Positions 1-64,000 of a stretch of DNA of 64,000 bases are shown one piece after another (within the stretch, counting starts at the first letter, position 1; each line of letters begins with the position of its first letter). Below the pieces are notes generated by a model, which had not been told where the DNA came from, did no database searches, and saw only the letters and a list, made by a program, of their open reading frames with translations. The DNA lies in the NCBI RefSeq assembly GCF_900110225.1, contig NZ_FOCW01000002.1:62001-126000 (forward strand), written 5' to 3'. Both the position numbers and the translations under genes were made by a program. Source of the DNA: Allobrachymonas denitrificans DSM 15123 (GTDB taxonomy: Bacteria > Pseudomonadota > Gammaproteobacteria > Burkholderiales > Burkholderiaceae_C).

Positions 1-1
1 C

Positions 2-700
2 ACCGACCTGAGCTATTTCACGGCCGATGACGTGTTGACCGGTGACATGCAGCGCGTGTTCGTGCATCTGGCCAGCCAGAGCGAAATCCCGCGTCTGTCG
101 CGCATGCAGATGGCACCCTATACGCTGCAGGAGACCATGCTGCAGCGCATTGCCCAGGCTGGCCGCGCAGCGGCAGCAGGCAAGGGCGGCCGCATCGTGG
201 CCAAGATGAATGCGCTGACCGACGAAGCGCTGATCCTGGCGCTGCTGGAGGCCGGGCAGAAGGGCGCCCAGATCGACCTGATCGTGCGCGGTGCCTGCAT
301 GTTGCATGCGCAGGTGCCCGGCCTGAGCGAGAACATCCGTGTGCGTTCCATCATCGGCCGCTTCCTCGAGCACTCGCGCGTGTTCTACTTCGGCATCGGC
401 GAGGAAGAGCATCTCTACCTCTCCAGCGCGGACTGGATGAACCGCAACATGCTGCGCCGCATCGAACTGGCCTGGCCTGTCACCGATCCTGAACTCAAAA
501 CCCGCATCATTGACGAATGCCTGCTGGCCTACGAATATGACGAGGCACTGTCCTGGCAGATGCAGGCAGACGGCAGCTATGCGCGTCCGCAGTCGCCGCT
601 GGAGCATCCGCGCAACGTGCAGCGCGCCCTGATGACGCGCTACCTCAATGCCGGCAAGGACAGCAGCAAGAAGGGCCGGAAAAAACCCGGCAAGACCTGA
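2..700 (+). CDS. ppk: Polyphosphate kinase, C-terminal part (cut by window edge)
   Basis: Polyphosphate kinase 1 makes inorganic polyphosphate from the gamma-phosphate of ATP. The frame is open from the first bases of the window, so only the last 232 residues are seen. They match the C-terminal phospholipase D-like half of Ppk1: the DLSYFTADD segment, SEIPRLSRM, NALTDEALILALLEAGQKG, the LIVRGACML stretch, and SIIGRFLEHSRVFYF with a conserved histidine of this second PLD-like domain. A Lys-rich tail ends the protein. It runs in the same direction as sixA 41 bases downstream and lies opposite ppx, so synthesis and breakdown of polyphosphate are encoded side by side next to the Pho regulon. The identity is secure; the start lies outside the window. 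Confidence 0.95.
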   Translation, partial: TDLSYFTADDVLTGDMQRVFVHLASQSEIPRLSRMQMAPYTLQETMLQRIAQAGRAAAAGKGGRIVAKMNALTDEALILALLEAGQKGAQIDLIVRGACMLHAQVPGLSENIRVRSIIGRFLEHSRVFYFGIGEEEHLYLSSADWMNRNMLRRIELAWPVTDPELKTRIIDECLLAYEYDEALSWQMQADGSYARPQSPLEHPRNVQRALMTRYLNAGKDSSKKGRKKPGKT

Positions 701-741
701 ACCCCCGCGGGCCTGGCCCGCCCTCTCAGCAAGGAGCAAGC

Positions 742-1203
742 ATGGATCTGATTTTGTGGCGCCACGCCATTGCGGTGGATGCGGATGAAGGACTGGATGA
801 CCTGAAGCGGCCCCTGACGGAAGAGGGAGAGGACCAGGCCAAGGAAATGGCCGGCTGGCTCAAGCGCCATCTGCCCAGGAACACGCGCATCCTCACCAGC
901 CCTGCGCTGCGTACGCGCCAGACCGTGCTGCGCCTGACCAAGACCGACTACCGCGTGGTGAACGAACTGGCGCCCAATGCCACGCCGGATACCCTGCTCA
1001 GGGTGGTCAACTGGCCGCTGAGCGAGGAGCCGGTGCTGGTGGTGGGGCATCAGCCCACGCTGGGCGAAGTGGCCCAGAAGCTGCTGGGCATGCAGATGGG
1101 CTGCTCCATCAAGAAGGGCGCCGTCTGGTGGCTGCACCACCGTGTGCGCGATGGCAAGGGTCAGGTGATCCTCAAGGCGGTGCAGAACCCGCGCATGCTG
1201 TGA
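742..1203 (+). CDS. sixA: Phosphohistidine phosphatase SixA
   Basis: Predicted histidine phosphatase of 153 residues, the usual SixA size. The N-terminus LILWRHA carries the RH(G/A) signature with His8 as the likely nucleophile, and VVGHQP around residues 101-105 holds the second catalytic histidine. In the family SixA removes phosphate from phosphohistidine on HPt-type or PTS proteins in the cytoplasm. The ATG at 742 is preceded by an AAGGAG ribosome binding site at about 731. It sits between ppk and ppx, a frequent neighbourhood in Burkholderiales, which suggests a link to phosphate or polyphosphate metabolism; that link is inference. Confidence 0.9.
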   Translation: MDLILWRHAIAVDADEGLDDLKRPLTEEGEDQAKEMAGWLKRHLPRNTRILTSPALRTRQTVLRLTKTDYRVVNELAPNATPDTLLRVVNWPLSEEPVLVVGHQPTLGEVAQKLLGMQMGCSIKKGAVWWLHHRVRDGKGQVILKAVQNPRML

Positions 1204-1207
1204 CGTG

Positions 1208-1260
1208 GCGCCCGTACGGGCGCTGATGGCAAAGCCAGCTGCCGGCACATGCGCCGGCAG
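1208..1260. terminator. Two hairpins between convergent sixA and ppx
   Basis: A perfect 16-base palindrome (1208-1223, GCGCCC then its complement) is followed by a second hairpin with an 8-bp stem CTGCCGGC/GCCGGCAG (1239-1260). They fill the 74-base gap where sixA and ppx converge and could stop or stabilise transcripts from both sides. Neither has a T-tract, so a classical intrinsic terminator is uncertain. Confidence 0.4.
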
Positions 1261-1277
1261 GGCAGGGAGGTCCCGAT

Positions 1278-2780
1278 TCAGCGAATCTGCAGCTTGAGCG
1301 GCACGTCCGTGCGCGCCCAGGCATCGACTTCCTGCTGCAGCAGGAAGCAGGACTGCGGATAATCCAGCGCCCACTGCTTGGGCACCAACAGCGCAAAACC
1401 GAGCGACGGGGTTACCTTGCGCTGCAGTTGCAGTCCTTCCATGTTGGGCAGCCGGCGTGCATGGCACAGGATCACGGCCAGCCGCAGGGCCAGCAGTTGC
1501 GACGTGAACCCCACATCCTTGAAGTCGACATCCAGCTTGCGCAGCTTGCCGCGGTGGCCGAGCACCATGTTGCTCAGGTAGTGCAGTTCGGGCAGGGCAA
1601 AACCGGGTGCTTCTGCGTTGTCCAGGATGTAGGCGCCGTGGCGGTGGTAGCTGCTGTGCGAGATGTGCTGGCCGATCTCGTGCAGGCGCGCGGCCCAGCG
1701 CAGCTTGCGCTCGATGCGTTCGCGCTGCACCGTCATGCCCTCGATCGGGGTCAGCTGGCGGTACAGCGTGAGGGCGGTGCGCTCCACGCGCAGCGCCTGC
1801 TTTTGGTCCACGGCAAAGCGGTCCATCATGCGGCCCACGGTCACCTGACGCAGGTCGGTGGTGGGCTGCTCGCGGTTCAGCAGGTCGTACAGCACGCCCT
1901 GACGCAGGGCGCCGAGTGCCACCTGCATCTGCTTGAGCTGCAGCACCTCGAAAATCGCCAGCAGCACGGTCAGGCCGCCAGCCAGAACCGGCTTGCGCTC
2001 TTCCTTCAGCGTCTCCAGCTCGAGGGAGTTGACGTTGCGCACCTTGAGCAGCTTCTGCTTGAGCCAGTCCAGCCCCTCCAGCGTGACGATACCCGGTTCG
2101 CCGCCGTTGGCAGCCAGGATCTCGCCGATGGCGCCGATTGTGCCCGACGAGCCGTAGGCTACGTCCCAGCGCCCCGGGCGGTAGATTTCCAGGCCTTCAT
2201 CCAGCACCGCCTTGGCCGCGATATTGGCCTGCTTGAAGGCCGAGGGCGTGTACTTGCCATCGGGAAAGAAGCGCATGGACCAGGTCACGCTGCCGAACTG
2301 GAAGGATTCCAGTTGCTGCGGCTCCAGGTTCTTGCCGAGAATCAGTTCGGTGGAGCGTCCGCCGATGTCCACCACCAGCCGCCGGTCGGCCGAGCGCGGC
2401 AGCAGGTTGGCCACCCCCTGGTAGATCAGGCGCGCTTCCTCGCGGCCGGCAATCACGTCGATGGGAAAGCCCAGAATCTGGTGCGCCTTGCTCAGGAACA
2501 CATCGCGGTTGTTGGCTTCGCGCAGGGTCTGCGTGGCCACCGCGCGGATCTGCTCGCGCCGAAAGCCCGCCAGACGTTCGCTGAAGCGCGCCAAGCAATC
2601 CCAGCCGCGCTGCATAGCTTCCAGGGAGAGGTTGTTGTTGTCGTCGAGGCCGTTGCCCTGGCGTACGGTTTCTTTGAGATATTCGACGCGCTGGATCTGG
2701 CCGTGCTCATACTTGCCGATTTCCAGGCGAAAGCTGTTGGAGCCGAGGTCAAGCGCTGCAAGACGGGTGCCGTTGCGCAT
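1278..2780 (-). CDS. ppx: Exopolyphosphatase (Ppx/GppA family)
   Basis: Hydrolyses terminal phosphates from polyphosphate, or phosphate from pppGpp in the GppA branch. The 500-residue protein begins MRNGTRLAALDLGSNSFRLE, the first phosphate-binding loop of the ASKHA fold. The second loop reads DIGGRSTELILG, with Arg in place of the more usual third Gly. The C-terminal half is the helical HD-like extension seen in long Ppx proteins. The ATG at 2780 leaves 219 bases to pstS on the other strand. Its position beside ppk and the Pho regulon favours exopolyphosphatase over GppA, but sequence alone does not separate the two activities. Confidence 0.92.
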   Translation of the reverse strand: MRNGTRLAALDLGSNSFRLEIGKYEHGQIQRVEYLKETVRQGNGLDDNNNLSLEAMQRGWDCLARFSERLAGFRREQIRAVATQTLREANNRDVFLSKAHQILGFPIDVIAGREEARLIYQGVANLLPRSADRRLVVDIGGRSTELILGKNLEPQQLESFQFGSVTWSMRFFPDGKYTPSAFKQANIAAKAVLDEGLEIYRPGRWDVAYGSSGTIGAIGEILAANGGEPGIVTLEGLDWLKQKLLKVRNVNSLELETLKEERKPVLAGGLTVLLAIFEVLQLKQMQVALGALRQGVLYDLLNREQPTTDLRQVTVGRMMDRFAVDQKQALRVERTALTLYRQLTPIEGMTVQRERIERKLRWAARLHEIGQHISHSSYHRHGAYILDNAEAPGFALPELHYLSNMVLGHRGKLRKLDVDFKDVGFTSQLLALRLAVILCHARRLPNMEGLQLQRKVTPSLGFALLVPKQWALDYPQSCFLLQQEVDAWARTDVPLKLQIR

Positions 2781-2889
2781 GATGGAGAGTCAGGGGAAAG
2801 AGACAGTTCTTTTTTTCATCATAGGGCTTTTACGGAGCGTCACGGCCAAAAAACGGTCATATTGCACACAGTGTCTGCCAAACGCAAAA

Positions 2890-2907
2890 CTGTCACGGAA
2901 ATGTCAC
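2890..2907 (+). promoter_or_regulatory. PHO box upstream of the first pstS
   Basis: Two 7-base direct repeats, CTGTCAC and ATGTCAC, are separated by four bases (GGAA), an 11-base period as in the PhoB-binding PHO box. A plausible -10 element lies in the TTTCTAAAG stretch about 7-13 bases further on, so PhoB would replace the -35 element. The gene controlled is the first pstS, about 90 bases downstream. A short inverted repeat GGTCAG/CTGACC (2937-2963) lies in the leader. Confidence 0.85.
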
Positions 2908-2999
2908 GACGAGTTTCTAAAGTTCCCTCTGCCCAGGGTCAGTCTTCTGCAAGGAGTCTGACCTGAAGAACTCTATTCACCCGTTTTTAAGGATATTTC

Positions 3000-4034
3000 A
3001 TGAAATCCGTGATCAAGGTTTCCGCCGTCGGTCTGGCCGCCGCCCTGTCTTTCGGTTTTGCCCAGGCGCAGGACATCACCGGCGCTGGCGCTTCCTTCCC
3101 GGCTCCGCTGTACTCCAAGTGGGCGGCCGACTATGCCAAGGCTACCGGCTCCAAGGTGAACTACCAGTCCGTGGGCTCCGGCGCCGGCATGAAGCAGATC
3201 GAAGCCAAGACCGTGGACTTCGGCGCTTCCGACGAACCCCTGACCGACGCTGACCTGAAGGCCAAGGGCCTGGTGCAGTTCCCCACCGTGGTGGGCGGCG
3301 TGGTGCCGGTCCTGAACGTCAAGGGCGTGGCTCCTGGCGCGCTGGTGCTGGACGGCAAGACCCTGGGTGACATCTACCTGGGCAAGATCACCAAGTGGAA
3401 CGATCCCGCCCTGAAGGCCCTGAACCCCTCCCTGGCCCTGCCCGACGCAGCCATCGCCGTGGTGCGCCGCGCTGATGGTTCCGGCACCAGCTTCAACTTC
3501 ACCAACTACCTGAGCAAGGTCAACCCCGAGTGGAAGGCCAAGGTTGGCGAAGGCAAGGCCGTGAACTGGCCCGTGGGTACCGGTGGCAAGGGTAACGAAG
3601 GCGTTGCCGCTTTCGTGAGCCGTCTGCCCAACTCCATCGGCTACGTCGAGTACGCCTATGTGAAGCAGAACAAGATGACCTATGCGCGCATGAAGAACGC
3701 CGCCGGCGCCATCGTGGCTCCCAGCGACACCACCTTCAAGGCCGCTACTGCTGCTGCCAACTGGAAGTCTTCCTTCTTCCAGATCCTGACCAACCAGAAC
3801 GGCAAGAACGCCTGGCCCATCACGGCTGCCACCTACATCATGATGCACACCAAGCAGGACAAGCCCGAGAAGGCTGCTGCTGCCCTGAAGTTCTTTGACT
3901 GGGCCTACAGCAACGGCGACGCCGCTGCCGGTTCCCTGGACTACGTGCCGATGCCAGCAGAAGTGAAGACGGTGATCCGCAAGTCCTGGTCCAACATCAA
4001 GGACGGCTCCGGCAAGGTCATCGCCGCCAAGTAA
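3000..4034 (+). CDS. pstS: Phosphate-binding protein PstS (secreted, copy 1)
   Basis: Periplasmic phosphate receptor of the high-affinity Pst ABC transporter, 344 residues. The first 23 residues form a Sec signal peptide ending AQA before Gln-Asp, with no lipobox, so the mature protein should be soluble. Phosphate-binding elements typical of PstS are present: TGAGASFPAPLYSKWA, FGASDEPLTD and ADGSGTSFNFTNYL. The ATG at 3000 follows AAGGA. It is transcribed from its own PHO-box promoter and is followed by a hairpin and then a second pstS gene with long blocks of identical sequence. That makes it one half of a tandem duplication; why both were kept is not shown by the sequence. Confidence 0.96.
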   Translation: MKSVIKVSAVGLAAALSFGFAQAQDITGAGASFPAPLYSKWAADYAKATGSKVNYQSVGSGAGMKQIEAKTVDFGASDEPLTDADLKAKGLVQFPTVVGGVVPVLNVKGVAPGALVLDGKTLGDIYLGKITKWNDPALKALNPSLALPDAAIAVVRRADGSGTSFNFTNYLSKVNPEWKAKVGEGKAVNWPVGTGGKGNEGVAAFVSRLPNSIGYVEYAYVKQNKMTYARMKNAAGAIVAPSDTTFKAATAAANWKSSFFQILTNQNGKNAWPITAATYIMMHTKQDKPEKAAAALKFFDWAYSNGDAAAGSLDYVPMPAEVKTVIRKSWSNIKDGSGKVIAAK

Positions 4035-4060
4035 TCGGCCTGATACCCGCCTGACCCAGA

Positions 4061-4084
4061 GCCCTGTCGCCACGGCGGCAGGGC
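4061..4084 (+). terminator. Hairpin after the first pstS
   Basis: Stem GCCCTG-(T)-CGC against GCG-(G)-CAGGGC with a T-G pair in the middle, followed by TTTGTC. It lies 27 bases after the stop of the first pstS and before the second PHO box. It probably ends or weakens the first transcript, so the downstream pst genes would depend on the second promoter. The T-tract is short. Confidence 0.6.
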
Positions 4085-4130
4085 TTTGTCGCGAATGGGG
4101 CTGTGGTGCCGGAATGACATTTGCACCACG

Positions 4131-4148
4131 ATGACAAGACTGTGACAG
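4131..4148 (-). promoter_or_regulatory. Second, oppositely oriented PHO-like box
   Basis: Read on the minus strand the sequence is CTGTCAC-AGTC-TTGTCAT: two 7-base units with an 11-base period, as in a PHO box. It lies 13 bases before the forward PHO box at 4162-4179. No gene starts leftward from it within reach (the first pstS ends at 4034), so it may be an extra PhoB site acting on the second pstS promoter. Confidence 0.55.
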
Positions 4149-4161
4149 GTGGAACACAGAA

Positions 4162-4179
4162 CTGTCACATTGGTGTCAC
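4162..4179 (+). promoter_or_regulatory. PHO box upstream of the second pstS
   Basis: CTGTCAC-ATTG-GTGTCAC matches the PHO box layout of two 7-base repeats with a 4-base spacer. A TACAGT hexamer at 4190-4195, ten bases downstream, is well placed as the -10 element. It should drive the lipoprotein pstS and the pstCAB-phoU-phoB-phoR genes under phosphate starvation. Confidence 0.85.
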
Positions 4180-4257
4180 AAATGATTTTTACAGTTTGTC
4201 ATGAACCGATCGGGGTTGGTGATTTCCCTGATTACAAGCACTCAAAAGGATCTAGAA

Positions 4258-5361
4258 ATGCAGAACACTCGCAGGATTGCAATCGTTGGCATGGCCGCTG
4301 CCATGGCTTTTGGCCTGGCAGCTTGCGGCAAGAAGGACGAGGCCAAGCCGGCCGCTTCCGGTGCCGATGCACAACCCCAGGCACAAGCCAGCAGCAGCGG
4401 CATCACCGGCGCGGGCGCTTCCTTCCCGGCTCCGCTGTACTCCAAGTGGGCGGCTGAATATGCCAAGGCTTCCAACGTCAAGGTCAACTACCAGTCCGTG
4501 GGCTCCGGTGCCGGCATGAAGCAGATCGAAGCCAAGACGGTCGATTTCGGTGCTTCCGACGAGCCGCTGAAGGACGAGGACCTGAAGGCCAAGGGCCTGG
4601 TGCAGTTCCCCACCGTGGTGGGTGGCGTGGTGCCCGTGATCAACGTGGAAGGCATCGAGACCGGTTCCATGGTGCTGGACGGCACCACGCTGGCCAAGAT
4701 CTACCTGGGTACCGTGACCAAGTGGAATGACCCCGCCATCAAGGCCCTGAACCCCGACCTGAAACTGCCTGACGCCGTGATCGCTCCGGTGCGTCGCGCT
4801 GACGGTTCCGGCACCAGCTTCAACTTCACCAACTACCTGAGCAAGGTCTCTCCCGAGTGGAAAGAGAAAGTGGGCGAGGGCAAGGCCGTGAACTGGCCGG
4901 TCGGTACCGGTGGCAAGGGTAACGAAGGCGTGGCCCAGTTCGTTGGCCGCCTGCCCAACTCCATCGGCTACGTCGAGTACGCCTATGTGAAGCAGAACAA
5001 GATGAACTACGTCAAGCTGAAGAACGCAGCCGGCAACGTGGTCAGCCCCGAAGAGAAGACCTTCAAGGCCGCTACCGCTGCTGCCGACTGGAAGGCCTCC
5101 TTCTACCAGATCCTGACCAACCAGGACGATGCTGACGCATGGCCGATCACTGCTGCCACCTTCATCATGATGCAGGCCAAGCAGGACAAGCCCGAGGCGG
5201 CAGCTGCTGCCCTGAAGTTCTTCGACTGGATGTACGCCAACGGCGACCAGATGGCTTCCGAGCTGGACTACGTGCCGATGCCGGCTGACGTCAAGGCCGT
5301 CATCACCGAGTCCTGGGCCAACATCCAGGACAACTCCGGCAAGGCCATTGCCTACAAGTAA
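4258..5361 (+). CDS. pstS: Phosphate-binding protein PstS (lipoprotein, copy 2)
   Basis: Second PstS, 367 residues from the ATG at 4258, which has an AAAAGGA ribosome binding site; an in-frame ATG at 4201 lacks one and would spoil the signal sequence. The N-terminus ends in a lipobox LAAC at about residues 18-21, so this copy should be a membrane-anchored lipoprotein. A linker of about 25 Ala/Lys/Gln-rich residues precedes ITGAGASFPAPLYSKWA. The body repeats copy 1 closely, with the same FGASDEPLKD and GSGTSFNFTNYL phosphate-site motifs. It is followed after 108 bases by pstC. The two copies differ mainly in anchoring and in charge, with more Asp/Glu here. Confidence 0.96.
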   Translation: MQNTRRIAIVGMAAAMAFGLAACGKKDEAKPAASGADAQPQAQASSSGITGAGASFPAPLYSKWAAEYAKASNVKVNYQSVGSGAGMKQIEAKTVDFGASDEPLKDEDLKAKGLVQFPTVVGGVVPVINVEGIETGSMVLDGTTLAKIYLGTVTKWNDPAIKALNPDLKLPDAVIAPVRRADGSGTSFNFTNYLSKVSPEWKEKVGEGKAVNWPVGTGGKGNEGVAQFVGRLPNSIGYVEYAYVKQNKMNYVKLKNAAGNVVSPEEKTFKAATAAADWKASFYQILTNQDDADAWPITAATFIMMQAKQDKPEAAAAALKFFDWMYANGDQMASELDYVPMPADVKAVITESWANIQDNSGKAIAYK

Positions 5362-5384
5362 GCCCCTGAGTTGATCGCAGGCAG

Positions 5385-5432
5385 TCCGGCCGGCACGCAG
5401 GGTCTGGTTTTCAGACCCGCTGCAGGGCCGGA
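5385..5432 (+). other. Two-tier stem-loop between pstS and pstC
   Basis: An outer stem TCCGGCC/GGCCGGA (5385-5391 and 5426-5432) encloses an inner perfect hairpin GGGTCTG-GTTTT-CAGACCC (5400-5418). It is followed by only three T residues. Such structures often protect the upstream mRNA or cause partial termination, giving more binding protein than permease. The effect here is inferred. Confidence 0.6.
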
Positions 5433-5469
5433 TTTGCCGCTATCAGCCGGATTTTTGGGATAGATAACC

Positions 5470-6498
5470 ATGTCTTCCGTTGTTTCCTCTGCAGAGGCCA
5501 TCATGCAAGAGCGCGAAAAGGCGGAGCGCACCACGCGACCGCCCAGCCCCAAGGTACAGCGCCACAAGGGTGCACTGGCCGACCTGTTCTTCGCCGGCGG
5601 CGCCAAGCTGGCCGTGATTGTCACGCTGAGCCTGTTGCTCGGCATCCTGGTTTCCCTCATCGTCGGTGCCTGGCCGGCGATCGAGAAGTTCGGTCCCGGC
5701 TTCCTGACGCGCAGCGCGTGGGACCCGGTGATGGAAGATTTCGGTGGTTGGGTGATGATCTACGGCACCCTGGCCACCTCGTTCATTGCCTTGCTGATCG
5801 CGGTTCCCGTCAGCTTCGGCATTGCGCTGTTCCTGACTGAAATGTCGCCCACCTGGCTCAAGCGCCCGCTGGGGACTGCCATCGAACTGCTGGCTGCCAT
5901 TCCGTCCATCGTGTACGGCATGTGGGGCCTGATGGTGTTCGGCCCGATCCTGGCCGAGTACGTGCAGGCACCGCTGCAGGCGTCTCTGGGCGCCGTGCCC
6001 GGCCTGGACTTCCTGTTCAGCGGCCCGCCCGTCGGTATCGGTATCCTGCCCGCCGGCATCATCCTGGCCATCATGATCATCCCGTTCATCGCCTCCGTGA
6101 TGCGCGACGTGTTCGAAGTGACGCCGGTGATGCTGAAGGAATCCGCCTATGGACTGGGTTCCACCACCTGGGAAGTGGTCTACAAGGTCGTGCTGCCGTA
6201 TACCAAGGCAGGCGTGATCGGCGGCATCATGCTCGGTCTGGGTCGTGCCCTGGGTGAAACCATGGCCGTGACCTTCGTGATCGGCAACATGAACCAGCTG
6301 GCCTCGCTCAGCCTGTTCGAGCCCGCCAGCAGCATTACCGCCACGCTGGCCAACGAATTTGCCGAAGCCGGCGACGGCCTGCACCGCGCGTCCCTGATCT
6401 ATCTGGGCCTGGTGCTGTTCTTCATCACCTTCGTGGTGCTGAGTTTCTCCAAGCTGCTGCTCAACCGTCTGCAGAAAAACGAAGGGAGCAAGACATGA
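5470..6498 (+). CDS. pstC: Phosphate ABC transporter permease PstC
   Basis: Inner-membrane subunit of the Pst importer, 342 residues. A cytoplasmic N-terminal stretch of about 40 charged residues is followed by six predicted membrane segments. The EAA loop typical of binding-protein-dependent permeases is visible ([20 protein letters not shown], then [17 protein letters not shown]). The ATG at 5470 has only a weak GGGA upstream; an internal ATG at 5503 is an alternative start. The stop overlaps the pstA start as ATGA (6495-6498), so the two permeases are translationally coupled. Expression should follow the PHO box of the second pstS. Confidence 0.95.
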
Positions 6499-7361
6499 GC
6501 GCCGTCCTGCCTCGCGCGGATTACCGCCAAGCCAAATTCGGCAAGCGCAAGATCGTCAACATCGTTGCGCTGAGCCTGTCCTTTGGAGCCATGCTGTTCG
6601 GCATCTTCTGGCTGTTCTGGATCCTGTTCGAAACCGTGCGCCTCGGCGTGGGCGGTTTGAGCCTGGCCGTGTTTACCGAAATGACGCCGGCCCCGAATGA
6701 TCCGGGCGGTATCGCCAACGCGATCTGGGGTTCCGTGCTAATGGTGGCTGTCGCTACCCTGATCGGCACGCCGATCGGCGTGATGGCCGGCATCTACCTG
6801 GCCGAATACGACCGCAGCAGCTGGCTGGCCAACGTCACGCGTTTCGTGAACGACGTGCTGCTGTCCGCTCCGTCCATCGTGATCGGCATGTTCGTGTCGG
6901 TGGTGCTGGTGGTGCCGTTCGGCGGCTTCTCCGGTTGGGCCGGTGCGGTGGCACTGGCGCTGATCGTGATTCCGGTGGTGATCCGTACCACCGAGAACAT
7001 GCTGAACCTGATTCCGGGTGGTCTGCGTGAAGCGGCCTATGCCCTGGGTACGCCCAAGTGGAAGGTGATCTACAGCATCACGCTGAAGGCTGCCATGGCT
7101 GGTGTGGTCACCGGTGTGCTGCTGGCGGTGGCGCGTATCGCCGGCGAAACGGCACCGCTGCTGTTCACGGCGCTGAACAACCAGTTCTGGACGAGCAACA
7201 TGGGCGAGCCGATGGCCAGCCTGCCGACCATGATCTTCAAGTTCGCCATGAGCCCCTATGAAAACTGGCAGCAACTGGCATGGGTGGGCGTATTCGTCAT
7301 CACCATGGCTGTGCTGGGCCTGAACATCCTGGCCCGTCTGCTGACCCGCAAGAAACACTGA
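6495..7361 (+). CDS. pstA: Phosphate ABC transporter permease PstA
   Basis: Second inner-membrane permease of the Pst system, 288 residues with six predicted membrane segments. The coupling loop reads [20 protein letters not shown], followed by [14 protein letters not shown], as in other PstA proteins. It starts inside the last codons of pstC (ATGA overlap) with a GGGAGC stretch upstream, and pstB starts 14 bases after its stop. PstA and PstC together form the channel through which PstS-bound phosphate passes. Confidence 0.95.
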
Positions 7362-7375
7362 TTTGGAGATGCATC

Positions 7376-8149
7376 ATGAGTGCAGTCATCACCCCCAACC
7401 CCAAGATTTCCGTCCGCAACCTGAACTTCTACTACGGCAAGTTCCATGCGCTGAAGAACATCAACCTGGACATCCCCGAGAAGCAGGTCACGGCCTTCAT
7501 CGGCCCGTCCGGCTGCGGCAAGTCCACGCTGCTGCGCATCTTCAACCGCATGTATGAGCTGTACCCCGAGCAGCGTGCGGAAGGCACCATCACGCTCGAC
7601 GGCGAAGACCTGCTGGACAAGAAGAAGGATGTGGCACTGATCCGCGCCAAGATCGGCATGGTGTTCCAGAAGCCGACGCCGTTCCCGATGTCCATCTACG
7701 ACAACATCGCCTTCGGCGTGAAGCTGTTCGAGAACCTGAACAAGTCCGAAATGGACGACCGCGTGGAGTGGGCCCTCAAGAAGTCCGCCCTGTGGACGGA
7801 AGTGAAGGACAAGCTGAACCAGAGCGGCTCCAGCCTCTCCGGTGGCCAGCAGCAGCGTCTGTGCATCGCCCGCGGTATCGCCATCAAGCCCGAAGTGCTG
7901 CTGCTGGACGAGCCGTGCTCCGCGCTGGACCCGATCTCCACCTCCAAGATCGAGGAGCTGATCGCGGAACTGAAGAGCGAATACACGGTGGTGATCGTGA
8001 CGCACAACATGCAGCAGGCAGCACGCTGCAGTGACAATACGGCGTACATGTACCTGGGCGACCTGATCGAATTCGGCAACACGAAGGAAATGTTCTTCAA
8101 GCCGAAGCGCCAGGAAACCGAGGACTACATTACCGGCCGCTTCGGTTGA
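7376..8149 (+). CDS. pstB: Phosphate ABC transporter ATPase PstB
   Basis: ATP-binding subunit of the Pst importer, 257 residues, the standard PstB length. Motifs in order: Walker [11 protein letters not shown]-loop [20 protein letters not shown], signature [15 protein letters not shown], Walker [13 protein letters not shown], and the H-loop in [10 protein letters not shown]. The ATG at 7376 follows TTGGAGATGC. The frame stays open upstream into pstA, but that extension does not match the family. The phoU gene follows 25 bases later. Confidence 0.96.
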
Positions 8150-8174
8150 GCCAAAACGAGAAGGAGACGCAGCG

Positions 8175-8876
8175 ATGACCGAAAAACATCTATCCAGCCA
8201 GTTCGACGCCGAACTCAACAATGTGTCCGGCATGGTCATGGAAATGGGCGGGCTGGTCGAACAGCAGATGCGCCAGGCCGTCGAGGCCATGGTCGATTAC
8301 AACGCCGAGGTGGCCATGAGCGTGCTCAAGGCCGAGCCGCAGGTCAACACCATGGAAATGGAGATCGACCACGAACTCACTTCCATCATCGGCCGTCGCC
8401 AGCCCACCGCGCGCGATCTGCGCCTGCTGATCGCCATCTCGCGTGCTACCGGCAACCTCGAGCGCGCCGGTGACGAGGCCGCCAAGATCGCCCGCATGGT
8501 GCAGGGCATCATCCAGAACGGTACGGCGCGTTCGCTGCCGTCTTCCGAGCTGCGTGTGGCGGCCAACCTGGCTTCCGACCTGCTGCGTCGCTCGCTGGAT
8601 TCGTTCGCCCGCCTGGATTCGCGCATCGCGCTGGAAATCCTGCGTGCCGACAATCTGATCGACATCGAGTACGACGGTTTCATGCGCAAGCTGGTCACCT
8701 ACATGATGGAAGATCCGCGCACGATTTCGCAAAGTCTGGACCTGATGTTCCTGGCCAAGTCGATCGAGCGCATTGGCGACCATGCCAAGAACATTGCCGA
8801 GTGCGTGATCTACATTGTCAAGGGACTCGACGTGCGCCACACGCCGCTGCAGGCGATCGAGTCCCAGCTGGGCTGA
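8175..8876 (+). CDS. phoU: Phosphate signalling regulator PhoU
   Basis: Negative regulator linking the Pst transporter to PhoR, 233 residues, consisting of two similar three-helix PhoU domains. The acidic metal-binding patches are visible (GNLERAGDEAAKIARM in the first half, KSIERIGDHAKNIAECVI in the second). The ATG at 8175 follows an AAGGAG site. Its place between pstB and phoB is the classical arrangement. Known role: with phosphate in excess, PhoU keeps PhoR from activating PhoB. Confidence 0.96.
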   Translation: MTEKHLSSQFDAELNNVSGMVMEMGGLVEQQMRQAVEAMVDYNAEVAMSVLKAEPQVNTMEMEIDHELTSIIGRRQPTARDLRLLIAISRATGNLERAGDEAAKIARMVQGIIQNGTARSLPSSELRVAANLASDLLRRSLDSFARLDSRIALEILRADNLIDIEYDGFMRKLVTYMMEDPRTISQSLDLMFLAKSIERIGDHAKNIAECVIYIVKGLDVRHTPLQAIESQLG

Positions 8877-8901
8877 TCGTTTGGGGAGCATTGAGAAAGC
8901 C

Positions 8902-9606
8902 ATGAGATTGCAGCCAAGAATCCTGGTCGTCGAAGATGAGGCCTCCATTGCCGAGCTGATCGCCGTCAACCTGCGCCACAACGGTTACCAGATCACCTGG
9001 GCCACTGATGGCAAGGGCGCCCAGCGCGAACTCGACGAACACCTGCCTGACCTGATCCTGCTCGACTGGATGCTGCCTGGCGAGAGCGGTCTGCTGCTGG
9101 CCAAGCGCTGGCGTGCAGATCCGCGTACCAAGGGGGTGCCCATCATCATCCTGACCGCGCGTGGCGACGAAAACGACCGCGTGGCGGGTCTGGATGTGGG
9201 TGCGGATGACTACATTACCAAGCCGTTCTCCACCAAGGAGCTGCTGGCGCGCATCCGTGCGGTGCTGCGCCGCCGCGCTCCCGAACCGGAGAGCACGGTG
9301 CTGGAGCTGGGCAAGCTGTCGCTCGACACCGGCACCTACCGCGTGCATTATGATGACCAGCCCATCAAGCTGGGCCCGACCGAGTTCAAGCTGCTGCATT
9401 ACCTCATGAAAAACGCCGAGCGCGTGCACAGCCGGGCGCAGTTGCTGGATCGTGTCTGGGGCGACCATGTGTTCATCGAGGAGCGCACCGTGGACGTCCA
9501 CGTCAAGCGTCTGCGTGAATCCATGGGTGCAGCATCGTCCATGGTCGAGACAGTGCGTGGCGCAGGCTACCGCATCACTGCCCTGACGGACTCACCGGTG
9601 CGCTGA
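8902..9606 (+). CDS. phoB: Phosphate regulon response regulator PhoB
   Basis: OmpR/PhoB-type transcription factor of 234 residues. Receiver domain at residues 5-120 with the acidic pair Glu11-Asp12, phosphoacceptor Asp55 in LILLDWMLPG, and Lys in ITKPFS. A winged-helix DNA-binding domain follows (GPTEFKLLHYL, RTVDVHVKRLRE, TVRGAGYRI). The ATG at 8902 is chosen because it gives the standard N-terminus; the open frame runs upstream into phoU. It should bind the PHO boxes at 2890, 4131 and 4162. The phoR gene follows after 180 bases that include a GCCGGA/TCCGGC hairpin (9753-9767). Confidence 0.96.
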   Translation: MRLQPRILVVEDEASIAELIAVNLRHNGYQITWATDGKGAQRELDEHLPDLILLDWMLPGESGLLLAKRWRADPRTKGVPIIILTARGDENDRVAGLDVGADDYITKPFSTKELLARIRAVLRRRAPEPESTVLELGKLSLDTGTYRVHYDDQPIKLGPTEFKLLHYLMKNAERVHSRAQLLDRVWGDHVFIEERTVDVHVKRLRESMGAASSMVETVRGAGYRITALTDSPVR

Positions 9607-9786
9607 GCACCGTCTGCCAGCCACTGCCTTCGCATGTGCAGGGACTGGTACCATCGAAAGCCCTTGCCGATGAGTGCAAGGACTGTTTGCAGAAGGTCGC
9701 TGCGTGTCGCGGGCTCCATGCCCGGGCCCGCACGGCCTTCATTTCTTTTGTTGCCGGAGAATCCGGCGTCCTGAGCGGTTGTTGAC

Positions 9787-11205
9787 ATGAACTGGCGCAT
9801 CACTTGGTTGGTCGTTTCCCACGTCATCGGGGTCGGATTGGGCTGGTGGCTGGCCTTTCGCCGTGGCGATCTGATGGGCGGGCTGATTGCCCTGTTCGTG
9901 ATGGCGGCGGTGGCTGTCAGCTGGCTGGTGTGGGATAACTTCCTGGGCTACCGCGTGATGCGCTGGATGCGCCGCGGCATGCCTGACCCGCTGCCCTGGG
10001 CCCCCAACCTGTGGGGGGAAGTGGTGGAGGTCTCGCGCCGCAACCAGCGCCGCATGACGCGCAAGACGCAGGAAGCGGAAGAGAAGCTGCAGGTGTTTCT
10101 GGAGGCGCTGCAGGCCTCGCCCATCGGCGTGGTGCTGCTGGACGAGGTGGGCCGCATGGAGTGGTTCAACCTGGTGGCGTCCGAGCATTTCGGCTTCAAC
10201 GGGCCTTCCGATTTCGGCCAGCACATCATCAACTTGGTGCGCGACCCGCAGTTCGTCAAGTACTGGGTGCAGCAGCAGACCGGCAATGGTGTGGTGATTC
10301 CCGGCCGCACGCATACGGCACAGCGCCCGGTGCGGCTGACCGTGCAGTTCTTCCCGTATGGCCAGGGCAAGCGCCTGCTGCTGTCGCGCGATGTGACGGC
10401 TGTGGAGCAGTCCGAGCGCATGCGCCGCGATTTCGTGGCCAACGTGTCGCACGAGATCCGCACGCCGCTGACGGTGCTTTCCGGCTTTGTCGAAACCATG
10501 CAGAGCCTGCCGCTCAGCGCCGAGGAAAACGGGCGCTATCTCGAACTGATGGCGCAGCAGGCGCACCGCATGCAGGGTCTGGTGCAGGATCTGCTGATGC
10601 TCTCCAGCCTGGAGGGCAGTCCCCATCCGGATCTGTCCGAGCGCGTGGACATGGCATCGCTGATACGGCAGTGCGTGGACGATGCCTCCGCGCTGTCGGA
10701 AGTGCTGGCGGTGGATGCTGGCGAACCGGCGCACCGGATCCGTGCGGAAATCCTGGCGCCGGATGCCCAGCTGGCAGGCAGCCGGGCCGAGGTGCAGAGC
10801 GCCATCAGCAACCTGCTCAGCAATGCCGTGCGCTACACGCCGTTTGGTGGCGAGGTGGTGGCCAGCCTGCGCCTGCTGCCGGACGGTGGCATGCAGGTGG
10901 CCGTGCGCGACAGCGGGCCAGGCATTGCGCGCGAGCATCTGCCGCGTGTGACCGAGCGCTTCTATCGCGTTGATCGCAGCCGCTCCCGCGAAACAGGGGG
11001 AACGGGTCTGGGGCTGGCTATTGTCAAGCACATTGCGCAGCGCCATGGTGCCCAGCTGATCATCGACAGCGAGATCGGTTGCGGCTCGACATTTGCACTG
11101 GATTTCCCCGAGCAGCGGACCTACGATCCGGATGCGCCCAACGCCGTTCAGCGCCCCCAGGAGAGCGAATCTGCCCCGGTGGCGGCGCCTGACGTTCCTC
11201 TCTGA
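9787..11205 (+). CDS. phoR: Phosphate regulon sensor kinase PhoR
   Basis: Membrane histidine kinase of 472 residues that phosphorylates PhoB when phosphate is scarce. Two N-terminal membrane segments (about residues 5-20 and 30-48) with almost no periplasmic loop are typical of PhoR, which senses through PstCAB-PhoU rather than an external ligand. A PAS domain spans about 97-200. His222 lies in the H-box NVSHEIRTPLT. N-box, G1 and G2 motifs follow (NAVRYTPFG, DSGPGI, GTGLGLAIVKH). The last 30 residues are Pro/Ala-rich. The gene converges on the MATE gene with only 24 bases between stop codons, which contain a GCTGCC/GGCAGC hairpin (11212-11226). Confidence 0.95.
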   Translation: MNWRITWLVVSHVIGVGLGWWLAFRRGDLMGGLIALFVMAAVAVSWLVWDNFLGYRVMRWMRRGMPDPLPWAPNLWGEVVEVSRRNQRRMTRKTQEAEEKLQVFLEALQASPIGVVLLDEVGRMEWFNLVASEHFGFNGPSDFGQHIINLVRDPQFVKYWVQQQTGNGVVIPGRTHTAQRPVRLTVQFFPYGQGKRLLLSRDVTAVEQSERMRRDFVANVSHEIRTPLTVLSGFVETMQSLPLSAEENGRYLELMAQQAHRMQGLVQDLLMLSSLEGSPHPDLSERVDMASLIRQCVDDASALSEVLAVDAGEPAHRIRAEILAPDAQLAGSRAEVQSAISNLLSNAVRYTPFGGEVVASLRLLPDGGMQVAVRDSGPGIAREHLPRVTERFYRVDRSRSRETGGTGLGLAIVKHIAQRHGAQLIIDSEIGCGSTFALDFPEQRTYDPDAPNAVQRPQESESAPVAAPDVPL

Positions 11206-11229
11206 GGGAAGGCTGCCGGGGGCAGCGCG

Positions 11230-12585
11230 TCAATCCGCTTGTTCGGCCTTGGCCACGCGCCGCAGCAGCAACAGGAACACGGCAGCCACCAGTCCCATGG
11301 CCAGGGCACTCATGCCCCAGAAAGCCTGCGGGCCGGCCCAGCCACGTGCCAGCGGCAGATGGCCGTAGGCCAGCAGATAGCCGACGCCGATGCCGATGCC
11401 CCACAGCAGCACGGTGTAGATTGCCGTGGGTGCGGTGACCACGTGGTAGCAGCGCAGCAGGAACAGGGCCATGACCTGCATCGCATCGGCCAGATGGTAG
11501 AGCGCAACCAGCAGCAGCAGGCTGGCAGCCAGGCCGGCCACTGACGCCTGTTGCACGTACAGGCGCGCCAGCGGTTCACGCAGCAGCGCCAGCAGCAGGG
11601 CAGCCAGCGCGGCACTGGTGGCGGCAACCAGCAGGCCGCTGCGCAGGGCCTGTACGGCGTTGTCGGGCTGGCGTGCGCCGCGCCAGTAGCTCACGCGTGC
11701 GCTGGTGGCGATGGCCAGCGAAAGCGGCCACATGAACAGGACAGCGGCGAGGTTGCTGGCAATCTGCTGGGCGGCCGCTGCCGTGGTGCCCATGGGCGCG
11801 ACCAGCAGCGACATCATGGTGAAGGCCGTGACCTCGACCCAGATGGCAATGCTGCTGGGCAGGCCGAGATGCACGAAGCTGCGCAATTCGGCCCAATCCG
11901 GGCGCTCGATGCGTTGCCAGACCTGATACGGGCGGTAGGAACGATCGCGCCGCAGCAGCAGGCCCATGAGCGCCAGCAGGACGACATGGGTGATGAAGGT
12001 GGCGAGGGCGCAACCGGGCAGGCCCATGGCGGGCACGCCCAGTCCGCCAAAGGTGAACCAGATCGAGAGGGGGATTTTCAGCAGCAGGCCGCCGGCCTGC
12101 AGGCCGGTGACCCACTGGGGCCGGCCAATGCTCTGGCTGAAGGTGTTGAAGACGCGGGCCAGCAGCGCCAGTGGCAGCGTCAGTGCCTGGATGGCGAGGT
12201 AATCGCTCACGACCGGCTGGAGGGCGGCAGGTACTCCTACCAGCCGCATGATGGGACCGCCCTGCAGCAGCACGGCCATGCCCAGCACCGCGCAGACTGC
12301 CGTGACATGGAGTGACTGGCGCACGCTGTAACCCAGACGCAGTGGCTTGCCGGCGCCGTGCAGCTGCGCCCAGATCGGCAGCAGGGCCTGCACGAAGCCT
12401 TGCAGGCCCACGTAGATGCTGATGTAGATGGCAGTGCCGACCGACAGGGCCGCCAGTGCTTCGGGGGCGAAACGGCCGGCGACGAGGGTGTCGGTGATGG
12501 CGAAGGCCATCACCGCCAGCTGCCCCACCCAGATGGTGGCCGCATGGCTTCCGATGGCACGCAGGTCGAACAGGCGGAGGAACAT
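11230..12585 (-). CDS. MATE family multidrug/toxin efflux transporter
   Basis: Polytopic inner-membrane protein of 451 residues with about twelve membrane segments in two similar halves, matching MatE/NorM-type cation-coupled exporters (early segment IWVGQLAVMAFAITDTLVAG, then LSVGTAIYISIYVGLQGFVQ). The ATG at 12585 has an AGGCGGAGGAAC purine stretch directly upstream. It begins 21 bases after the end of the GT39-like gene, so the two are probably one operon. The substrate cannot be read from the sequence. Drug export is the family default; the neighbouring transferase would also fit a lipid-linked sugar or lipid substrate, though that is speculative. Confidence 0.85.
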   Translation of the reverse strand: MFLRLFDLRAIGSHAATIWVGQLAVMAFAITDTLVAGRFAPEALAALSVGTAIYISIYVGLQGFVQALLPIWAQLHGAGKPLRLGYSVRQSLHVTAVCAVLGMAVLLQGGPIMRLVGVPAALQPVVSDYLAIQALTLPLALLARVFNTFSQSIGRPQWVTGLQAGGLLLKIPLSIWFTFGGLGVPAMGLPGCALATFITHVVLLALMGLLLRRDRSYRPYQVWQRIERPDWAELRSFVHLGLPSSIAIWVEVTAFTMMSLLVAPMGTTAAAAQQIASNLAAVLFMWPLSLAIATSARVSYWRGARQPDNAVQALRSGLLVAATSAALAALLLALLREPLARLYVQQASVAGLAASLLLLVALYHLADAMQVMALFLLRCYHVVTAPTAIYTVLLWGIGIGVGYLLAYGHLPLARGWAGPQAFWGMSALAMGLVAAVFLLLLRRVAKAEQAD

Positions 12586-12606
12586 GCGGTACGGCTGCCT
12601 GCCCCG

Positions 12607-14370
12607 TCAGCGCTGGACGCGGGCGAAAACGTGGAGAGATTCGCGCGGATCGGTGGGGCGTCCGACCACGTCCTGCAGCGACCACTGTGTCATGTCGTAC
12701 ACGTGCGGCAGGATGGGCACCGAGGCCACATCGGCCACCAGCCAGTCGCATTGCGCAGCAGCATCGCGGTCGCGCGTGAGCGTGGCCGTGCTGTAGTAGC
12801 GCAGGGCGCTGATCTGGGCATCATCCAGTCCGTAGATGGCGGTGCAGCCGGTGTGGGTGGGCTTGGAGCTGAGCAGGGTGGCGATTTCCGTGCCCACGAA
12901 GGCGTAGCTGCGTGCGTGGTTGATGGCGGGCATCCACAGCGAGGTGAGCAGCACCCAGCTCAGGGTCACGCCACCGGCCGGCAGGATCATGCTTTTCCAG
13001 ATGGCGGGGCGCAGGCGCTTGGTGCGCCAGCGCACCAGGAAAATCCAGCCCAGCGTGGCGAACAGGCCGAGCAGGAATTGCGGCCAGTCGAACGGGGGCA
13101 GGTAGCCGTGCAGCTGCTTGTCGATCTGGCGCAGGGCGGTAGCCGGTGCGCCGACATGCATGGCGATCCACATGAACCACAGATAGCCCGCTGCCAGCGT
13201 GAAGAAGATCAGCGTGAACCAGTCGATGAAGGCGCTGGCGCTGCGGCGGAAGGTGGGCAGGGCAAAGGCGGCCAGGGCGGCAAAGGCGGGGAAGCCGAGC
13301 AGCAGCGTGGTTTCCGGACGCTCGCCAACCCAGCCGCCGGCGCTGCAGATCAGGCCGAGGCCAAGCGGCAGGGCGATATGGCGGTCAGGCCTGCCCTGGC
13401 GCCAGTGGGTGCGCCAGCGCCAGAGCGTCCAGAGAATCATGGGCCACACCGGCCAAGTGAACCACAGGTGCATGCGGATCAGGTTGCGCCATTCGATCCA
13501 GCGCGCGGGCATGCGCTCGATGCGCCAGCGCCAGAGATCCAGCCCGGTGGCAAGCAGCGCACAGACGACCGTCAGCAGCACCAGTCCCAGCAGCCAGCGC
13601 CGGCGACGCCGTTGCAGGGCGGCACTGGCATCGGGATCGGTCTCGTAGCCGTCGCTTTCGTGCAGCGCGCTCCAGTCGCGCTGGCCGGTGGCCAGTACCA
13701 GAATGCCGAGCAGGCCGAACAGGATGGCCAGGGAGGGCGCGCCGGACAGGGTGAGGCCCACCAGCCCCAGCGTGCCCAGCAGGGCAGGCATCCAGTAACG
13801 ATAGGCCAGGGCGGCCATGGCGTACAGCGTCAGCGCGGAGAAGCAGAGCTGGGCCAGTGCCGGGCTGACTTCGTGGCTGGGCTGAGCCAGGCCCAGACAG
13901 GCGAGAAAGGCCAACAGACCCCCGTCGGCAATGGCACGGGCGTAGTCCGTGGGGCGGGCCTCGCCGCCAAAGGCGAAGCTGACCGGCTGGGCCTGCGGAC
14001 TGCGCGCCAGGTAATAGATGCCGTACCAGATCGCAAGCAGGGTGAGCACCAGCAGACCGGCGAAGACCACGCGCACCGAGAAGAAGGGGGAGCCGCCCGA
14101 AGGCGTGAGCTGGATTGCCCAGGCGCCCAGCCAGTAGGGCAGCAGGGCATCGAAGTGGGCCGATTCGCCCAGCAGGCCGGGCGCCCACCAGCTGGTCTGC
14201 CCGCGGGCCAGTTCGAGCATGTAGCCGAAACTGGTCAGATCCACCCGTTTCCAGGGATCGCGCCAAAGAAAACCGGCCAGCACGTAGATGGCGCAGAACA
14301 GCAGCAAGCCCCAGCGTGGCAGTCTGCGCACGCCGTCCTGGGAGACGATGGCGGGGGTGGGAGCGTTCAC
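12607..14370 (-). CDS. GT39-like (ArnT/PMT type) membrane glycosyltransferase
   Basis: Large inner-membrane protein of about 587 residues with roughly 11-13 membrane segments and a soluble C-terminal domain. The first loop (RVDLTSFGYMLELARGQTSW) aligns in position with the acidic catalytic loop of PMT/ArnT enzymes, which move sugars from a polyprenyl-phosphate carrier to lipid or protein. The similarity is weak, and the usual Asp-Glu pair is reduced to one Asp. The start is uncertain: GTG at 14370 gives a plausible N-terminus but has no clear ribosome binding site, and the frame is open further up to a TTG at 14466. It lies just upstream of the MATE gene. The acceptor is unknown. Confidence 0.7.
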   Translation of the reverse strand: MNAPTPAIVSQDGVRRLPRWGLLLFCAIYVLAGFLWRDPWKRVDLTSFGYMLELARGQTSWWAPGLLGESAHFDALLPYWLGAWAIQLTPSGGSPFFSVRVVFAGLLVLTLLAIWYGIYYLARSPQAQPVSFAFGGEARPTDYARAIADGGLLAFLACLGLAQPSHEVSPALAQLCFSALTLYAMAALAYRYWMPALLGTLGLVGLTLSGAPSLAILFGLLGILVLATGQRDWSALHESDGYETDPDASAALQRRRRRWLLGLVLLTVVCALLATGLDLWRWRIERMPARWIEWRNLIRMHLWFTWPVWPMILWTLWRWRTHWRQGRPDRHIALPLGLGLICSAGGWVGERPETTLLLGFPAFAALAAFALPTFRRSASAFIDWFTLIFFTLAAGYLWFMWIAMHVGAPATALRQIDKQLHGYLPPFDWPQFLLGLFATLGWIFLVRWRTKRLRPAIWKSMILPAGGVTLSWVLLTSLWMPAINHARSYAFVGTEIATLLSSKPTHTGCTAIYGLDDAQISALRYYSTATLTRDRDAAAQCDWLVADVASVPILPHVYDMTQWSLQDVVGRPTDPRESLHVFARVQR

Positions 14371-14487
14371 GTGATGGTGCTGCGTGGTGGTGAGCCGTGG
14401 GGCTTTTGCTGAGAGTGTAACGGGGACCGGACGACAGCTTGACGCTGCAATGGCAAATGATTGCAAAACCGGAACCCGACAACGAAA

Positions 14488-14509
14488 AAAGCAGCCCGCA
14501 GGCTGCTTT
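14488..14509 (-). terminator. Intrinsic terminator of rpmE2
   Basis: Hairpin GCAGCC-TGCG-GGCTGC extended by A-T pairs, followed on the minus strand by six or more T residues. It lies about 20 bases after the stop of the L31 gene. Because of the flanking A-tract it could also act on plus-strand transcripts. Confidence 0.9.
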
Positions 14510-14529
14510 CTCGACTGGCGCGAAGTGGA

Positions 14530-14778
14530 TTACTTCTTGCCGTAGCGGTTGCGGAAGCGCTCCACGCGGCCGCCCATGTTGTCCACGGACTTCTGGGTAC
14601 CGGTATAGAAGGGGTGCGATTCGCTGGAAGTGTCCAGCTTGAACAGCGGCAGCTCGCGGCCGTCGTCCAGCTTGATGGTTTCGCGCGTGTTCACGCAGGA
14701 ACGGGTGATGATCTGGTAGCCGTTGGACAGGTCAACGAAGCAGACTTCACGGTAGTTGGGGTGGATGCCTTCTTTCAT
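14530..14778 (-). CDS. rpmE2: 50S ribosomal protein L31, type B
   Basis: Ribosomal protein of 82 residues starting [17 protein letters not shown]. It has the extra internal stretch ([20 protein letters not shown]) that marks type B L31. Only two cysteines are present (13 and 28), so the CxxC zinc site of the type A protein is missing; this is the zinc-independent form. The ATG at 14778 follows AAGGAATTCCC. A strong promoter lies about 70 bases upstream and a clean terminator follows, so the gene is a single transcription unit. In many bacteria such C-minus L31 copies are induced when zinc is scarce; no Zur box was recognised here. Confidence 0.96.
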
Positions 14779-14847
14779 GGGAATTCCTTGTGTCGTTGCG
14801 GTAGCCGTGCCAGCCCGTCTGACATACTTTCCGCGAACTAATCTGGC

Positions 14848-14877
14848 ATTATCCCATGAGGCAACACTTTATGTAAA
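14848..14877 (-). promoter_or_regulatory. Sigma-70 type promoter for rpmE2
   Basis: On the minus strand TTTACA (-35, 14872-14877) and GATAAT (-10, 14848-14853) are separated by 18 bases. The start of transcription would lie near 14841, giving a leader of about 60 bases before the rpmE2 ATG. Confidence 0.7.
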
Positions 14878-14993
14878 GCCCCGTGATGCGAACCGGCTGA
14901 TTCTGGGAAAATACGGTTGATCTGTCACTGCCCTGCGACGCTGCGGGGGTGGCATCCTGTTTCATTACTGCATCACCAACAAAGGAACTCAGC

Positions 14994-15980
14994 ATGGGTC
15001 AAGCCATCCGCATCGGCATCGCCGGCCACGGCAACCTGGGCCGCGGCGTCGAAGCCGCCATCGCCCGCAACCCCGACATGGAACTGGTCGGCATCTACAC
15101 GCGCCGCCCGCCCGAGCAGGTGCAGCCGGTTACGGCCGGCGCTGCGGTGTTCGGCATGGACGCACTGGCGCAGCACGCCGACCGCATCGACGTGCTGATC
15201 CTGTGCGGCGGCTCCAAGGAAGACCTGCCGCAGCAGGGTCCGGAACTGGCTGCGCTGTTCAACACGGTGGACAGCTTCGACACGCATGCGCGCATTCCCG
15301 AGTACTTCGCTGCCGTGGACGCGCCGGCGCGCGCCAACGGCAAGACGGCGCTGATTTCCGCCGGCTGGGATCCGGGCATGTTCTCGATCAACCGCGTGAT
15401 CGGCGAAGCGCTGCTGCCCGAGGGCGCCACCTACACCTTCTGGGGCAAGGGCCTGAGCCAGGGACATTCGGATGCGATCCGTCGTGTGCCGGGTGTGGCG
15501 GGTGGTGTGCAATACACGCTGCCGGTGGAAGAGGCGGTGGAGCGCGTGCGCAGCGGCGAGCGCCCCGAGCTGACCACGCGCGAGAAGCACCGTCGTGACT
15601 GCTACGTGGTGCTGAAGGAAGGTGCCGATGCCGAAGCCGTGCGCGAGGCCATCGTGACCATGCCGCACTACTTTGACGAATACGACACCACGGTCAACTT
15701 CATCAGCGCCGAGGAGCTGCGCCGCGATCACGCGGCCATGCCGCATGGCGGCTTCGTGATCCGCAGCGGCAACACCTCGGTCGAGAATGCCCAGGTGATC
15801 GAGTACGGCCTGAAGCTGGGCAGCAACCCCGAGTTCACCTCCAGCGTGCTGGTGGCCTATGCGCGTGCCGTGCATCGCATGCACCAGCAGGGCGACGTGG
15901 GTGCCAAGACGGTGTTCGATGTGGCGCCGGGCCTGCTGTCGCCCAAGAGCGCAGAGCAGCTGCGCGCCGAACAGCTGTAA
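14994..15980 (+). CDS. ddh: meso-Diaminopimelate dehydrogenase
   Basis: NADPH-dependent enzyme that makes meso-diaminopimelate in one step from tetrahydrodipicolinate, ammonia and NADPH, a shortcut in lysine and peptidoglycan precursor synthesis. The 328-residue length fits the family. The N-terminus reads IGIAGHGNLGRGVE, the Rossmann dinucleotide loop typical of Ddh. The substrate region is recognisable (LCGGSKEDLPQQGPE, VDSFDTHARIPEYF, SAGWDPGMFS). The ATG at 14994 follows AAAGGAACTCAGC. A strong terminator ends the gene. Ddh is patchy in Proteobacteria, so this gene is either an alternative to or a replacement for the succinylase pathway, whose genes are not in the window. Confidence 0.93.
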   Translation: MGQAIRIGIAGHGNLGRGVEAAIARNPDMELVGIYTRRPPEQVQPVTAGAAVFGMDALAQHADRIDVLILCGGSKEDLPQQGPELAALFNTVDSFDTHARIPEYFAAVDAPARANGKTALISAGWDPGMFSINRVIGEALLPEGATYTFWGKGLSQGHSDAIRRVPGVAGGVQYTLPVEEAVERVRSGERPELTTREKHRRDCYVVLKEGADAEAVREAIVTMPHYFDEYDTTVNFISAEELRRDHAAMPHGGFVIRSGNTSVENAQVIEYGLKLGSNPEFTSSVLVAYARAVHRMHQQGDVGAKTVFDVAPGLLSPKSAEQLRAEQL

Positions 15981-16018
15981 GCTTGCGGGGGCACGCCAGT
16001 GCCCCTTGACCAGCACAG

Positions 16019-16046
16019 AGGGGCCCCATGGGCCCCTGTTTTTTTT
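16019..16046 (+). terminator. Intrinsic terminator after ddh, touching the next gene's ribosome binding site
   Basis: Eight-base stem AGGGGCCC/GGGCCCCT with loop CAT, followed by G and eight T residues. The GGAG ribosome binding site of the DUF924 gene begins at the end of the T-tract, and its ATG follows 11 bases after the tract. The hairpin may be an attenuator rather than a simple terminator. Confidence 0.9.
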
Positions 16047-16056
16047 GGAGATGAGC

Positions 16057-16599
16057 ATGATCTGTCCCGCCGATGTGATTGATTTCTGGTTCCGCGAGAC
16101 CGCGCCACGCCAGTGGTGGACCAAGGACGAAGGGTTCGATGCCACCGTGCGCGAGCGCTTTGCTGCGCTGCATGCTGCAGCGGCGCAGGGCGAGCTGTTT
16201 GCCTGGCGCACGACGGCGGAGGGCCGGCTGGCCGAGATCATCGTGCTGGACCAGTTCTCGCGCAATCTGCACCGGGACGATGCCGGCGCGTTTGCGCAGG
16301 ACGCCATGGCGCTGGTGCTCGCGCAGGAGGCCGTGGCCCAGGGGGTGGATCAGCAATTGCCGGTGATGCAGCGGCATTTTCTCTACATGCCGTACATGCA
16401 CAGCGAATCGGCGCTGATCCAGGTGGAGGCAGAAAAACTGTTCCGGGAGCTGGGGCTGGAGGAAACCTACGCCATTGCGCTGCGGCACAAGGAGATCGTG
16501 GACCGCTTTGGGCGCTATCCGCATCGCAATGCGATGCTGGGGCGGATGTCGACGGCGGAGGAGATCGACTTTCTGCGGCAGCCGGGTTCGAGTTTCTGA
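16057..16599 (+). CDS. DUF924 family protein
   Basis: Cytoplasmic protein of 180 residues, all helical in appearance, of the DUF924 (COG3803) family. Conserved blocks seen: VIDFWFRETAPRQWWTKDEG, LAEIIVLDQFSRNLHRDDA, FLYMPYMHSES, and the C-terminal RFGRYPHRNAMLGR. The biochemical role of the family is not established; TPR-like folding has been proposed. Start at 16057 because GGAG lies seven bases upstream; the ATG at 16051 touches the GGAG and is less likely. There is no room for a promoter between the ddh terminator and this gene. Its transcription must come from readthrough or from inside ddh. Confidence 0.88.
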   Translation: MICPADVIDFWFRETAPRQWWTKDEGFDATVRERFAALHAAAAQGELFAWRTTAEGRLAEIIVLDQFSRNLHRDDAGAFAQDAMALVLAQEAVAQGVDQQLPVMQRHFLYMPYMHSESALIQVEAEKLFRELGLEETYAIALRHKEIVDRFGRYPHRNAMLGRMSTAEEIDFLRQPGSSF

Positions 16600-16618
16600 T
16601 CGCTCCCCCACAAACACA

Positions 16619-16640
16619 AAGACCCGCCGAGGCGGGTCTT
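16619..16640. terminator. Bidirectional terminator between DUF924 gene and rho
   Basis: AAGACCCGCC-GA-GGCGGGTCTT, a 10-bp inverted repeat with A-rich and T-rich flanks, lies between the convergent stops of the DUF924 gene (16599) and rho (16668). It can act on both strands. Confidence 0.8.
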
Positions 16641-16667
16641 GTGTCGTGTGCCGATGGCGTGGGAGGC

Positions 16668-17930
16668 TTAGCCGCCCTTGCGCATCATGTCGAAGAACTC
16701 GTGGTTGTTCTTGGTCTGCTTCATGCTCTTGAGCACCAGTTCCATCGCCTCGATTTCGTCCATGTTGTACATGAACTGGCGCAGGATGCGGGTCTTTTGC
16801 AGGATCTCGGGCGGCAGCAGCAGTTCCTCGCGGCGGGTGCCGCTGCGGTTGAGCTGGATGGCCGGGAAGATGCGCTTTTCGTACAGGCGGCGGTCCAGGT
16901 GGATTTCGCTGTTGCCGGTACCCTTGAACTCCTCGAAGATCACCTCATCCATGCGGCTGCCGGTATCGATCAGCGCGGTGGCGATGATGGTCAGCGAGCC
17001 GCCTTCCTCGATCTTGCGTGCGGCACCAAAGAAGCGCTTGGGGCGTTGCAGCGCATTGGCATCGACACCGCCGGACAGCACCTTGCCGGAGGAGGGCACG
17101 ACGTTGTTGTAGGCGCGGGCCAGGCGCGTGATGGAATCCAGCAGGATCACCACGTCTTTCTTGAGCTCGACCAGACGCTTGGCGCGTTCGATCACCATCT
17201 CGGCTACGTGCACGTGGCGGGTGGCGGGCTCGTCGAAGGTGGAGGCAATAATCTCGCCCTTGACGGAGCGCTGCATCTCGGTCACTTCCTCGGGGCGCTC
17301 GTCCACCAGCAGCACCATCAGGTGCACGTCCGGGTGGTTGGCGGTGATGGAGTGGGCGATGCTCTGCATCATCATGGTCTTGCCGCTCTTGGGCGGGGCC
17401 ACGATCAGGGCGCGCTGGCCGCGGCCGATGGGGGCGATGATGTCGATCACGCGGCCGGTGATGTTCTCCTCGCTCTTGATGTCGCGCTCGAGCTTCATCT
17501 GCTGCGTGGGGAACAGCGGCGTGAGGTTCTCGAACATCACCTTGTGCTTGTTCGCCTCGGGCGGCAGGCCGTTGATCTTGTCCAGCTTGTTCAGGGCAAA
17601 GTAGCGCTCACCGTCCTTGGGCGTGCGCACTTCGCCCTCGACCATGTCGCCGGTGTGCAGGTTGAAGCGGCGCACCTGGCTGGGGCTGATGTAGATGTCG
17701 TCGGTGCTGGCGGTGTAGCTGCTGTCCGGGTTGCGCAGGAAACCGAAGCCGTCGGGCAGGATTTCCAGCACGCCGTCGGCAAACACCTGTTCGCCGGCGC
17801 GGGCGCGCTTCTTGATGATGGCGGACATCAGCTCCTGCTTGCGCATGCGGCCGGTGTTCTCGATCTCGAGTTCTTCGGCCTGTTTCAGCACTTCGGAGAC
17901 GTGCAGCGCCTTGAGTTCGTTCAGATGCAT
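16668..17930 (-). CDS. rho: Transcription termination factor Rho
   Basis: Hexameric RNA-dependent ATPase that ends transcription at unstructured C-rich RNA. 420 residues, the usual length. N-terminal Rho_N helices ([20 protein letters not shown]) are followed by the cold-shock-like RNA-binding domain with [15 protein letters not shown]. The ATPase core has Walker A PPKSGKT in [18 protein letters not shown], Walker [18 protein letters not shown], and the Q/R-loop region [23 protein letters not shown] at 17930. A 328-base leader separates it from trxA upstream, with a TATAAT -10 element at 18134-18139. Rho commonly controls its own gene through such leaders. Confidence 0.98.
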
Positions 17931-18133
17931 GATGGGATTCCGGATGGAATGGGGGTCAGGGACGGGCGGCGGCCAAGCGGTGCGGCGATCCGTGCAGCAA
18001 GGCAGTCAGCCTGTAGGCGGGAGAGTCTTTTCTGGAAGGAAAAAAGCCGTTTCAGCAGGAGAGGGCTGTTTGTCTTGACAGCCGATGCTGGGCGACGCCG
18101 ATTGCCGGCGCACAACGGAAAATGTTTGAAGCG

Positions 18134-18139
18134 ATTATA
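18134..18139 (-). promoter_or_regulatory. -10 element of the rho promoter
   Basis: TATAAT on the minus strand, a perfect consensus -10. A -35 element is poor: TTGCAA lies 20 bases upstream, a longer spacing than normal. Transcription would start near 18127, about 200 bases before the rho ATG. Confidence 0.6.
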
Positions 18140-18179
18140 GACAGAATTGCGGCGCCGTCTTGCAACCAGTGGTTTTCAG

Positions 18180-18250
18180 GGCTGCAGAAAAGGTCTGCAG
18201 CCGGGACGGCGCCTTGCCTGTGCAGGCAAGGCCGCGGCAGGTGCCGCGGC
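18180..18250 (-). terminator. Three successive inverted repeats after trxA
   Basis: Reading away from trxA: CCGCGGCA/TGCCGCGG (18249-18232), GCCTTGCCTG/CAGGCAAGGC (18232-18211, perfect 10 bp), and GGCTGCAG/CTGCAGCC (18202-18180, loop of 7). The first two share two bases. Together they probably end trxA transcription, but none has a long T-tract, so Rho-dependent ending or mRNA protection is also possible. Confidence 0.55.
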
Positions 18251-18258
18251 GACGGGGA

Positions 18259-18591
18259 TCAGGCCAGTTGCTGGTCGATGAACGCAGCCAGCTGGGCCTT
18301 GCCCAGGGCGCCGACCTTGGTGGCGACCAGTTCGCCGCCCTTGAACAGCATCAGCGTGGGGATGCCGCGGATGCCGAACTGGGCCGGCACGGCACGGTTC
18401 TCGTCGACGTTCATCTTGGCGATCTGCACCTTGCCCTGGTAGGCCGGGGCCAGTTCGTCCAGGATGGGGGCGATCATCTTGCAGGGACCGCACCACTCGG
18501 CCCAGAAGTCCACCAGCACGGGGGTGGCGGATTTCAGCACGTCGGCGTCGAAAGAGGCATCGGTGATGTGTTTGATCAGGTCGCTGGCCAT
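18259..18591 (-). CDS. trxA: Thioredoxin 1
   Basis: Cytoplasmic disulfide reductase of 110 residues with the active site WCGPCK (Cys34 and Cys37), the buried Asp in VLVDFWAEW, and the cis-proline loop [11 protein letters not shown]. It reduces ribonucleotide reductase, PAPS reductase and methionine sulfoxide reductase among others, and is itself reduced by thioredoxin reductase. ATG at 18591 with AAGGAAGATCC upstream. It lies upstream of rho on the same strand; a trxA-rho pairing is common in proteobacteria. Confidence 0.97.
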
Positions 18592-18746
18592 GGATCTTCC
18601 TTGAGGTTTGTTTGATTGTCGGTGGATTGCGGAAGCAGACGCACCCGCAGCCGCGCAGTCACGCGGCCTGTGTGTTTATTCTGACATAAAGCGAACGCAT
18701 TTGCCGCAGCCCCGGAGGGCATGGTGGCTATGCGATCATCTGGGGC

Positions 18747-21458
18747 ATGAATCCGGTGACCGTTTCTCCTGTGTGGCAGCGCCTGCTGCAGCAAGTGGCG
18801 CAGCAGCTGGCCTCCTGCGGCGCAGACCCCAGCCGCAGTGTGGTGTTGCTGCCGTATGCGCAGCTTCTGCCCGTGGCGCGGCAGCAATGGGCCTTGCTGC
18901 CGGGGGCTGGATTGCTGCCCCGTTTCGAGACCACATCGAACTGGGCGGCGCGGCGTGGCCCCTTCCTGCCGGGGCCGGATGACCTGACTGCGGATGCGGC
19001 ACAGGGCCTGCTCACGGCCGAGCGCCTGCTGAAAGGTGCAGGACAGCGGCGCGAGGCTGGCTGGCTGGCCGGACGGGTGCGTGAAGCCGCCTTGCAGCTG
19101 ATGCCGCTGGCGGTGGCGCAGGCGCCCGATCAGCGTCCTGCGTGGTGGCAGCAATTGCTCCCGCAGCTGATGGGCACCCTGGGAGCCGAGGCCCTGCGCT
19201 ACGAAACCCTGGTGGCGCAAGTGGCGCTGGCCTGGGCGGGCAGCTCCGACTACGCCACGGATGGGCTGTATGCGGCACTGGATGATGGCGAGATCGAGGC
19301 GCTGGTGCTGGTGCGCGGCTTTCAGCGCGACGCCCTGGCGGAAGCGCTGTTTGCGCGCTGGCAGGCCCTGCGCCCGGATGCTGCCTGGAGTCTGGATTTG
19401 CCCGCGCAGTGGCAAGAGGCCGTGGGGGCAGACGGTGCCGCAGGGACACCGATCCACCTGCATGTGGCACGTGATCTGGAAGATCAGGCTGCTGTGGCCG
19501 CCGCCAGCGTGCAGCAGGAAGTGGAGCACGGGCAGGGGCTGGTGGCACTGGTGGACAGTGACCGCGCACTGACACGCCGCATTCGCGCGTTGCTGGAAGC
19601 ACAGGGCCTGACGGTGCGGGACGAGACCGGCTGGAAGCTGTCGACCACCCGGGCGGCCAGCCATGTGATGGGGCTGCTGCGCGCCTGTGCACCTCAGGCG
19701 GACAGCGATACGGTGCTGGAGTGGCTGAAGCTGGCCGAGACGGTGCCGGCAGCGCCGGATGCGGAGGGCCATCCTGTTCCCTCTTTCCGTGTGCAGGCGG
19801 CGGAAGCCTGGCTGCGCAAGCAGGGAACCGCGGGCTGGCCGGCTCTGACGGCCTGGAAACGCTGGGATGACGGCGCAGCAGGCTGGGTGCAGACGGTGGA
19901 GCAGTGGCGCCAGGCGTTGCAGGCGCCGCGTCCCTTGCGGCAGTGGCTGGCCGATCTGGTCCTGACGCTGGAACATGCCGGACAGCTGGGCTGGCTGCAG
20001 GCAGATCCTGCCGGCCAGGCCCTGTTGCAGGCGCTGCATGCGCAGCCGGGGGCTGCCGAGCTGGCCGCCGGGGAGGAGCGCTGGAGTCTGGAAGAACTCA
20101 CGCGCTGGGTGCAGGATGTGCTGGAAGCGGGCAGCTTCAAGCCGCCGTATCCGCTGCAGGAGCAGGTGGTGATTCTGCCGCTGAGCCAGTTGCTGGCGCG
20201 TTCCTTCGCGGCGGTGGTGATTCCGGGCTGCGACGAGACGCGGCTGCCGGCCTCGCCCGAACCGGCTGGCGACTGGACGGTGGCGCAACGCGAGCTGCTG
20301 CACCTGCCGCTGCGCACGGAACTGCAGCAGGCACAGCGGGCCGCGTGGGAGCACGCCTTGCAGCTGCCGTCGGTCACCCTGCTCAGCTGTCTTGGCGATG
20401 GCAGCGGCGAAACCCTGCTGCCCAGCCCCCTGTTGCTGGAGGTCTGGCATCTGGCCGGCGAGGGGACGCATCGGCCCATGCGCGGGGGCGAGGAGTTGCG
20501 CGTGCCGCGCGCCGTGGAGGAGCGTCCGGTGCGTCCGCCGAAGGTGGTTGGCAGCGCGCTGACCCTGTCGGAAATCTCTGCCAGCGCGTATGACACCTTG
20601 CGTGCATGTCCCTACCAGTTCTTCGGCCAGCAGCAGCTGAGGCTGCGCGAAGTGGCGGAGCTGGACCGGGCGCTGGAAAAGCGCGATTTCGGCAACTGGC
20701 TGCATGCCGTGCTGGCGCTGTTCCACACCCGCTGGAAACAGCTGGACGTGGAAGATCCGGGGCTGGACCAGCTGGTGCAGTGGATGGACCAGGCTGCCCA
20801 GGAAGCGCTGGCGTCGGAAGGGCTGGACGAGGTGGATTTCGTGCCCTACCAGTCGGTCTGGCCGCGTCTGCGGGATGGCTACCTGCGCTGGCTGCAGCAG
20901 GAGCATGCGGCTTCGCAGGCCCGCTTCGAAGTGGCAGAGCAATGGCGCGAGCGTTCCCTGCGCGAGGTGTTTGTGGCGCTGGAGGCAGACCTGCCAGCCG
21001 ATCCGGAGCGCGCCCCGCTGAGCGGGGAGCAGATCCCCGAAGTGATGCTGCGCGGCTGTCTCGATCGCATGGACCGCCTGGTGCTGCCGCCGGATGACGA
21101 TGGTGCTGCACCGCAATGGCGGCTGCTGGATTACAAATCGGAGTCTCCCGCCAAGACCGCCGAACGCATCAGGCAACCCGATGAAGACACCCAGCTGGCG
21201 TTCTACGCCACGCTGCTGGCACCGGAGCCGGTCGAGGTGGCCTACGTGAACGTGGGCGAAGACGGAGAGACGAAGCTGTATGCGCACAAGGAGGTGCATG
21301 CCCTGACCACGCAACTGGTGCACGGCATGGCGCTGGATCTGCGGGACATCGCGGCGGGCACGCCGCTGGAAGCCCTGGGCCGGGGCGCGCGTTGCGGCTA
21401 TTGCGCCATGCGCGGCCTGTGCCGCCGGGATTTCTGGGAAGAGGAGAAGAAGGCATGA
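18747..21458 (+). CDS. addB: AddB-type subunit of the AddAB helicase-nuclease
   Basis: Large protein of 903 residues with an inactivated helicase fold and a C-terminal PD-(D/E)XK nuclease domain (WRLLDYKSES, then QLAFYATLL). Four cysteines match the iron-sulfur staple of AddB: Cys621 in LRACPYQFF and CxxCxxxxxC at 883, 886 and 892 in CGYCAMRGLC. No Walker A lysine motif is present at the N-terminus, as expected for AddB. With AddA it resects double-strand breaks and loads RecA at Chi-like sites. The stop overlaps the AddA start as ATGA. The ATG at 18747 follows GGGGC, a weak binding site. Confidence 0.88.
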   Translation: MNPVTVSPVWQRLLQQVAQQLASCGADPSRSVVLLPYAQLLPVARQQWALLPGAGLLPRFETTSNWAARRGPFLPGPDDLTADAAQGLLTAERLLKGAGQRREAGWLAGRVREAALQLMPLAVAQAPDQRPAWWQQLLPQLMGTLGAEALRYETLVAQVALAWAGSSDYATDGLYAALDDGEIEALVLVRGFQRDALAEALFARWQALRPDAAWSLDLPAQWQEAVGADGAAGTPIHLHVARDLEDQAAVAAASVQQEVEHGQGLVALVDSDRALTRRIRALLEAQGLTVRDETGWKLSTTRAASHVMGLLRACAPQADSDTVLEWLKLAETVPAAPDAEGHPVPSFRVQAAEAWLRKQGTAGWPALTAWKRWDDGAAGWVQTVEQWRQALQAPRPLRQWLADLVLTLEHAGQLGWLQADPAGQALLQALHAQPGAAELAAGEERWSLEELTRWVQDVLEAGSFKPPYPLQEQVVILPLSQLLARSFAAVVIPGCDETRLPASPEPAGDWTVAQRELLHLPLRTELQQAQRAAWEHALQLPSVTLLSCLGDGSGETLLPSPLLLEVWHLAGEGTHRPMRGGEELRVPRAVEERPVRPPKVVGSALTLSEISASAYDTLRACPYQFFGQQQLRLREVAELDRALEKRDFGNWLHAVLALFHTRWKQLDVEDPGLDQLVQWMDQAAQEALASEGLDEVDFVPYQSVWPRLRDGYLRWLQQEHAASQARFEVAEQWRERSLREVFVALEADLPADPERAPLSGEQIPEVMLRGCLDRMDRLVLPPDDDGAAPQWRLLDYKSESPAKTAERIRQPDEDTQLAFYATLLAPEPVEVAYVNVGEDGETKLYAHKEVHALTTQLVHGMALDLRDIAAGTPLEALGRGARCGYCAMRGLCRRDFWEEEKKA

Positions 21459-24400
21459 CGCGCCCCTTGCACGACGCCTACACCGCCGATGGCCGCACCG
21501 TGCCTTCGGAGGCTTTCTATGCCATTGCCTGCGATCCGGCCCGCCATGTGGTGGTGGAAGCCTGCGCCGGTGCGGGCAAGACCTGGATGCTGGTCAGCCG
21601 CGTGCTGCGAGCCCTGTTGGCGGGAGCAGAGCCGCAGCAGATTCTGGCGATCACCTTCACCAAGAAGGCCGCCGCCGAAATGCGGCAGCGCCTGAACCAG
21701 TGGCTGGCCGAGTTTGCCGACATGCCGCTCGACAAGCTGGTGCCGGAGCTCACGCAGCGCGGCATGACGCCGGAGCAGGCCAAGGCCGAAGCCCCCGCCC
21801 TGCAGGCGCTGTATCTGCGTCTGCTGCAGCACGGCCGCAGCGTGCAGATCCGCACCTTCCACAGCTGGTTTGCCGCCTTGCTGCGCGCCGCGCCGCTGCA
21901 GTTGCTGCAGCAACTCGGCCTGCCGAGCCAGTACGAACTGCTGGAAGATGACCAGCGTGCCGTGGCCGAAGTGTGGCGCCCGTTCCACCAGGCCTTGCTG
22001 GAGGATCCGTCCGCCATGGCCGACTACCAGGCGCTGGTGATGCGCAACGGCCGCAGCAATACGCTCAAGGCGCTGGTGTCGGCGCTGTCCAAGCGGGTGG
22101 AGTTCGTGCTGGCGGATCAGCAGGGCGTGGTGGAGGCTTCCGTGCCGGACTTTCGCAGTCTGGTTCCCGAGCTGGGCGAATGCGCCACCCCCGCAGCCGC
22201 ACTCGATGGCGAGGCGGCCAGCCAGCGCTGGCATGCGCGCTCCAGCCTGCTCAGCCAGGAAAAGAACAAGACCCCGCGCGCTGCCGCAGAGAAGGTGGTG
22301 GAGGCCTTCCTGCAGCCGGATCTGGAGCAGCGCCTGCAGCAACTGCGTGCCGCCTTCTTCGTGAAGGACGCCGACCGCCTGACGCAGCATCTGACCAAGT
22401 TCGACGCAGCGCAGGATGCGGCAGCGGAGCTGGAGCGCCTGTGCCTGGCGCAGGCCCAGCACGAATCCTGGCTCTACCAGCAGCGCATGGCGCGGCTGAC
22501 GCGCGTGCTGTTGCGCTGCTATGCCGAGGTCAAGCGCAGCCATGGCTGGGTCGACATGAACGACATCGAACAGACCGCCCGGTTGCTGCTGCAGGATGAG
22601 CTGCTGAGCGGCTGGATTCAGGAGCGGCTGGATGCGCAACTGCGCCATCTGCTGGTGGACGAATTCCAGGACACCAACCCGATGCAGTGGCAGGCGCTGC
22701 ATGCCTGGCTGTCGGGCTATACCGGTGCGGCCACGGCACCCAGCGTGTTCATCGTGGGCGATCCCAAGCAGAGCATCTACCGATTCCGGCGCGCCGATCC
22801 GCAGGTGTTCCGCGCCGCCAAGGAGTTTGTGCGGACCGGTCTGGGCGGTGCAGAGCTGAGCTGCGACCATACGCGGCGCAACAGCCAGCCAGTGATCGAT
22901 GCGGTCAATGCGGTGATGCTGGCGGCACAACAGGAAGGGCGCTATCAGGACTTCCGTGCCCATACGACGGCTTCCGACGTTCCGGGTTGCGTGCTGGCGC
23001 TGCCGCAGATTGCGCGCCCGGAAAAGCCGCAGGAGGACGGACCGCGCACGCGACGCAACAGCCTGACCACGCCCAAGGTGGAGGAAGAGGAAGAGCTCAA
23101 GCAGCGGGAGTGCCGCCAGGCCGCCAGCTGGCTGCAGCGTTGCGTGCAGGCGGGCACGGCACCGGAAGACATTCTGGTGATCGCACGCACCAATGACCGC
23201 ATCGCCACCATGCAATGGGCGCTGGCGCAGGTGGGGCTGCCCGCACACAAGGCCGATAAGATGCGTCTGGCCGAGGCGCCGGAAGTGCAGGATGTGGTTG
23301 CGCTGGTGGACGCCCTGATTTCGCCGCGCCACGATGTGTCGCTGGCGCGTGCGCTGAAATCGCCGATCTTCGGGCTGGACGATGCGGGGCTGGTGCAGAT
23401 TGCGCTGGGTGTGCGTGCCATGGCCACGGCGGTGGCGGGCGGCGACGGTGTGCGCGTCAGCTGGCTGGACTGGCTGCTGGAGCAGTCCGGGGATTCGCCC
23501 TGGCAGGCACTGGCGGGCACGCTGCGCCGCTGGCAGGGCTGGTTGCAGCAGCGCCTCCCGCACGATGCACTGGATGCGATCTACCGAGATGGCGACCTGC
23601 TGGCGCGCTACCGCGCCTGTACGCCGGCGAGCCAGCGCGCCAGCGTGATCGAGCGTTTGCAGGCCCTGCCGGGGCACACGCTGGCGCTCGATGGCGGGCG
23701 CTACGCCAATGCCTACCACTGGGTGCGTGCCCTGCGCGGTTCCGACCCGACCCCGGCCCCCCAGGCCGGCGGCAAGGGCATCCGGCTGCTGACCATCCAT
23801 GGTGCCAAGGGCCTGGAGGCCGGACTGGTGCTGTTGCTGGACACCGATGCCGCCAAGGGGCGCGCCCGCACCATGGACGTGCTGGTGCGCTGGCCGGGCG
23901 AGGCGCCGCATCCGGACAGCCTGGTGTTCATCGAGAAGGCCAGCGCTCCGCCGCCTTCGGCGCGCCTGTTGCTGGCAGAAGAGCAGCAGGCCGAGGAGCG
24001 TGAAGAGGCCAATGCGCTGTACGTGGCCATGACGCGCGCGGCGCAGGTACTGGCGTTCTCCAGTGCCGAACCGCGATCCGGCCAACCGGCGAGCTGGTGG
24101 CAGCAATGGACGGGACAGGCGCAGCCCGACATGCTGGAGGCCGATGCGCAGGGCAACGTGGGATTGCCGTCTGCCGGCTGGCCCGGGATCGGCAAGAAGG
24201 AGGTGGCCAAGGAAGCACCTTGCGGGCAGAAAGGCGAGACGAATCCCTGGCCGGTTCCGGCGCGTGGCGCAGACTTGCTCGAACTGGCTCCGCTGGCGGC
24301 CCATGCCAGCCGGGGCGCGGCAACTACCCAGCTGCTGGCGCGAGATCCCCAGTTGCAGTTGCAGGGACGGATGGGGGAAGCCATGCACAAGGCGCTGGAA

Positions 24401-24817
24401 TGGTATCGCCCGCACGCTGGTGCTGCCGAACTGGTGCGTCAGCAGCAGGCACTGCAGCAGCTGTACGGGCTCGACCAGACACAAGGGGATACGGTGCTGC
24501 AGCAGGCGCGTGCCATCGTGCAGGGAGAGGCCGGCTGGGCCTGGGATGCCGACCAGCTCGACTGGGAGGCGAACGAGGTCGATATTGCCTCTGATGGCAA
24601 GGTGCTGCGTCTGGACCGGCTGGTTCGCCGCAAGGCGGAGGGTGAACGGCCCGCCTGCTGGTGGGTGCTGGATTTCAAATCCTCACTGGCGCCGGAGCAA
24701 CAGCAGGGCTTGCGTGGGCAACTGGAAGACTACCGACAGGCGGTGGGGCAACTGCATGCCGGAGAGCCGGTGCAGGCAGCATTCCTGACCGCGGAAGGGC
24801 GGCTGGTGGTGCTGTGA
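21455..24817 (+). CDS. addA: AddA-type helicase-nuclease (UvrD/RecB superfamily)
   Basis: Superfamily 1A helicase with a C-terminal nuclease, 1120 residues. Walker A ACAGAGKT at about 36-43, motif Ia AITFTKKAAAEMRQR, Walker B HLLVDEFQDTNP, motif III IVGDPKQSIYRFRRAD, and motif VI YVAMTRAAQVL. The C-terminal nuclease has RLDRLV and WWVLDFKSS followed by a Q-x-Y element (QLEDYRQAV). Starts inside the AddB stop codon, so the two subunits are coupled. Together they process double-strand DNA ends for RecA. An upstream in-frame extension within addB was rejected. Confidence 0.92.
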   Translation: MTRPLHDAYTADGRTVPSEAFYAIACDPARHVVVEACAGAGKTWMLVSRVLRALLAGAEPQQILAITFTKKAAAEMRQRLNQWLAEFADMPLDKLVPELTQRGMTPEQAKAEAPALQALYLRLLQHGRSVQIRTFHSWFAALLRAAPLQLLQQLGLPSQYELLEDDQRAVAEVWRPFHQALLEDPSAMADYQALVMRNGRSNTLKALVSALSKRVEFVLADQQGVVEASVPDFRSLVPELGECATPAAALDGEAASQRWHARSSLLSQEKNKTPRAAAEKVVEAFLQPDLEQRLQQLRAAFFVKDADRLTQHLTKFDAAQDAAAELERLCLAQAQHESWLYQQRMARLTRVLLRCYAEVKRSHGWVDMNDIEQTARLLLQDELLSGWIQERLDAQLRHLLVDEFQDTNPMQWQALHAWLSGYTGAATAPSVFIVGDPKQSIYRFRRADPQVFRAAKEFVRTGLGGAELSCDHTRRNSQPVIDAVNAVMLAAQQEGRYQDFRAHTTASDVPGCVLALPQIARPEKPQEDGPRTRRNSLTTPKVEEEEELKQRECRQAASWLQRCVQAGTAPEDILVIARTNDRIATMQWALAQVGLPAHKADKMRLAEAPEVQDVVALVDALISPRHDVSLARALKSPIFGLDDAGLVQIALGVRAMATAVAGGDGVRVSWLDWLLEQSGDSPWQALAGTLRRWQGWLQQRLPHDALDAIYRDGDLLARYRACTPASQRASVIERLQALPGHTLALDGGRYANAYHWVRALRGSDPTPAPQAGGKGIRLLTIHGAKGLEAGLVLLLDTDAAKGRARTMDVLVRWPGEAPHPDSLVFIEKASAPPPSARLLLAEEQQAEEREEANALYVAMTRAAQVLAFSSAEPRSGQPASWWQQWTGQAQPDMLEADAQGNVGLPSAGWPGIGKKEVAKEAPCGQKGETNPWPVPARGADLLELAPLAAHASRGAATTQLLARDPQLQLQGRMGEAMHKALEWYRPHAGAAELVRQQQALQQLYGLDQTQGDTVLQQARAIVQGEAGWAWDADQLDWEANEVDIASDGKVLRLDRLVRRKAEGERPACWWVLDFKSSLAPEQQQGLRGQLEDYRQAVGQLHAGEPVQAAFLTAEGRLVVL

Positions 24818-24844
24818 TCGTGACGCGTGGGAGTGGGGCTTTCG

Positions 24845-24884
24845 AGCCCTTGATCTTGATGGGTATTCTTGTGAATCAAGGGCT
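24845..24884. repeat. Inverted repeat downstream of addA and of the 4.5S RNA
   Basis: AGCCCTTGAT (24845-24854) and its exact complement ATCAAGGGCT (24875-24884) flank a 20-base loop. It lies 28 bases after the addA stop and, on the other strand, 15 bases beyond the 3' end of the 4.5S RNA. It could end either transcript, although no T-tract follows on either side. Confidence 0.5.
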
Positions 24885-24898
24885 GAGTGAATGAGGGT

Positions 24899-24994
24899 GA
24901 CGAGCCTTGACCCCGGCACTGGCTACACAGTTAGGGCTGCTTGGTTCCCCACCTGACCCGGTTGGCCGCTTCACCATGCGGGAAGGCCCGTCGA
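24899..24994 (-). ncRNA. ffs: 4.5S signal recognition particle RNA
   Basis: About 96 bases on the minus strand. The universally conserved core is present: CCGGGTCAGG, a GGGGAACC tetraloop segment, and AAGCAGCCC. The ends pair as GACGGGCCTT with AAGGCTCGTC (one G-U pair), closing the usual long hairpin. A TACAAT -10 element lies at 25000-25005. The RNA binds Ffh and targets nascent membrane proteins to FtsY. Its position next to a DNA-repair operon has no obvious functional meaning. The 5' and 3' ends are set by pairing and are accurate to a few bases. Confidence 0.9.
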
Positions 24995-24999
24995 CCGCC

Positions 25000-25005
25000 A
25001 TTGTA
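25000..25005 (-). promoter_or_regulatory. -10 element for the 4.5S RNA gene
   Basis: TACAAT on the minus strand, six bases before the paired 5' end of the 4.5S RNA. No clear -35 element was recognised. Confidence 0.55.
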
Positions 25006-25052
25006 GCCGATGCAGCCTGATTCCCCGGGCAAAGGGTATCCGCATGTACGAA

Positions 25053-26069
25053 TCAGTGGGAGGCGCGGCGGATCTGCAGGGCTTCGGGGTTGACCAGATT
25101 GGCAGGATTGCCCTGGATGAAGCTCAGGATGCTGTCGAAGGCCTGGCTGAAATACAGCTCGTAGCTTTCCTGTTCGACGTAGCCGATATGCGGCGTGCAC
25201 AGGCAGTTCTCCAGGCGCAACAAGGCCTGGCCCTGCATCACGGGCTCGTTGTCGAACACGTCGATGGCCGCCATGCCGGGGCGGCCACGATTCAGCGCGG
25301 TGATCAGGCTGTCAGGCTGCAGCAGTTCGGCGCGTGCGGTGTTGATCAGCGTTGCCGTGGACTTCATGCGCAGAAGGTCTTCCAGTCGCACGATGCCACG
25401 TGTTTCCGGAACCAGACGCAAATGCAGGCTGAGGAAGTCGCTGTCGCTGAACAGCTGTTCCTTGCTCAGGGCGGGGGTGTAGCCGGCACTGGCTGCGGCG
25501 TTGCGCGACGCATCGCTGCCCCAGACCAGCACCTGCATCCCGAAAGCCTTGCCATAGCCGGCGACGAGCTGCCCGATCTTGCCGAAGCCCCAGATGCCCA
25601 GTGTCTTGCCGCGCAGGACCGTGCCAATGCCGAAATTGGGTGGCATGGAGGCCGCCTTCATGCCCGACTGCTGCCACACCCCATGCCGCAGATTGGCCAT
25701 GTACTGGGGAAGGCGTCGCGCGGCCGCCAGAAGCAGTGCCCAGGTCAGTTCCGCAGCAGCATAGGGCGAGCCGGTACCGGCAGCCACGGCAATGCCGAGA
25801 TCGGTACAGGCCTGCACGTCCAGATGGTCCCCCAGCCGGCCGGTCTGCACGATCAGCTTGAGGCGGGGAAGCTTTTCCAGCAGTGCGCGAGACAGGCTGG
25901 TGCGCTCACGGATCAACACAATGATGTCGGCATCCTTCAGCCGGACGGACAACTGCCCGATGCCCTTGACGGTATTGGTGTACACCTTGGCGTGCAGGGC
26001 ATCGAGTTTGCTGGCGCAGGCGAGCTTGCGCACAGCGTCCTGATAGTCGTCCAGAATCACTATGTTCAT
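25053..26069 (-). CDS. D-2-hydroxyacid dehydrogenase (SerA/LdhA-like family)
   Basis: NAD(P)-dependent dehydrogenase of 338 residues from the ATG at 26069. The Rossmann loop GIWGFGKIG is in the central domain. The catalytic set is recognisable: Arg in INTARAELL, Glu in FDNEPV, and His in TPHIGYVEQESYE. Family members reduce 2-keto acids or oxidise D-2-hydroxyacids such as phosphoglycerate; the substrate here is unknown. The closest general resemblance is to the D-3-phosphoglycerate dehydrogenase-like branch without an ACT domain. It lies downstream of the small unknown gene that follows lexA, on the same strand, 135 bases away. Confidence 0.85.
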   Translation of the reverse strand: MNIVILDDYQDAVRKLACASKLDALHAKVYTNTVKGIGQLSVRLKDADIIVLIRERTSLSRALLEKLPRLKLIVQTGRLGDHLDVQACTDLGIAVAAGTGSPYAAAELTWALLLAAARRLPQYMANLRHGVWQQSGMKAASMPPNFGIGTVLRGKTLGIWGFGKIGQLVAGYGKAFGMQVLVWGSDASRNAAASAGYTPALSKEQLFSDSDFLSLHLRLVPETRGIVRLEDLLRMKSTATLINTARAELLQPDSLITALNRGRPGMAAIDVFDNEPVMQGQALLRLENCLCTPHIGYVEQESYELYFSQAFDSILSFIQGNPANLVNPEALQIRRASH

Positions 26070-26204
26070 GCGCGCAATTGTGCACCGGCGCGCTGTCAAT
26101 TTGCAGCCCCATCATGCATATTGCAAAGGGCAGCAACTCCTTACATCTGGATGCAAATTCATGGAGTCCCCGGACGCCGCGACGGACGCGGCAGCCTGAA
26201 ACCT

Positions 26205-26618
26205 TCAGCCAGCACGCAGATAGCGCTCTTCCTGGGCCACCAGACGTTCCAGTTCAGCGCAGACACTGGAGAAAGTACCGGACAGTGCCAGCCGGCCCGA
26301 AGGGCGCGCGGGACGCGACGGGCGGGCAGGGGTGCTTCTGGCTGTGGAATGCGTCAGCAGGTTTTGCGAAGGGGTGCGAAAGAGGCGAAAGTGGCGCTGG
26401 ACTTGAGTGGGGGCAGCGTGTGGCACGGTGACCGGATGCGCAGCGGCGGGCAGGGCGCCGGAAGACGTTGCACCCTCGGGTTTGAAGGCCTGTTCCTGAT
26501 CGCGCAGCACGGCCATGGGACGAAAACCGATGGCAGCGCCGCGGGCGCGGCCGGACAGCGGGAGCAGCGGTGGCGTGGCGGTACCGACCAGCTTGCGCAG
26601 AAGAGAGGTGGTGCTCAT
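26205..26618 (-). CDS. Unknown 137-residue protein downstream of lexA
   Basis: No family recognised. The protein starts MSTTSLLRKLVGTATPPLLP, has a long central stretch rich in Pro, Ala, Ser and Arg that is probably disordered, and ends with a helix-like segment LSGTFSSVCAELERLVAQEE. ATG at 26618 has a good AGGAG site seven bases upstream, which supports real translation. It lies 141 bases after lexA on the same strand, separated by a structured stem-loop. It may therefore be part of the lexA transcript and a candidate SOS gene, by position only. The basic, low-complexity middle could fit a nucleic-acid or membrane partner; this is a guess. Confidence 0.6.
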   Translation of the reverse strand: MSTTSLLRKLVGTATPPLLPLSGRARGAAIGFRPMAVLRDQEQAFKPEGATSSGALPAAAHPVTVPHAAPTQVQRHFRLFRTPSQNLLTHSTARSTPARPSRPARPSGRLALSGTFSSVCAELERLVAQEERYLRAG

Positions 26619-26675
26619 GAAAAACTCCTATGTACACGAGGTGTTGCACAGGCAGGATTCAACAGGGACAGCACA

Positions 26676-26728
26676 CCCCAGGGGTTGCCGCTGGATGCAC
26701 CAGTCCGGCAACGCCCGCCACCCTGGGG
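26676..26728 (-). other. Three-tier stem-loop between lexA and the 137-residue gene
   Basis: Nested pairing: CCCCAGGG with CCCTGGGG (outer, 26676-26683/26721-26728), TTGCCG with CGGCAA (26685-26690/26706-26711), and an inner CTGG-TGCAT-CCAG. No T-tract follows. It could end part of the lexA transcript, protect it, or act as a regulatory RNA structure before the next gene. Confidence 0.6.
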
Positions 26729-26759
26729 GCTGATCGGAAAAACGGGTTGGCAGCGTGTG

Positions 26760-27410
26760 CTACATCAGCACGCTGTTGCGGATCAGGCCGACGGCCAGCC
26801 CTTCGATGGCGAAGGGTTCGCCCGGTTGCACCACGATGGTGGGGTAGTCGGGGTTTTCGGCATGCAGTTCGATATGGTCGGACAGGCGCTGGTAGCGCTT
26901 GACCGTGACCTCGTCGCCCACGCGTGCCACCACGATCTGGCCATTGCGCACGTTCTGCGTGCTTTGAACGGCGAGCAGGTCGCCGTCGAGGATGCCGATA
27001 TCGCGCATGGACATGCCCCGCACCTTGAGCAGATAGTCAGGCTTGCTGGCGAACAGCGAGGGGGCGACATGGTAGACCGTGTCGACATGCTCCTGCGCCA
27101 GTACCGGCGAGCCTGCCGCCACACGGCCAATCAGCGGCAGGGCCAGCTGGGAAAACGCCTCGAGCGTGCTCTGGCGGGGCTGTTGCACCGGCTGGCGCAG
27201 GCGGATGCCGCGCGAGGTGCCGCTGACCAGTTCGATCACGCCCTTGCGGGCCAGCGCCTGCAGGTGTTCTTCCGCCGCATTGGCGGAGCGGAAGCCCAGT
27301 TCTGCGGCGATTTCGGCACGTGTGGGCGGAGCGCCCGTCTGGGCGATGGCCTGCTGGATGAGTTCCAGGATCTGTTGTTGGCGTGCGGTGAGTTTGACGG
27401 TCGGGTTCAT
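26760..27410 (-). CDS. lexA: SOS repressor LexA
   Basis: Repressor of the DNA-damage regulon, 216 residues. The N-terminal winged helix has [20 protein letters not shown] as the recognition region. Self-cleavage elements are complete: the Ala99-Gly100 bond in GRVAAGSP, catalytic Ser134 in RGMSMRD, and Lys171 in VTVKRY. RecA filaments trigger cleavage. ATG at 27410. Two LexA-type boxes lie 51-85 bases upstream, so autoregulation is expected. The divergent asparaginase gene shares this region. Confidence 0.97.
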
Positions 27411-27460
27411 GATCTACACTGCCGGAATCGAAGAAAAAGGGAGCTGGTTGTGCATCCATA

Positions 27461-27476
27461 CTGTTTGCGTATCCAG
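27461..27476. promoter_or_regulatory. LexA-type box 1
   Basis: CTGT-N8-CCAG, one base away from the LexA consensus CTGT-N8-ACAG. It is one of a tandem pair in the lexA/asparaginase intergenic region, so it should repress lexA itself. Confidence 0.75.
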
Positions 27477-27479
27477 TGA

Positions 27480-27495
27480 CTGTATTTTTAACCAG
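27480..27495. promoter_or_regulatory. LexA-type box 2
   Basis: CTGT-N8-CCAG with an A/T-rich centre (ATTTTTAA), three bases after box 1. The better match of the two to the A/T-rich spacer of known SOS boxes. It ends 34 bases before the asparaginase ATG. Confidence 0.8.
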
Positions 27496-27529
27496 TTTTT
27501 TCGGATTTGCAAGCAAGGGCGCAGCGGCT

Positions 27530-28558
27530 ATGAAAAAAATCGTGGTTTTGGCGACAGGGGGCACCATTGCGGGCGCCTCTGCCAGCGTGGGAGATGGCGT
27601 GGCCTACCGGGCAGGCGAGGTGCCGGTGTCCAGCCTGCTGGCGCAGGTGCCCGGGCTGGAACAACTGCTGGGTAGCTGCACTCTGGTGGCAGAGCAGGTG
27701 GCCCAGGTCAACAGCAAGGACATGGATTACGGCCTGTGGCAGGCGCTGGCATTGCGCTGTGTGCACTGGATGGCGCAGGATGACGTATCCGGCCTTGTCA
27801 TCACCCACGGCACGGACACCCTGGAAGAGACAGCCTGGTTCCTGCAACGGATGCTTGACGTGGCTCCGCTCGCACAGGTGCTGACCACGGCCCAGGCGCG
27901 CAAGCCGGTGGTGCTGTCGAGTGCCATGCGGCCGTCGACGGCGCGCCTGTCCGACGGGCCGCAGAACCTCGCGGATGCCGTTTCGGTGCTGCAGGACGCG
28001 CGAGCCAGCGGCGTGCTGGCGGTGGCTGCAGGCCATGTGCATGCCGCACGTGCGGTGCACAAGGTGCAGCCATACCGGGTGGATGCTTTCTCGAGCGGGG
28101 ATGCCGGCCTGCTGGCCCATGTGGAAGAAGGGCGTGTGCGCTGGCTGCGTGATCCGGCCATGGCCAGCGAGCAGGACGTGCTGGCCACAGCGCAAAGCGC
28201 GAAGACCTTGTGGGATTGCATGGGGAACCCGGAAGCCGCCTGGCCGTGGGTGGAAGTGCTTGTCAGCCATGCCGGCGCAGATGGCCGCAGCCTGCGTGCC
28301 TGTCTGCAGGCGGGGGTGCAGGGGGTGGTGCTGGCCGGCAGCGGCAATGCCACGCTGCATACCGGAATCGAAGCCGCGGCTTCCACATTGATGCAACAGG
28401 GCGTACCTGTCTGGCGCACCAGCCGTTGCCTGGAGGGCAGCGCGGTAGCGGGCGCGGAATCTGTCGTGCCTCTGGCGATGTGTGGCGGGCAGGTACTGCG
28501 CCCGATGCAGGCCAGGACGGAAATGGTGCTGCAGGTGCTGGCGGGCGTCCGGCCCTGA
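27530..28558 (+). CDS. L-asparaginase
   Basis: Hydrolyses asparagine to aspartate and ammonia. 342 residues from the ATG at 27530. The N-terminus MKKIVVLATGGTIAG carries the first catalytic Thr (12), and ITHGTDTLEETAWFL carries the second Thr-Asp pair. No signal peptide precedes the first motif, so it is probably cytoplasmic. An upstream in-frame GTG at 27476 lies inside the LexA boxes and is rejected. The ribosome binding site is weak. The gene runs divergently from lexA and its only upstream region contains the two LexA boxes, so it may be co-repressed. Type I and type II cannot be separated by eye. Confidence 0.88.
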   Translation: MKKIVVLATGGTIAGASASVGDGVAYRAGEVPVSSLLAQVPGLEQLLGSCTLVAEQVAQVNSKDMDYGLWQALALRCVHWMAQDDVSGLVITHGTDTLEETAWFLQRMLDVAPLAQVLTTAQARKPVVLSSAMRPSTARLSDGPQNLADAVSVLQDARASGVLAVAAGHVHAARAVHKVQPYRVDAFSSGDAGLLAHVEEGRVRWLRDPAMASEQDVLATAQSAKTLWDCMGNPEAAWPWVEVLVSHAGADGRSLRACLQAGVQGVVLAGSGNATLHTGIEAAASTLMQQGVPVWRTSRCLEGSAVAGAESVVPLAMCGGQVLRPMQARTEMVLQVLAGVRP

Positions 28559-28590
28559 GAGCCAGCGACCAGAGTGGTCGTCAGACGCTG

Positions 28591-28621
28591 AAAAAACACA
28601 GGGCGCCACACGGGCGCCCTG
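28591..28621 (-). terminator. Intrinsic terminator of adk
   Basis: Nine-bp stem CAGGGCGCC/GGCGCCCTG with a five-base loop, followed on the minus strand by TGTTTTTT. It lies 38 bases after the adk stop, in the gap where asparaginase and adk converge. Confidence 0.85.
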
Positions 28622-28659
28622 CATGTCTGCCCCGCAGGGGGCAGGAGGGGGAGACTGGA

Positions 28660-29659
<1,000 letters not shown>

Positions 29660-31150
29660 TCAGCCGAACTGCTTCAGCTTGCTCACCTCGCGCGACATGG
29701 CCACCTTGCCTTCAGCCAGCATGGCGCGGTGCTTGTCCAGCTTGTCCAGGTCGTACAGATAGTTGACCATCAGCCCGTAGGACTGACGGCTGCCCTTGGC
29801 AGAGGGGTCGGCGCCCCAGTGGATGTGCTCCAGCCGTGCACCGTTGCCCAGGTGAAAGCGCGCCACGGCATCGAGCGGGCGGCCGCTGTCGTCCAGGCTG
29901 CCCAGATACATGGCGGCGGCACCGCGCAGCATCTGCTGCGGCAGCGCATCGTTGTCGCGCGGCTGGGCCGGGTCCAGCGTGTCGGGCCAGCCGGTGTTCC
30001 AGGCGTCCTCGTCCAGGGTGTCGTCCACGCGGTATTGCGCGCGTGTCTTGGCCGGCAGCGCGGCAGCCACGTCGGCGGCATGTTTGGCCAGCCACTTGCG
30101 GAAGCCGGGGATGGGCGACAGGGTCGCGAAGTTTTTGATCTGGGGCAGCTCCTGCTGCAGGGCTTCCACCACGCGCTTGATCAGCGAGTCGCCAAAGCCG
30201 ACGCCGCGCAAGCCCGTCTGCGTATTGCTGATGGAGTAGAAGATGGCGGTGTTGGCCTTTTTCAGGTCGGCGTCGCTGGCGGTCACGTCCAGCAGTGGCA
30301 CCATGCTGTCGGCAATGGCGCGCGTGAGCGCCACTTCGACGAAGATCAGCGGCTCGTTCGGCAGGCGCGGATGAAAGAAGGCAAAGCAGCGGCGGTCGTG
30401 GTCGAGCCGGTTCTTGGCGTCATCCCAGCTGACGATGTCGTGCACGGCCTCGTACTTGATCAGCTTCTCGATCAGCGAGGCGGGAGAGTCCCAGCTGATG
30501 GTGCGCAGCTCCAGAAAACCGATGTCGAACCAGCCGGTGAACAGGTTCTCCAGCTCGGCGTCCAGCGGCAGCAGGGCGGGCTCCGTCTTGAGCTGCTGCA
30601 GCAGTTCGGTGCGCAGGTCGAGCAGGAAGCGCATGCCGCCGGGCGTGGCGCCCAGGCGCTGCAGCAGGCGGGTGCGCGGGGAATGGAAGGCCTTGCGCAG
30701 CTTGATCTCGGCCTGCGCCTCGTCCTCGGTGCCCAGGGCCGCCTCGTACTGGTCCTTGGCCAGCTTGACCTTCTTGGGATCGGGGGAGAACTGCTCGGTC
30801 ATCAGGCGCCAGGCGTCGGCACGTGCGTCATGATCGGCGGCCTGGTACCAGTCGACGAAAGGCTGGGCGCGCCGTACGCCTTCGACTTCGCTCACCTTGG
30901 TGTCGACCACGGCCTGCAGTTCGGTCAGCAGCTTCTTCAGGCTGCGCGGCGTGAGCGTTTCGGGTTCCTGGCGCAGATAGGTATCCAGCCGTGCATGCGT
31001 GTTGCGCGTGGGGATGCGCGGATCCTTCTGTCCGGTCTGGCGCGGTGCGTTGACCAAGCCGGTCATGCCGATCGAGGCCAGGGCTGGCGGCAGCAGGCGG
31101 GCCAGCTGTTTGCTGAAGGTTCCCCCCATCAGGGACGCGGTTTGGGACAC
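29660..31150 (-). CDS. Malonyl-CoA decarboxylase
   Basis: Converts malonyl-CoA to acetyl-CoA and carbon dioxide. About 496 residues, with both domains of the MLYCD family: a helical N-terminal half and a GNAT-like catalytic half. Conserved blocks: PNEPLIFVEVALTRA, FYSISNTQTGLRGVGFGDSL with the likely catalytic Ser, FATLSPIPGFRKWL, and LEHIHWGADPSAKGSRQSYG with the catalytic His. Start uncertain: GTG at 31150 has GAGG six bases upstream; a GTG at 31162 has none at proper distance; an ATG at 31129 would also be possible. It appears to be a lone gene, without the malonate decarboxylase or transporter genes. Confidence 0.9.
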   Translation of the reverse strand: MSQTASLMGGTFSKQLARLLPPALASIGMTGLVNAPRQTGQKDPRIPTRNTHARLDTYLRQEPETLTPRSLKKLLTELQAVVDTKVSEVEGVRRAQPFVDWYQAADHDARADAWRLMTEQFSPDPKKVKLAKDQYEAALGTEDEAQAEIKLRKAFHSPRTRLLQRLGATPGGMRFLLDLRTELLQQLKTEPALLPLDAELENLFTGWFDIGFLELRTISWDSPASLIEKLIKYEAVHDIVSWDDAKNRLDHDRRCFAFFHPRLPNEPLIFVEVALTRAIADSMVPLLDVTASDADLKKANTAIFYSISNTQTGLRGVGFGDSLIKRVVEALQQELPQIKNFATLSPIPGFRKWLAKHAADVAAALPAKTRAQYRVDDTLDEDAWNTGWPDTLDPAQPRDNDALPQQMLRGAAAMYLGSLDDSGRPLDAVARFHLGNGARLEHIHWGADPSAKGSRQSYGLMVNYLYDLDKLDKHRAMLAEGKVAMSREVSKLKQFG

Positions 31151-31341
31151 GGCTTTCCTCACTTTCCTGATCGATGAAAGTCAAGCGTAGCGGATTTTCG
31201 CGTCATTTGCCGTGAAAAGACGTTGCGATGCAGCAAAAAAACGGTAAATAGGTGTGTGAGACGCTCCGGCGCCCACGCCTGCGGCCCGCCAGATACGGTT
31301 CGGCGGGAGCGGCATTGCGCGGGCTGCGCGGCGGGAAGGAA

Positions 31342-32124
31342 TCAGTCCAGCGGCTTGCGCACGAACACCAGATCCCAGACGCCATGGCCCAGGCGCAGGC
31401 CGCGGTTCTCGAACTTGGTGAGGGGGCGGTAGTGCGGTTTGTCGGCGTAGCCATGTGCGTGCGGGCTGCTATTGCCCAGCAGGATTTCGCCCTGCAGCAC
31501 TTCCAGCATCTGCTCGGCATAGGGTTGCCAGTCGGTGGCGCAGTGGATGTAGCCGCCGGGCACCAGATGCTCGGCCAGCTTGCGTACCAGCGGCGGCTGG
31601 ATCAGGCGGCGCTTGTGGTGGCGTTTCTTGTGCCAGGGATCGGGGAAGAAGATGTGGATGCCGTTCAGGCTGCCGTGCGGCAGCATGTTGTCCAGCACTT
31701 CCACGGCATCGTGGGCGCAGATGCGGATATTGGTCAGACCCTGTTCGCCGATGCGCTTGAGCAGCGCGCCCACACCGGGCTCGTGCACTTCGCAGCAGAG
31801 GAAGTTGGTCTCAGGCATGACGCCGGCGATGTGGGCGGTGGCCTCCCCCATGCCGAAGCCGATTTCCAGCACCGTGGGTGCTTCGCGGCCGAAGGTGGCG
31901 GGCAGGTTCAGCGCTTCGGGGACGTAAGGCACCAGGAACTGGTCACCCCATTGCTCGTAGGCCTTGGCCTGCCCGGTGGTGACGCGGCCGGCGCGGCGCA
32001 CGAAGCTGCGGATGGCGCGCGGATGGGCAACGTCGGCAGGGGCTCCGGATGCGGGTTGTGCGTCTGCGGCCGCAGCAGCGGGTTCGGAGGATTCAGGCAG
32101 GGAGGACGGGTCAGGCAGGCTCAT
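31342..32124 (-). CDS. trmB: tRNA (guanine-N7)-methyltransferase
   Basis: Methylates N7 of G46 in tRNA using S-adenosylmethionine. 260 residues from the ATG at 32124; an upstream in-frame ATG at 32187 would add 21 residues. SAM loop [11 protein letters not shown], the signature [15 protein letters not shown], and the C-terminal [17 protein letters not shown]. The first 35 residues are Ala/Pro/Ser-rich and poorly conserved, as often seen in this family in Burkholderiales. The gene is 183 bases downstream of the small acidic-tailed gene on the same strand, separated by its terminator. Confidence 0.94.
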
Positions 32125-32253
32125 AGGCGGGATGGTACCGCAAGCGGCCTGCGCTGCTGCGTGCTGGCGGGAGCGGATAGGGGCCATCCTGCAAAAAAAT
32201 CTCTGACCTTGCCTGTGAGAGGGGTTGTGCAGGTGCGGGAAAGCATCAGGCGC

Positions 32254-32289
32254 AAAAAAACCGCGCCAGCGGATGCCTGCGGCGCGGTT
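32254..32289 (-). terminator. Intrinsic terminator of the acidic-tailed gene
   Basis: Nine-bp stem AACCGCGCC/GGCGCGGTT around a 13-base loop, followed on the minus strand by seven T residues. It sits 19 bases after the stop of the 85-residue gene. Confidence 0.9.
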
Positions 32290-32307
32290 GGCAGGAAGAG
32301 CGCGTGC

Positions 32308-32565
32308 TCAGTTCTCGTCTTCTTCGTCTTCCTCATCTTCGTCGTCGTCCATGTCGGCGGCGAAGTCATTCGGCAGGGGCTGCTCCTGCAGCTGCTCGAT
32401 CAGGGTCTGGCGGTACAGGGCCAGGCGTTCGGCCTGGTGCACGATTTCCTCGGCGTCGGCGTCAGACAGGTCGGCCACCAGCAGCTCGGGCTGGGTGGAC
32501 AGGATGAGTTCGATGTAGTGATCGGCCAGTTCGGCCGCAGCCAGGGTGGTGGAAGAATGGTCCAT
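32308..32565 (-). CDS. Small protein with acidic C-terminal tail, unknown function
   Basis: 85 residues from the ATG at 32565, which has a strong AAGGAG site; upstream open frame is ignored. The body is helical (LAAAELADHYIELILSTQPE, then ADAEEIVHQAERLALYRQTL). The last 15 residues are almost all Asp and Glu (DMDDDEDEEDEEDEN). It has its own terminator. Such tails mimic nucleic acid or bind basic proteins and metals, but no function is established. It resembles short conserved hypothetical proteins of Burkholderiales by general feel only. Confidence 0.8.
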   Translation of the reverse strand: MDHSSTTLAAAELADHYIELILSTQPELLVADLSDADAEEIVHQAERLALYRQTLIEQLQEQPLPNDFAADMDDDEDEEDEEDEN

Positions 32566-32800
32566 GGTGCGCTCCTTGCAGTGACGGTCGTCGGAAATCG
32601 CAGGCCGGGTGGCGTGCAGGAGATACCGTAGCAAGGCTGCATGACTGTGCCGTGAAAGCGCTGCACTGGAGCAGGCAGCAGGGGAGAACCTTGCAAACGA
32701 CACGAACATGGTGCCTCCAGGGTTGCGGAACCAGGCGTCGCAGCAGGGCACTTGCGCAGGGCCGCTGGGGTGCGAGTCCAGGGGCCCGTTTCAAGGCGGG

Positions 32801-33715
32801 TCAGCCGAATTGCATTTTCCAGGGCAGTATCCACTGGCGGAGCGCCGCTTCGGGGGAGGCGGCCGACACAGCGGGTAATCCCAGGGCGACTGCAGCGGCC
32901 TGCAAGTTGGCGACGCATTGTGCTGCGCCCCCTTCCGGCAAGGGCTCGGCGGCATTCTGCTTGGACAGCTTTTCGCCATTGGCTCCCAGCACCAGCGTGG
33001 TATGCAGATAGCGCGGCGTGGGCAGGCCGAGGGCACGCTGCAGCACGATCTGGCGTGCGGTGTTGTCGGTCAGGTCCTCGCCGCGCACCACGTCGGTGAT
33101 GCCTTGCGCTGCATCGTCCACCACGACGGCCAACTGGTAGGCCCACAGGCCGTCCGCGCGGCGCAACACGAAGTCGCCCACGGCTTCGGCCACGCGCTGG
33201 CTTTGCGGGCCCAGGCGGCGATCCTGCCAGTGCGTGAGGGCACCGGCGGGCAGACCGTCCCGCTGCAGGCAGGCGGCGACATGCAGACGCCAGGCGCGCG
33301 CCTCGCGACCATGCAGGCCACCGTTTTCCGGGCGGCAGGTGCCGGGGTAGACCAGTTCGCCGTGACGCTGCTGGCCTTGCCCCTGCGTTGCCAGTACCTG
33401 CGCGATTTCCTTGCGCGAGCAGGCACAGGGGTAGGCCAGTCCGGCAGCCAGCAGCTGGTCCAGCGCCTGCTGGTACAGGGCATCTCGTTCCGATTGCAGG
33501 ACGGGCGGTACATCGGGCACCAGGCCGTGCGCGTGCAGTTGCGCGAGGATGGTGTGGGTCGCCTCCGGGCTGCAACGGGGCTTGTCGACATCCTCGATGC
33601 GTACCAGCCAGCGCCCCTCATGGGCGCGTGCGTCCAGCCAGCTGGCCAGTGCGGCGACCAGCGAGCCCGCGTGCAGCGGGCCGGTGGGGGAGGGGGCGAA
33701 ACGGCCGACGTACAT
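32801..33715 (-). CDS. gluQ: Glutamyl-Q tRNA(Asp) synthetase
   Basis: Attaches glutamate to queuosine in the anticodon of tRNA-Asp. 304 residues, the short GluRS-like form without an anticodon-binding domain. The N-terminus [18 protein letters not shown] holds the HIGH-equivalent [15 protein letters not shown] holds the KMSKS equivalent. A zinc site is suggested by CACS and GTCR. The ATG at 33715 gives exactly the family N-terminus; the frame stays open far upstream through the LysR gene, which is coincidence. The LysR gene is 32 bases upstream on the same strand. Confidence 0.95.
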
Positions 33716-33747
33716 GGGGCAGCAGTGTAGCGAAACGGAAGGGGCAC

Positions 33748-34731
33748 CTACTCGGCAACCTGACGCGCAGGCAGTCCCGCTTCCAGTGCGCGTCCTTGCA
33801 GCAGCGCCTGACGTGTGACCGGACTTTGCAGCTGCTCCAGCCACCATTGCAGTGCCCGCCCTTGCTGCTGCTTGCCGCGATGCCAGGCGTAGTGGCTGTC
33901 GAAATGCGTGTCGAGCCCGGGCTGGGCCAGCGTCTTCTGCAGCAGTCGGCCGCTCTGCAAGTGCGCCTGCACGCGTGTCACGGGCACGTAGCCCACACCC
34001 AGGCCACGCACCTGCGCCTCGATCTTGGCGCCCATGTCGGGCACGGTCAGCACGTCCTGGCCGGTGATCAGACCGACGGTGCGGCTGTTGCTGCGGTGCA
34101 CGGTATCGGCGACGGCCACGGCGCGGTAGGGTTGCATGTCCTGCGGTGTCAGCGGTGTCTCGACGGCGGCAAGCGGGTGGTGCGGCGCCACTGCGTAGAT
34201 GAAGTCGATGTGGCCCAGCGGCCGGTGTTCGATCAGCCGGTCGGTCCAGCCGCTGTCGATCAGCACGCCCAGCGCCAGGTCGGCCTGGCCGCTGGTGAGT
34301 GTTTCGAGCGTGCCGGTCATGACCTCGGAGCGCACTTTCAGGCGGGTGGGAGCGCCTAGCGCGTAAAAGGCTTCGCACAGCTCGAACACGGTGCCCATGT
34401 TCAGCAGGTCTTCGATCACGATCGTGAACTGCGGCTCCCAGCCGGTGGCGACGCGCTGCACGCGGTGCGCGATACGGTCCACTTCCGACAGCAGCAGCCG
34501 GCTTTGGTGCAGCAATTCGCAGGCGGCAGCGGTGGGGCGGGCCTGGCGGCCCTGGCGGTCGAACAGCAGCACGTCGAGTGCCTCTTCCATTTGGCGGATG
34601 CGGTAGCTGAGCGCGCTGGGCACCAGATTCAGCGCACGGGCGGCCGCGGCAAAACTGCCGTGCGCGGCCACGGCCTGCAGCATGCGCAGGTTGGCTGGGC
34701 TGAGGCTGTCCTGAATGGCTGACTGCGGCAT
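33748..34731 (-). CDS. LysR family transcriptional regulator
   Basis: DNA-binding regulator of 327 residues. N-terminal helix-turn-helix ([20 protein letters not shown], then [20 protein letters not shown]) and a C-terminal periplasmic-binding-protein-like effector domain. ATG at 34731. It runs divergently from the pirin-DoxX-flavodoxin genes with 118 bases between starts, the classical LysR layout, so those three genes are its likely targets. The inducer is unknown; an electrophile or quinone would fit the target set. Confidence 0.93.
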
Positions 34732-34849
34732 GGTTCAAAAAATTTGATTAATGACGTGAATATGATGCGCTGTTTTTTGACCTTGCGCAACCTACAGTAG
34801 AGGCATTGGCAGGCCACGGTGGCCTGCCGCCCTGATTCAGGAGAAGACC
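34732..34849. promoter_or_regulatory. Divergent promoter region between LysR gene and pirin gene
   Basis: 118 bases with an A/T-rich patch next to the LysR start (about 34735-34765) and TACAGT at about 34793-34798 as a possible -10 for the pirin gene. A LysR-type T-N11-A site should be here, but several candidates exist and none stands out. Confidence 0.4.
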
Positions 34850-35557
34850 ATGCTCACCATCCGACGTGCCCATGAACGGGGCCATGCCCAACACGGCTGG
34901 CTCGACAGCTGGCACCTGTTTTCCTTTGCCGAATACTACGACCCGCGCTGGATGGGTTGGGGTAATCTGCGCGTGATCAACGAAGACCGCATTGATCCCG
35001 GCACCGGCTTCGGTCGCCACGGCCACCGCGACATGGAAATCGTGAGCTATGTGCTGGAAGGTGCGCTGACGCACGCCGACAGCATGGGCAACACCACGAC
35101 CATCCTGCCGGGCCAGATCCAGCGCATGACGGCCGGCACCGGCGTGCTGCACAGCGAACAGAACGCCAACCGCGAAGGCCAGACGCACTTCCTGCAGATC
35201 TGGATCGAGCCTGCCGCGCAGCAACTGCCACCCGGTTACGCCCAGCGTGACACCGGCCTGGAAGCAGCGCGTGGCCAGTTGAAGCTGCTGGCGGCGCCGG
35301 CCTCCCAAGATTTGCCGGAGGTGATGCCGCTGCACGCCGACGCAGCCATCTACGCCGGCCTGCTGGACGGCGCCGACACCGCAGAACTCACGCTGGCCGA
35401 GGGCCGCAAGGCCGCCGTTTTCGTGGCACGTGGCTCGCTGCAGGTCAATGGCCAGCAGCTGCATGCCGGCGACACCGCTTTCCTGGCCGACGAAGCCCAA
35501 CTGCAACTCGATGGCGCAAGCGCTGCCGAAGTGCTGGTTTTCGATCTGGCTGCCTGA
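34850..35557 (+). CDS. Pirin family bicupin protein
   Basis: Bicupin of 235 residues resembling YhhW, which has quercetin 2,3-dioxygenase activity. The first cupin carries the metal ligands in GFGRHGHRDMEIVSYVLEGA and LHSEQN; the second is degenerate, as usual in pirins. ATG at 34850 after CAGGAGAAGACC. It is the first gene of a likely three-gene operon with a DoxX protein and a flavodoxin-like protein, facing the LysR gene. Role in stress or aromatic-compound response is inferred from the company it keeps. Confidence 0.93.
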   Translation: MLTIRRAHERGHAQHGWLDSWHLFSFAEYYDPRWMGWGNLRVINEDRIDPGTGFGRHGHRDMEIVSYVLEGALTHADSMGNTTTILPGQIQRMTAGTGVLHSEQNANREGQTHFLQIWIEPAAQQLPPGYAQRDTGLEAARGQLKLLAAPASQDLPEVMPLHADAAIYAGLLDGADTAELTLAEGRKAAVFVARGSLQVNGQQLHAGDTAFLADEAQLQLDGASAAEVLVFDLAA

Positions 35558-35595
35558 TTTTTTCTTTACTTTTTACTTTCTCAAGGACTTTCACC

Positions 35596-36042
35596 ATGAC
35601 TACCACCACCCTGAACGCACCCGTCGTTACCGCCACCCCCACCGGCATCCAGAGCTCGCTCGCACTGGCAGGCCGCCTGCTGCTGGCCTCGCTGTTTCTG
35701 CCCGCAGGCATCAGCAAGCTGACCGGCTTTGCCGGCACCGTGGGCTATATCCAGTCGGTTGGCCTGCCTTTCCCGGAGCTGGCTGCGGCTGTGGCGGCCA
35801 TCGTCGAAATCCTGGGCGCGCTGGCGCTGATCGTGGGTTACCGCACCCGCATCGCCGCACTGGTGCTGGGCGTGTTCACGCTGGCTGCCAGCTTCTTCTT
35901 CCACGCCTACTGGGCCGCTCCGGCGGACGCGCAGATGATGCAGCAACTGCTGTTCAACAAGAACATCGCCGTGACCGGTGGCCTGTTCGTGCTGGCTGCC
36001 CTGGGCGCCGGTTGCCTGAGCCTGGATGCCCGCCGCGCATAA
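35596..36042 (+). CDS. DoxX family membrane protein
   Basis: Four-helix inner-membrane protein of 148 residues. Typical DoxX segments: LALAGRLLLASLFLPAGISK, a GFAGTVGYIQSVGLPFPEL loop, and a second pair of helices beginning AALVLGVFTLAASFFFHAYW. DoxX-like proteins are linked to quinone or thiosulfate redox chemistry, but most members are uncharacterised. ATG at 35596 after AAGGACTTTCACC. It is followed by a hairpin, so transcription may drop before the next gene. Confidence 0.9.
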   Translation: MTTTTLNAPVVTATPTGIQSSLALAGRLLLASLFLPAGISKLTGFAGTVGYIQSVGLPFPELAAAVAAIVEILGALALIVGYRTRIAALVLGVFTLAASFFFHAYWAAPADAQMMQQLLFNKNIAVTGGLFVLAALGAGCLSLDARRA

Positions 36043-36060
36043 GCTCTGCTTCCCGCTACA

Positions 36061-36102
36061 AAGGCCTGATGGCTCCCCTTTGAAAGAGGGCCGTCAGGCC
36101 TT
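36061..36102 (+). terminator. Hairpin after the DoxX gene
   Basis: Thirteen-base arms AAGGCCTGATGGC/GCCGTCAGGCCTT pair with one T-G pair around a 16-base loop. No real T-tract follows. It may partly terminate transcription between the DoxX and flavodoxin genes. Confidence 0.6.
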
Positions 36103-36145
36103 CACGCATTCTTGCTATGCTTCCGGTTGATCAGGAGCAAAAAAC

Positions 36146-36709
36146 ATGAATCACCCGAACGTTGTTGTTGTCTACCATTCCGGCTACGGCCATACCCAGC
36201 GCATGGCCCATGCCGTGGCCGATGGCGCCCAGGCGCGCGTCATCACCATCGATGCCGACGGCAACCTGCCGCCGCCCGCGTGGGAAGAGCTGAACCAGGC
36301 CGATGCCATCATCTTCGGCGCGCCCACCTACATGGGCGGCCCGAGCTGGCAGTTCAAGAAGTTTGCCGATGCCACCTCCAAGCAGTGGTTTGCCGGCGTG
36401 TGGAAAGACAAGCTGTTCGGCGGCTTCACCAACAGCGCCACCATGAACGGCGACAAGGGCGAAACCATCGGCTACTTCATGACGCTGGCCGCGCAGCACG
36501 GCGGCCTGTGGGTGAGCCTGGGCATCATGCCCTCCAACAGCAAGGCCGCTGGCCGCAACGATCCCAACTACGTCGGCGGCTATGCCGGCGCGCTGGCCAC
36601 CACGCCCTCGGATGCGGGCGTGGGCGAGATGGCGCAGGGTGATCTGGACACGGCGCGCCAGTACGGCGAGCGTGTGCTGGCCGCTGCGGTACGCTGGAAA
36701 CAGGCGTAA
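36146..36709 (+). CDS. Flavodoxin-like NAD(P)H:quinone oxidoreductase (WrbA-like)
   Basis: FMN-binding flavodoxin-fold protein of 187 residues. The phosphate loop SGYGHTQRMA and the flavin-contacting GAPTYMGGPSWQFKKF are clear; ATMNGDKGETI and GIMPSNSKAAGRNDPNYVGG complete the fold. Shorter than classical WrbA by about ten residues. Two-electron reduction of quinones is the likely activity. ATG at 36146 follows AGGAGC. It completes the set of redox genes opposite the LysR regulator. Confidence 0.88.
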   Translation: MNHPNVVVVYHSGYGHTQRMAHAVADGAQARVITIDADGNLPPPAWEELNQADAIIFGAPTYMGGPSWQFKKFADATSKQWFAGVWKDKLFGGFTNSATMNGDKGETIGYFMTLAAQHGGLWVSLGIMPSNSKAAGRNDPNYVGGYAGALATTPSDAGVGEMAQGDLDTARQYGERVLAAAVRWKQA

Positions 36710-36879
36710 CGCCCTCTGTTGGAGCAGCGGGGTGGCAGTGTCGCCTGCAGCCCCCTTCATGCCTGCTCCGCGCAGCGCGATGCCACCGCCCGCACTAGGT
36801 GTTTTGGGCGACGGCCAGGCGCATGCGGGGTACCATGGCCTTAACCCATTGGCAGACTACTGCGTGTGAGGAGATTCCC

Positions 36880-37107
36880 ATGGATACCTGGCTTGACTCC
36901 CTGATCACCGAAACTCCGCAACAGGGTTTCGAACTCGCCATCACGCTGAGCCGTCGCGGCGTGAAATACACCCAGCCCGACCCCGAAGTGCTCAAGGAAT
37001 TGCGCGCGCATTACGCCAACTCGGCCGAGGGCCTGACTGCGGCTTCGCACGTGGTGGCGCTCAATTTCCAGACCGTGGCTGCGGCCAACAATTACTGGCG
37101 CAAGTGA
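36880..37107 (+). CDS. Small conserved-looking protein of unknown function
   Basis: 75 residues starting MDTWLDSLITETPQQGFELA, no membrane segment or signal peptide. ATG at 36880 follows a good GAGGAG site; the frame is open upstream without one. It ends 49 bases before dnaE on the same strand. No family recognised, and nothing in the sequence points to a role. Confidence 0.7.
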   Translation: MDTWLDSLITETPQQGFELAITLSRRGVKYTQPDPEVLKELRAHYANSAEGLTAASHVVALNFQTVAAANNYWRK

Positions 37108-37144
37108 CATTCGGTACGGGCTGCCCGTGACCGACCCCGGCGGC

Positions 37145-37150
37145 TAAAAT
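37145..37150 (+). promoter_or_regulatory. Possible -10 element directly before dnaE
   Basis: TAAAAT ends six bases before the dnaE ATG, so the transcript would start at or next to the start codon. No ribosome binding site is visible in GCCCCG. A -35 element is not clear. Confidence 0.4.
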
Positions 37151-37156
37151 GCCCCG

Positions 37157-40100
37157 ATGTTTGTCCACCTGCGCCTCCATTCCGAATTCTCTGTCGTAGA
37201 TGGCACCGTCCGTGTGGACGATGCCGTGGCGGCTGCCGCCAGGGACGGGCAGCCCGCGCTGGCGCTGACCGACCTGAACAACCTGTTCGGGGCCGTCAAG
37301 TTCTACAAGGCGGCGCAGAAGAAGGGCGTGCAGCCCATCCTCGGCGCCGAGGTCATGATCGACGACCTGGTGCCACCCTCCAAGGACAAGCCGCTGCCGC
37401 GCATGCTGCTGCTGGTGCAGAACACGCAGGGCTATCTCAACCTGTGTGAGCTGCTGTCGCGCGGCTGGCGCAGTGTGGGCAACAAGGCCCAGGCCAGTGT
37501 GCGCTGGGAGTGGGTGCAGGAACTGGCAGAAGGGCTGATCCTGCTCTCGGGCGCGCAGGCCGGTCCGCTGGGCGCGCCACTGCTGGCGGGCGATGTGGCG
37601 CAGGCACATGCGATTGCCATGCAGTGCGTGGCAGCCTTTCCCAACCGTTTCTATCTGGAGCTGCAGCGCGCCGGCCGCAGCACCGACGAGCCGCACGTGG
37701 TGGCCGCCGTGCAACTGGCGCAGCGCATGCAGCTGCCGGTGGTGGCCACGCACCCGGTGCAGTATCTGACGCCGGAAGAATTCGAGGCGCACGAAGCGCG
37801 CGTCTGCATCGCCGAGGGCGAAATCCTCGGCAACCAGCGCCGCAAGCGCCATTTCACGCACCAGCAATATTTCCTGAGTGCCGAACAGATGCAGGCGCTG
37901 TTCGCCGACATCCCCTCGGCGATCGAGAATACGCTGGAGATCGCCAAACGCAGCCACCTGACGCTGGTGCTTGGCAAGCCCCAGTTGCCGCTGTATCCGA
38001 TCCCGGACGGGATGACAACGGAAGAATACTTCCGTCACCTGTCATTCGAGGGGCTGGAAGAGCGGCTGAAACATCTCTATCCCGATCCGGCCAAGCGCGA
38101 TGCGGCCCGCCCGCGCTATGTGGAGCGACTGGAGTTCGAGATCGGCACCATCCTGAAGATGGGCTTCCCCGGCTACTTCCTGATCGTGCAGGACTTCATT
38201 GTCTGGGCCAAGGAAAACGGCTGCCCGGTGGGGCCGGGCCGCGGATCCGGTGCCGGTTCGCTGGTGGCCTACGCGCTCAAGATTACCGATCTGGACCCGC
38301 TCGAATACAACCTGCTGTTCGAACGTTTCCTGAACCCGGAGCGGGTGTCCATGCCCGACTTCGACATCGACTTCTGCCAGACCAACCGCGATCGCGTGAT
38401 CGACTACGTGAAGGACAAGTACGGCCGCGACGCGGTGAGCCAGATTGCCACCTTTGGCACCATGGCGGCACGTGCCGCCATCCGTGACGTGGGCCGCGTA
38501 CTGGACCTGAGCTACACCTTCTGCGACGGCATCAGCAAGCTGATTCCGAACAAACCTGGCAAGCCGGTCACCATCCAGTACCCGCCGCCAGACCTGTCGG
38601 ACGACGACAAGGAAAAATACGCCATCGCCGCCGAGCCGATGCTGGCCGAGCGCATCCAGAACGACGACGAGGTCAAGACCCTGATCGAGCTGGCGCAGAA
38701 GCTCGAGGGCATGACGCGCAACATCGGCATGCACGCGGGCGGCGTGCTGATCGCGCCGGGCAAGCTGACCGATTTTTGCCCGCTGTACCAGCAGCCCGGC
38801 AGCGATTCGGCCGTGAGCCAGTACGACAAGGACGACGTGGAAGCCGTCGGCCTGGTCAAGTTCGACTTTCTGGGGCTGGCCACGCTCACCATCATGGAAT
38901 TGGCGCGCGAGTTCATCCAGAAGCGCCACAAGGGCCGCGAAAATTTCAGCTTCGACGATATCCCGCTGGACGACAAGCCGACCTACCAGTTGTTCCAGGA
39001 TGGCAAGACCGAAGCCGTGTTCCAGTTTGAAAGCCGCGGCATGCAGGGCATGTTGCGCGACGCGCGTCCGACGCGGCTGGAAGACCTGATCGCGCTGAAC
39101 GCACTGTACCGCCCCGGCCCGATGGACCTGATTCCCAGCTTCGTGGCGCGCAAGCACGGGCGCGAGGAGGTCGAATATCCGCACCCGCTGGTGGCCGACA
39201 TGCTGAGCGAGACCTACGGCATCATGGTGTATCAGGAACAGGTGATGCTGACGGCGCAGATCCTGGGCGGCTATACGCTGGGCGGCGCCGACCTGCTGCG
39301 CCGCGCCATGGGCAAGAAGAAGGCCGAGGAGATGGCCGAGCACCGCCTGATCTTCCGCAAGGGCGCGGCCGAAAACGGCATCAGCGAGCAGAAGGCCGAC
39401 GAGATCTTCGACCTGATGGAGAAATTCGCGGGCTATGGCTTCAACAAGTCGCACGCTGCCGCCTACTCGCTGCTGGCCTACCAGACCGGCTGGCTCAAGG
39501 TGCACTACACGGCCGAATTCTTCTGCGCCAACATGACGGTGGAAATGGACAACACCGACAAGCTCAAGGTGCTGTTCGAGGATGCGCAGAAGATGGGCCT
39601 GAGCTTCGAGCTGCCCGACGTCAACCGCAGCAACTACGGCTTCGAGCCGGTCACCGACAAGGTGATCCGCTACGGCCTGGGCGCCATCAAGGGTACCGGC
39701 GAGAACGCCATTAACGCCATCGTCACGGCGCGCGAGGAGGGCGGGGCGTTTACCAGCCTGTTCGACTTCTGCAACCGGGTGGACCGCACGCGCCTGAACA
39801 AGCGCACGGTGGAGGCGCTGATCAAGGGCGGCGCTTTTGACAACCTGCACCTGAACCGTGCCGCGCTGATCGCCAGCATCGACCTGGCCTTCGAATTTGC
39901 CGCCACCCAGGCCGCCAACGCCAATCAGGGCGGCCTGTTCGACATGCTGGATGGCCCCGGCAGCAGCACCGACGAGCCGCCGCTGGTGCAGGCCACCCCC
40001 TGGGGCATCAAGGACCGGCTGGTGCAGGAAAAGACCGCCATCGGCTTCTACCTGTCCGGCCACCTGTTCGACGAGAACGAAAGCGAGGTGCGCCGTTTTG

Positions 40101-40702
40101 CGCGCCTGAAGATCGACGACCTGATCGACAGCCGCGATCCGCAGCTGCTGGCCGGCATCGTGAGCGACTTCCGCGTCATCAACGGGCGCAGCGGCAAGCT
40201 GGCGCTGTTCAAGCTGGATGACAAATCGGGCGTGATCGAGGCCAGTGCGGACGAAGGCATCTGGGCGGGGCAGCCGGGGCTGCTTAAGGACGATGCGCTG
40301 GTGATTCTGCAGGCGGTGCCGCGCTTTGACCGTTTCAGCGGCGGCATGCGGCTGAATGTGCAGCAGGTCTGGGATCTGCCTGCGGCGCGCTGCCGCTTTG
40401 GCAAGTATCTGCTGGCGCAGGTGGCGCTCAATGACAGTGGCGATGGGCCGCAACTGCAGGCCGTGCTGCAGCAGCATCCGCCCAAGCGGCAGGTGCTGGA
40501 TGACGGGGATGAAATCAGCCGGGGATTGCCGGTGCGGCTGCAGTTGACGGTCAGCGGCGCGGAGGGCATGCAGCCGGAGGAGCGCCTGTTAGGGCAGCTG
40601 AAGCTGGGCGAGGCCTCCCGCTTCTATCCGAACGATGCTGCGCTATCCGCCTGGACGGCATTGTTCCCGGAAGGGAAGGTGCAGGTGGTCTACGAAGCGT
40701 AA
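37157..40702 (+). CDS. dnaE: DNA polymerase III alpha subunit
   Basis: Replicative DNA polymerase, 1181 residues. An N-terminal PHP domain (FVHLRLHSEFSVVDG), the C-family polymerase core with catalytic Asp401 and Asp403 in MPDFDIDFC, the fingers and helix-hairpin-helix region (GYGFNKSHAAAYSLLAYQTG), and an OB-fold near residues 1000-1070. The catalytic residues fall at the same numbers as in Escherichia coli. ATG at 37157 lacks a ribosome binding site, and a TAAAAT element sits just before it. Terminators were not found after the stop; an ABC permease gene converges on it. Confidence 0.98.
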   Translation: MFVHLRLHSEFSVVDGTVRVDDAVAAAARDGQPALALTDLNNLFGAVKFYKAAQKKGVQPILGAEVMIDDLVPPSKDKPLPRMLLLVQNTQGYLNLCELLSRGWRSVGNKAQASVRWEWVQELAEGLILLSGAQAGPLGAPLLAGDVAQAHAIAMQCVAAFPNRFYLELQRAGRSTDEPHVVAAVQLAQRMQLPVVATHPVQYLTPEEFEAHEARVCIAEGEILGNQRRKRHFTHQQYFLSAEQMQALFADIPSAIENTLEIAKRSHLTLVLGKPQLPLYPIPDGMTTEEYFRHLSFEGLEERLKHLYPDPAKRDAARPRYVERLEFEIGTILKMGFPGYFLIVQDFIVWAKENGCPVGPGRGSGAGSLVAYALKITDLDPLEYNLLFERFLNPERVSMPDFDIDFCQTNRDRVIDYVKDKYGRDAVSQIATFGTMAARAAIRDVGRVLDLSYTFCDGISKLIPNKPGKPVTIQYPPPDLSDDDKEKYAIAAEPMLAERIQNDDEVKTLIELAQKLEGMTRNIGMHAGGVLIAPGKLTDFCPLYQQPGSDSAVSQYDKDDVEAVGLVKFDFLGLATLTIMELAREFIQKRHKGRENFSFDDIPLDDKPTYQLFQDGKTEAVFQFESRGMQGMLRDARPTRLEDLIALNALYRPGPMDLIPSFVARKHGREEVEYPHPLVADMLSETYGIMVYQEQVMLTAQILGGYTLGGADLLRRAMGKKKAEEMAEHRLIFRKGAAENGISEQKADEIFDLMEKFAGYGFNKSHAAAYSLLAYQTGWLKVHYTAEFFCANMTVEMDNTDKLKVLFEDAQKMGLSFELPDVNRSNYGFEPVTDKVIRYGLGAIKGTGENAINAIVTAREEGGAFTSLFDFCNRVDRTRLNKRTVEALIKGGAFDNLHLNRAALIASIDLAFEFAATQAANANQGGLFDMLDGPGSSTDEPPLVQATPWGIKDRLVQEKTAIGFYLSGHLFDENESEVRRFARLKIDDLIDSRDPQLLAGIVSDFRVINGRSGKLALFKLDDKSGVIEASADEGIWAGQPGLLKDDALVILQAVPRFDRFSGGMRLNVQQVWDLPAARCRFGKYLLAQVALNDSGDGPQLQAVLQQHPPKRQVLDDGDEISRGLPVRLQLTVSGAEGMQPEERLLGQLKLGEASRFYPNDAALSAWTALFPEGKVQVVYEA

Positions 40703-40742
40703 AACGCCCCGGGACAGGACGCCGCAGGCAAGCTGGTCGAGT

Positions 40743-40781
40743 GCCGATAGCCGATAGCCGACAGCCGACAGCCGACAGCCG
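40743..40781. repeat. Heptanucleotide tandem repeat
   Basis: Five exact-length units of seven bases (GCCGATA twice, then GCCGACA three times) plus a partial GCCG. It fills part of the 82-base gap between the converging stops of dnaE and the yhhJ-like gene and stops four bases before the latter's stop codon. Copy number may vary between strains. Confidence 0.9.
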
Positions 40782-40784
40782 GCT

Positions 40785-41996
40785 TCAGCCCATCTGCCCG
40801 ATAGTCCGGCGCAAACGGGCGCTCGCCACCCAGAAGAACACCGAGCCGGTCACCGCAATCGCCAGCAGCGTGGGCCACATCGTGGATAGCCCGGCGCCGC
40901 GGAACAGCACCCCTTGCGCAAACGCCACGAAGTGGATGGTGGGCGCCAGAGACATCACGTAGCGCACCAGTTCCGGCATGCTTTCGGTCGGAGTGATGGC
41001 GCCGGAAAGCACGATCAGCGGCAGCAGCACCAGAATCACCAGCAGGCCGAACTGCGGCATGCTGCGCGCGATGGTGCCCAGGAAAATGCCGAGCGAGGTG
41101 GTGGAAAACAGGTACAGCAGGGTGCCCGCCGCAAACAGCAGAATCGAGCCGCTCACATGCACCCCCAGCACGCCGCGCACCATCACCAGCAGCGCAAACA
41201 GACCGCCGCAGAGCACCACTACGCTCATGCTCCACACCTTGCTGAGCATGATTTCCAGCGGCGTCACCGGCATCACCAGCAGGTGCTCGATGGTGCCGTG
41301 TTCGCGCTCGCGAATCAGGGCGGCACCGGCCAGCACGATGGACAGCACCGTCAGGTTGTTGATGATGCTGGTAATGCCGCCAAACCACGAGGCATACAGG
41401 TTCGGGTTGAACTTGACGTGGGTGACGAGGCGCGCCGGCAGTGGCAGGTCATTGCTGCGGTGGCCGCTCATCCAGGCCAGCACCTCCGAGGCCAGGATGT
41501 TCTCGATGTAGGTCGACCCGACCAGCGCCTGGCTCTGGCGCGTGGCATCCACGTTGAGCTGGATGGACGGACTGCGGCCATTGACCACGTCGCGCTGGAA
41601 GTTCGGGGGAATGTTCAGCACGAAGGTGTCCAGCCCCATGTCCATGCCGCGGTCGATGTCGGCACGGCTGATCAGGCGCGGCGGCGAGAAATAGGGCGGC
41701 TGCAGGGCGTCGATCAGGCGCTGCGAGAGCGCGGACTGGTCTTCGTCCACCACCGCGATGGCCGCGTTGCTCAGGCTGTCCGGCTTGGCGCGGGCATCAG
41801 CCAGCACCGCTCCCGTGAACATGAACACGATCACGAACAGCAGGGCGTAGTCGCGCAGCAGGCTGTAGAACTCCTTGATGCCGAGAAAGTACACGTTCCT
41901 GAGGCCCTCGCCCACGCCGTGGCGGCCGGCGGTCTGGGGCTGGCCTGAAGGCGCAGCGGGTGGCGTGGGGGCAGGGGCGGAATTCGGGCGGGGCAT
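40785..41996 (-). CDS. yhhJ: ABC-2 type transporter permease (YhhJ-like)
   Basis: Inner-membrane permease of 403 residues: one N-terminal membrane helix (LFVIVFMFTGAVLADARA), a large periplasmic domain of about 150 residues, and five C-terminal helices with the ABC-2 motif IREREHGTIEHLLVMPVTP. ATG at 41996 has GGAGG upstream that overlaps the end of the RbbA-like gene (41999), so the two are coupled. Last gene of a four-gene exporter set. An upstream in-frame start at 42029 was rejected. Confidence 0.9.
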   Translation of the reverse strand: MPRPNSAPAPTPPAAPSGQPQTAGRHGVGEGLRNVYFLGIKEFYSLLRDYALLFVIVFMFTGAVLADARAKPDSLSNAAIAVVDEDQSALSQRLIDALQPPYFSPPRLISRADIDRGMDMGLDTFVLNIPPNFQRDVVNGRSPSIQLNVDATRQSQALVGSTYIENILASEVLAWMSGHRSNDLPLPARLVTHVKFNPNLYASWFGGITSIINNLTVLSIVLAGAALIREREHGTIEHLLVMPVTPLEIMLSKVWSMSVVVLCGGLFALLVMVRGVLGVHVSGSILLFAAGTLLYLFSTTSLGIFLGTIARSMPQFGLLVILVLLPLIVLSGAITPTESMPELVRYVMSLAPTIHFVAFAQGVLFRGAGLSTMWPTLLAIAVTGSVFFWVASARLRRTIGQMG

Positions 41997-41998
41997 GG

Positions 41999-44779
41999 TC
42001 AGGCCTCCTGTTTCTTTAGCAGCAGCCACGACAGCAGCGTGAGCACCGGCACGGCCAGAAGCAGGGGCCAGAAGGCGCCGAGCAGGTCACCGAAGTCCAG
42101 CGCCTTGGCAAAGGTGCCGCGGCTGATGGTGAGATAGTGCGTCGTGGGGTATACGCTGCCGAGCAGCTTGCCCAGGCCGTGCAGTGACGAAACCGGGTCG
42201 ATCACGCCGGAGTACTGGATCGCCGGAATCATGGTGGCAATGGCAGTGCCGGCAATGGCCGCGACCTGGCTGCGTGTCAGCGTGGAGGCCAGCAGGCCGA
42301 GGCTGGTGGTGGCCATGACGTAGATCACGGTGCCGGCCAGATAGGCCAGCAGGCCGCCCTTGAACGGGATGCGGAACTGCACCAGCGCCTGCAGGAACAG
42401 CAGCACGAAGCTCATCAGGGCCAGACCGATGTAGGGCAGCTGTTTGCCGAGCAGAAATTCCAGCTTGGTGACCGGCGTGGTGTACATATTGATGATGGAG
42501 CCCAGTTCCTTTTCGCGCACCACACCGAGGGCCATCAGCATGGCCGGGATGAAGATCAGCAGCATCGGAATGACGGCCGGAACCATCGCGACCATGCTCT
42601 TGAGGTCGGGGTTGTAGCGGTAGCGCACCGCCACGTTGGCCGGGAGGGTCAGCGTGTGGCCGCTGAACTGCTGCATCCACTGCGACAGCGTATGCAGGTG
42701 CATGCCGGTGGCGTAGCCGCGGATGGTTTCGCCGCGCAGCGGCATGGCGCCGTCGACCCAGGCGCCGATTTCGGGCCGGGCGCCGCGCATCAGGTCCCGC
42801 CCGAAGCCGGGCGGAATCTCGATCGCCAGCGCCAGTTCGCCCGACTGCATGCGCGCATCGAGCTCCTGCGGGCTGCTGATGGCCGGGCGCTCGTTGAAAT
42901 AACGCGAGCCCGCCAGCTGCAGCGTGTAATCCTGGCTCAGGCGGCTCTGGTCCTGGTCATAGACCGCGTAGTTGAGATCTTCCACGTCCATGGTGATGCC
43001 GTAGCCCATCACCAGCATCAGCAGCACGCTGCCCAGCAGGGCCATGGCGAGCCGGATCGGGTCGCGCCGCAGTTCCAGCGTTTCGCGGAAGCTGTAGCTC
43101 AGCAGGCGCTGCAGGCTGAAGCGTGGCGGTCTGGCCGGAGGGGCAGGTGCTGCAGCAGCCGGCTGCGTGGGCGGCGCAGCGGGAGCAGGCGCTGCCGGTG
43201 CGGATGCGGGTGCCCCGGCCTGTTCCTGCTCCGCAATCGCATCTTCCAGATAGCCGATGAAGGCTTCTTCCAGCGTGGCGGCACCGCGGGCCCGGGTGAG
43301 CGCTTCCGGGGTGTCGCTGGCGAGGATGCGGCCCGCATGCATCAGCGACATGCGGTCGCAGCGCTGGGCCTCGTTCATGAAGTGGGTAGAGATGAAAATG
43401 GTGACGCCATCGCGGCGCGACAGGTCGACCATCAGGGCCCAGAACGCATCGCGCGCCACCGGGTCCACGCCCGAGGTCGGTTCGTCCAGAATCAGCACGT
43501 CCGGGCGGTGCAGCACCGCCACTGCCAGCTGCAGCCGCTGGCGGATGCCCAGCGGCAGCCGGTCCGGCTGCTGGTCCAGCACTTCGGTCAGCTCGAAACG
43601 GCGGGCCAGTTCGTTGATCCGTGCCGGCACCGTGTCGGCAGGGAGGTGGAACAGGCGTGCATGCAATTGCAGGTTCTGCCGCACCGACAGTTCGGTGTAG
43701 AGAGAAAACGCCTGCGACATGTAGCCGACGCGGCGGCGCGTGGCCATATTGCTGGCATCCATGCGCTGGCCCAGCAGCAGGGCCTCGCCGGCGCTGGGTT
43801 CGAGCAGGCCGGTCAGCATTTTCATGGTGGTGGACTTGCCGCAGCCGTTGCTGCCCAGGAAGCCGAAGATTTCGCCGCGCCCCACCTGCAAGGTCACATC
43901 GTCCACTGCCACGAAATCGCCGAACTGCATGCGCAGCCCGCGGGCGTCGATCACCACCTCCTGTTCGCCTTGCGGCAGCGGCGGAATCACCAGCGCCTGG
44001 TGGCCCTGCAGCCGTTCGGGCGGCAACAGCCGCAGGAACGCCTGCTCCAGATCCTGGCTGCCGGTGCGCTGCAGCAGCTCCTGCGGTGTGCCTGTGGCGA
44101 GAATCCGGCCGGCATCCATGGCCACCAGCCAGTCGTATTGCTCGGCCTCTTCCATGTAGGCCGTGGCGACGATGACGCTCATCTGCGGACGCTCGCGGCG
44201 GATACGCGCGATCAGCTCCCAGAACTGGCGGCGCGAGAGCGGGTCGACGCCGGTGGTCGGCTCGTCCAGGATCAGCAGGTCGGGGTCGTGGATCAGCGCG
44301 CAACACAGGCCCAGCTTCTGCTTCATGCCGCCCGACAGCTTCTGCGCCGGCCGGCCGGCAAAAGCGGACATGCCGGTGCTGGCAAGCAGGGCCGCGATGC
44401 GCTGCTTGCGCTCGCCGGCACTCAGGCCGAACAGGCGGCCGAAAAAGTCGATGTTCTCGAACACCGACAGCGTCGGGTACAGGTTGCGCCCCAGGCCCTG
44501 CGGCATGTAGGCAATGCGGCTGCAGCTGACGCGCCGGTGTTCGGCCTCGGCCATGTCTCCGTCCAGCACCATGACCTGGCCCTGCTGGATCTTGCGCGCC
44601 CCGGCGACCAGCCCGAGCAGGGTGGACTTGCCCACGCCATCGGGACCGATGAGGCCGACCATGCAGCCAGCGGGAATGTCCAGGTCGATGCCGTTGTTGG
44701 CCAGCGTACTGCCGTAGCGGTGGGTCAGCTGGCGCAGGCGCGCGACCACTGCAGGGGGATGTGCCTGGAGTGCTGTCAT
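41999..44779 (-). CDS. rbbA: RbbA-like fusion of two ABC ATPases and a permease
   Basis: 926 residues. Two ATP-binding domains in tandem: Walker [10 protein letters not shown] and [11 protein letters not shown] in the first, GSNGCGKST and [11 protein letters not shown] in the second, each with its LILDEPT Walker B. An Ala/Pro-rich linker of about 45 residues follows, then an ABC-2 permease domain with a periplasmic loop and [19 protein letters not shown]. In Escherichia coli RbbA was described as ribosome-associated, while the architecture is that of a transporter. ATG at 44779, 15 bases after the HlyD-like gene. With the yhhJ-like permease it should form a heteromeric exporter. Confidence 0.9.
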
Positions 44780-44794
44780 GCCCTCGGTTCCGCC

Positions 44795-45814
44795 TTAGTG
44801 GCTGGCAGCCGTCTGGGCGGCCGTGACGGGCGGCAGCTTCACCTGCAGCTGCTGCGGCCACTCATGCTGCGCACCCAGACGCACATGGGCCACGCCGGGC
44901 AAGCCGGACTTGACGCTCTGCTGGTAGTTCTGCAGCAAGGCCGGATCGATGCGCGCCTTGACGCGGAACATCAGCTTCTGGCGCTCGTTGTGCGTTTCCA
45001 CCGATTTGGGAGTGAACTGCGCCACGCTGGCCACATAGCTGATCCGGGCCGGAATCACGAACTGCGGAGCGGCATCGAGCACGATGCGCACTTCGCTGCC
45101 CAGGCCGACCTGCCCCGCGAGCTGCTCGGGCAGGAAAAAGCCCATGTAGACATCGTTGAGGTCGAGCATGCTGAGCACCTTGCCGCCGGCGCCCACCACT
45201 TCGCCCGGCTGCACCACCCGGTACTGGATGCGGCCATCGCGCGGCGCGCGCAGTTCGGTGTCATTGAGTTCGCTCTGCAGCCGCACGACGCCGGCTTCGG
45301 AGGCGGCGATGCCGGCCTGCGCCTGCTTCACCTGCGAGCGTGCGACGGTCAAAGCCGCGTCCATGCTGTTCACGCGGGTGCGGTCCTCGTCGACTTGCTG
45401 CTGCGAGATGGCGCGATCGGCCAGCAGCGACTGCGTGCGCTCCAGCGTCTTGCGCGCCATCGTGCGTTCGCTTTCACGCTGTCGCACCACGGCCTGGGCC
45501 GTGACCAGATCGGCGCGCGCCTTGTGCAGCTGGGCCTGGGCCTGATCCAGTTGCGCCTGCATGGCGCTGGCATCGATATGGGCCACCACCTGCTCGCTCT
45601 TGACCAGATCGCCCTCGTTCACCAGGATGTCCTTGACGCGCCCCGGCATCTTCGCCGAGATGTCCACCTCGGTGGCCTCGATGCGCCCGTTGCCGGAGGC
45701 AAAGCCCTCGGTTTCCTTGCCGGCCTGCTGTTGCTGCCAGTACCACCAGCCGCCTCCGGCCAGCAGCGCCACGACGGCGGCGGCGATCGTCCATTGCTTG
45801 ATTCTCGGGCTCAT
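44795..45814 (-). CDS. yhiI: HlyD-family periplasmic adaptor (YhiI-like)
   Basis: Membrane fusion protein of 339 residues. One N-terminal membrane helix, a biotinyl-lipoyl-like domain (GRIEATEVDISAKMPGRVKD), a long coiled-coil hairpin at about residues 80-190 rich in Gln, Ala and Arg, and a beta-barrel domain with LRAPRDGRIQYRVVQPGEVV. It bridges the ABC permeases and the outer-membrane channel. ATG at 45814 overlaps the stop of the channel gene as ATGA, and the ABC gene follows after 15 bases. Confidence 0.93.
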   Translation of the reverse strand: MSPRIKQWTIAAAVVALLAGGGWWYWQQQQAGKETEGFASGNGRIEATEVDISAKMPGRVKDILVNEGDLVKSEQVVAHIDASAMQAQLDQAQAQLHKARADLVTAQAVVRQRESERTMARKTLERTQSLLADRAISQQQVDEDRTRVNSMDAALTVARSQVKQAQAGIAASEAGVVRLQSELNDTELRAPRDGRIQYRVVQPGEVVGAGGKVLSMLDLNDVYMGFFLPEQLAGQVGLGSEVRIVLDAAPQFVIPARISYVASVAQFTPKSVETHNERQKLMFRVKARIDPALLQNYQQSVKSGLPGVAHVRLGAQHEWPQQLQVKLPPVTAAQTAASH

Positions 45815-47373
45815 GACGGGGTTCCTTCCTGGGTGGCGGGAGAAGAGGGGCTGGATGGCCGGGCCAGCGGCTGCGTCTCGGCGCCGCCAAGCGCCTTGTA
45901 CAGGCCCACCAGGCTGCTCAGGCGGGCGCGGCGCAGCTGCACCAGACTCTGCTCGGTGGCAAAGCGCGAGCGTTCGGCATCGAGCACTTCAAAGTAGCTG
46001 CTGTAGCCACGTTCGTAGCGCCGCCGGGCCAGAAAGGCGCGGTCGGCCTGCGCGGCCAGCAGCTGGCGCACGTCGCGCTCCTGCACGGCCAGCCAGTGGC
46101 GGGCGGCAAGCAGTTCGGACACTTCGCGGAAGGCATTGCGGATCACGCTTTCGTACTGCGCCACCGCCTGGTGTTTGCGTGCCTCGGCCAGATCCAGATT
46201 GGCCTGCCGGCGGCCGCCATCGAAAATCGGCAGGCTGATGCGCGGCATGAACAGCCAGGTGCCGTAGTTGTGGCTGAACAGGCTCTCCAGCGCGTTGCTG
46301 GCGATGCCGCCGCCGGCGGTGAGGGTGATGCTGGGCAGGAAGGCCTTGCGTGCAGCCGTGACATTGCCGCGTGCGGCCTGCAGCTGCAGTTCTGCTGCCC
46401 GTATGTCGGGCCGGCGCGTGAGCAGTTCGGACGGCAGGCCGGCCGGCAGATTGCGGTCCTCGATCCGGCTCAGCGGGCGTGTCGTGCGGGCACGCGGCAC
46501 CTCGCTGACATGGGTGAGCTGGGTCAGCAGAGCCCGGTTGGCGGCAACCTGGCGCTCCAGCGTCGCCAGGTCGCTGCGCGTGGAGGCGACCAGCGTTTCC
46601 GTCTGGCGCAGTTCCATGTCGGAGATCAGGCCCACCTCCTTGCGTCGCCGCATGATGCGGTGGCTTTCCTCGCTGTTGGCCAGGGTCTGGCGCGCCAGCT
46701 GCAGGCGTTCCTGCAGTTCCAGCCCCTGCAGCCAGCTGTCGGTCACCAGCGCCAGCAGGGCGGTGCGGAAGGATTGCTGCGCCTCGGCACTGGCCAGATA
46801 GCGGTCGCGCGCGGCCTGATCCATGGCGCGCACCTTGCCCCAGAAGTCGATCTCGTAACTGGGCATGATGACGCCGGCCGAATAGGTCGAGAGGATGCGC
46901 TCGCGCTCGGCCTGGTGCAGGGCGTTTTCCAGCGGCACGGCCAGCGGGGGCGGCAGACCGGCATTGGAGAGGTCGATCTGGTCCAGCGGCAATTCGGTGC
47001 GCGCGCGCACGCCCTGGGCGGACAGGCCGATCATCGGCAGGGTGGTGGCGCGCTGCAGGCCGGCGGCCGCACGCGCTTCCTCCACGCGCATGGCGGCCAC
47101 GCGCAAGTCGCTGTTGTACGCCAGGGCGGCCTGTTGCAGGCGCTGCAAGTCGGGATCGGCGATCAGCTCGGTCCAGTCCAGGGTGGGCAACGCGGCCGCA
47201 GCGGACAGCCCCGCTCCCGGCAGCTCCGGATACCGGTCCGGCAGCGGCGTCAGGGCTTGTTCGGGTTGGGCGGGGGCGGCACAGCCGGCGATACCGCCGA
47301 CCAGCGCCAGCGATGCGAGAACGGCCAGCAGCAGACGATTCGGCGGGGGGCAGGAACGCAAGGGCAAGTTCAT
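45811..47373 (-). CDS. Outer-membrane efflux channel lipoprotein (NodT/OprM type)
   Basis: TolC-fold channel of 520 residues with two repeated OEP domains. The signal peptide ends in a lipobox GIAGC, so the protein is a lipoprotein as in the OprM group. ATG at 47373; an in-frame extension upstream to 47424 does not fit a signal peptide. First gene of the exporter operon, followed with overlap by the HlyD-like gene. The adjacent, divergent TetR gene is its probable regulator. Confidence 0.92.
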   Translation of the reverse strand: MNLPLRSCPPPNRLLLAVLASLALVGGIAGCAAPAQPEQALTPLPDRYPELPGAGLSAAAALPTLDWTELIADPDLQRLQQAALAYNSDLRVAAMRVEEARAAAGLQRATTLPMIGLSAQGVRARTELPLDQIDLSNAGLPPPLAVPLENALHQAERERILSTYSAGVIMPSYEIDFWGKVRAMDQAARDRYLASAEAQQSFRTALLALVTDSWLQGLELQERLQLARQTLANSEESHRIMRRRKEVGLISDMELRQTETLVASTRSDLATLERQVAANRALLTQLTHVSEVPRARTTRPLSRIEDRNLPAGLPSELLTRRPDIRAAELQLQAARGNVTAARKAFLPSITLTAGGGIASNALESLFSHNYGTWLFMPRISLPIFDGGRRQANLDLAEARKHQAVAQYESVIRNAFREVSELLAARHWLAVQERDVRQLLAAQADRAFLARRRYERGYSSYFEVLDAERSRFATEQSLVQLRRARLSSLVGLYKALGGAETQPLARPSSPSSPATQEGTPS

Positions 47374-47568
47374 GACATCTCTTGATCTTGGGGAAACCCG
47401 GTTGCCGGCACTGTGCAACAGCACGGCGGGAACGGGAGCCTGAAACGCGACAGAAAAAAGCTGTGCACCCCAGACACCTTGCTACCAAAATGGCAACTGT
47501 TGATACCAATCATAACTCAGATACGTGTTTTAATTCAACAAGCATTGAATATGGCTTCGGGAGTTCCC
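47374..47568. promoter_or_regulatory. Divergent control region of the exporter operon
   Basis: 195 A/T-richer bases between the channel gene and the TetR gene. An imperfect palindrome TTGCTACCA-AAA-TGGCAA (47479-47496) is a candidate TetR operator. No consensus promoter pair was identified on either strand. Confidence 0.45.
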
Positions 47569-48237
47569 ATGTCTGCCACCCCTGCACGTGATACCTCTGC
47601 CGTCCACCGTCGGCCTGGTCGTCCGGGCAGTTCTGCCGGCGAGGACGGACGCCAGCGCCTGTTGCAGGCGGCAGAGGACGTTTTTGCCTCCCAGGGCTTC
47701 GAGCCGGCCAGTCTGCGTGCTATTGCGGATCTCGCGGGGCTGGATCCGGCACTGGTTTCGCACCATTTCGGTTCCAAGCAGCGACTGTGGCATGCGGCTG
47801 TGGATGCGGTGGCAGAACGCCAGAAACCTCTGCTTCCGGTGTTGCAGGGGATCGTGGATGCGCCATCCCCGCTGCTGCAGCGGGTGCATGATGCGGTCGA
47901 CTTCTTCATCGATCTGGCCGATCAGCAGCGCGCGCTGTTCCGCTTCATCCAGCGGGAGCTGGGGCACTCGGGACCGCGTCTGCACTATCTGACCGAACGG
48001 CTCGTGCAGCCTTGCTATGCAATTTGTGCGCCTCTATGGCAGCAGGCCATCGAGCAGCGCGTGCTGCTTAGCCCGCATCCGGCTGTGTTTCACTTCCTGC
48101 TGTTGGGAGCGCTGAGCACGACCCTCGGGGCGGTGCCGATGATTGCGCAACTGGCCGGGGAAGAGGTGGATCGCCAGGCGATCCTGCACTCGCTGCGATT
48201 GATCCTGCAGGGGCATTTTCCGGATGCGCTACCGTAG
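47569..48237 (+). CDS. TetR family transcriptional regulator
   Basis: Repressor of 222 residues. Helix-turn-helix with SLRAIADLAGLDPALVSHHF and GSKQRLWHAAVDAV; a C-terminal domain resembling the CerR/YbiH (DUF1956) group. The first 25 residues are basic. ATG at 47569 has GGGAG six bases upstream; ATG at 47551 is an alternative. Divergent from the exporter operon, so it likely represses that operon and releases it on binding an exported compound. Confidence 0.9.
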   Translation: MSATPARDTSAVHRRPGRPGSSAGEDGRQRLLQAAEDVFASQGFEPASLRAIADLAGLDPALVSHHFGSKQRLWHAAVDAVAERQKPLLPVLQGIVDAPSPLLQRVHDAVDFFIDLADQQRALFRFIQRELGHSGPRLHYLTERLVQPCYAICAPLWQQAIEQRVLLSPHPAVFHFLLLGALSTTLGAVPMIAQLAGEEVDRQAILHSLRLILQGHFPDALP

Positions 48238-48298
48238 GAGCGCCGCTGCAGTAAGGCCGCGCTCCTTGTTGCTACCCGCAACGGCAGAGCAGCCAGAG

Positions 48299-49384
48299 TC
48301 ACCGTAAGCGGAACTCGATCACAATCGGCGATGGCACGCTGCCGTCAATGTCCTTGGGCAGCGTGTCGGTCTTGTCGATGGCACGCAGCACGGCCTGGTC
48401 CCAGCTGCGGTTGCCGCTGGAACGGATGATGCGACGCGCGGTGATGGTGCCGTCGGGCGCGGCACGCACTTCCACGTCGGTGCGCGGACTGTCGCCTTCG
48501 TCATCGTTGTAGGTGATATTGGGGCGCACCTTGGCGCGGACCTTGGCCGCGTAGCCAGAGGAGGGGCCACCGCGCGACTTCGCATCCTTACCACTTCCGG
48601 TCGTGCCTTTGCCGCCGGACGCGCCAGCGCCATCTCCACCTCCAGCGCTGCCCGCGAGAGCGCGCATGCGATCGAGCTGCGCCTTGCGTGCAGCATCGGC
48701 ATCGCGTTTGGCTGCAGCCTCCTTGGCGGCCTGAGCCTTGGCGGCAGCCTCGGCCTTGCTGCGCGCAGCCGCATCAGCTTTCGCCTCTGCAGCGGCTTTG
48801 GCATCCTGTTGCGCCTTCGCGCGCGCTTCTTGCTGTTCGCGTGCCTTATCCTTTGCAGCCTGCTCCCGCGCCTGGCGTTCTGCCTGCAGCTGTTTCTGCT
48901 TCTCCGCTTCGCGCTTGCGCAGGGCGATTTCGGCTTCCTGTTCGCGCGCCTGACGGGTCTGTTCGGCACGTTGCTGCGCTGCGCGCTCGCGTTCCTGGGC
49001 CTGTTGCTGCTTGTCCTCGGCCAACTGGCGACGCTTGGCCTCCCGCTGCTGCCGTTGTGCAGCGGCTTGTTGGGCCGCTTCACGCGCTTGCTGCTCGCGC
49101 GCCACGCGAATCGCCTCGTCGGCGTTGGCCGTGTTTGCCTCGTTGCGCGTCTCTGCCTCCCTGGCTGGCGCCGCAGGGCCTTTGGGTCCGCCTTCCTGCG
49201 AAGGCGTCATGTCCCAGATCTCGGCGTCATACACGGCCGTCTGCGGATCCGACTTCCAGTTCACCCCCAGCGCCAGCAGCCCGACCAGACCCACATGCAC
49301 CAGCAGCGCAAGTGCCACTGACTTGCCCACGCCACGCGGGCGCGGCGGAGCAAATTCATCGCGGAGGGCAGTGGTATCCAGCAT
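48299..49384 (-). CDS. tolA: Cell envelope integrity protein TolA
   Basis: 361 residues in the three TolA parts: an N-terminal membrane helix (about 20-40), a very long Ala/Lys/Glu/Gln/Arg helical rod (about 75-245), a Gly-rich hinge, and a C-terminal TonB-like domain with PRTDVEVRAAPDGTITARRI. It links the TolQR motor to the outer membrane during division. ATG at 49384, 18 bases after tolR. No tolB or pal follows; the TetR gene converges from the other side. Confidence 0.93.
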   Translation of the reverse strand: MLDTTALRDEFAPPRPRGVGKSVALALLVHVGLVGLLALGVNWKSDPQTAVYDAEIWDMTPSQEGGPKGPAAPAREAETRNEANTANADEAIRVAREQQAREAAQQAAAQRQQREAKRRQLAEDKQQQAQERERAAQQRAEQTRQAREQEAEIALRKREAEKQKQLQAERQAREQAAKDKAREQQEARAKAQQDAKAAAEAKADAAARSKAEAAAKAQAAKEAAAKRDADAARKAQLDRMRALAGSAGGGDGAGASGGKGTTGSGKDAKSRGGPSSGYAAKVRAKVRPNITYNDDEGDSPRTDVEVRAAPDGTITARRIIRSSGNRSWDQAVLRAIDKTDTLPKDIDGSVPSPIVIEFRLR

Positions 49385-49402
49385 CAGCGCAAATCACCCG
49401 CC

Positions 49403-49822
<420 letters not shown>

Positions 49823-49837
49823 GGCAGGCTCCTCGTT

Positions 49838-50542
49838 TCAGTGGCCCGAGGCCGTGCTGGCGGCAGATTGCACACCGGTGTTGCGCTGCAGGATGTTGGA
49901 AAACTCCTCGATGAAGGTTTCCTGCGATACCGCCACGCGGTCGATGTCGCGCGCGAAGTAGTTGTAGGCCACCACCGCCGGAATGGCGGCGAACAGGCCG
50001 AGGGCCGTGGCCACCAGCGCTTCGGCAATGCCGGGCGCTACCGTGGCCAGCGTGACCTGTTCCATGGCGGAGAGGCCGGTGAAGGCGTGCATGATGCCCC
50101 ACACCGTGCCGAACAGGCCGACGTAGGGGGAGATGGAGCCGACCGAAGCCAGGAAGGACATGCCGCTTTCGATGCTGTCCACCTCGCGCTGGTAGCTGGC
50201 GCGCATGGCGCGGCGGGCGCCGTCCAGCAGTGTGGCGTCGGACACATGGCGCTCGCGCAGCTTGAGGAATTCGCGCATGCCGCTGGCAAAGATGCGTTCG
50301 GTCGGGCCGGCCAGCTTGGCGTTCTGGCTGGCGCCGGCGTACAGCTCGGTCAGGTTGCTGCCCGACCAGAAATTGCGCTCGAAGGCGTCATTGAGCTTGC
50401 GCGTGCGCTTGAGGGCGCCGATCTTGCTGAAGATCGCGGCCCAGCTGGCCACCGACACCACCAGCAGCAGCGCCATCACTGCCTGTACCACCCAGCTGGC
50501 ATTGAGTACCAGCCGCACGATGTCCATGTCCTGTGCGTTCAT
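49838..50542 (-). CDS. tolQ: Tol-Pal motor protein TolQ
   Basis: Inner-membrane protein of 234 residues, ExbB/TolQ/MotA family, with three membrane helices and a large cytoplasmic loop. The conserved GSISPYVGLFGTVWGIMHAF and TVAPGIAEALVATALGLFAA segments are clear. ATG at 50542 with CAGGAATTGC upstream; an open upstream extension in the ybgC gap is ignored. Part of ybgC-tolQ-tolR-tolA. Confidence 0.95.
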   Translation of the reverse strand: MNAQDMDIVRLVLNASWVVQAVMALLLVVSVASWAAIFSKIGALKRTRKLNDAFERNFWSGSNLTELYAGASQNAKLAGPTERIFASGMREFLKLRERHVSDATLLDGARRAMRASYQREVDSIESGMSFLASVGSISPYVGLFGTVWGIMHAFTGLSAMEQVTLATVAPGIAEALVATALGLFAAIPAVVAYNYFARDIDRVAVSQETFIEEFSNILQRNTGVQSAASTASGH

Positions 50543-50573
50543 GCAATTCCTGTTGTTGGTTGGCGGGGCTGGC

Positions 50574-50981
50574 TCAGTGGCCGGCCACCATGATGGCGTG
50601 AAGTTCGGCCGGCATGCGCGCCGGCTGCATGCTGGCGGCATCGACCCAGCCGATGCGGATACTGCCTTCGGCCAGCAGCGGGCCGTCCAGGCCACCCAGG
50701 CGTGCCGTCTGCGCGATCACGCAGGAGGCCTTGCCGATCTGCACCGGGTCGGCCGTGACGCAGAGCACATCATCCAGCCGGGCCGGGCGGTGGTACTTCA
50801 TTTCTGTTGCGCTCACCACGAACATGCCGCCACTGCGCTCGCGCAGCTCATGCTGTTGCACCCCGAGCGCGCGCAGCCATTCGGTGCGGGCACGCTCGAA
50901 GAACTTCAGATAGTTAGCATAGAAGACAATGCCGCCGGCATCGGTGTCTTCCCAGTAAACGCGGATGTCAAAGTGAAACAT
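50574..50981 (-). CDS. ybgC: Tol-Pal associated acyl-CoA thioesterase YbgC
   Basis: Hot-dog fold thioesterase of 135 residues. The active site reads YWEDTDAGGIVFYANYLKFF with Asp14 as the catalytic residue. Family members cleave short-chain acyl-CoA or acyl carrier protein thioesters at the membrane. ATG at 50981. It stands first in the tol set, 31 bases before tolQ and 23 bases after the aminotransferase gene. Confidence 0.94.
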   Translation of the reverse strand: MFHFDIRVYWEDTDAGGIVFYANYLKFFERARTEWLRALGVQQHELRERSGGMFVVSATEMKYHRPARLDDVLCVTADPVQIGKASCVIAQTARLGGLDGPLLAEGSIRIGWVDAASMQPARMPAELHAIMVAGH

Positions 50982-51004
50982 GATGTTGCGGTGCAGCAGA
51001 CGCC

Positions 51005-52195
51005 TCAGGCGAGGCGCTTGAGCCGTTCCACTGCCTCCTGCAACTGGGGTAGGGCGCTGGCCGTGGAAAAGCGCAGGAAGCGGCTGGTGTCGGCCACGCC
51101 AAAATCGCGGCCGGGTGTGGCAACGATCTGGGCGCGCTCCATCAGCGCGAAGGTGGCGTCCCAGCTGTTGTCCACGCCGAGACGCTCGAACCAGCTGCTA
51201 CAGTCGGCCCAGGCGTAGAAGGCGCCATCGGGGCGCACCGGCACGGTCAGGCCGAGTGCATCGAGTTGCGGCACGAACCAGTCGCGGCGCGCCTGGAATT
51301 CGGCACGGCGCTGTTCGTAGATGGCAATGCTCTCCGGCTCGAAGCAGGCCACGCCGGCATGCTGCGCCACCGTGCTCGGGCAGATGAACAGGTGCTGCGA
51401 GAGCAGCTCCACCGTCTTGGCCAGTGCAGGCGGCAGCACCACCCAGCCCAGACGCCAGCCGGTCATGCTGAAGTACTTGCTGAAGCTGTTGATGCTGATG
51501 ACGTCATCGCCCAGCGCCAGTGCACTGTGGCTGTAGGCTTCGTCATAGCTCAGGCCGAGGTAGATCTCGTCCACGATGGTGACGCCGCCCTTGCTGCGCA
51601 CGAATTCGTGGATGGCGCGCAGCTCTTGCGGCGCAATCGAGGTGCCGGTGGGGTTGGACGGGCTGGCCAGCATCACGCCGCGTGTGTGTTCGCCCCAGTG
51701 CTCGGCCACCTTGGCGGCGCTGAGCTGGAAGCGCTCGGCCGCGCCGGAGGGAATCAGCCTGGGCGTGCCCTCGGCCAGGCTCACGAAGTGGCGGTTGCAC
51801 GGATAGCTGGGATCCGGCATCAGGATCTCGTCACCCTGGTCGATCAGCGCCATGCACACCAGCTGCAGCGCCGCCGAGGCGCCGGCAGTGACGACGATGC
51901 GGTCGGGCGACACGTCCAGCCCGAAGCGGTCTGCATACCACTGGCTGATGCGTTCGCGCAGCGCCGGCAGGCCGTTGGACTGGGTGTATTGCGTGTTGCC
52001 GTCGCGGATGCAGCGGGCAGCCGCCTCGGCCACCAGCGGCGGGGCGGTGAAGTCGGGTTCGCCAATGTTCAGGTAGATCAGCGGATCACTGCCCGCTGGC
52101 AGCCGCGCCTGCAACTGCTGCGCGGCCTTGACGATCTCCATCACATAGAAGGGCTCGATCTGATCGGCGCGGCGCGCCAGGCGCGGCCCCGTCAT
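51005..52195 (-). CDS. Class I/II PLP-dependent aminotransferase
   Basis: Cytoplasmic enzyme of 396 residues with fold type I features: INIGEPDF-like substrate loop ([11 protein letters not shown]), [15 protein letters not shown], and the PLP lysine in [16 protein letters not shown]. Sequence style is closer to the aspartate/aromatic aminotransferase-like group than to histidinol-phosphate enzymes; substrate not determined. ATG overlaps the nusB stop (ATGA). It is an uncommon partner between nusB and ybgC. Confidence 0.9.
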
Positions 52196-52782
52196 GCCTT
52201 CCTGCTGCGGTCGTGCTCGACCTCGGTGGCGCGCAGGCGCGGTGCCAGCGCGTGCAGCACGCCGTTCACGTACTTATGGCCGTCGGTGCCGCCAAAGGAC
52301 TTGGCCAGTTCGATGCACTCGTTCAGCACCACGCGCCAGGGCACGTCGGGGCAGAACTTGAACTCGTACACGCCGATCCACATGCAGGCATGCTCGATCG
52401 GGGAAATCTCTTTCCAGCCACGGTCCAGCAGCGGCTCGATCAACTGGTCGAGCTCCTTGCCCTGCTCCACGCAGCCGTGAAAAACGGCATCGAAGTGGGC
52501 GGAATCACCCTTGTGGAAGCCGGTCAGCTCGCGCGTGAACTGGTCGATGGCCGCCGCGTCGTTCTGGCCGACCAGATGCTGGTACAGCGCCTGCACGATG
52601 AACTCACGGGCGCGCGAGCGGCCGATCTTGCTGGAGGGCTTGCGGGCGCGCGGTGCAGCGGGTTTCTGCTGGGCCGCAGCCTTTTCGGCGGCGGCGTGTT
52701 CCTGCCGCACGGCCTGCTGCAGCGCCTGTTCGGGCGTCAGCGCAGCATCCTCTGCGCCGGACTTGGGAGTGGATGCAGTCAT
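52192..52782 (-). CDS. nusB: Transcription antitermination factor NusB
   Basis: RNA-binding protein for rRNA antitermination, 196 residues, longer than the usual 140 because of an N-terminal extension of about 50 Ala/Lys/Pro/Glu-rich residues. The NusB core starts at [17 protein letters not shown] and includes [20 protein letters not shown] and [21 protein letters not shown] at 52782, directly after ribH (stop at 52785). The ribH-nusB linkage is widespread. Confidence 0.95.
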
Positions 52783-52784
52783 GC

Positions 52785-53267
52785 TCAGGCCTCGGCCATG
52801 GTTTCGAGCAGCAGCGCCATTTCCACCGCCACGCGGGCAGCGTCCACGCCTTTTTCGACCTGGCGGGCCTGCGCCTGCTCCAGGTTTTCGACGGTGAGGA
52901 TGGCGTTGGCGATCGGCAGGCCGTGGTCCAGCGAAATGCGGGTCACGCCCGCGCCGGATTCATTGGCCACCAGTTCGAAGTGGTAGGTTTCGCCGCGGAT
53001 GATGCAGCCCAGGGCAATCAGCGCGTCGTAGTCGGAGCGGTCGGCCAGGGCCTGCAGCGCCAGTGGTACTTCCAGCGCACCGGGCACCTGCACCAGCGTC
53101 ACGTTCTTGGCCTTGACGCCGAGCTGCATCAGCTCGCCCAGGCAGGCTTCGGCCAAGGAGTCGGTAATGTCGGCGTTCCAGCGCGCCTGCACGATGCCGA
53201 TGCGCAGCTTTTTGCCGTTGAGTTGACTGGTGATAGCGTCCAGATCGCCCTTGTCAGCGTTTTTCAT
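52785..53267 (-). CDS. ribH: 6,7-Dimethyl-8-ribityllumazine synthase
   Basis: Penultimate riboflavin enzyme, joining 3,4-dihydroxybutanone phosphate and the ribityl-pyrimidine. 160 residues. Motifs: [21 protein letters not shown], and [20 protein letters not shown] with the catalytic His. ATG at 53267, 27 bases after the ribBA stop. It forms icosahedral or pentameric shells in other species. Confidence 0.97.
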
Positions 53268-53294
53268 GATGGATGTCTGTGTAAATGCGGTAAA

Positions 53295-54440
<1,146 letters not shown>

Positions 54441-54648
54441 GGGGCAATGGCTTTCGAAACAGGTCCTGCGGGATGGCAGGGATTGACTATTATCGCCGAT
54501 GCATGGCGTAGGGGTATCAATAAGGTCGTGTGCGGCAGACTGCCGGTTGCTCACGGTGGCCGCCTTGCCAGGGCGATGCATGCAGCGGTGTTCAGAGGAC
54601 GGCTCCCCCGCGAATGCGGAACCGCATGGCGAACAGGGCAGGCAGGCG

Positions 54649-55872
54649 TCAGCGCGACGAGGCAGGCGGCAACGTCGGCGGGGCTGCGCGATCATGCAGC
54701 ACCCGGAACAGGATGTAGAACACCAGGCTCGCAATAGCCATGCCCGCCATGCCCAGCGCCAGATACAGCCCGCTGCCGAACAGCAGTGGCACCACCACGC
54801 CGGCCATGGTGGCAAACACCACCATCTGCGTGAACGATTGCAGCGAAGAGGCCAGACCCTGATTGTGCGGGAAGAAGTCCATCGCGCCCATGGTGACGGC
54901 TGGCGTCAGGAAAGACAGGCCGAAGGAGTAGATGAACAGCGGCAGCACCGCCCACGGAATCCGCACCTCGCTGCCCAGCATCAGGTTGTAGCTCACGTTG
55001 AAGATGGCCGCCACGGCCATGATGATGAAGGCGGTCTGCACAAAGGTGCGGCGCGGCAGGCGGTGCGCCAGCCGGCTGGCGATGGCCGAGCCGCTGATCA
55101 GGCCGCCCACCAGCGGGATGAACATCCAGCCGAAATCGGTTTCCTTCAGGTGCAGGATGTCCATGATGAAGTGCGAGGCCGAGCCGATGTAGAGCGAGAA
55201 GCCGGCAAAGGCGGTGGCCAGCATCAGGATCAGCAGCACGAAGCGCGGGTGGCGCAGGCAGCTGATGTATTGCGCGACGATGGCACGCGGGTGGAAGGGC
55301 TGGCGTTGTTCCTGCGGCAGGCTCTCGGGCAGATGGCGCCAGACCAGCACCAGCATCAGCGCGCCGAACAGCACGGAAAAGCCGAACACCCAGCGCCAGC
55401 CCAGCAGCACCTGCAGCCAGCCACCCAGAATCGGCGCGATGGCCGGTGCCAGGCCGAACACCATGGTCATGTGCGACATCATGCGTTGCGCTTCGGCCCC
55501 CTTGAACAGGTCGCGCACGATGGCGCGGCTCACCACGGTGCCGCCGCCCGAGCCCAGGCCCTGCAGCACGCGGAAGAACAGCAGCCATTCGATGCTGGGG
55601 CTGAGCGCGGCGCCCAGCGAGGCCAGCGTGTAGACCGCCAGCGACACCAGGATCACCTTGCGCCGCCCGAACGCATCGGACAGCGTGCCGTAGAACAGCA
55701 TCATGCCGGCAAAGGCAAACAGGAACAGGCCCAGCGTCTGCTGGACCATCACTTCATCGGTGTTGAGATCCTGCCGGATGGCGCTGAACGACGGCAGGTA
55801 GGCGTCGATCGCCAGCGGGCCGACCATGGTGAGGGCGGACAGCAGCAGGAGCAGTCGGAAATAGGAAGACAT
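54649..55872 (-). CDS. Bcr/CflA family MFS multidrug exporter
   Basis: Twelve-helix major facilitator of 407 residues. Hallmarks of the drug:proton antiporter-1 group: AIDAYLPSFSAI in helix 1, GTLSDAFGRRKVIL in loop 2-3, and RVLQGLGSGGGTVVSRAIVRD in helix 4. ATG at 55872. Substrate unknown. It lies upstream of ribBA on the same strand, 208 bases away, so probably a separate unit. Confidence 0.92.
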   Translation of the reverse strand: MSSYFRLLLLLSALTMVGPLAIDAYLPSFSAIRQDLNTDEVMVQQTLGLFLFAFAGMMLFYGTLSDAFGRRKVILVSLAVYTLASLGAALSPSIEWLLFFRVLQGLGSGGGTVVSRAIVRDLFKGAEAQRMMSHMTMVFGLAPAIAPILGGWLQVLLGWRWVFGFSVLFGALMLVLVWRHLPESLPQEQRQPFHPRAIVAQYISCLRHPRFVLLILMLATAFAGFSLYIGSASHFIMDILHLKETDFGWMFIPLVGGLISGSAIASRLAHRLPRRTFVQTAFIIMAVAAIFNVSYNLMLGSEVRIPWAVLPLFIYSFGLSFLTPAVTMGAMDFFPHNQGLASSLQSFTQMVVFATMAGVVVPLLFGSGLYLALGMAGMAIASLVFYILFRVLHDRAAPPTLPPASSR

Positions 55873-55921
55873 AACCGATCAGGATACGGTGATTTTTGTG
55901 GTGGCGCAGGCAAATGCCATC

Positions 55922-55950
55922 AAAAAACCGCCTGTTGGTGGCAGACGGTT
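55922..55950 (-). terminator. Intrinsic terminator of the 3-hydroxybutyrate dehydrogenase gene
   Basis: Nine-base arms AACCGTCTG/CAGGCGGTT (one T-G pair) around CCACCAA, followed on the minus strand by TTTT. It lies 66 bases after the stop of the dehydrogenase gene and before the MFS gene start. Confidence 0.8.
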
Positions 55951-56015
55951 CTCAGGGGCCGACTCGCGCCGGCAGGACGGAGCGGGGCACATTCCCCGCT
56001 CTTTGCGCACCAGGC

Positions 56016-56798
56016 TTACTGCGCCGTCCAGCCTCCATCCATGTTCCACGCCACGCCGCGCACGTTGTTGCCGGCGGGCGAGCAGAAGAACACGGCCAGC
56101 GCGCCCAGTTCTTCGGGCGTGGTGAACTGCAGGGACGGCTCCTTTTCGCGCAGCAGGTTCTTCTGCGCTTCTTCCACGCTGATGTTGCCTTCCTGCGCGC
56201 GGGCGTCGATCTGCTTTTGCACCAGCGGCGTCAGCACCCAGCCGGGGCAGATCGCATTGCAGGTGACGCCGGTGGTGGCGTTCTCGAGCGCGGTGACCTT
56301 GGTCAGGCCGATCACGCCGTGCTTGGCCGCCACATAGGCAGACTTCTCGACGGAGGCCACCAGACCGTGGATGGATGCCACGTTGATGATGCGGCCCCAG
56401 TTGGCTTCGCGCATGGCGGGGATGGCCAGGCGCGTGGCGTGGAAGGCGCTGCTCAGGTTGATGGCCAGGATGGCGTCCCACTTCTCGACCGGGAAATCTT
56501 CCACGCGCGCCACATGCTGGATGCCGGCGTTGTTGACGAGAATGTCCACGCGGCCGAACTTCTCGGCGGCAAAGGCCATCATGGCCTCGATTTCGGCCGG
56601 CTTGCTCATGTCGGCGCCGTGGTAGGCCGTGGTGATGCCGTATGCGGCACCGGCCTGTTCGACCTCGCGTTGCGGGCCTTCATGGTCGCCAAAGCCGTTC
56701 AGCACCACATTGGCGCCTTGTGCAGCCAGCGCCTTGGCGATGCCGAGGCCGATACCGCTGGTCGATCCGGTCACCAGCGCAGTTTTTCCCTTGAGCAT
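56016..56798 (-). CDS. 3-Hydroxybutyrate dehydrogenase
   Basis: Short-chain dehydrogenase of 260 residues that interconverts D-3-hydroxybutyrate and acetoacetate with NAD, a step in the use of polyhydroxybutyrate. Cofactor loop TGSTSGIGLG, NNAGIQHVA, Ser in NVASIHGL, and the Tyr-Lys pair in AYVAAKHGVIGLTK. The NAGIQHV and PGWVLTPLVQKQI segments are typical of HbdH. ATG at 56798 with AAGGAGAGACTGC upstream. It is a single-gene unit with its own terminator. Confidence 0.94.
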   Translation of the reverse strand: MLKGKTALVTGSTSGIGLGIAKALAAQGANVVLNGFGDHEGPQREVEQAGAAYGITTAYHGADMSKPAEIEAMMAFAAEKFGRVDILVNNAGIQHVARVEDFPVEKWDAILAINLSSAFHATRLAIPAMREANWGRIINVASIHGLVASVEKSAYVAAKHGVIGLTKVTALENATTGVTCNAICPGWVLTPLVQKQIDARAQEGNISVEEAQKNLLREKEPSLQFTTPEELGALAVFFCSPAGNNVRGVAWNMDGGWTAQ

Positions 56799-56909
56799 GC
56801 AGTCTCTCCTTGTTGTCTCTGTCGGGGCATTATTCAGGTACGATGAAATCCGTATGGGGCGCGACGCGCTGCCAGCCTGTCATCCACCTTCATCAGCGGA
56901 TTTCCGACC

Positions 56910-57842
56910 ATGACACAGCCCACACTCCAGCACATTGTATGCACGTCCGGTGACCACGCTTTTCGCATGGCCTGGTGGCAGTGGGGCGACCCGAATGCTT
57001 CGCACGTGGTGCTGTGTGTGCACGGCCTGACGCGCCAGGGGCGTGACTTCGACGTACTGGCGCGCGCGCTGCTGGCCGATGCCGAACAGCGCGGCCTGCC
57101 GCCCATGCGCATCATCTGCCCCGATGTGCCCGGCCGTGGCCGCAGCGAATGGCTGCGCGAGCCGGCGCTGTACCAGGTGCCAACTTATGTGGGCGCCATG
57201 CTGCAGTTGCTGGCCTATCTGCACCAGCAGGCGCCGATCGGCCGCCTCGACTGGGTGGGCACCAGCATGGGCGGCCTGATCGCCATGGGCATCCATGCCG
57301 TGATGGGCACCGAAAGCTGGCCGCTGCCGTCGCCCATCCACAAGCTGGTGTTGAACGATGTGGGCCCGGTGATCACCTGGGAGTCGATCCAGCGCATCGG
57401 CAGCTACGTGATGGATACCGGCCACTTTGCCGATGAGGCAGAGGCGCTGGCGGCGTTGCAACAGCGCTTCGTCAACTTCGGCCCGCATACGCCCGAGCAA
57501 TGGGCCGAACTGAATCGCCCCATGCTGCGTCCGCACCATGAAGGTGGCCTGCAACTGCACTACGACCCGACGCTGGGCCTGGGCTTTCGCCATGTGCCGC
57601 GCGAGGCCTTTGTGCAGGGCGAGGCCATCCTCTGGAAGTTGTACGAAGCCATGCGTACGCCCACGTTGCTGCTGCGTGGCGCCGATTCCGACCTGCTGAC
57701 GGCGCCCGCAGCCAGGGCGATGACGGAGCATGGCCCCAAACCGCATCTGGTCGAGTTTGCCGGCGTGGGCCATGCGCCCACGCTGGTGCAGGACGACCAG
57801 GTGGAGGCCGTGCGGCATTTCCTGCTGGATGCGGATGCCTGA
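56910..57842 (+). CDS. Alpha/beta hydrolase
   Basis: Hydrolase of 310 residues. HG oxyanion motif in LCVHGLTRQGRDFD, nucleophile Ser in WVGTSMGGLIAMG, an Asp in LLLRGADSDLLT, and the catalytic His in GVGHAPTLV. No signal peptide, so it is cytoplasmic. Candidate reactions include ester, lactone or C-C bond hydrolysis. ATG at 56910 lacks a strong binding site. It lies 111 bases from the divergent 3-hydroxybutyrate dehydrogenase gene and 51 bases before relA. A polyhydroxybutyrate link is possible but unproven. Confidence 0.87.
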   Translation: MTQPTLQHIVCTSGDHAFRMAWWQWGDPNASHVVLCVHGLTRQGRDFDVLARALLADAEQRGLPPMRIICPDVPGRGRSEWLREPALYQVPTYVGAMLQLLAYLHQQAPIGRLDWVGTSMGGLIAMGIHAVMGTESWPLPSPIHKLVLNDVGPVITWESIQRIGSYVMDTGHFADEAEALAALQQRFVNFGPHTPEQWAELNRPMLRPHHEGGLQLHYDPTLGLGFRHVPREAFVQGEAILWKLYEAMRTPTLLLRGADSDLLTAPAARAMTEHGPKPHLVEFAGVGHAPTLVQDDQVEAVRHFLLDADA

Positions 57843-57893
57843 CAGAAGAGCAAGGCGCGGACGTCGCGTGACGTTCGCCTGAGAGACCCAGAA

Positions 57894-60185
57894 GTGAGCC
57901 GGCGTGTGGATGCCGGCGTGAATGCCACCATGAATCCCGCAAGCGCCCCCGGGGGCACCCATACCGACAATGCAGAAGTAGCCGGCATCGTGCAGGCCAG
58001 TTCCGACATGCTGCCTGTGCACGCCGACATCCTGGCGCAGGCGCGCCAGTTCGCCGGGCCGCTGCTGGTCAATTGCCAGCTGCCCTCCGGCGAGAACGAG
58101 CTGGAGCATGCCGACGGCGTGGCCAACATCCTGGCGCAGATGGGCGGCGCCGCCTCACTGCAGGCCGTGCCCTATCTGGTGTACGCGGCCGACCACCTGA
58201 GCCGCCCGCAGGAAATGATCGCCCAGGCCTTTGGCGAGGAATACGCCCAGCTGGCGCTGCAGGCCACGCGCCTGATGCGACTGCAACAAAGCCAGCGCGT
58301 ACAGCCTGGCAGCAGCCTGGGCACGCAGGCCGAACAGATTGAGGCCGTGCGCAAGATGCTGCTGGCCTTTTCGCGCGACCTGCGCGTGATCCTGCTGCGG
58401 CTGGCTTCGCGCCTGCAGACCCTGCGCCACTACGCCGCCACCAAGCTGCCGGTGCCGCATGCGCTGGCCTACGAGGCGCTGCATGTGCTGGCGCCCCTGG
58501 CCAACCGGCTGGGCATCTGGCAGATCAAGTGGGAGATGGAGGATCTGGCGTTCCGCTTTCTGGAGCCGGACACCTATCGCGATGTGGCCCGCCTGCTGGA
58601 CGAGAAGCGCATCGGCCGCGAGCAGCGCGCCGAGGAGCTGCGCCGCATTGTGCGCGACGGGCTGGGCGAGCAGGGTATCGTGGCCAATGTGCAGGCGCGG
58701 CCCAAGCACATCTACAGCATCGTCAAGAAGATGCGCGGCAAGGGGCTGGATTTCGAGCAGATCTACGACCGCATGGCGCTGCGCGTGATCGTGCCCGAGG
58801 TGAAGGACTGCTACGAGGCGCTGAGCTGGGTGCACAGCCACTACGATGCGATTGCCTCCGAATTCGATGACTACATCGCCAAGCCCAAGGCGAACGGCTA
58901 CCAGTCGCTGCACACGGTTATCCGGCAGCAAGGGCCGGATGGACGCCAGCGGCCGGTGGAAATCCAGATCCGCACGCAGGAGATGCACGACCACGCCGAG
59001 AGCGGTGTGGCGGCGCACTGGGCCTACAAGGAGGCCGGAGCCAAGGGCTACAGCGGCCACAGCGCCAACAGCGCCTACGATGCCAAGATCGCCGTGCTGC
59101 GCCAGCTGCTGGCCTGGGAGCGTGATTTTGCCGCCGGCGGTGACGAGGCGCCTTCACCCGAACAGCCGGCCCTGCTGGAAGACAAGATCTATGTGCTGAC
59201 GCCGGAAGCGGCCATTGTCGAGCTGCCGCAGGGCGCCACGCCGGTGGACTTTGCCTACAGTGTGCATACCAGCCTGGGCCACCGCTGTCGCGGCGCCAAG
59301 GTGGACGGCGCCATGGTGCCGCTCAACACGCCGCTGCGCAACGGGCAGACCGTGTCCATCACGGCGGCCAAGGAGGGCGGCCCTTCGCGTGACTGGCTGA
59401 ATGTGGAGCAGGGCTATCTGGTGAGCAACCGCGCGCGCGCCAAGGTGCGTGCCTGGTTCAATGCGTTGGTGTTGCAGGATGCGATTGCACGCGGTCGCGA
59501 GGCTGTGGAGAAGCTGCTGCAGCGCGAGGGCAAGACGGCGCTCAAGCTCGACGATCTGGCCGGACAGCTCGGGTTTTCGGACGCGGATGCGCTGTTCGAG
59601 GTGGTGGGCAAGGACGAGTTCTCGCTGCGCAACATCGAGGCCGTGCTCAAGCCGCAGGCGCCGCAGCTGTCGCAGGACGAATTCCTGCTGCAGAAGCAGG
59701 CCGCCAAGGGTGATCGCAAGACGCACCGGCCTGCGCCCAAGGGGGGCGTGCTGGTGGTGGGCATGGGCTCGCTGATGACGCAGCTGGCCAAGTGCTGCAA
59801 GCCGGCACCGCCGGACGATATCGGCGGCTTCGTCACGCGCGGCAAGGGCGTGAGCGTGCACCGGGCCGACTGCCCCAACTACCGCAGCATGGTGCGCGAC
59901 AACCCCGAACGCGCCATCGAGGTGCAGTGGCAGGGGCTGGAGGGCGGCGCTGCTGCCTATCCGGTCGACATTCTGGTGCAGGCGACGGACCGTGCCGGCC
60001 TGCTGCGCGATATCAGCGAACTGTTTGCGCGCGAGAAGATGCCCGTGGTCGGCCTGCACAGCGATGCGGGCAAGGAAATCAGCCACATGATGATCACCGT
60101 GCAGGTGAGTGACACGCACCGCCTCAACAAGGTGCTGGGCGAGTTGGCGGTGATGGAAGGGGTGATGTCGGCGCGGCGGCGCTGA
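57894..60185 (+). CDS. relA: (p)ppGpp synthetase RelA (RSH family)
   Basis: Stringent-response enzyme of about 763 residues. The N-terminal HD hydrolase domain is degenerate: the HD pair expected in ALLHD is replaced (YLVYAAD), so hydrolysis is unlikely. The synthetase domain is intact (KHIYSIVKKMRGKGLDFEQI, DYIAKPKANGYQSLHT, EIQIRTQEMHDHAESGVAAH). TGS (DKIYVLTPEAAIVELPQGAT), a helical domain, the CCKP zinc-finger-like segment, and a C-terminal ACT domain follow. This order marks RelA rather than SpoT. GTG at 57894 with GAGAG upstream; ATG at 57930 is an alternative. Confidence 0.93.
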   Translation: MSRRVDAGVNATMNPASAPGGTHTDNAEVAGIVQASSDMLPVHADILAQARQFAGPLLVNCQLPSGENELEHADGVANILAQMGGAASLQAVPYLVYAADHLSRPQEMIAQAFGEEYAQLALQATRLMRLQQSQRVQPGSSLGTQAEQIEAVRKMLLAFSRDLRVILLRLASRLQTLRHYAATKLPVPHALAYEALHVLAPLANRLGIWQIKWEMEDLAFRFLEPDTYRDVARLLDEKRIGREQRAEELRRIVRDGLGEQGIVANVQARPKHIYSIVKKMRGKGLDFEQIYDRMALRVIVPEVKDCYEALSWVHSHYDAIASEFDDYIAKPKANGYQSLHTVIRQQGPDGRQRPVEIQIRTQEMHDHAESGVAAHWAYKEAGAKGYSGHSANSAYDAKIAVLRQLLAWERDFAAGGDEAPSPEQPALLEDKIYVLTPEAAIVELPQGATPVDFAYSVHTSLGHRCRGAKVDGAMVPLNTPLRNGQTVSITAAKEGGPSRDWLNVEQGYLVSNRARAKVRAWFNALVLQDAIARGREAVEKLLQREGKTALKLDDLAGQLGFSDADALFEVVGKDEFSLRNIEAVLKPQAPQLSQDEFLLQKQAAKGDRKTHRPAPKGGVLVVGMGSLMTQLAKCCKPAPPDDIGGFVTRGKGVSVHRADCPNYRSMVRDNPERAIEVQWQGLEGGAAAYPVDILVQATDRAGLLRDISELFAREKMPVVGLHSDAGKEISHMMITVQVSDTHRLNKVLGELAVMEGVMSARRR

Positions 60186-60328
60186 GGGCGGTCAGTTGAC
60201 TGCGCCGCAGATGCAGGGGAGCCAGGTGGCAAAGGCCTGCGTGAAAGTACGGATTGCCGGCGTCGTCATGCGTGAGGTGAAGCTGGCTGCCAAGAGTGGC
60301 CAATGCTGCACCTGCGCGGCGCCATGCC

Positions 60329-60892
60329 TCAGCGTTTCGGGTTGAGAAAGCCGCGCATCCAGCGTGTCAGCCGCGGGGCGACAAACCAGGTCATGGTCGC
60401 GACAATCAGGCCGGTGATCAGGGCGGTGCGCAGCAGGAAGGGCCAGTGTGCCACCAGCGGTGCCACGAACCAGAGGAAGAAGGCTGCCGTCGGGAAAATG
60501 CCCAGCCAGGTGACAAAGGCCATGCGGGTGCGGGGCGGATGCATGGTGGCAGGCACCACGGCGGGGGCAAACCAGGCTTCCAGGCCGGTCAGCACGCGGT
60601 ATTCGGGTTCGTCCTCGGCCACGGCGCGCATGCGGGCGTGGATGTCGGCGCGCTTGGGCGACGCATTCCAGGACTGCAGGGCCGCTTCGGAATCGAACTG
60701 GGAGATCACGTGGTACAGGCCGCCGGGCTGCTCGGGCGGCACCAGCTGGCCATGGCGGAAACCGGGCGTCTGCCGCATCTGCTCGAACATCTCGCGCACC
60801 AAGGCTTCATAGGCCGCCTCCTGCCCGGGGCGCGTGCGGCGGCTGGCGATGCGGGTGACTGCGGCAGCAGGGGCGGCGGGACTGGTGGCCAT
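60329..60892 (-). CDS. ABM-domain protein with two membrane helices
   Basis: 187 residues from the ATG at 60892, which has AAGGAGG upstream. Residues 10-110 look like an antibiotic biosynthesis monooxygenase (dimeric ferredoxin-like) domain: RTRPGQEAAYEALVREMFEQ, HVISQFDSEAALQSWNAS. Two membrane helices follow (FVTWLGIFPTAAFFLWFVAP and TALITGLIVATMTWFVAP), ending in a basic tail. The function of this architecture is unknown. The frame stays open upstream through the tRNA gene; that extension is an artefact. Confidence 0.82.
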   Translation of the reverse strand: MATSPAAPAAAVTRIASRRTRPGQEAAYEALVREMFEQMRQTPGFRHGQLVPPEQPGGLYHVISQFDSEAALQSWNASPKRADIHARMRAVAEDEPEYRVLTGLEAWFAPAVVPATMHPPRTRMAFVTWLGIFPTAAFFLWFVAPLVAHWPFLLRTALITGLIVATMTWFVAPRLTRWMRGFLNPKR

Positions 60893-61014
60893 GGAATCCT
60901 CCTTGAGTGGCGCCTGGGGCGCTTCGTGTATGGGTGCTCCCATCGATTCTGGCACGCGAGCCCTGACCCTGCGCGGTGCAGCAGTGCGGAAATCCGACGA
61001 AATCCCTGGCGATC

Positions 61015-61044
61015 TTGAAAATCGCCAAAAACGCGTGTTATACT
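61015..61044 (+). promoter_or_regulatory. Promoter of the tRNA-Val gene
   Basis: TTGAAA (-35, 61015-61020) and TATACT (-10, 61039-61044) with an 18-base spacer. Transcription would start around 61051, ten bases before the tRNA. Confidence 0.75.
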
Positions 61045-61060
61045 CTCGCTTCTGAATTAC

Positions 61061-61137
61061 AGGCGCGTAGCTCAGCTGGTTAGAGCACCACCTTGACATG
61101 GTGGGGGTCGGAGGTTCGAGTCCTCTCGCGCCTACCA
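61061..61137 (+). tRNA. tRNA-Val (anticodon GAC)
   Basis: 77 bases. Acceptor arms AGGCGCG/CGCGCCT, D arm GCTC/GAGC, anticodon stem CCACC/GGTGG around TTGACAT (anticodon GAC, reading GUC and GUU), and T arm GGAGG-TTCGAGT-CCTCT. CCA is encoded. It has its own promoter and terminator and stands alone. A 15-base palindrome TACCAATAATTGGTA (61133-61147) overlaps the encoded CCA end. Confidence 0.97.
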
Positions 61138-61155
61138 ATAATTGGTAGGAAAATC

Positions 61156-61190
61156 AAGCACTTGGCTTTTTTGGGCCAGGTGCTTTTTTC
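61156..61190 (+). terminator. Intrinsic terminator of tRNA-Val
   Basis: Ten-base arms AGCACTTGGC/GCCAGGTGCT (one T-G pair) around an eight-base T-rich loop, followed by TTTTT. It starts 19 bases after the tRNA. Confidence 0.85.
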
Positions 61191-61275
61191 TTGCCGGTAT
61201 GGGCCAGTATGAAACAGGTACGGAAACCTGTTTCCGTTATTTGGCCTCACAGCATGCGTTGCCCAAATTCGTCGG

Positions 61276-61395
61276 CTACGCAGCCATTTCCCTGAGTTCG
61301 CGCACCAGTCCCACAATCGCATCGGCGTCTGCATCGCCAAAGGCGCCATCGAGTCCTTGCTGATGACTGGTTGTAGGGCGCTGAGATAATGCCCA
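61276..61395 (-). pseudogene. Possible remnant of a protein C-terminus
   Basis: On the minus strand a 39-codon stretch ends DGAFGDADADAIVGLVRELR-EMAA and a TAG stop at 61276. It looks like genuine coding sequence but has no start codon before a TGA at about 61396. Another frame just upstream reads MLDGHYLSALQPV, so a frameshift may have broken a short gene. No family recognised. It lies between tRNA-Val and the 65-residue gene. The rest of 61190-61434 holds nothing clear. Confidence 0.35.
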
Positions 61396-61434
61396 TCAAG
61401 CATATCAATGATTGGCCGGCAAGCAGGGCCAATC

Positions 61435-61632
61435 TCAGGGAGCCAGTTCGTCCGCGTGATCCACCATGCCAAGCGCGGCCGAGCCTGCTTTGAGGGCCTC
61501 CTCATAACTGGGATAAGCCGGCCCCTTGCTGTGGGCCTCCAGCCCGCAGACGCCGCCGAGGTCGTTGTCTTTCCAGATCCAGTAGTTCCAGCCGTTGGCT
61601 TCGGGGTCGTGGACGATGGACAGCAGATGCAT
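61435..61632 (-). CDS. Small unknown protein (65 residues)
   Basis: Starts MHLLSIVHDPEANGWNYWIW with an AAGGAG site before the ATG at 61632. Aromatic, acidic and mostly soluble-looking; ends GMVDHADELAP. No membrane segment or known motif. It sits between the possible pseudogene and the PPDK-like gene, on the same strand as both, 115 bases past the end of the PPDK-like gene. No function can be proposed. Confidence 0.65.
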   Translation of the reverse strand: MHLLSIVHDPEANGWNYWIWKDNDLGGVCGLEAHSKGPAYPSYEEALKAGSAALGMVDHADELAP

Positions 61633-61746
61633 GGGAGCTCCTTCCTGTGTGGTTGGGGAAGGGTCAGCCTAACCGCGCATGTGCCGAAGCTCAAGGCGGA
61701 AGGCGTAACGTGGCGTTAGCAGGGCACTCCGGAGAGCGCCCTCTGC

Positions 61747-63378
61747 TTACTTGCCCTTGCGCAACTGCCCCAGCCGTTCGATCACCTGCTGGTCCGGCTC
61801 ACGCACGGTTGCAATATAGCCTTGATACACCAGCCCCTGGTTGCCATCCAGGGTCAGCGTGTCGCCCTCGCGCAGGGTCAGTTCGCCCAGCTGGATGCTG
61901 CCGTCGCTGCTGTCTATGCGCAGGGTTTCGCAGCCGACCAGGCAGACCTTGCCCAGCTGGCGCGCCACCACGGCCGCGTGCGAGGTGCGGGCGCCGTTGC
62001 GCGTGAGCAGGCCCACGGACTGCTCCAGAGCGGCGATGTCATTGGTTTCCGCGTCATTGCGCACCAGAATCACATCCTTGCCCTTGGCTGCGCGTTTGGC
62101 CGCGCGCTGCGGGTCCAGGGCGATCTCGCCGCTGCACACGCCGGAGCAGGCGCTGGCTGCCTGGCCCACCGGGCGGGCCGGCGCGCCGCTGTCGCTGGCG
62201 AGGTGTGCCGTGCTCAGCTCGGCATCCTGCAGCGCCTCGGTGCGCTGCAGGGCCGTGGCGCGGTCGATCAGGCCTTCCTCATGCAGGTCCAGCGCAATGC
62301 GGGCGGCCGCCAGCGGCGTGCGCTTGCCCGAGCGCGCCTGCAGCAGGTAGAGCTGACTGTCCTCCACGGTGAATTCGAAATCCTGCATGTCGCCAAAGAC
62401 CTGCTCCAGCGTGCGTGTGGCTTCAGACAGCTCTTCCCAGGCCTCCGGTGCCAGATCGGCCATGGCTTCATGTCCGTGCGCATTGCGCCGGCCGGACACC
62501 ACGTCCTCGCCCTGGGCGTTGGCCAAAAAGTCGATCCACAGCGCCGGCTCGCCATTGCTCGGGTTGCGCGTGAAGCCCACGCCGGCGCCGCTGCGGCCAC
62601 CGGCATTGCCGAACACCATGCGCTGGATGGTCACGGCCGTACCCATGGCGCTGTCGATGCCGTTGAGCTTGCGGTATTCGCGCGCCTTGTTCGAGTCCCA
62701 GGAGGAGAATACGGCCAGCACGGCACGCGCCAGCTGCTGGCGCACATCCTGCGGGAAGGGGTGGCCGGCATGCTCGGCATACAGCGCGAGGAAGGTGCGG
62801 GTGAGCTGGCGCAGTTCGCTGAAATCCAGCAGGCGCTCGTCGCGGCCTTGCGTCAGATCCTGCAGCGCGTTCTCGAACAGCGAAGCGGGCAACCCTTCCA
62901 CCACTTCGCCAAAGCTGGCGACCAGGCGGCGGTAGGCATCCCACACCAGACGCGGATTGCCGGTCTGGCGCAGCAGGCCGGGCAGGGTGGCATCGCACAG
63001 GCCGATGTTGAGCAAAGTCTCCATCATGCCTGGCATGGAGATGGGCGCACCGGAGCGCACCGACACGATCAGCGGCTTGCGCGTGTCGCCGAACAGGTAG
63101 CCGGAGGTCTGTTCCAGCGCCGGAATGCCGGTGTCGAACAGCGGGCGGATGCACTGCTTGCGATGGTGGGCATAGTGCGTGCCCAGCACCAGGGCGGAGG
63201 GCACGGGCAGGCCGGCTTGCGCCATGCGCAGCAGGTTGAAGGCCTTGGAGCCCATGGTGTCGCGGCTGGGCGCCACGCCGTTGCGCACGAAGGGGGTGTG
63301 GTCGGCCTTGCCGGTGGCAGCCGGGTTGGCAATCAGGTAGAGGTGGTCGGGCCAGGGAAAGGGGTGGTGGGTCGTCAT
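61747..63378 (-). CDS. PPDK-like protein without the PEP/pyruvate barrel
   Basis: 543 residues. The N-terminal two thirds match the ATP-grasp part of pyruvate phosphate dikinase: MGSKAFNLLRMAQAGLPVPS, SVRSGAPISMPGMMETLLNI, and a GTAVTIQRMVFGNAGGRSGA block. The swivelling phosphohistidine domain follows with LLTRNGARTSHAAVVARQLG, His467 being the expected phosphocarrier. The protein ends about 75 residues later, so the C-terminal TIM barrel that binds PEP or pyruvate (over 300 residues in PPDK, about 870 in all) is missing. It should therefore phosphorylate itself from ATP and phosphate, but needs another acceptor. Its start overlaps the stop of the DUF47 gene (ATGA). Not a truncation by mutation as far as can be seen: no barrel remnant follows. 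Confidence 0.88.
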   Translation of the reverse strand: MTTHHPFPWPDHLYLIANPAATGKADHTPFVRNGVAPSRDTMGSKAFNLLRMAQAGLPVPSALVLGTHYAHHRKQCIRPLFDTGIPALEQTSGYLFGDTRKPLIVSVRSGAPISMPGMMETLLNIGLCDATLPGLLRQTGNPRLVWDAYRRLVASFGEVVEGLPASLFENALQDLTQGRDERLLDFSELRQLTRTFLALYAEHAGHPFPQDVRQQLARAVLAVFSSWDSNKAREYRKLNGIDSAMGTAVTIQRMVFGNAGGRSGAGVGFTRNPSNGEPALWIDFLANAQGEDVVSGRRNAHGHEAMADLAPEAWEELSEATRTLEQVFGDMQDFEFTVEDSQLYLLQARSGKRTPLAAARIALDLHEEGLIDRATALQRTEALQDAELSTAHLASDSGAPARPVGQAASACSGVCSGEIALDPQRAAKRAAKGKDVILVRNDAETNDIAALEQSVGLLTRNGARTSHAAVVARQLGKVCLVGCETLRIDSSDGSIQLGELTLREGDTLTLDGNQGLVYQGYIATVREPDQQVIERLGQLRKGK

Positions 63379-64000
63379 GCCGGGACTCCGGTTTTCAGGA
63401 AGGCCATCTGGCGCAGTGCGTAGCCGGTGGCAACCAGCGCATCCGAGGCGCCTTCGATGGTGGTGGCAAGTTCGGTGGCCAGCAGCATGGCGGCCGGTTG
63501 GGCGTGCAGCGTCTGCACGATGTGCTGGCGCGCGGTGCGCAGCAGGTCATCACACAGGCGCTCGGCGCGCAGCATGCGCCACAGGATCTGCAGGAAGGCA
63601 TCGCTGTCGGTGGTGTCAATGCCGGCATCGAGCAGGCGGGCGATCTCGATCGCCTTGACCAGATCCTGGATCGCCACCAGTGTGGTGTCGGCCAGCTTGC
63701 CCAGCACTTCCATGACGGACGGCGGCAGCCCGTTGATTGGCTCCACCAGGGTGAGCGTGTAGATGAAGGCAGATTCCTCCAGGGCGTCAGCCACGTTGTC
63801 GGCCTGAACCAGCAGGTCGACCACGGCGCGCCAGTGCGGCTGGCGTTCGGCGCGCTGGCGTGCGGTTGCCAGCAGGTGGTCGGCGCGGTGTTCCCAGTTC
63901 TTGGCGCGTTGCACCACCTGGTCGCAATGGCCGTTGCAGCCTTGCGTCAGCACATCGCACAGCGTCTGCGCCAGCGCGTGGCAGAAGGCGGCATGTTCGG
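63375..64000 (-). CDS. DUF47 (PhoU-like) protein, N-terminus beyond the window
   Basis: At least 208 residues; the frame is open to the window edge, so the start is not seen. The sequence is all helical with acidic metal-site motifs of the DUF47/PhoU-like family: NWEHRADHLLATARQ, LLVQADNVADALEESAFIYT, and RLLDAGIDTTDSDAFLQILW. A Cys/His pair-rich N-terminal piece (QTLCDVLTQGCNGHCDQ) is unusual. Members are mostly found with Pit phosphate transporters. Here the partner is a PPDK-like protein whose gene overlaps by four bases, so the two are co-translated and probably act together. Confidence 0.85.
   Translation of the reverse strand, partial: EHAAFCHALAQTLCDVLTQGCNGHCDQVVQRAKNWEHRADHLLATARQRAERQPHWRAVVDLLVQADNVADALEESAFIYTLTLVEPINGLPPSVMEVLGKLADTTLVAIQDLVKAIEIARLLDAGIDTTDSDAFLQILWRMLRAERLCDDLLRTARQHIVQTLHAQPAAMLLATELATTIEGASDALVATGYALRQMAFLKTGVPA

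Follow-up and report, generated by a model that had tools for sequence, protein, structure and literature searches.

Two overlapping genes at the end of the window, i.e. of the whole stretch of 64,000 nucleotides of Allobrachymonas denitrificans DNA analysed here, raise the question of what a pyruvate phosphate dikinase (PPDK) without its PEP barrel does, and whether the PhoU-like protein encoded with it takes the place of that barrel. The features of the locus, in positions of the window, are:

63375..64000, minus strand: 3' part of the partner gene that falls within the window (649 aa in total, start ~1.3 kb past the window edge; from the own contig)
63411..64000, minus strand: PhoU-like DUF47 domain of the partner, residues 437-638, beginning just outside the window (PF01865, fold match)
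63375..63378, minus strand: ATGA overlap of the PPDK-like and partner genes (sequence)
61747..63378, minus strand: barrel-less PPDK-like protein P0002 (ORF of 543 aa; Pfam domains; PPDK alignment over residues 33-526)
62329..63279, minus strand: ATP-binding part, residues ~34-350, with K45, R108, D333, E335 and Q347 (alignment to solved PPDK)
61834..62079, minus strand: phosphohistidine (PEP-utilizers) domain, residues 434-515 (Pfam PF00391)
61978..61980, minus strand: His467 codon, expected phosphorylation site (aligned to PPDK His455)

The PPDK-like protein

P0002 contains PPDK_N (118.5 bits) and PEP-utilizers (66.5 bits) according to Pfam, with nothing C-terminal of them. Its residues 33-526 align in phmmer to residues ~10-514 of PPDKs of ~874 aa, and since the match ends there, the C-terminal barrel is missing. 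His467, within the motif ARTSHAAVV, stands opposite His455 of the solved PPDK in this alignment; K45, R108, D333, E335 and Q347 stand opposite K22, R92, D321, E323 and Q335, which are catalytic residues of PPDK. All six positions are conserved in 64 of 64 pair-linked PPDKs. P0002 shares with pyruvate phosphate dikinase the ATP-binding and His domains and these catalytic residues but differs from it in the absence of the barrel, and its score against TIGR01828 (501 bits, cut-off 843) lies below that of a full-length PPDK. The short 'pyruvate, phosphate dikinase' model NF004531 (534 positions), of which the mycobacterial protein VadK is presumably a member, gives 420.8 bits, below its cut-off of 456 bits. 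Judged by the alignment, the PPDK-like protein retains the residues for ATP-dependent phosphorylation of the histidine, without a pyruvate/PEP site. ORF, Pfam and phmmer agree on what the sequence-only reading had described, namely a 543-residue protein with the ATP-binding and phosphohistidine domains of PPDK, His467 in ARTSHAAVV and no barrel.

The partner gene

The overlap claimed for the two genes, ATGA, is present at 63375-63378. The second gene had been called a DUF47 gene; a DUF47 domain is indeed there, but it makes up only the C-terminal part of a 649-aa protein that extends past the window. In 20 kb of the own contig (locus L003) the partner gene occupies positions 4375-6324 and has a TTG start. 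PF01865 (DUF47) matches residues 437-638 with 31.1 bits (cut-off 24.4), and no other Pfam family is found up to E 5, i.e. the partner consists of an N-terminal region of ~430 residues lacking a Pfam match and a C-terminal PhoU-like DUF47 domain. In an AlphaFold model built from 29 sequences (mean pLDDT 84.5, pTM 0.52), residues ~430-647 are predicted to resemble PhoU-like structures, with 3l39 at Z 24.2 over 203 residues at 2.5 A, 2olt at Z 22.1 and true PhoU proteins at Z ~20.

The N-terminal part modelled alone reaches pLDDT 85.8 and pTM 0.74. Foldseek gives no match for this model at E 0.001 or less, a negative that does not count against any fold. Its nearest structural likeness is the C-terminal domain of T4 MotA (Z 9.2, 105 residues, 3.3 A), which may reflect merely a common arrangement. 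A known domain was rejected for this part, the Pfam, NCBIfam and PDB profile matches being weak and scattered (best E 0.0031, in one member). Across 65 partners many of its polar residues are unchanged, and five histidines (159, 166, 214, 240 and 259; numbers of the own protein, 5 lower than those of the 65-partner alignment) as well as the runs QNDIGxxDxH and IDWNxARK are invariant in 65 of 65. H214, N232-D233, D238, H240 and D325-K331 mark this invariant region in the own protein. The PhoU part of the same partners conserves acidic pairs of the ExxxD kind. Because of the invariant polar residues, histidines and runs, the N-terminal part is treated here as a candidate working site in place of the barrel; that it is the acceptor is a guess from conservation, for a region with no recognised fold.

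Distribution and descent

The partner and a barrel-less PPDK are adjacent in 89 of 89 non-duplicate loci with enough sequence (50 from the beta set, 39 alphaproteobacterial), a count that means 'PPDK next, given the partner' and not the reverse, the loci having been collected by partner search. Left out are L026, L050 and L051, whose contigs stop within the partner or directly behind it, L056, a second assembly of the Methylocella plasmid with both genes broken up, and the duplicates L134 (of L043) and L138 (of L033). The PPDK frames are closed and 520-608 aa long in 87 of the 89 loci, the remaining two running off the contig. The 4-nt overlap is found in 46/50 beta-set and 17/39 alpha-set loci; other spacings range from -11 to +26 nt. 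A scan of named genomes yields 32 loci, mostly Burkholderiales by name and one of them from Brachymonas chironomi DSM 19884, with a barrel-less PPDK next to the partner in 29 and a contig end in the other 3. The pair is also plasmid-borne (Aquabacterium olei, Methylocella tundrae).

The distribution of the pair across genomes is patchy. Besides the own genome (2.7 Mb), the partner is present in 5/60 of its relatives, in 25/299 genomes of its family and in 4/398 genomes of a phylum sample, the own genome counted in the last. The alpha-set search finds it in 9/289 genomes of the class of genome G389, which the kinship of its genomes and sequences resembling those of Methylocella lead us to regard as Alphaproteobacteria, in 30/198 genomes of one family of that class, and in 5/7 genomes of a small order. 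No third gene common to all loci was seen in the neighbourhoods inspected. As far as gene order tells, the two genes are one conserved gene unit. The sequence-only reading had allowed for a pairing confined to close relatives; with 89 adjacent pairs across Beta- and Alphaproteobacteria, the pairing reaches well beyond them.

The same genomes bear on a split PPDK, with the barrel encoded elsewhere. The own genome has no stand-alone barrel over the cut-off, its two barrel-bearing frames being 600 and 801 aa long. In 19 further pair-bearing genomes there is none either: no frame with a match over the cut-off is shorter than 553 aa, and one match below the cut-off lies in a 310-aa frame. In all 12 alpha genomes searched, a barrel is moreover part of a frame of 887-1014 aa, which is as long as a full PPDK. 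Nothing found speaks for a split enzyme, to which we give next to no credence; the candidate was rejected because no stand-alone barrel frame over the cut-off occurs in the own and the 19 other genomes. The earlier statement that the PEP barrel is absent withstands this check.

A PPDK tree was built from 64 pair-linked PPDKs, 6 longer PPDKs and 4 other short ones, VadK not among them. All 64 pair-linked sequences fall on one side of a 100/100 branch; the 6 longer and the 4 other short (barrel-less) PPDKs fall on the other. There the short ones are scattered among the longer ones, apart from the pair-linked lineage, which points to more than one loss of the barrel among PPDKs. L123, a locus from an alpha-set genome, groups with beta loci in both the PPDK and the partner tree and points to transfer of the pair as a unit. 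L054 (Methylocella) does not fit so neat a picture: its PPDK groups with beta loci but its partner with alpha loci, and its branch is long and flagged as unsure.

Pho-box-like sites and the absence of Pit

A review of Burkholderia PHA genes describes a phaC-pta-ack-fabI cluster and, in the portion available, cites the homologous Sinorhizobium pta-ack-fabI operon as induced by phosphate starvation through PhoB (PMC8231600). Because of this reported PhoB link, the 250 bases upstream of the partner were scanned for Pho boxes, a site being defined by at least 10 of 14 matches; 3 of the 89 loci have too little upstream DNA. The hits, against a general Pho-box consensus, are sequence matches only. 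Pho-box-like sites precede the pair in 64/86 loci, where shuffles predict 7.6; among control windows, taken upstream of the other long ORFs of these loci, 58/439 have one. When the gap between the half-sites is set to a value other than 4, a site occurs in 11-24 loci (64 with gap 4), and scrambled half-sites give 35 loci at best and 9.6 on average. As a sequence signal it is tied to a gap of 4 and to the genuine half-site. With loci thinned at 75% partner identity and 150 bases scanned, sites occur in 35/50 against 30/261 controls (Fisher p 5e-17); windows inside the pair contain none in the thinned set (0/50). The coding strand carries 45 of the 64 sites, the median distance to the start being 51 bases; the other 19, most of which belong to alpha-set loci, are on the non-coding strand, and 22/86 loci possess no site at the threshold. 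An unbiased 6-mer count has TGTGAC at the top, followed by mixed words, several of which contain GTCAT or GTCAC. In the own locus a site with 11/14 matches lies beyond the window edge, at 127384-127401 of contig C13 and 59 bases ahead of the TTG start; the nearest relative of this genome reaches no more than 9/14, below the threshold.

Relatives of the own Pit transporter are found in none of the 89 loci (tblastn, E 1e-5; the positive control was found), and the own genome has an ordinary DUF47 + Pit pair at another site. The Pit transporter considered as a possible neighbour is hence not borne out. PitR, a single-domain DUF47 (PhoU_div) protein encoded with a Pit transporter, is described in the accessible part of PMC13170248. 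The partner shares with it a DUF47 domain with a PhoU-like fold (PF01865 over the cut-off; 3l39 at Z 24.2) but has this domain fused to an extra region and coupled to a PPDK-like gene, with no Pit relative in its loci. A plain Pit/PitR unit was rejected on account of the 649-aa fusion partner and the lack of a Pit relative in 89 loci. The Pho-box-like sites independently support the phosphate theme proposed for the pair, which is probably right.

Neighbouring genes

In the first 32 loci, CHAD genes (L024, L025, L035, L044, L047, L053) and PhaC (L025, L031, L036, L039, L045, L047) are each near the pair in six loci, against expectations of 0.09 and 0.21. The expectations, available for CHAD and PhaC only, come from genome-wide counts (CHAD in 27/32 genomes, usually with one gene per genome, PhaC in 32/32); the test was picked after the neighbours had been seen, and related loci are not independent. 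FabI and MaoC-Pta occur in L036, L039, L045 and L053, AckA in L036 and L053. In a second set of loci (18 beta, 5 alpha) the markers were fixed in advance. The 18 new beta-set loci have Pta in 9, FabI in 8, AckA in 6, PhaC in 3 and CHAD in 1, and none of the five markers is found in the 5 new alpha-set loci. This set supports Pta, FabI, AckA and PhaC as neighbours, hardly CHAD. On one strand, L146 and L147 have the series ackA-fabI-partner-PPDK-pta, and L150 and L053 have partner-PPDK-fabI-pta-ackA.

Among the first 34 alpha-set loci, phosphoketolase and AckA precede the pair only in L063, PhaC is found in L119 and L122, and a FabI-like gene in L104, L110 and L120. The 39 alpha loci together have no Pta and no CHAD, AckA in L063 only and PhaC in two. 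Genes annotated for beta-oxidation precede the pair in Methylocella. None of these markers adjoins the own locus, whose upstream neighbour is a YceI gene. The neighbours are variable across loci and often acetyl-phosphate, PHA or polyphosphate-binding genes: CHAD domains are reported to bind polyphosphate (PMC6537752, in the text available), and a CYTH-CHAD protein is reported on PHB granules of Herbaspirillum (PMC3783465, likewise in part).

Comparison with known systems

VadK, the Rv1127c protein of Mycobacterium tuberculosis, is likewise a PPDK without barrel. Given ATP and Mg, the only additions in the assay as described in the available text, it phosphorylates itself on His422; it co-precipitates with methylcitrate-cycle enzymes and is reported by its authors in other actinobacteria and in Burkholderia ambifaria (PMC13400623). 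Like VadK as described there, the PPDK-like protein has an ATP-binding and a phosphohistidine domain with the catalytic His and no barrel, and as VadK is tied to acyl-CoA metabolism through the methylcitrate cycle, the neighbours of the pair are often acyl-CoA or acetyl-phosphate genes. Unlike the pair, VadK has no PhoU-like partner reported in the parts of PMC13400623 available. Phenylphosphate and phenylphosphoamidate synthases (PMC7500099) are multi-subunit dikinase relatives in which a His is phosphorylated and the acceptor is a new one; their acceptors are aromatic and no PhoU domain is described in the accessible text, whereas P0002 carries ATP-binding and His domains on one protein. The phaC-pta-ack-fabI cluster of Burkholderia and the Sinorhizobium operon have the same neighbour genes and the PhoB link, but no PPDK-like or DUF47 gene is named with them in the available portion of PMC8231600.

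Since VadK is published, a barrel-less PPDK as histidine kinase is not new. The literature searched contained no description of the PPDK-PhoU-like pair as a unit, of the extra region or of the Pho-box-like sites.

Proposed mechanism and rival explanations

Our tentative reading, held at somewhat less than even chances, is a PPDK-derived two-protein phosphotransfer system of the Pho regulon, in which the partner, as acceptor or controller, would fill the place of the barrel. PhoB would turn the pair on under phosphate shortage, and the PPDK-like protein would use ATP, and inorganic phosphate as cosubstrate, to phosphorylate His467 in the manner of PPDK, such that the phosphohistidine would report ATP and phosphate jointly. 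The swivelling His domain would then dock onto the partner as a substitute for the lost barrel. There the N-terminal region may act as acceptor, with the phosphoryl group going to one of its conserved residues or to a metabolite that it binds, or as reader of the phosphorylation; the PhoU-like domain would supply a metal/phosphate or membrane input, and the output would tune flux at the acetyl-phosphate / PHA / polyphosphate node. The phosphorylation of the histidine, the transfer to the partner, the phosphate sensing and the effect on storage are what we infer from sequences. The phosphotransfer reading is favoured by the constant adjacency (89/89), the single lineage of the 64 pair-linked PPDKs, the grouping of L123 in both trees, the catalytic residues kept in 64/64, the invariant histidines and runs and the PhoU-like fold of the partner, the Pho-box-like sites, the PhoB link reported for the Sinorhizobium operon, the neighbours and the autophosphorylation of VadK. 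Against it count the variability of the neighbours, the lack of these markers beside the own locus, CHAD in just 1/18 new beta loci, the 19/64 sites on the non-coding strand, the 22/86 loci without a site, the 9/14 match of the nearest relative and the VadK assay with ATP and Mg alone.

Somewhat unlikely, in our estimate, is a VadK-like regulatory kinase, the phosphorylated PPDK-like protein binding and tuning acyl-CoA or acetyl-phosphate enzymes and the PhoU-like partner serving as adaptor or inhibitor that receives no phosphoryl group. VadK itself behaves in this manner as far as its autophosphorylation and co-precipitation with methylcitrate-cycle enzymes go (PMC13400623, in the text available), and acyl-CoA and acetyl-phosphate genes adjoin the pair; yet the partner is constant in 89/89 loci, and the invariant polar residues of its N-terminal region exceed the needs of an adaptor. 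The existence of new-acceptor dikinases, the phenylphosphate and phenylphosphoamidate synthases (PMC7500099, as available), lends some plausibility to a metabolic dikinase in which both proteins would phosphorylate a small molecule, e.g. a carboxylate to an acyl-phosphate, which Pta would turn into acyl-CoA, and pta does adjoin the pair or share one run with it. AckA, already a maker of acyl-phosphate, is however often in the same cluster, and the PhoU domain and the Pho-box-like sites suggest control more than plain catabolism, which makes this explanation distinctly improbable. Still fainter is the case for a polyphosphate-related enzyme whose phosphohistidine would pass its phosphate to polyphosphate or receive it from there, with CHAD proteins binding the polymer: such domains are reported to do so (PMC6537752, in part), and CHAD genes, usually single in a genome, adjoin the pair in 6/32 loci, but only 1/18 new beta loci and 0/39 alpha loci have one.

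A more far-reaching form of the phosphotransfer reading, rather unlikely in our view, makes the pair an intracellular phosphate gauge under PhoB control, with a histidine charged only when ATP and phosphate are both present, an acceptor that replaces the barrel, and a PhoU module. If true, the gauge would act on acetyl-phosphate, PHA and polyphosphate storage and would be a phosphorelay made from an enzyme of central metabolism, not from a sensor kinase.

Significance

It has long been asked how proteins of the PhoU type read phosphate. The question would become directly testable with this pair, and in harmless genera (Brachymonas, Acidovorax and Polaromonas, for example), because the PhoU domain is joined here to a protein whose chemistry should use ATP and phosphate. 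The pair joins topics usually studied apart, i.e. a dikinase turned histidine kinase (compare VadK), a Pit-free PhoU/DUF47 regulator and the phosphate-starvation control of acetyl-phosphate/PHA storage. If the barrel was lost repeatedly, as the tree suggests, signalling kinases may arise from PPDK time and again, and if the phosphotransfer reading holds, the pair would represent a new way to build a phosphate-starvation switch for carbon storage from a metabolic enzyme.

Surroundings of the pair and of other short PPDK or PPDK-like genes

The residue directly before the catalytic histidine of the paired PPDK-like proteins (the equivalent of Ser466) is alanine, not serine, in 30 of the 34 sequences from pair loci of the class taken as Alphaproteobacteria. 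Near the pair itself, the window encodes a RelA/SpoT-type (p)ppGpp enzyme (57894-60185), located about 1.6 kb past the 3' end of the pair and with no sign of membership in its unit. At 5901-7643 of locus L004, the same genome also has a DUF47 gene of the ordinary kind, with a PHO4-family phosphate transporter gene next after it.

Short PPDK or PPDK-like genes occur in several other settings. Locus L017 of genome G026 encodes a 583-aa protein (3119-4870) close to a solo short PPDK, with a phosphohistidine domain as the sole domain recognised by Pfam; dioxygenase-like genes in this region were named by eye. A Rhodococcus plasmid carries a gene run (locus L126, 724-11434) comprising a short PPDK, a distinct PEP-utilizing-domain protein and genes for an AMP-binding protein, biotin carboxylase and thiolase. 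On a Methylibium petroleiphilum plasmid, bacterial microcompartment genes adjoin a PPDK-like gene (locus L127, 5905-8439). A further barrel-less PPDK is present on a plasmid of Skermanella mucosa (locus L132, 2390-4096), immediately 3' of a pyruvate kinase gene, the final base of which is the first base of the PPDK gene. This is a pairing of another kind than that of PPDK with the DUF47 partner.
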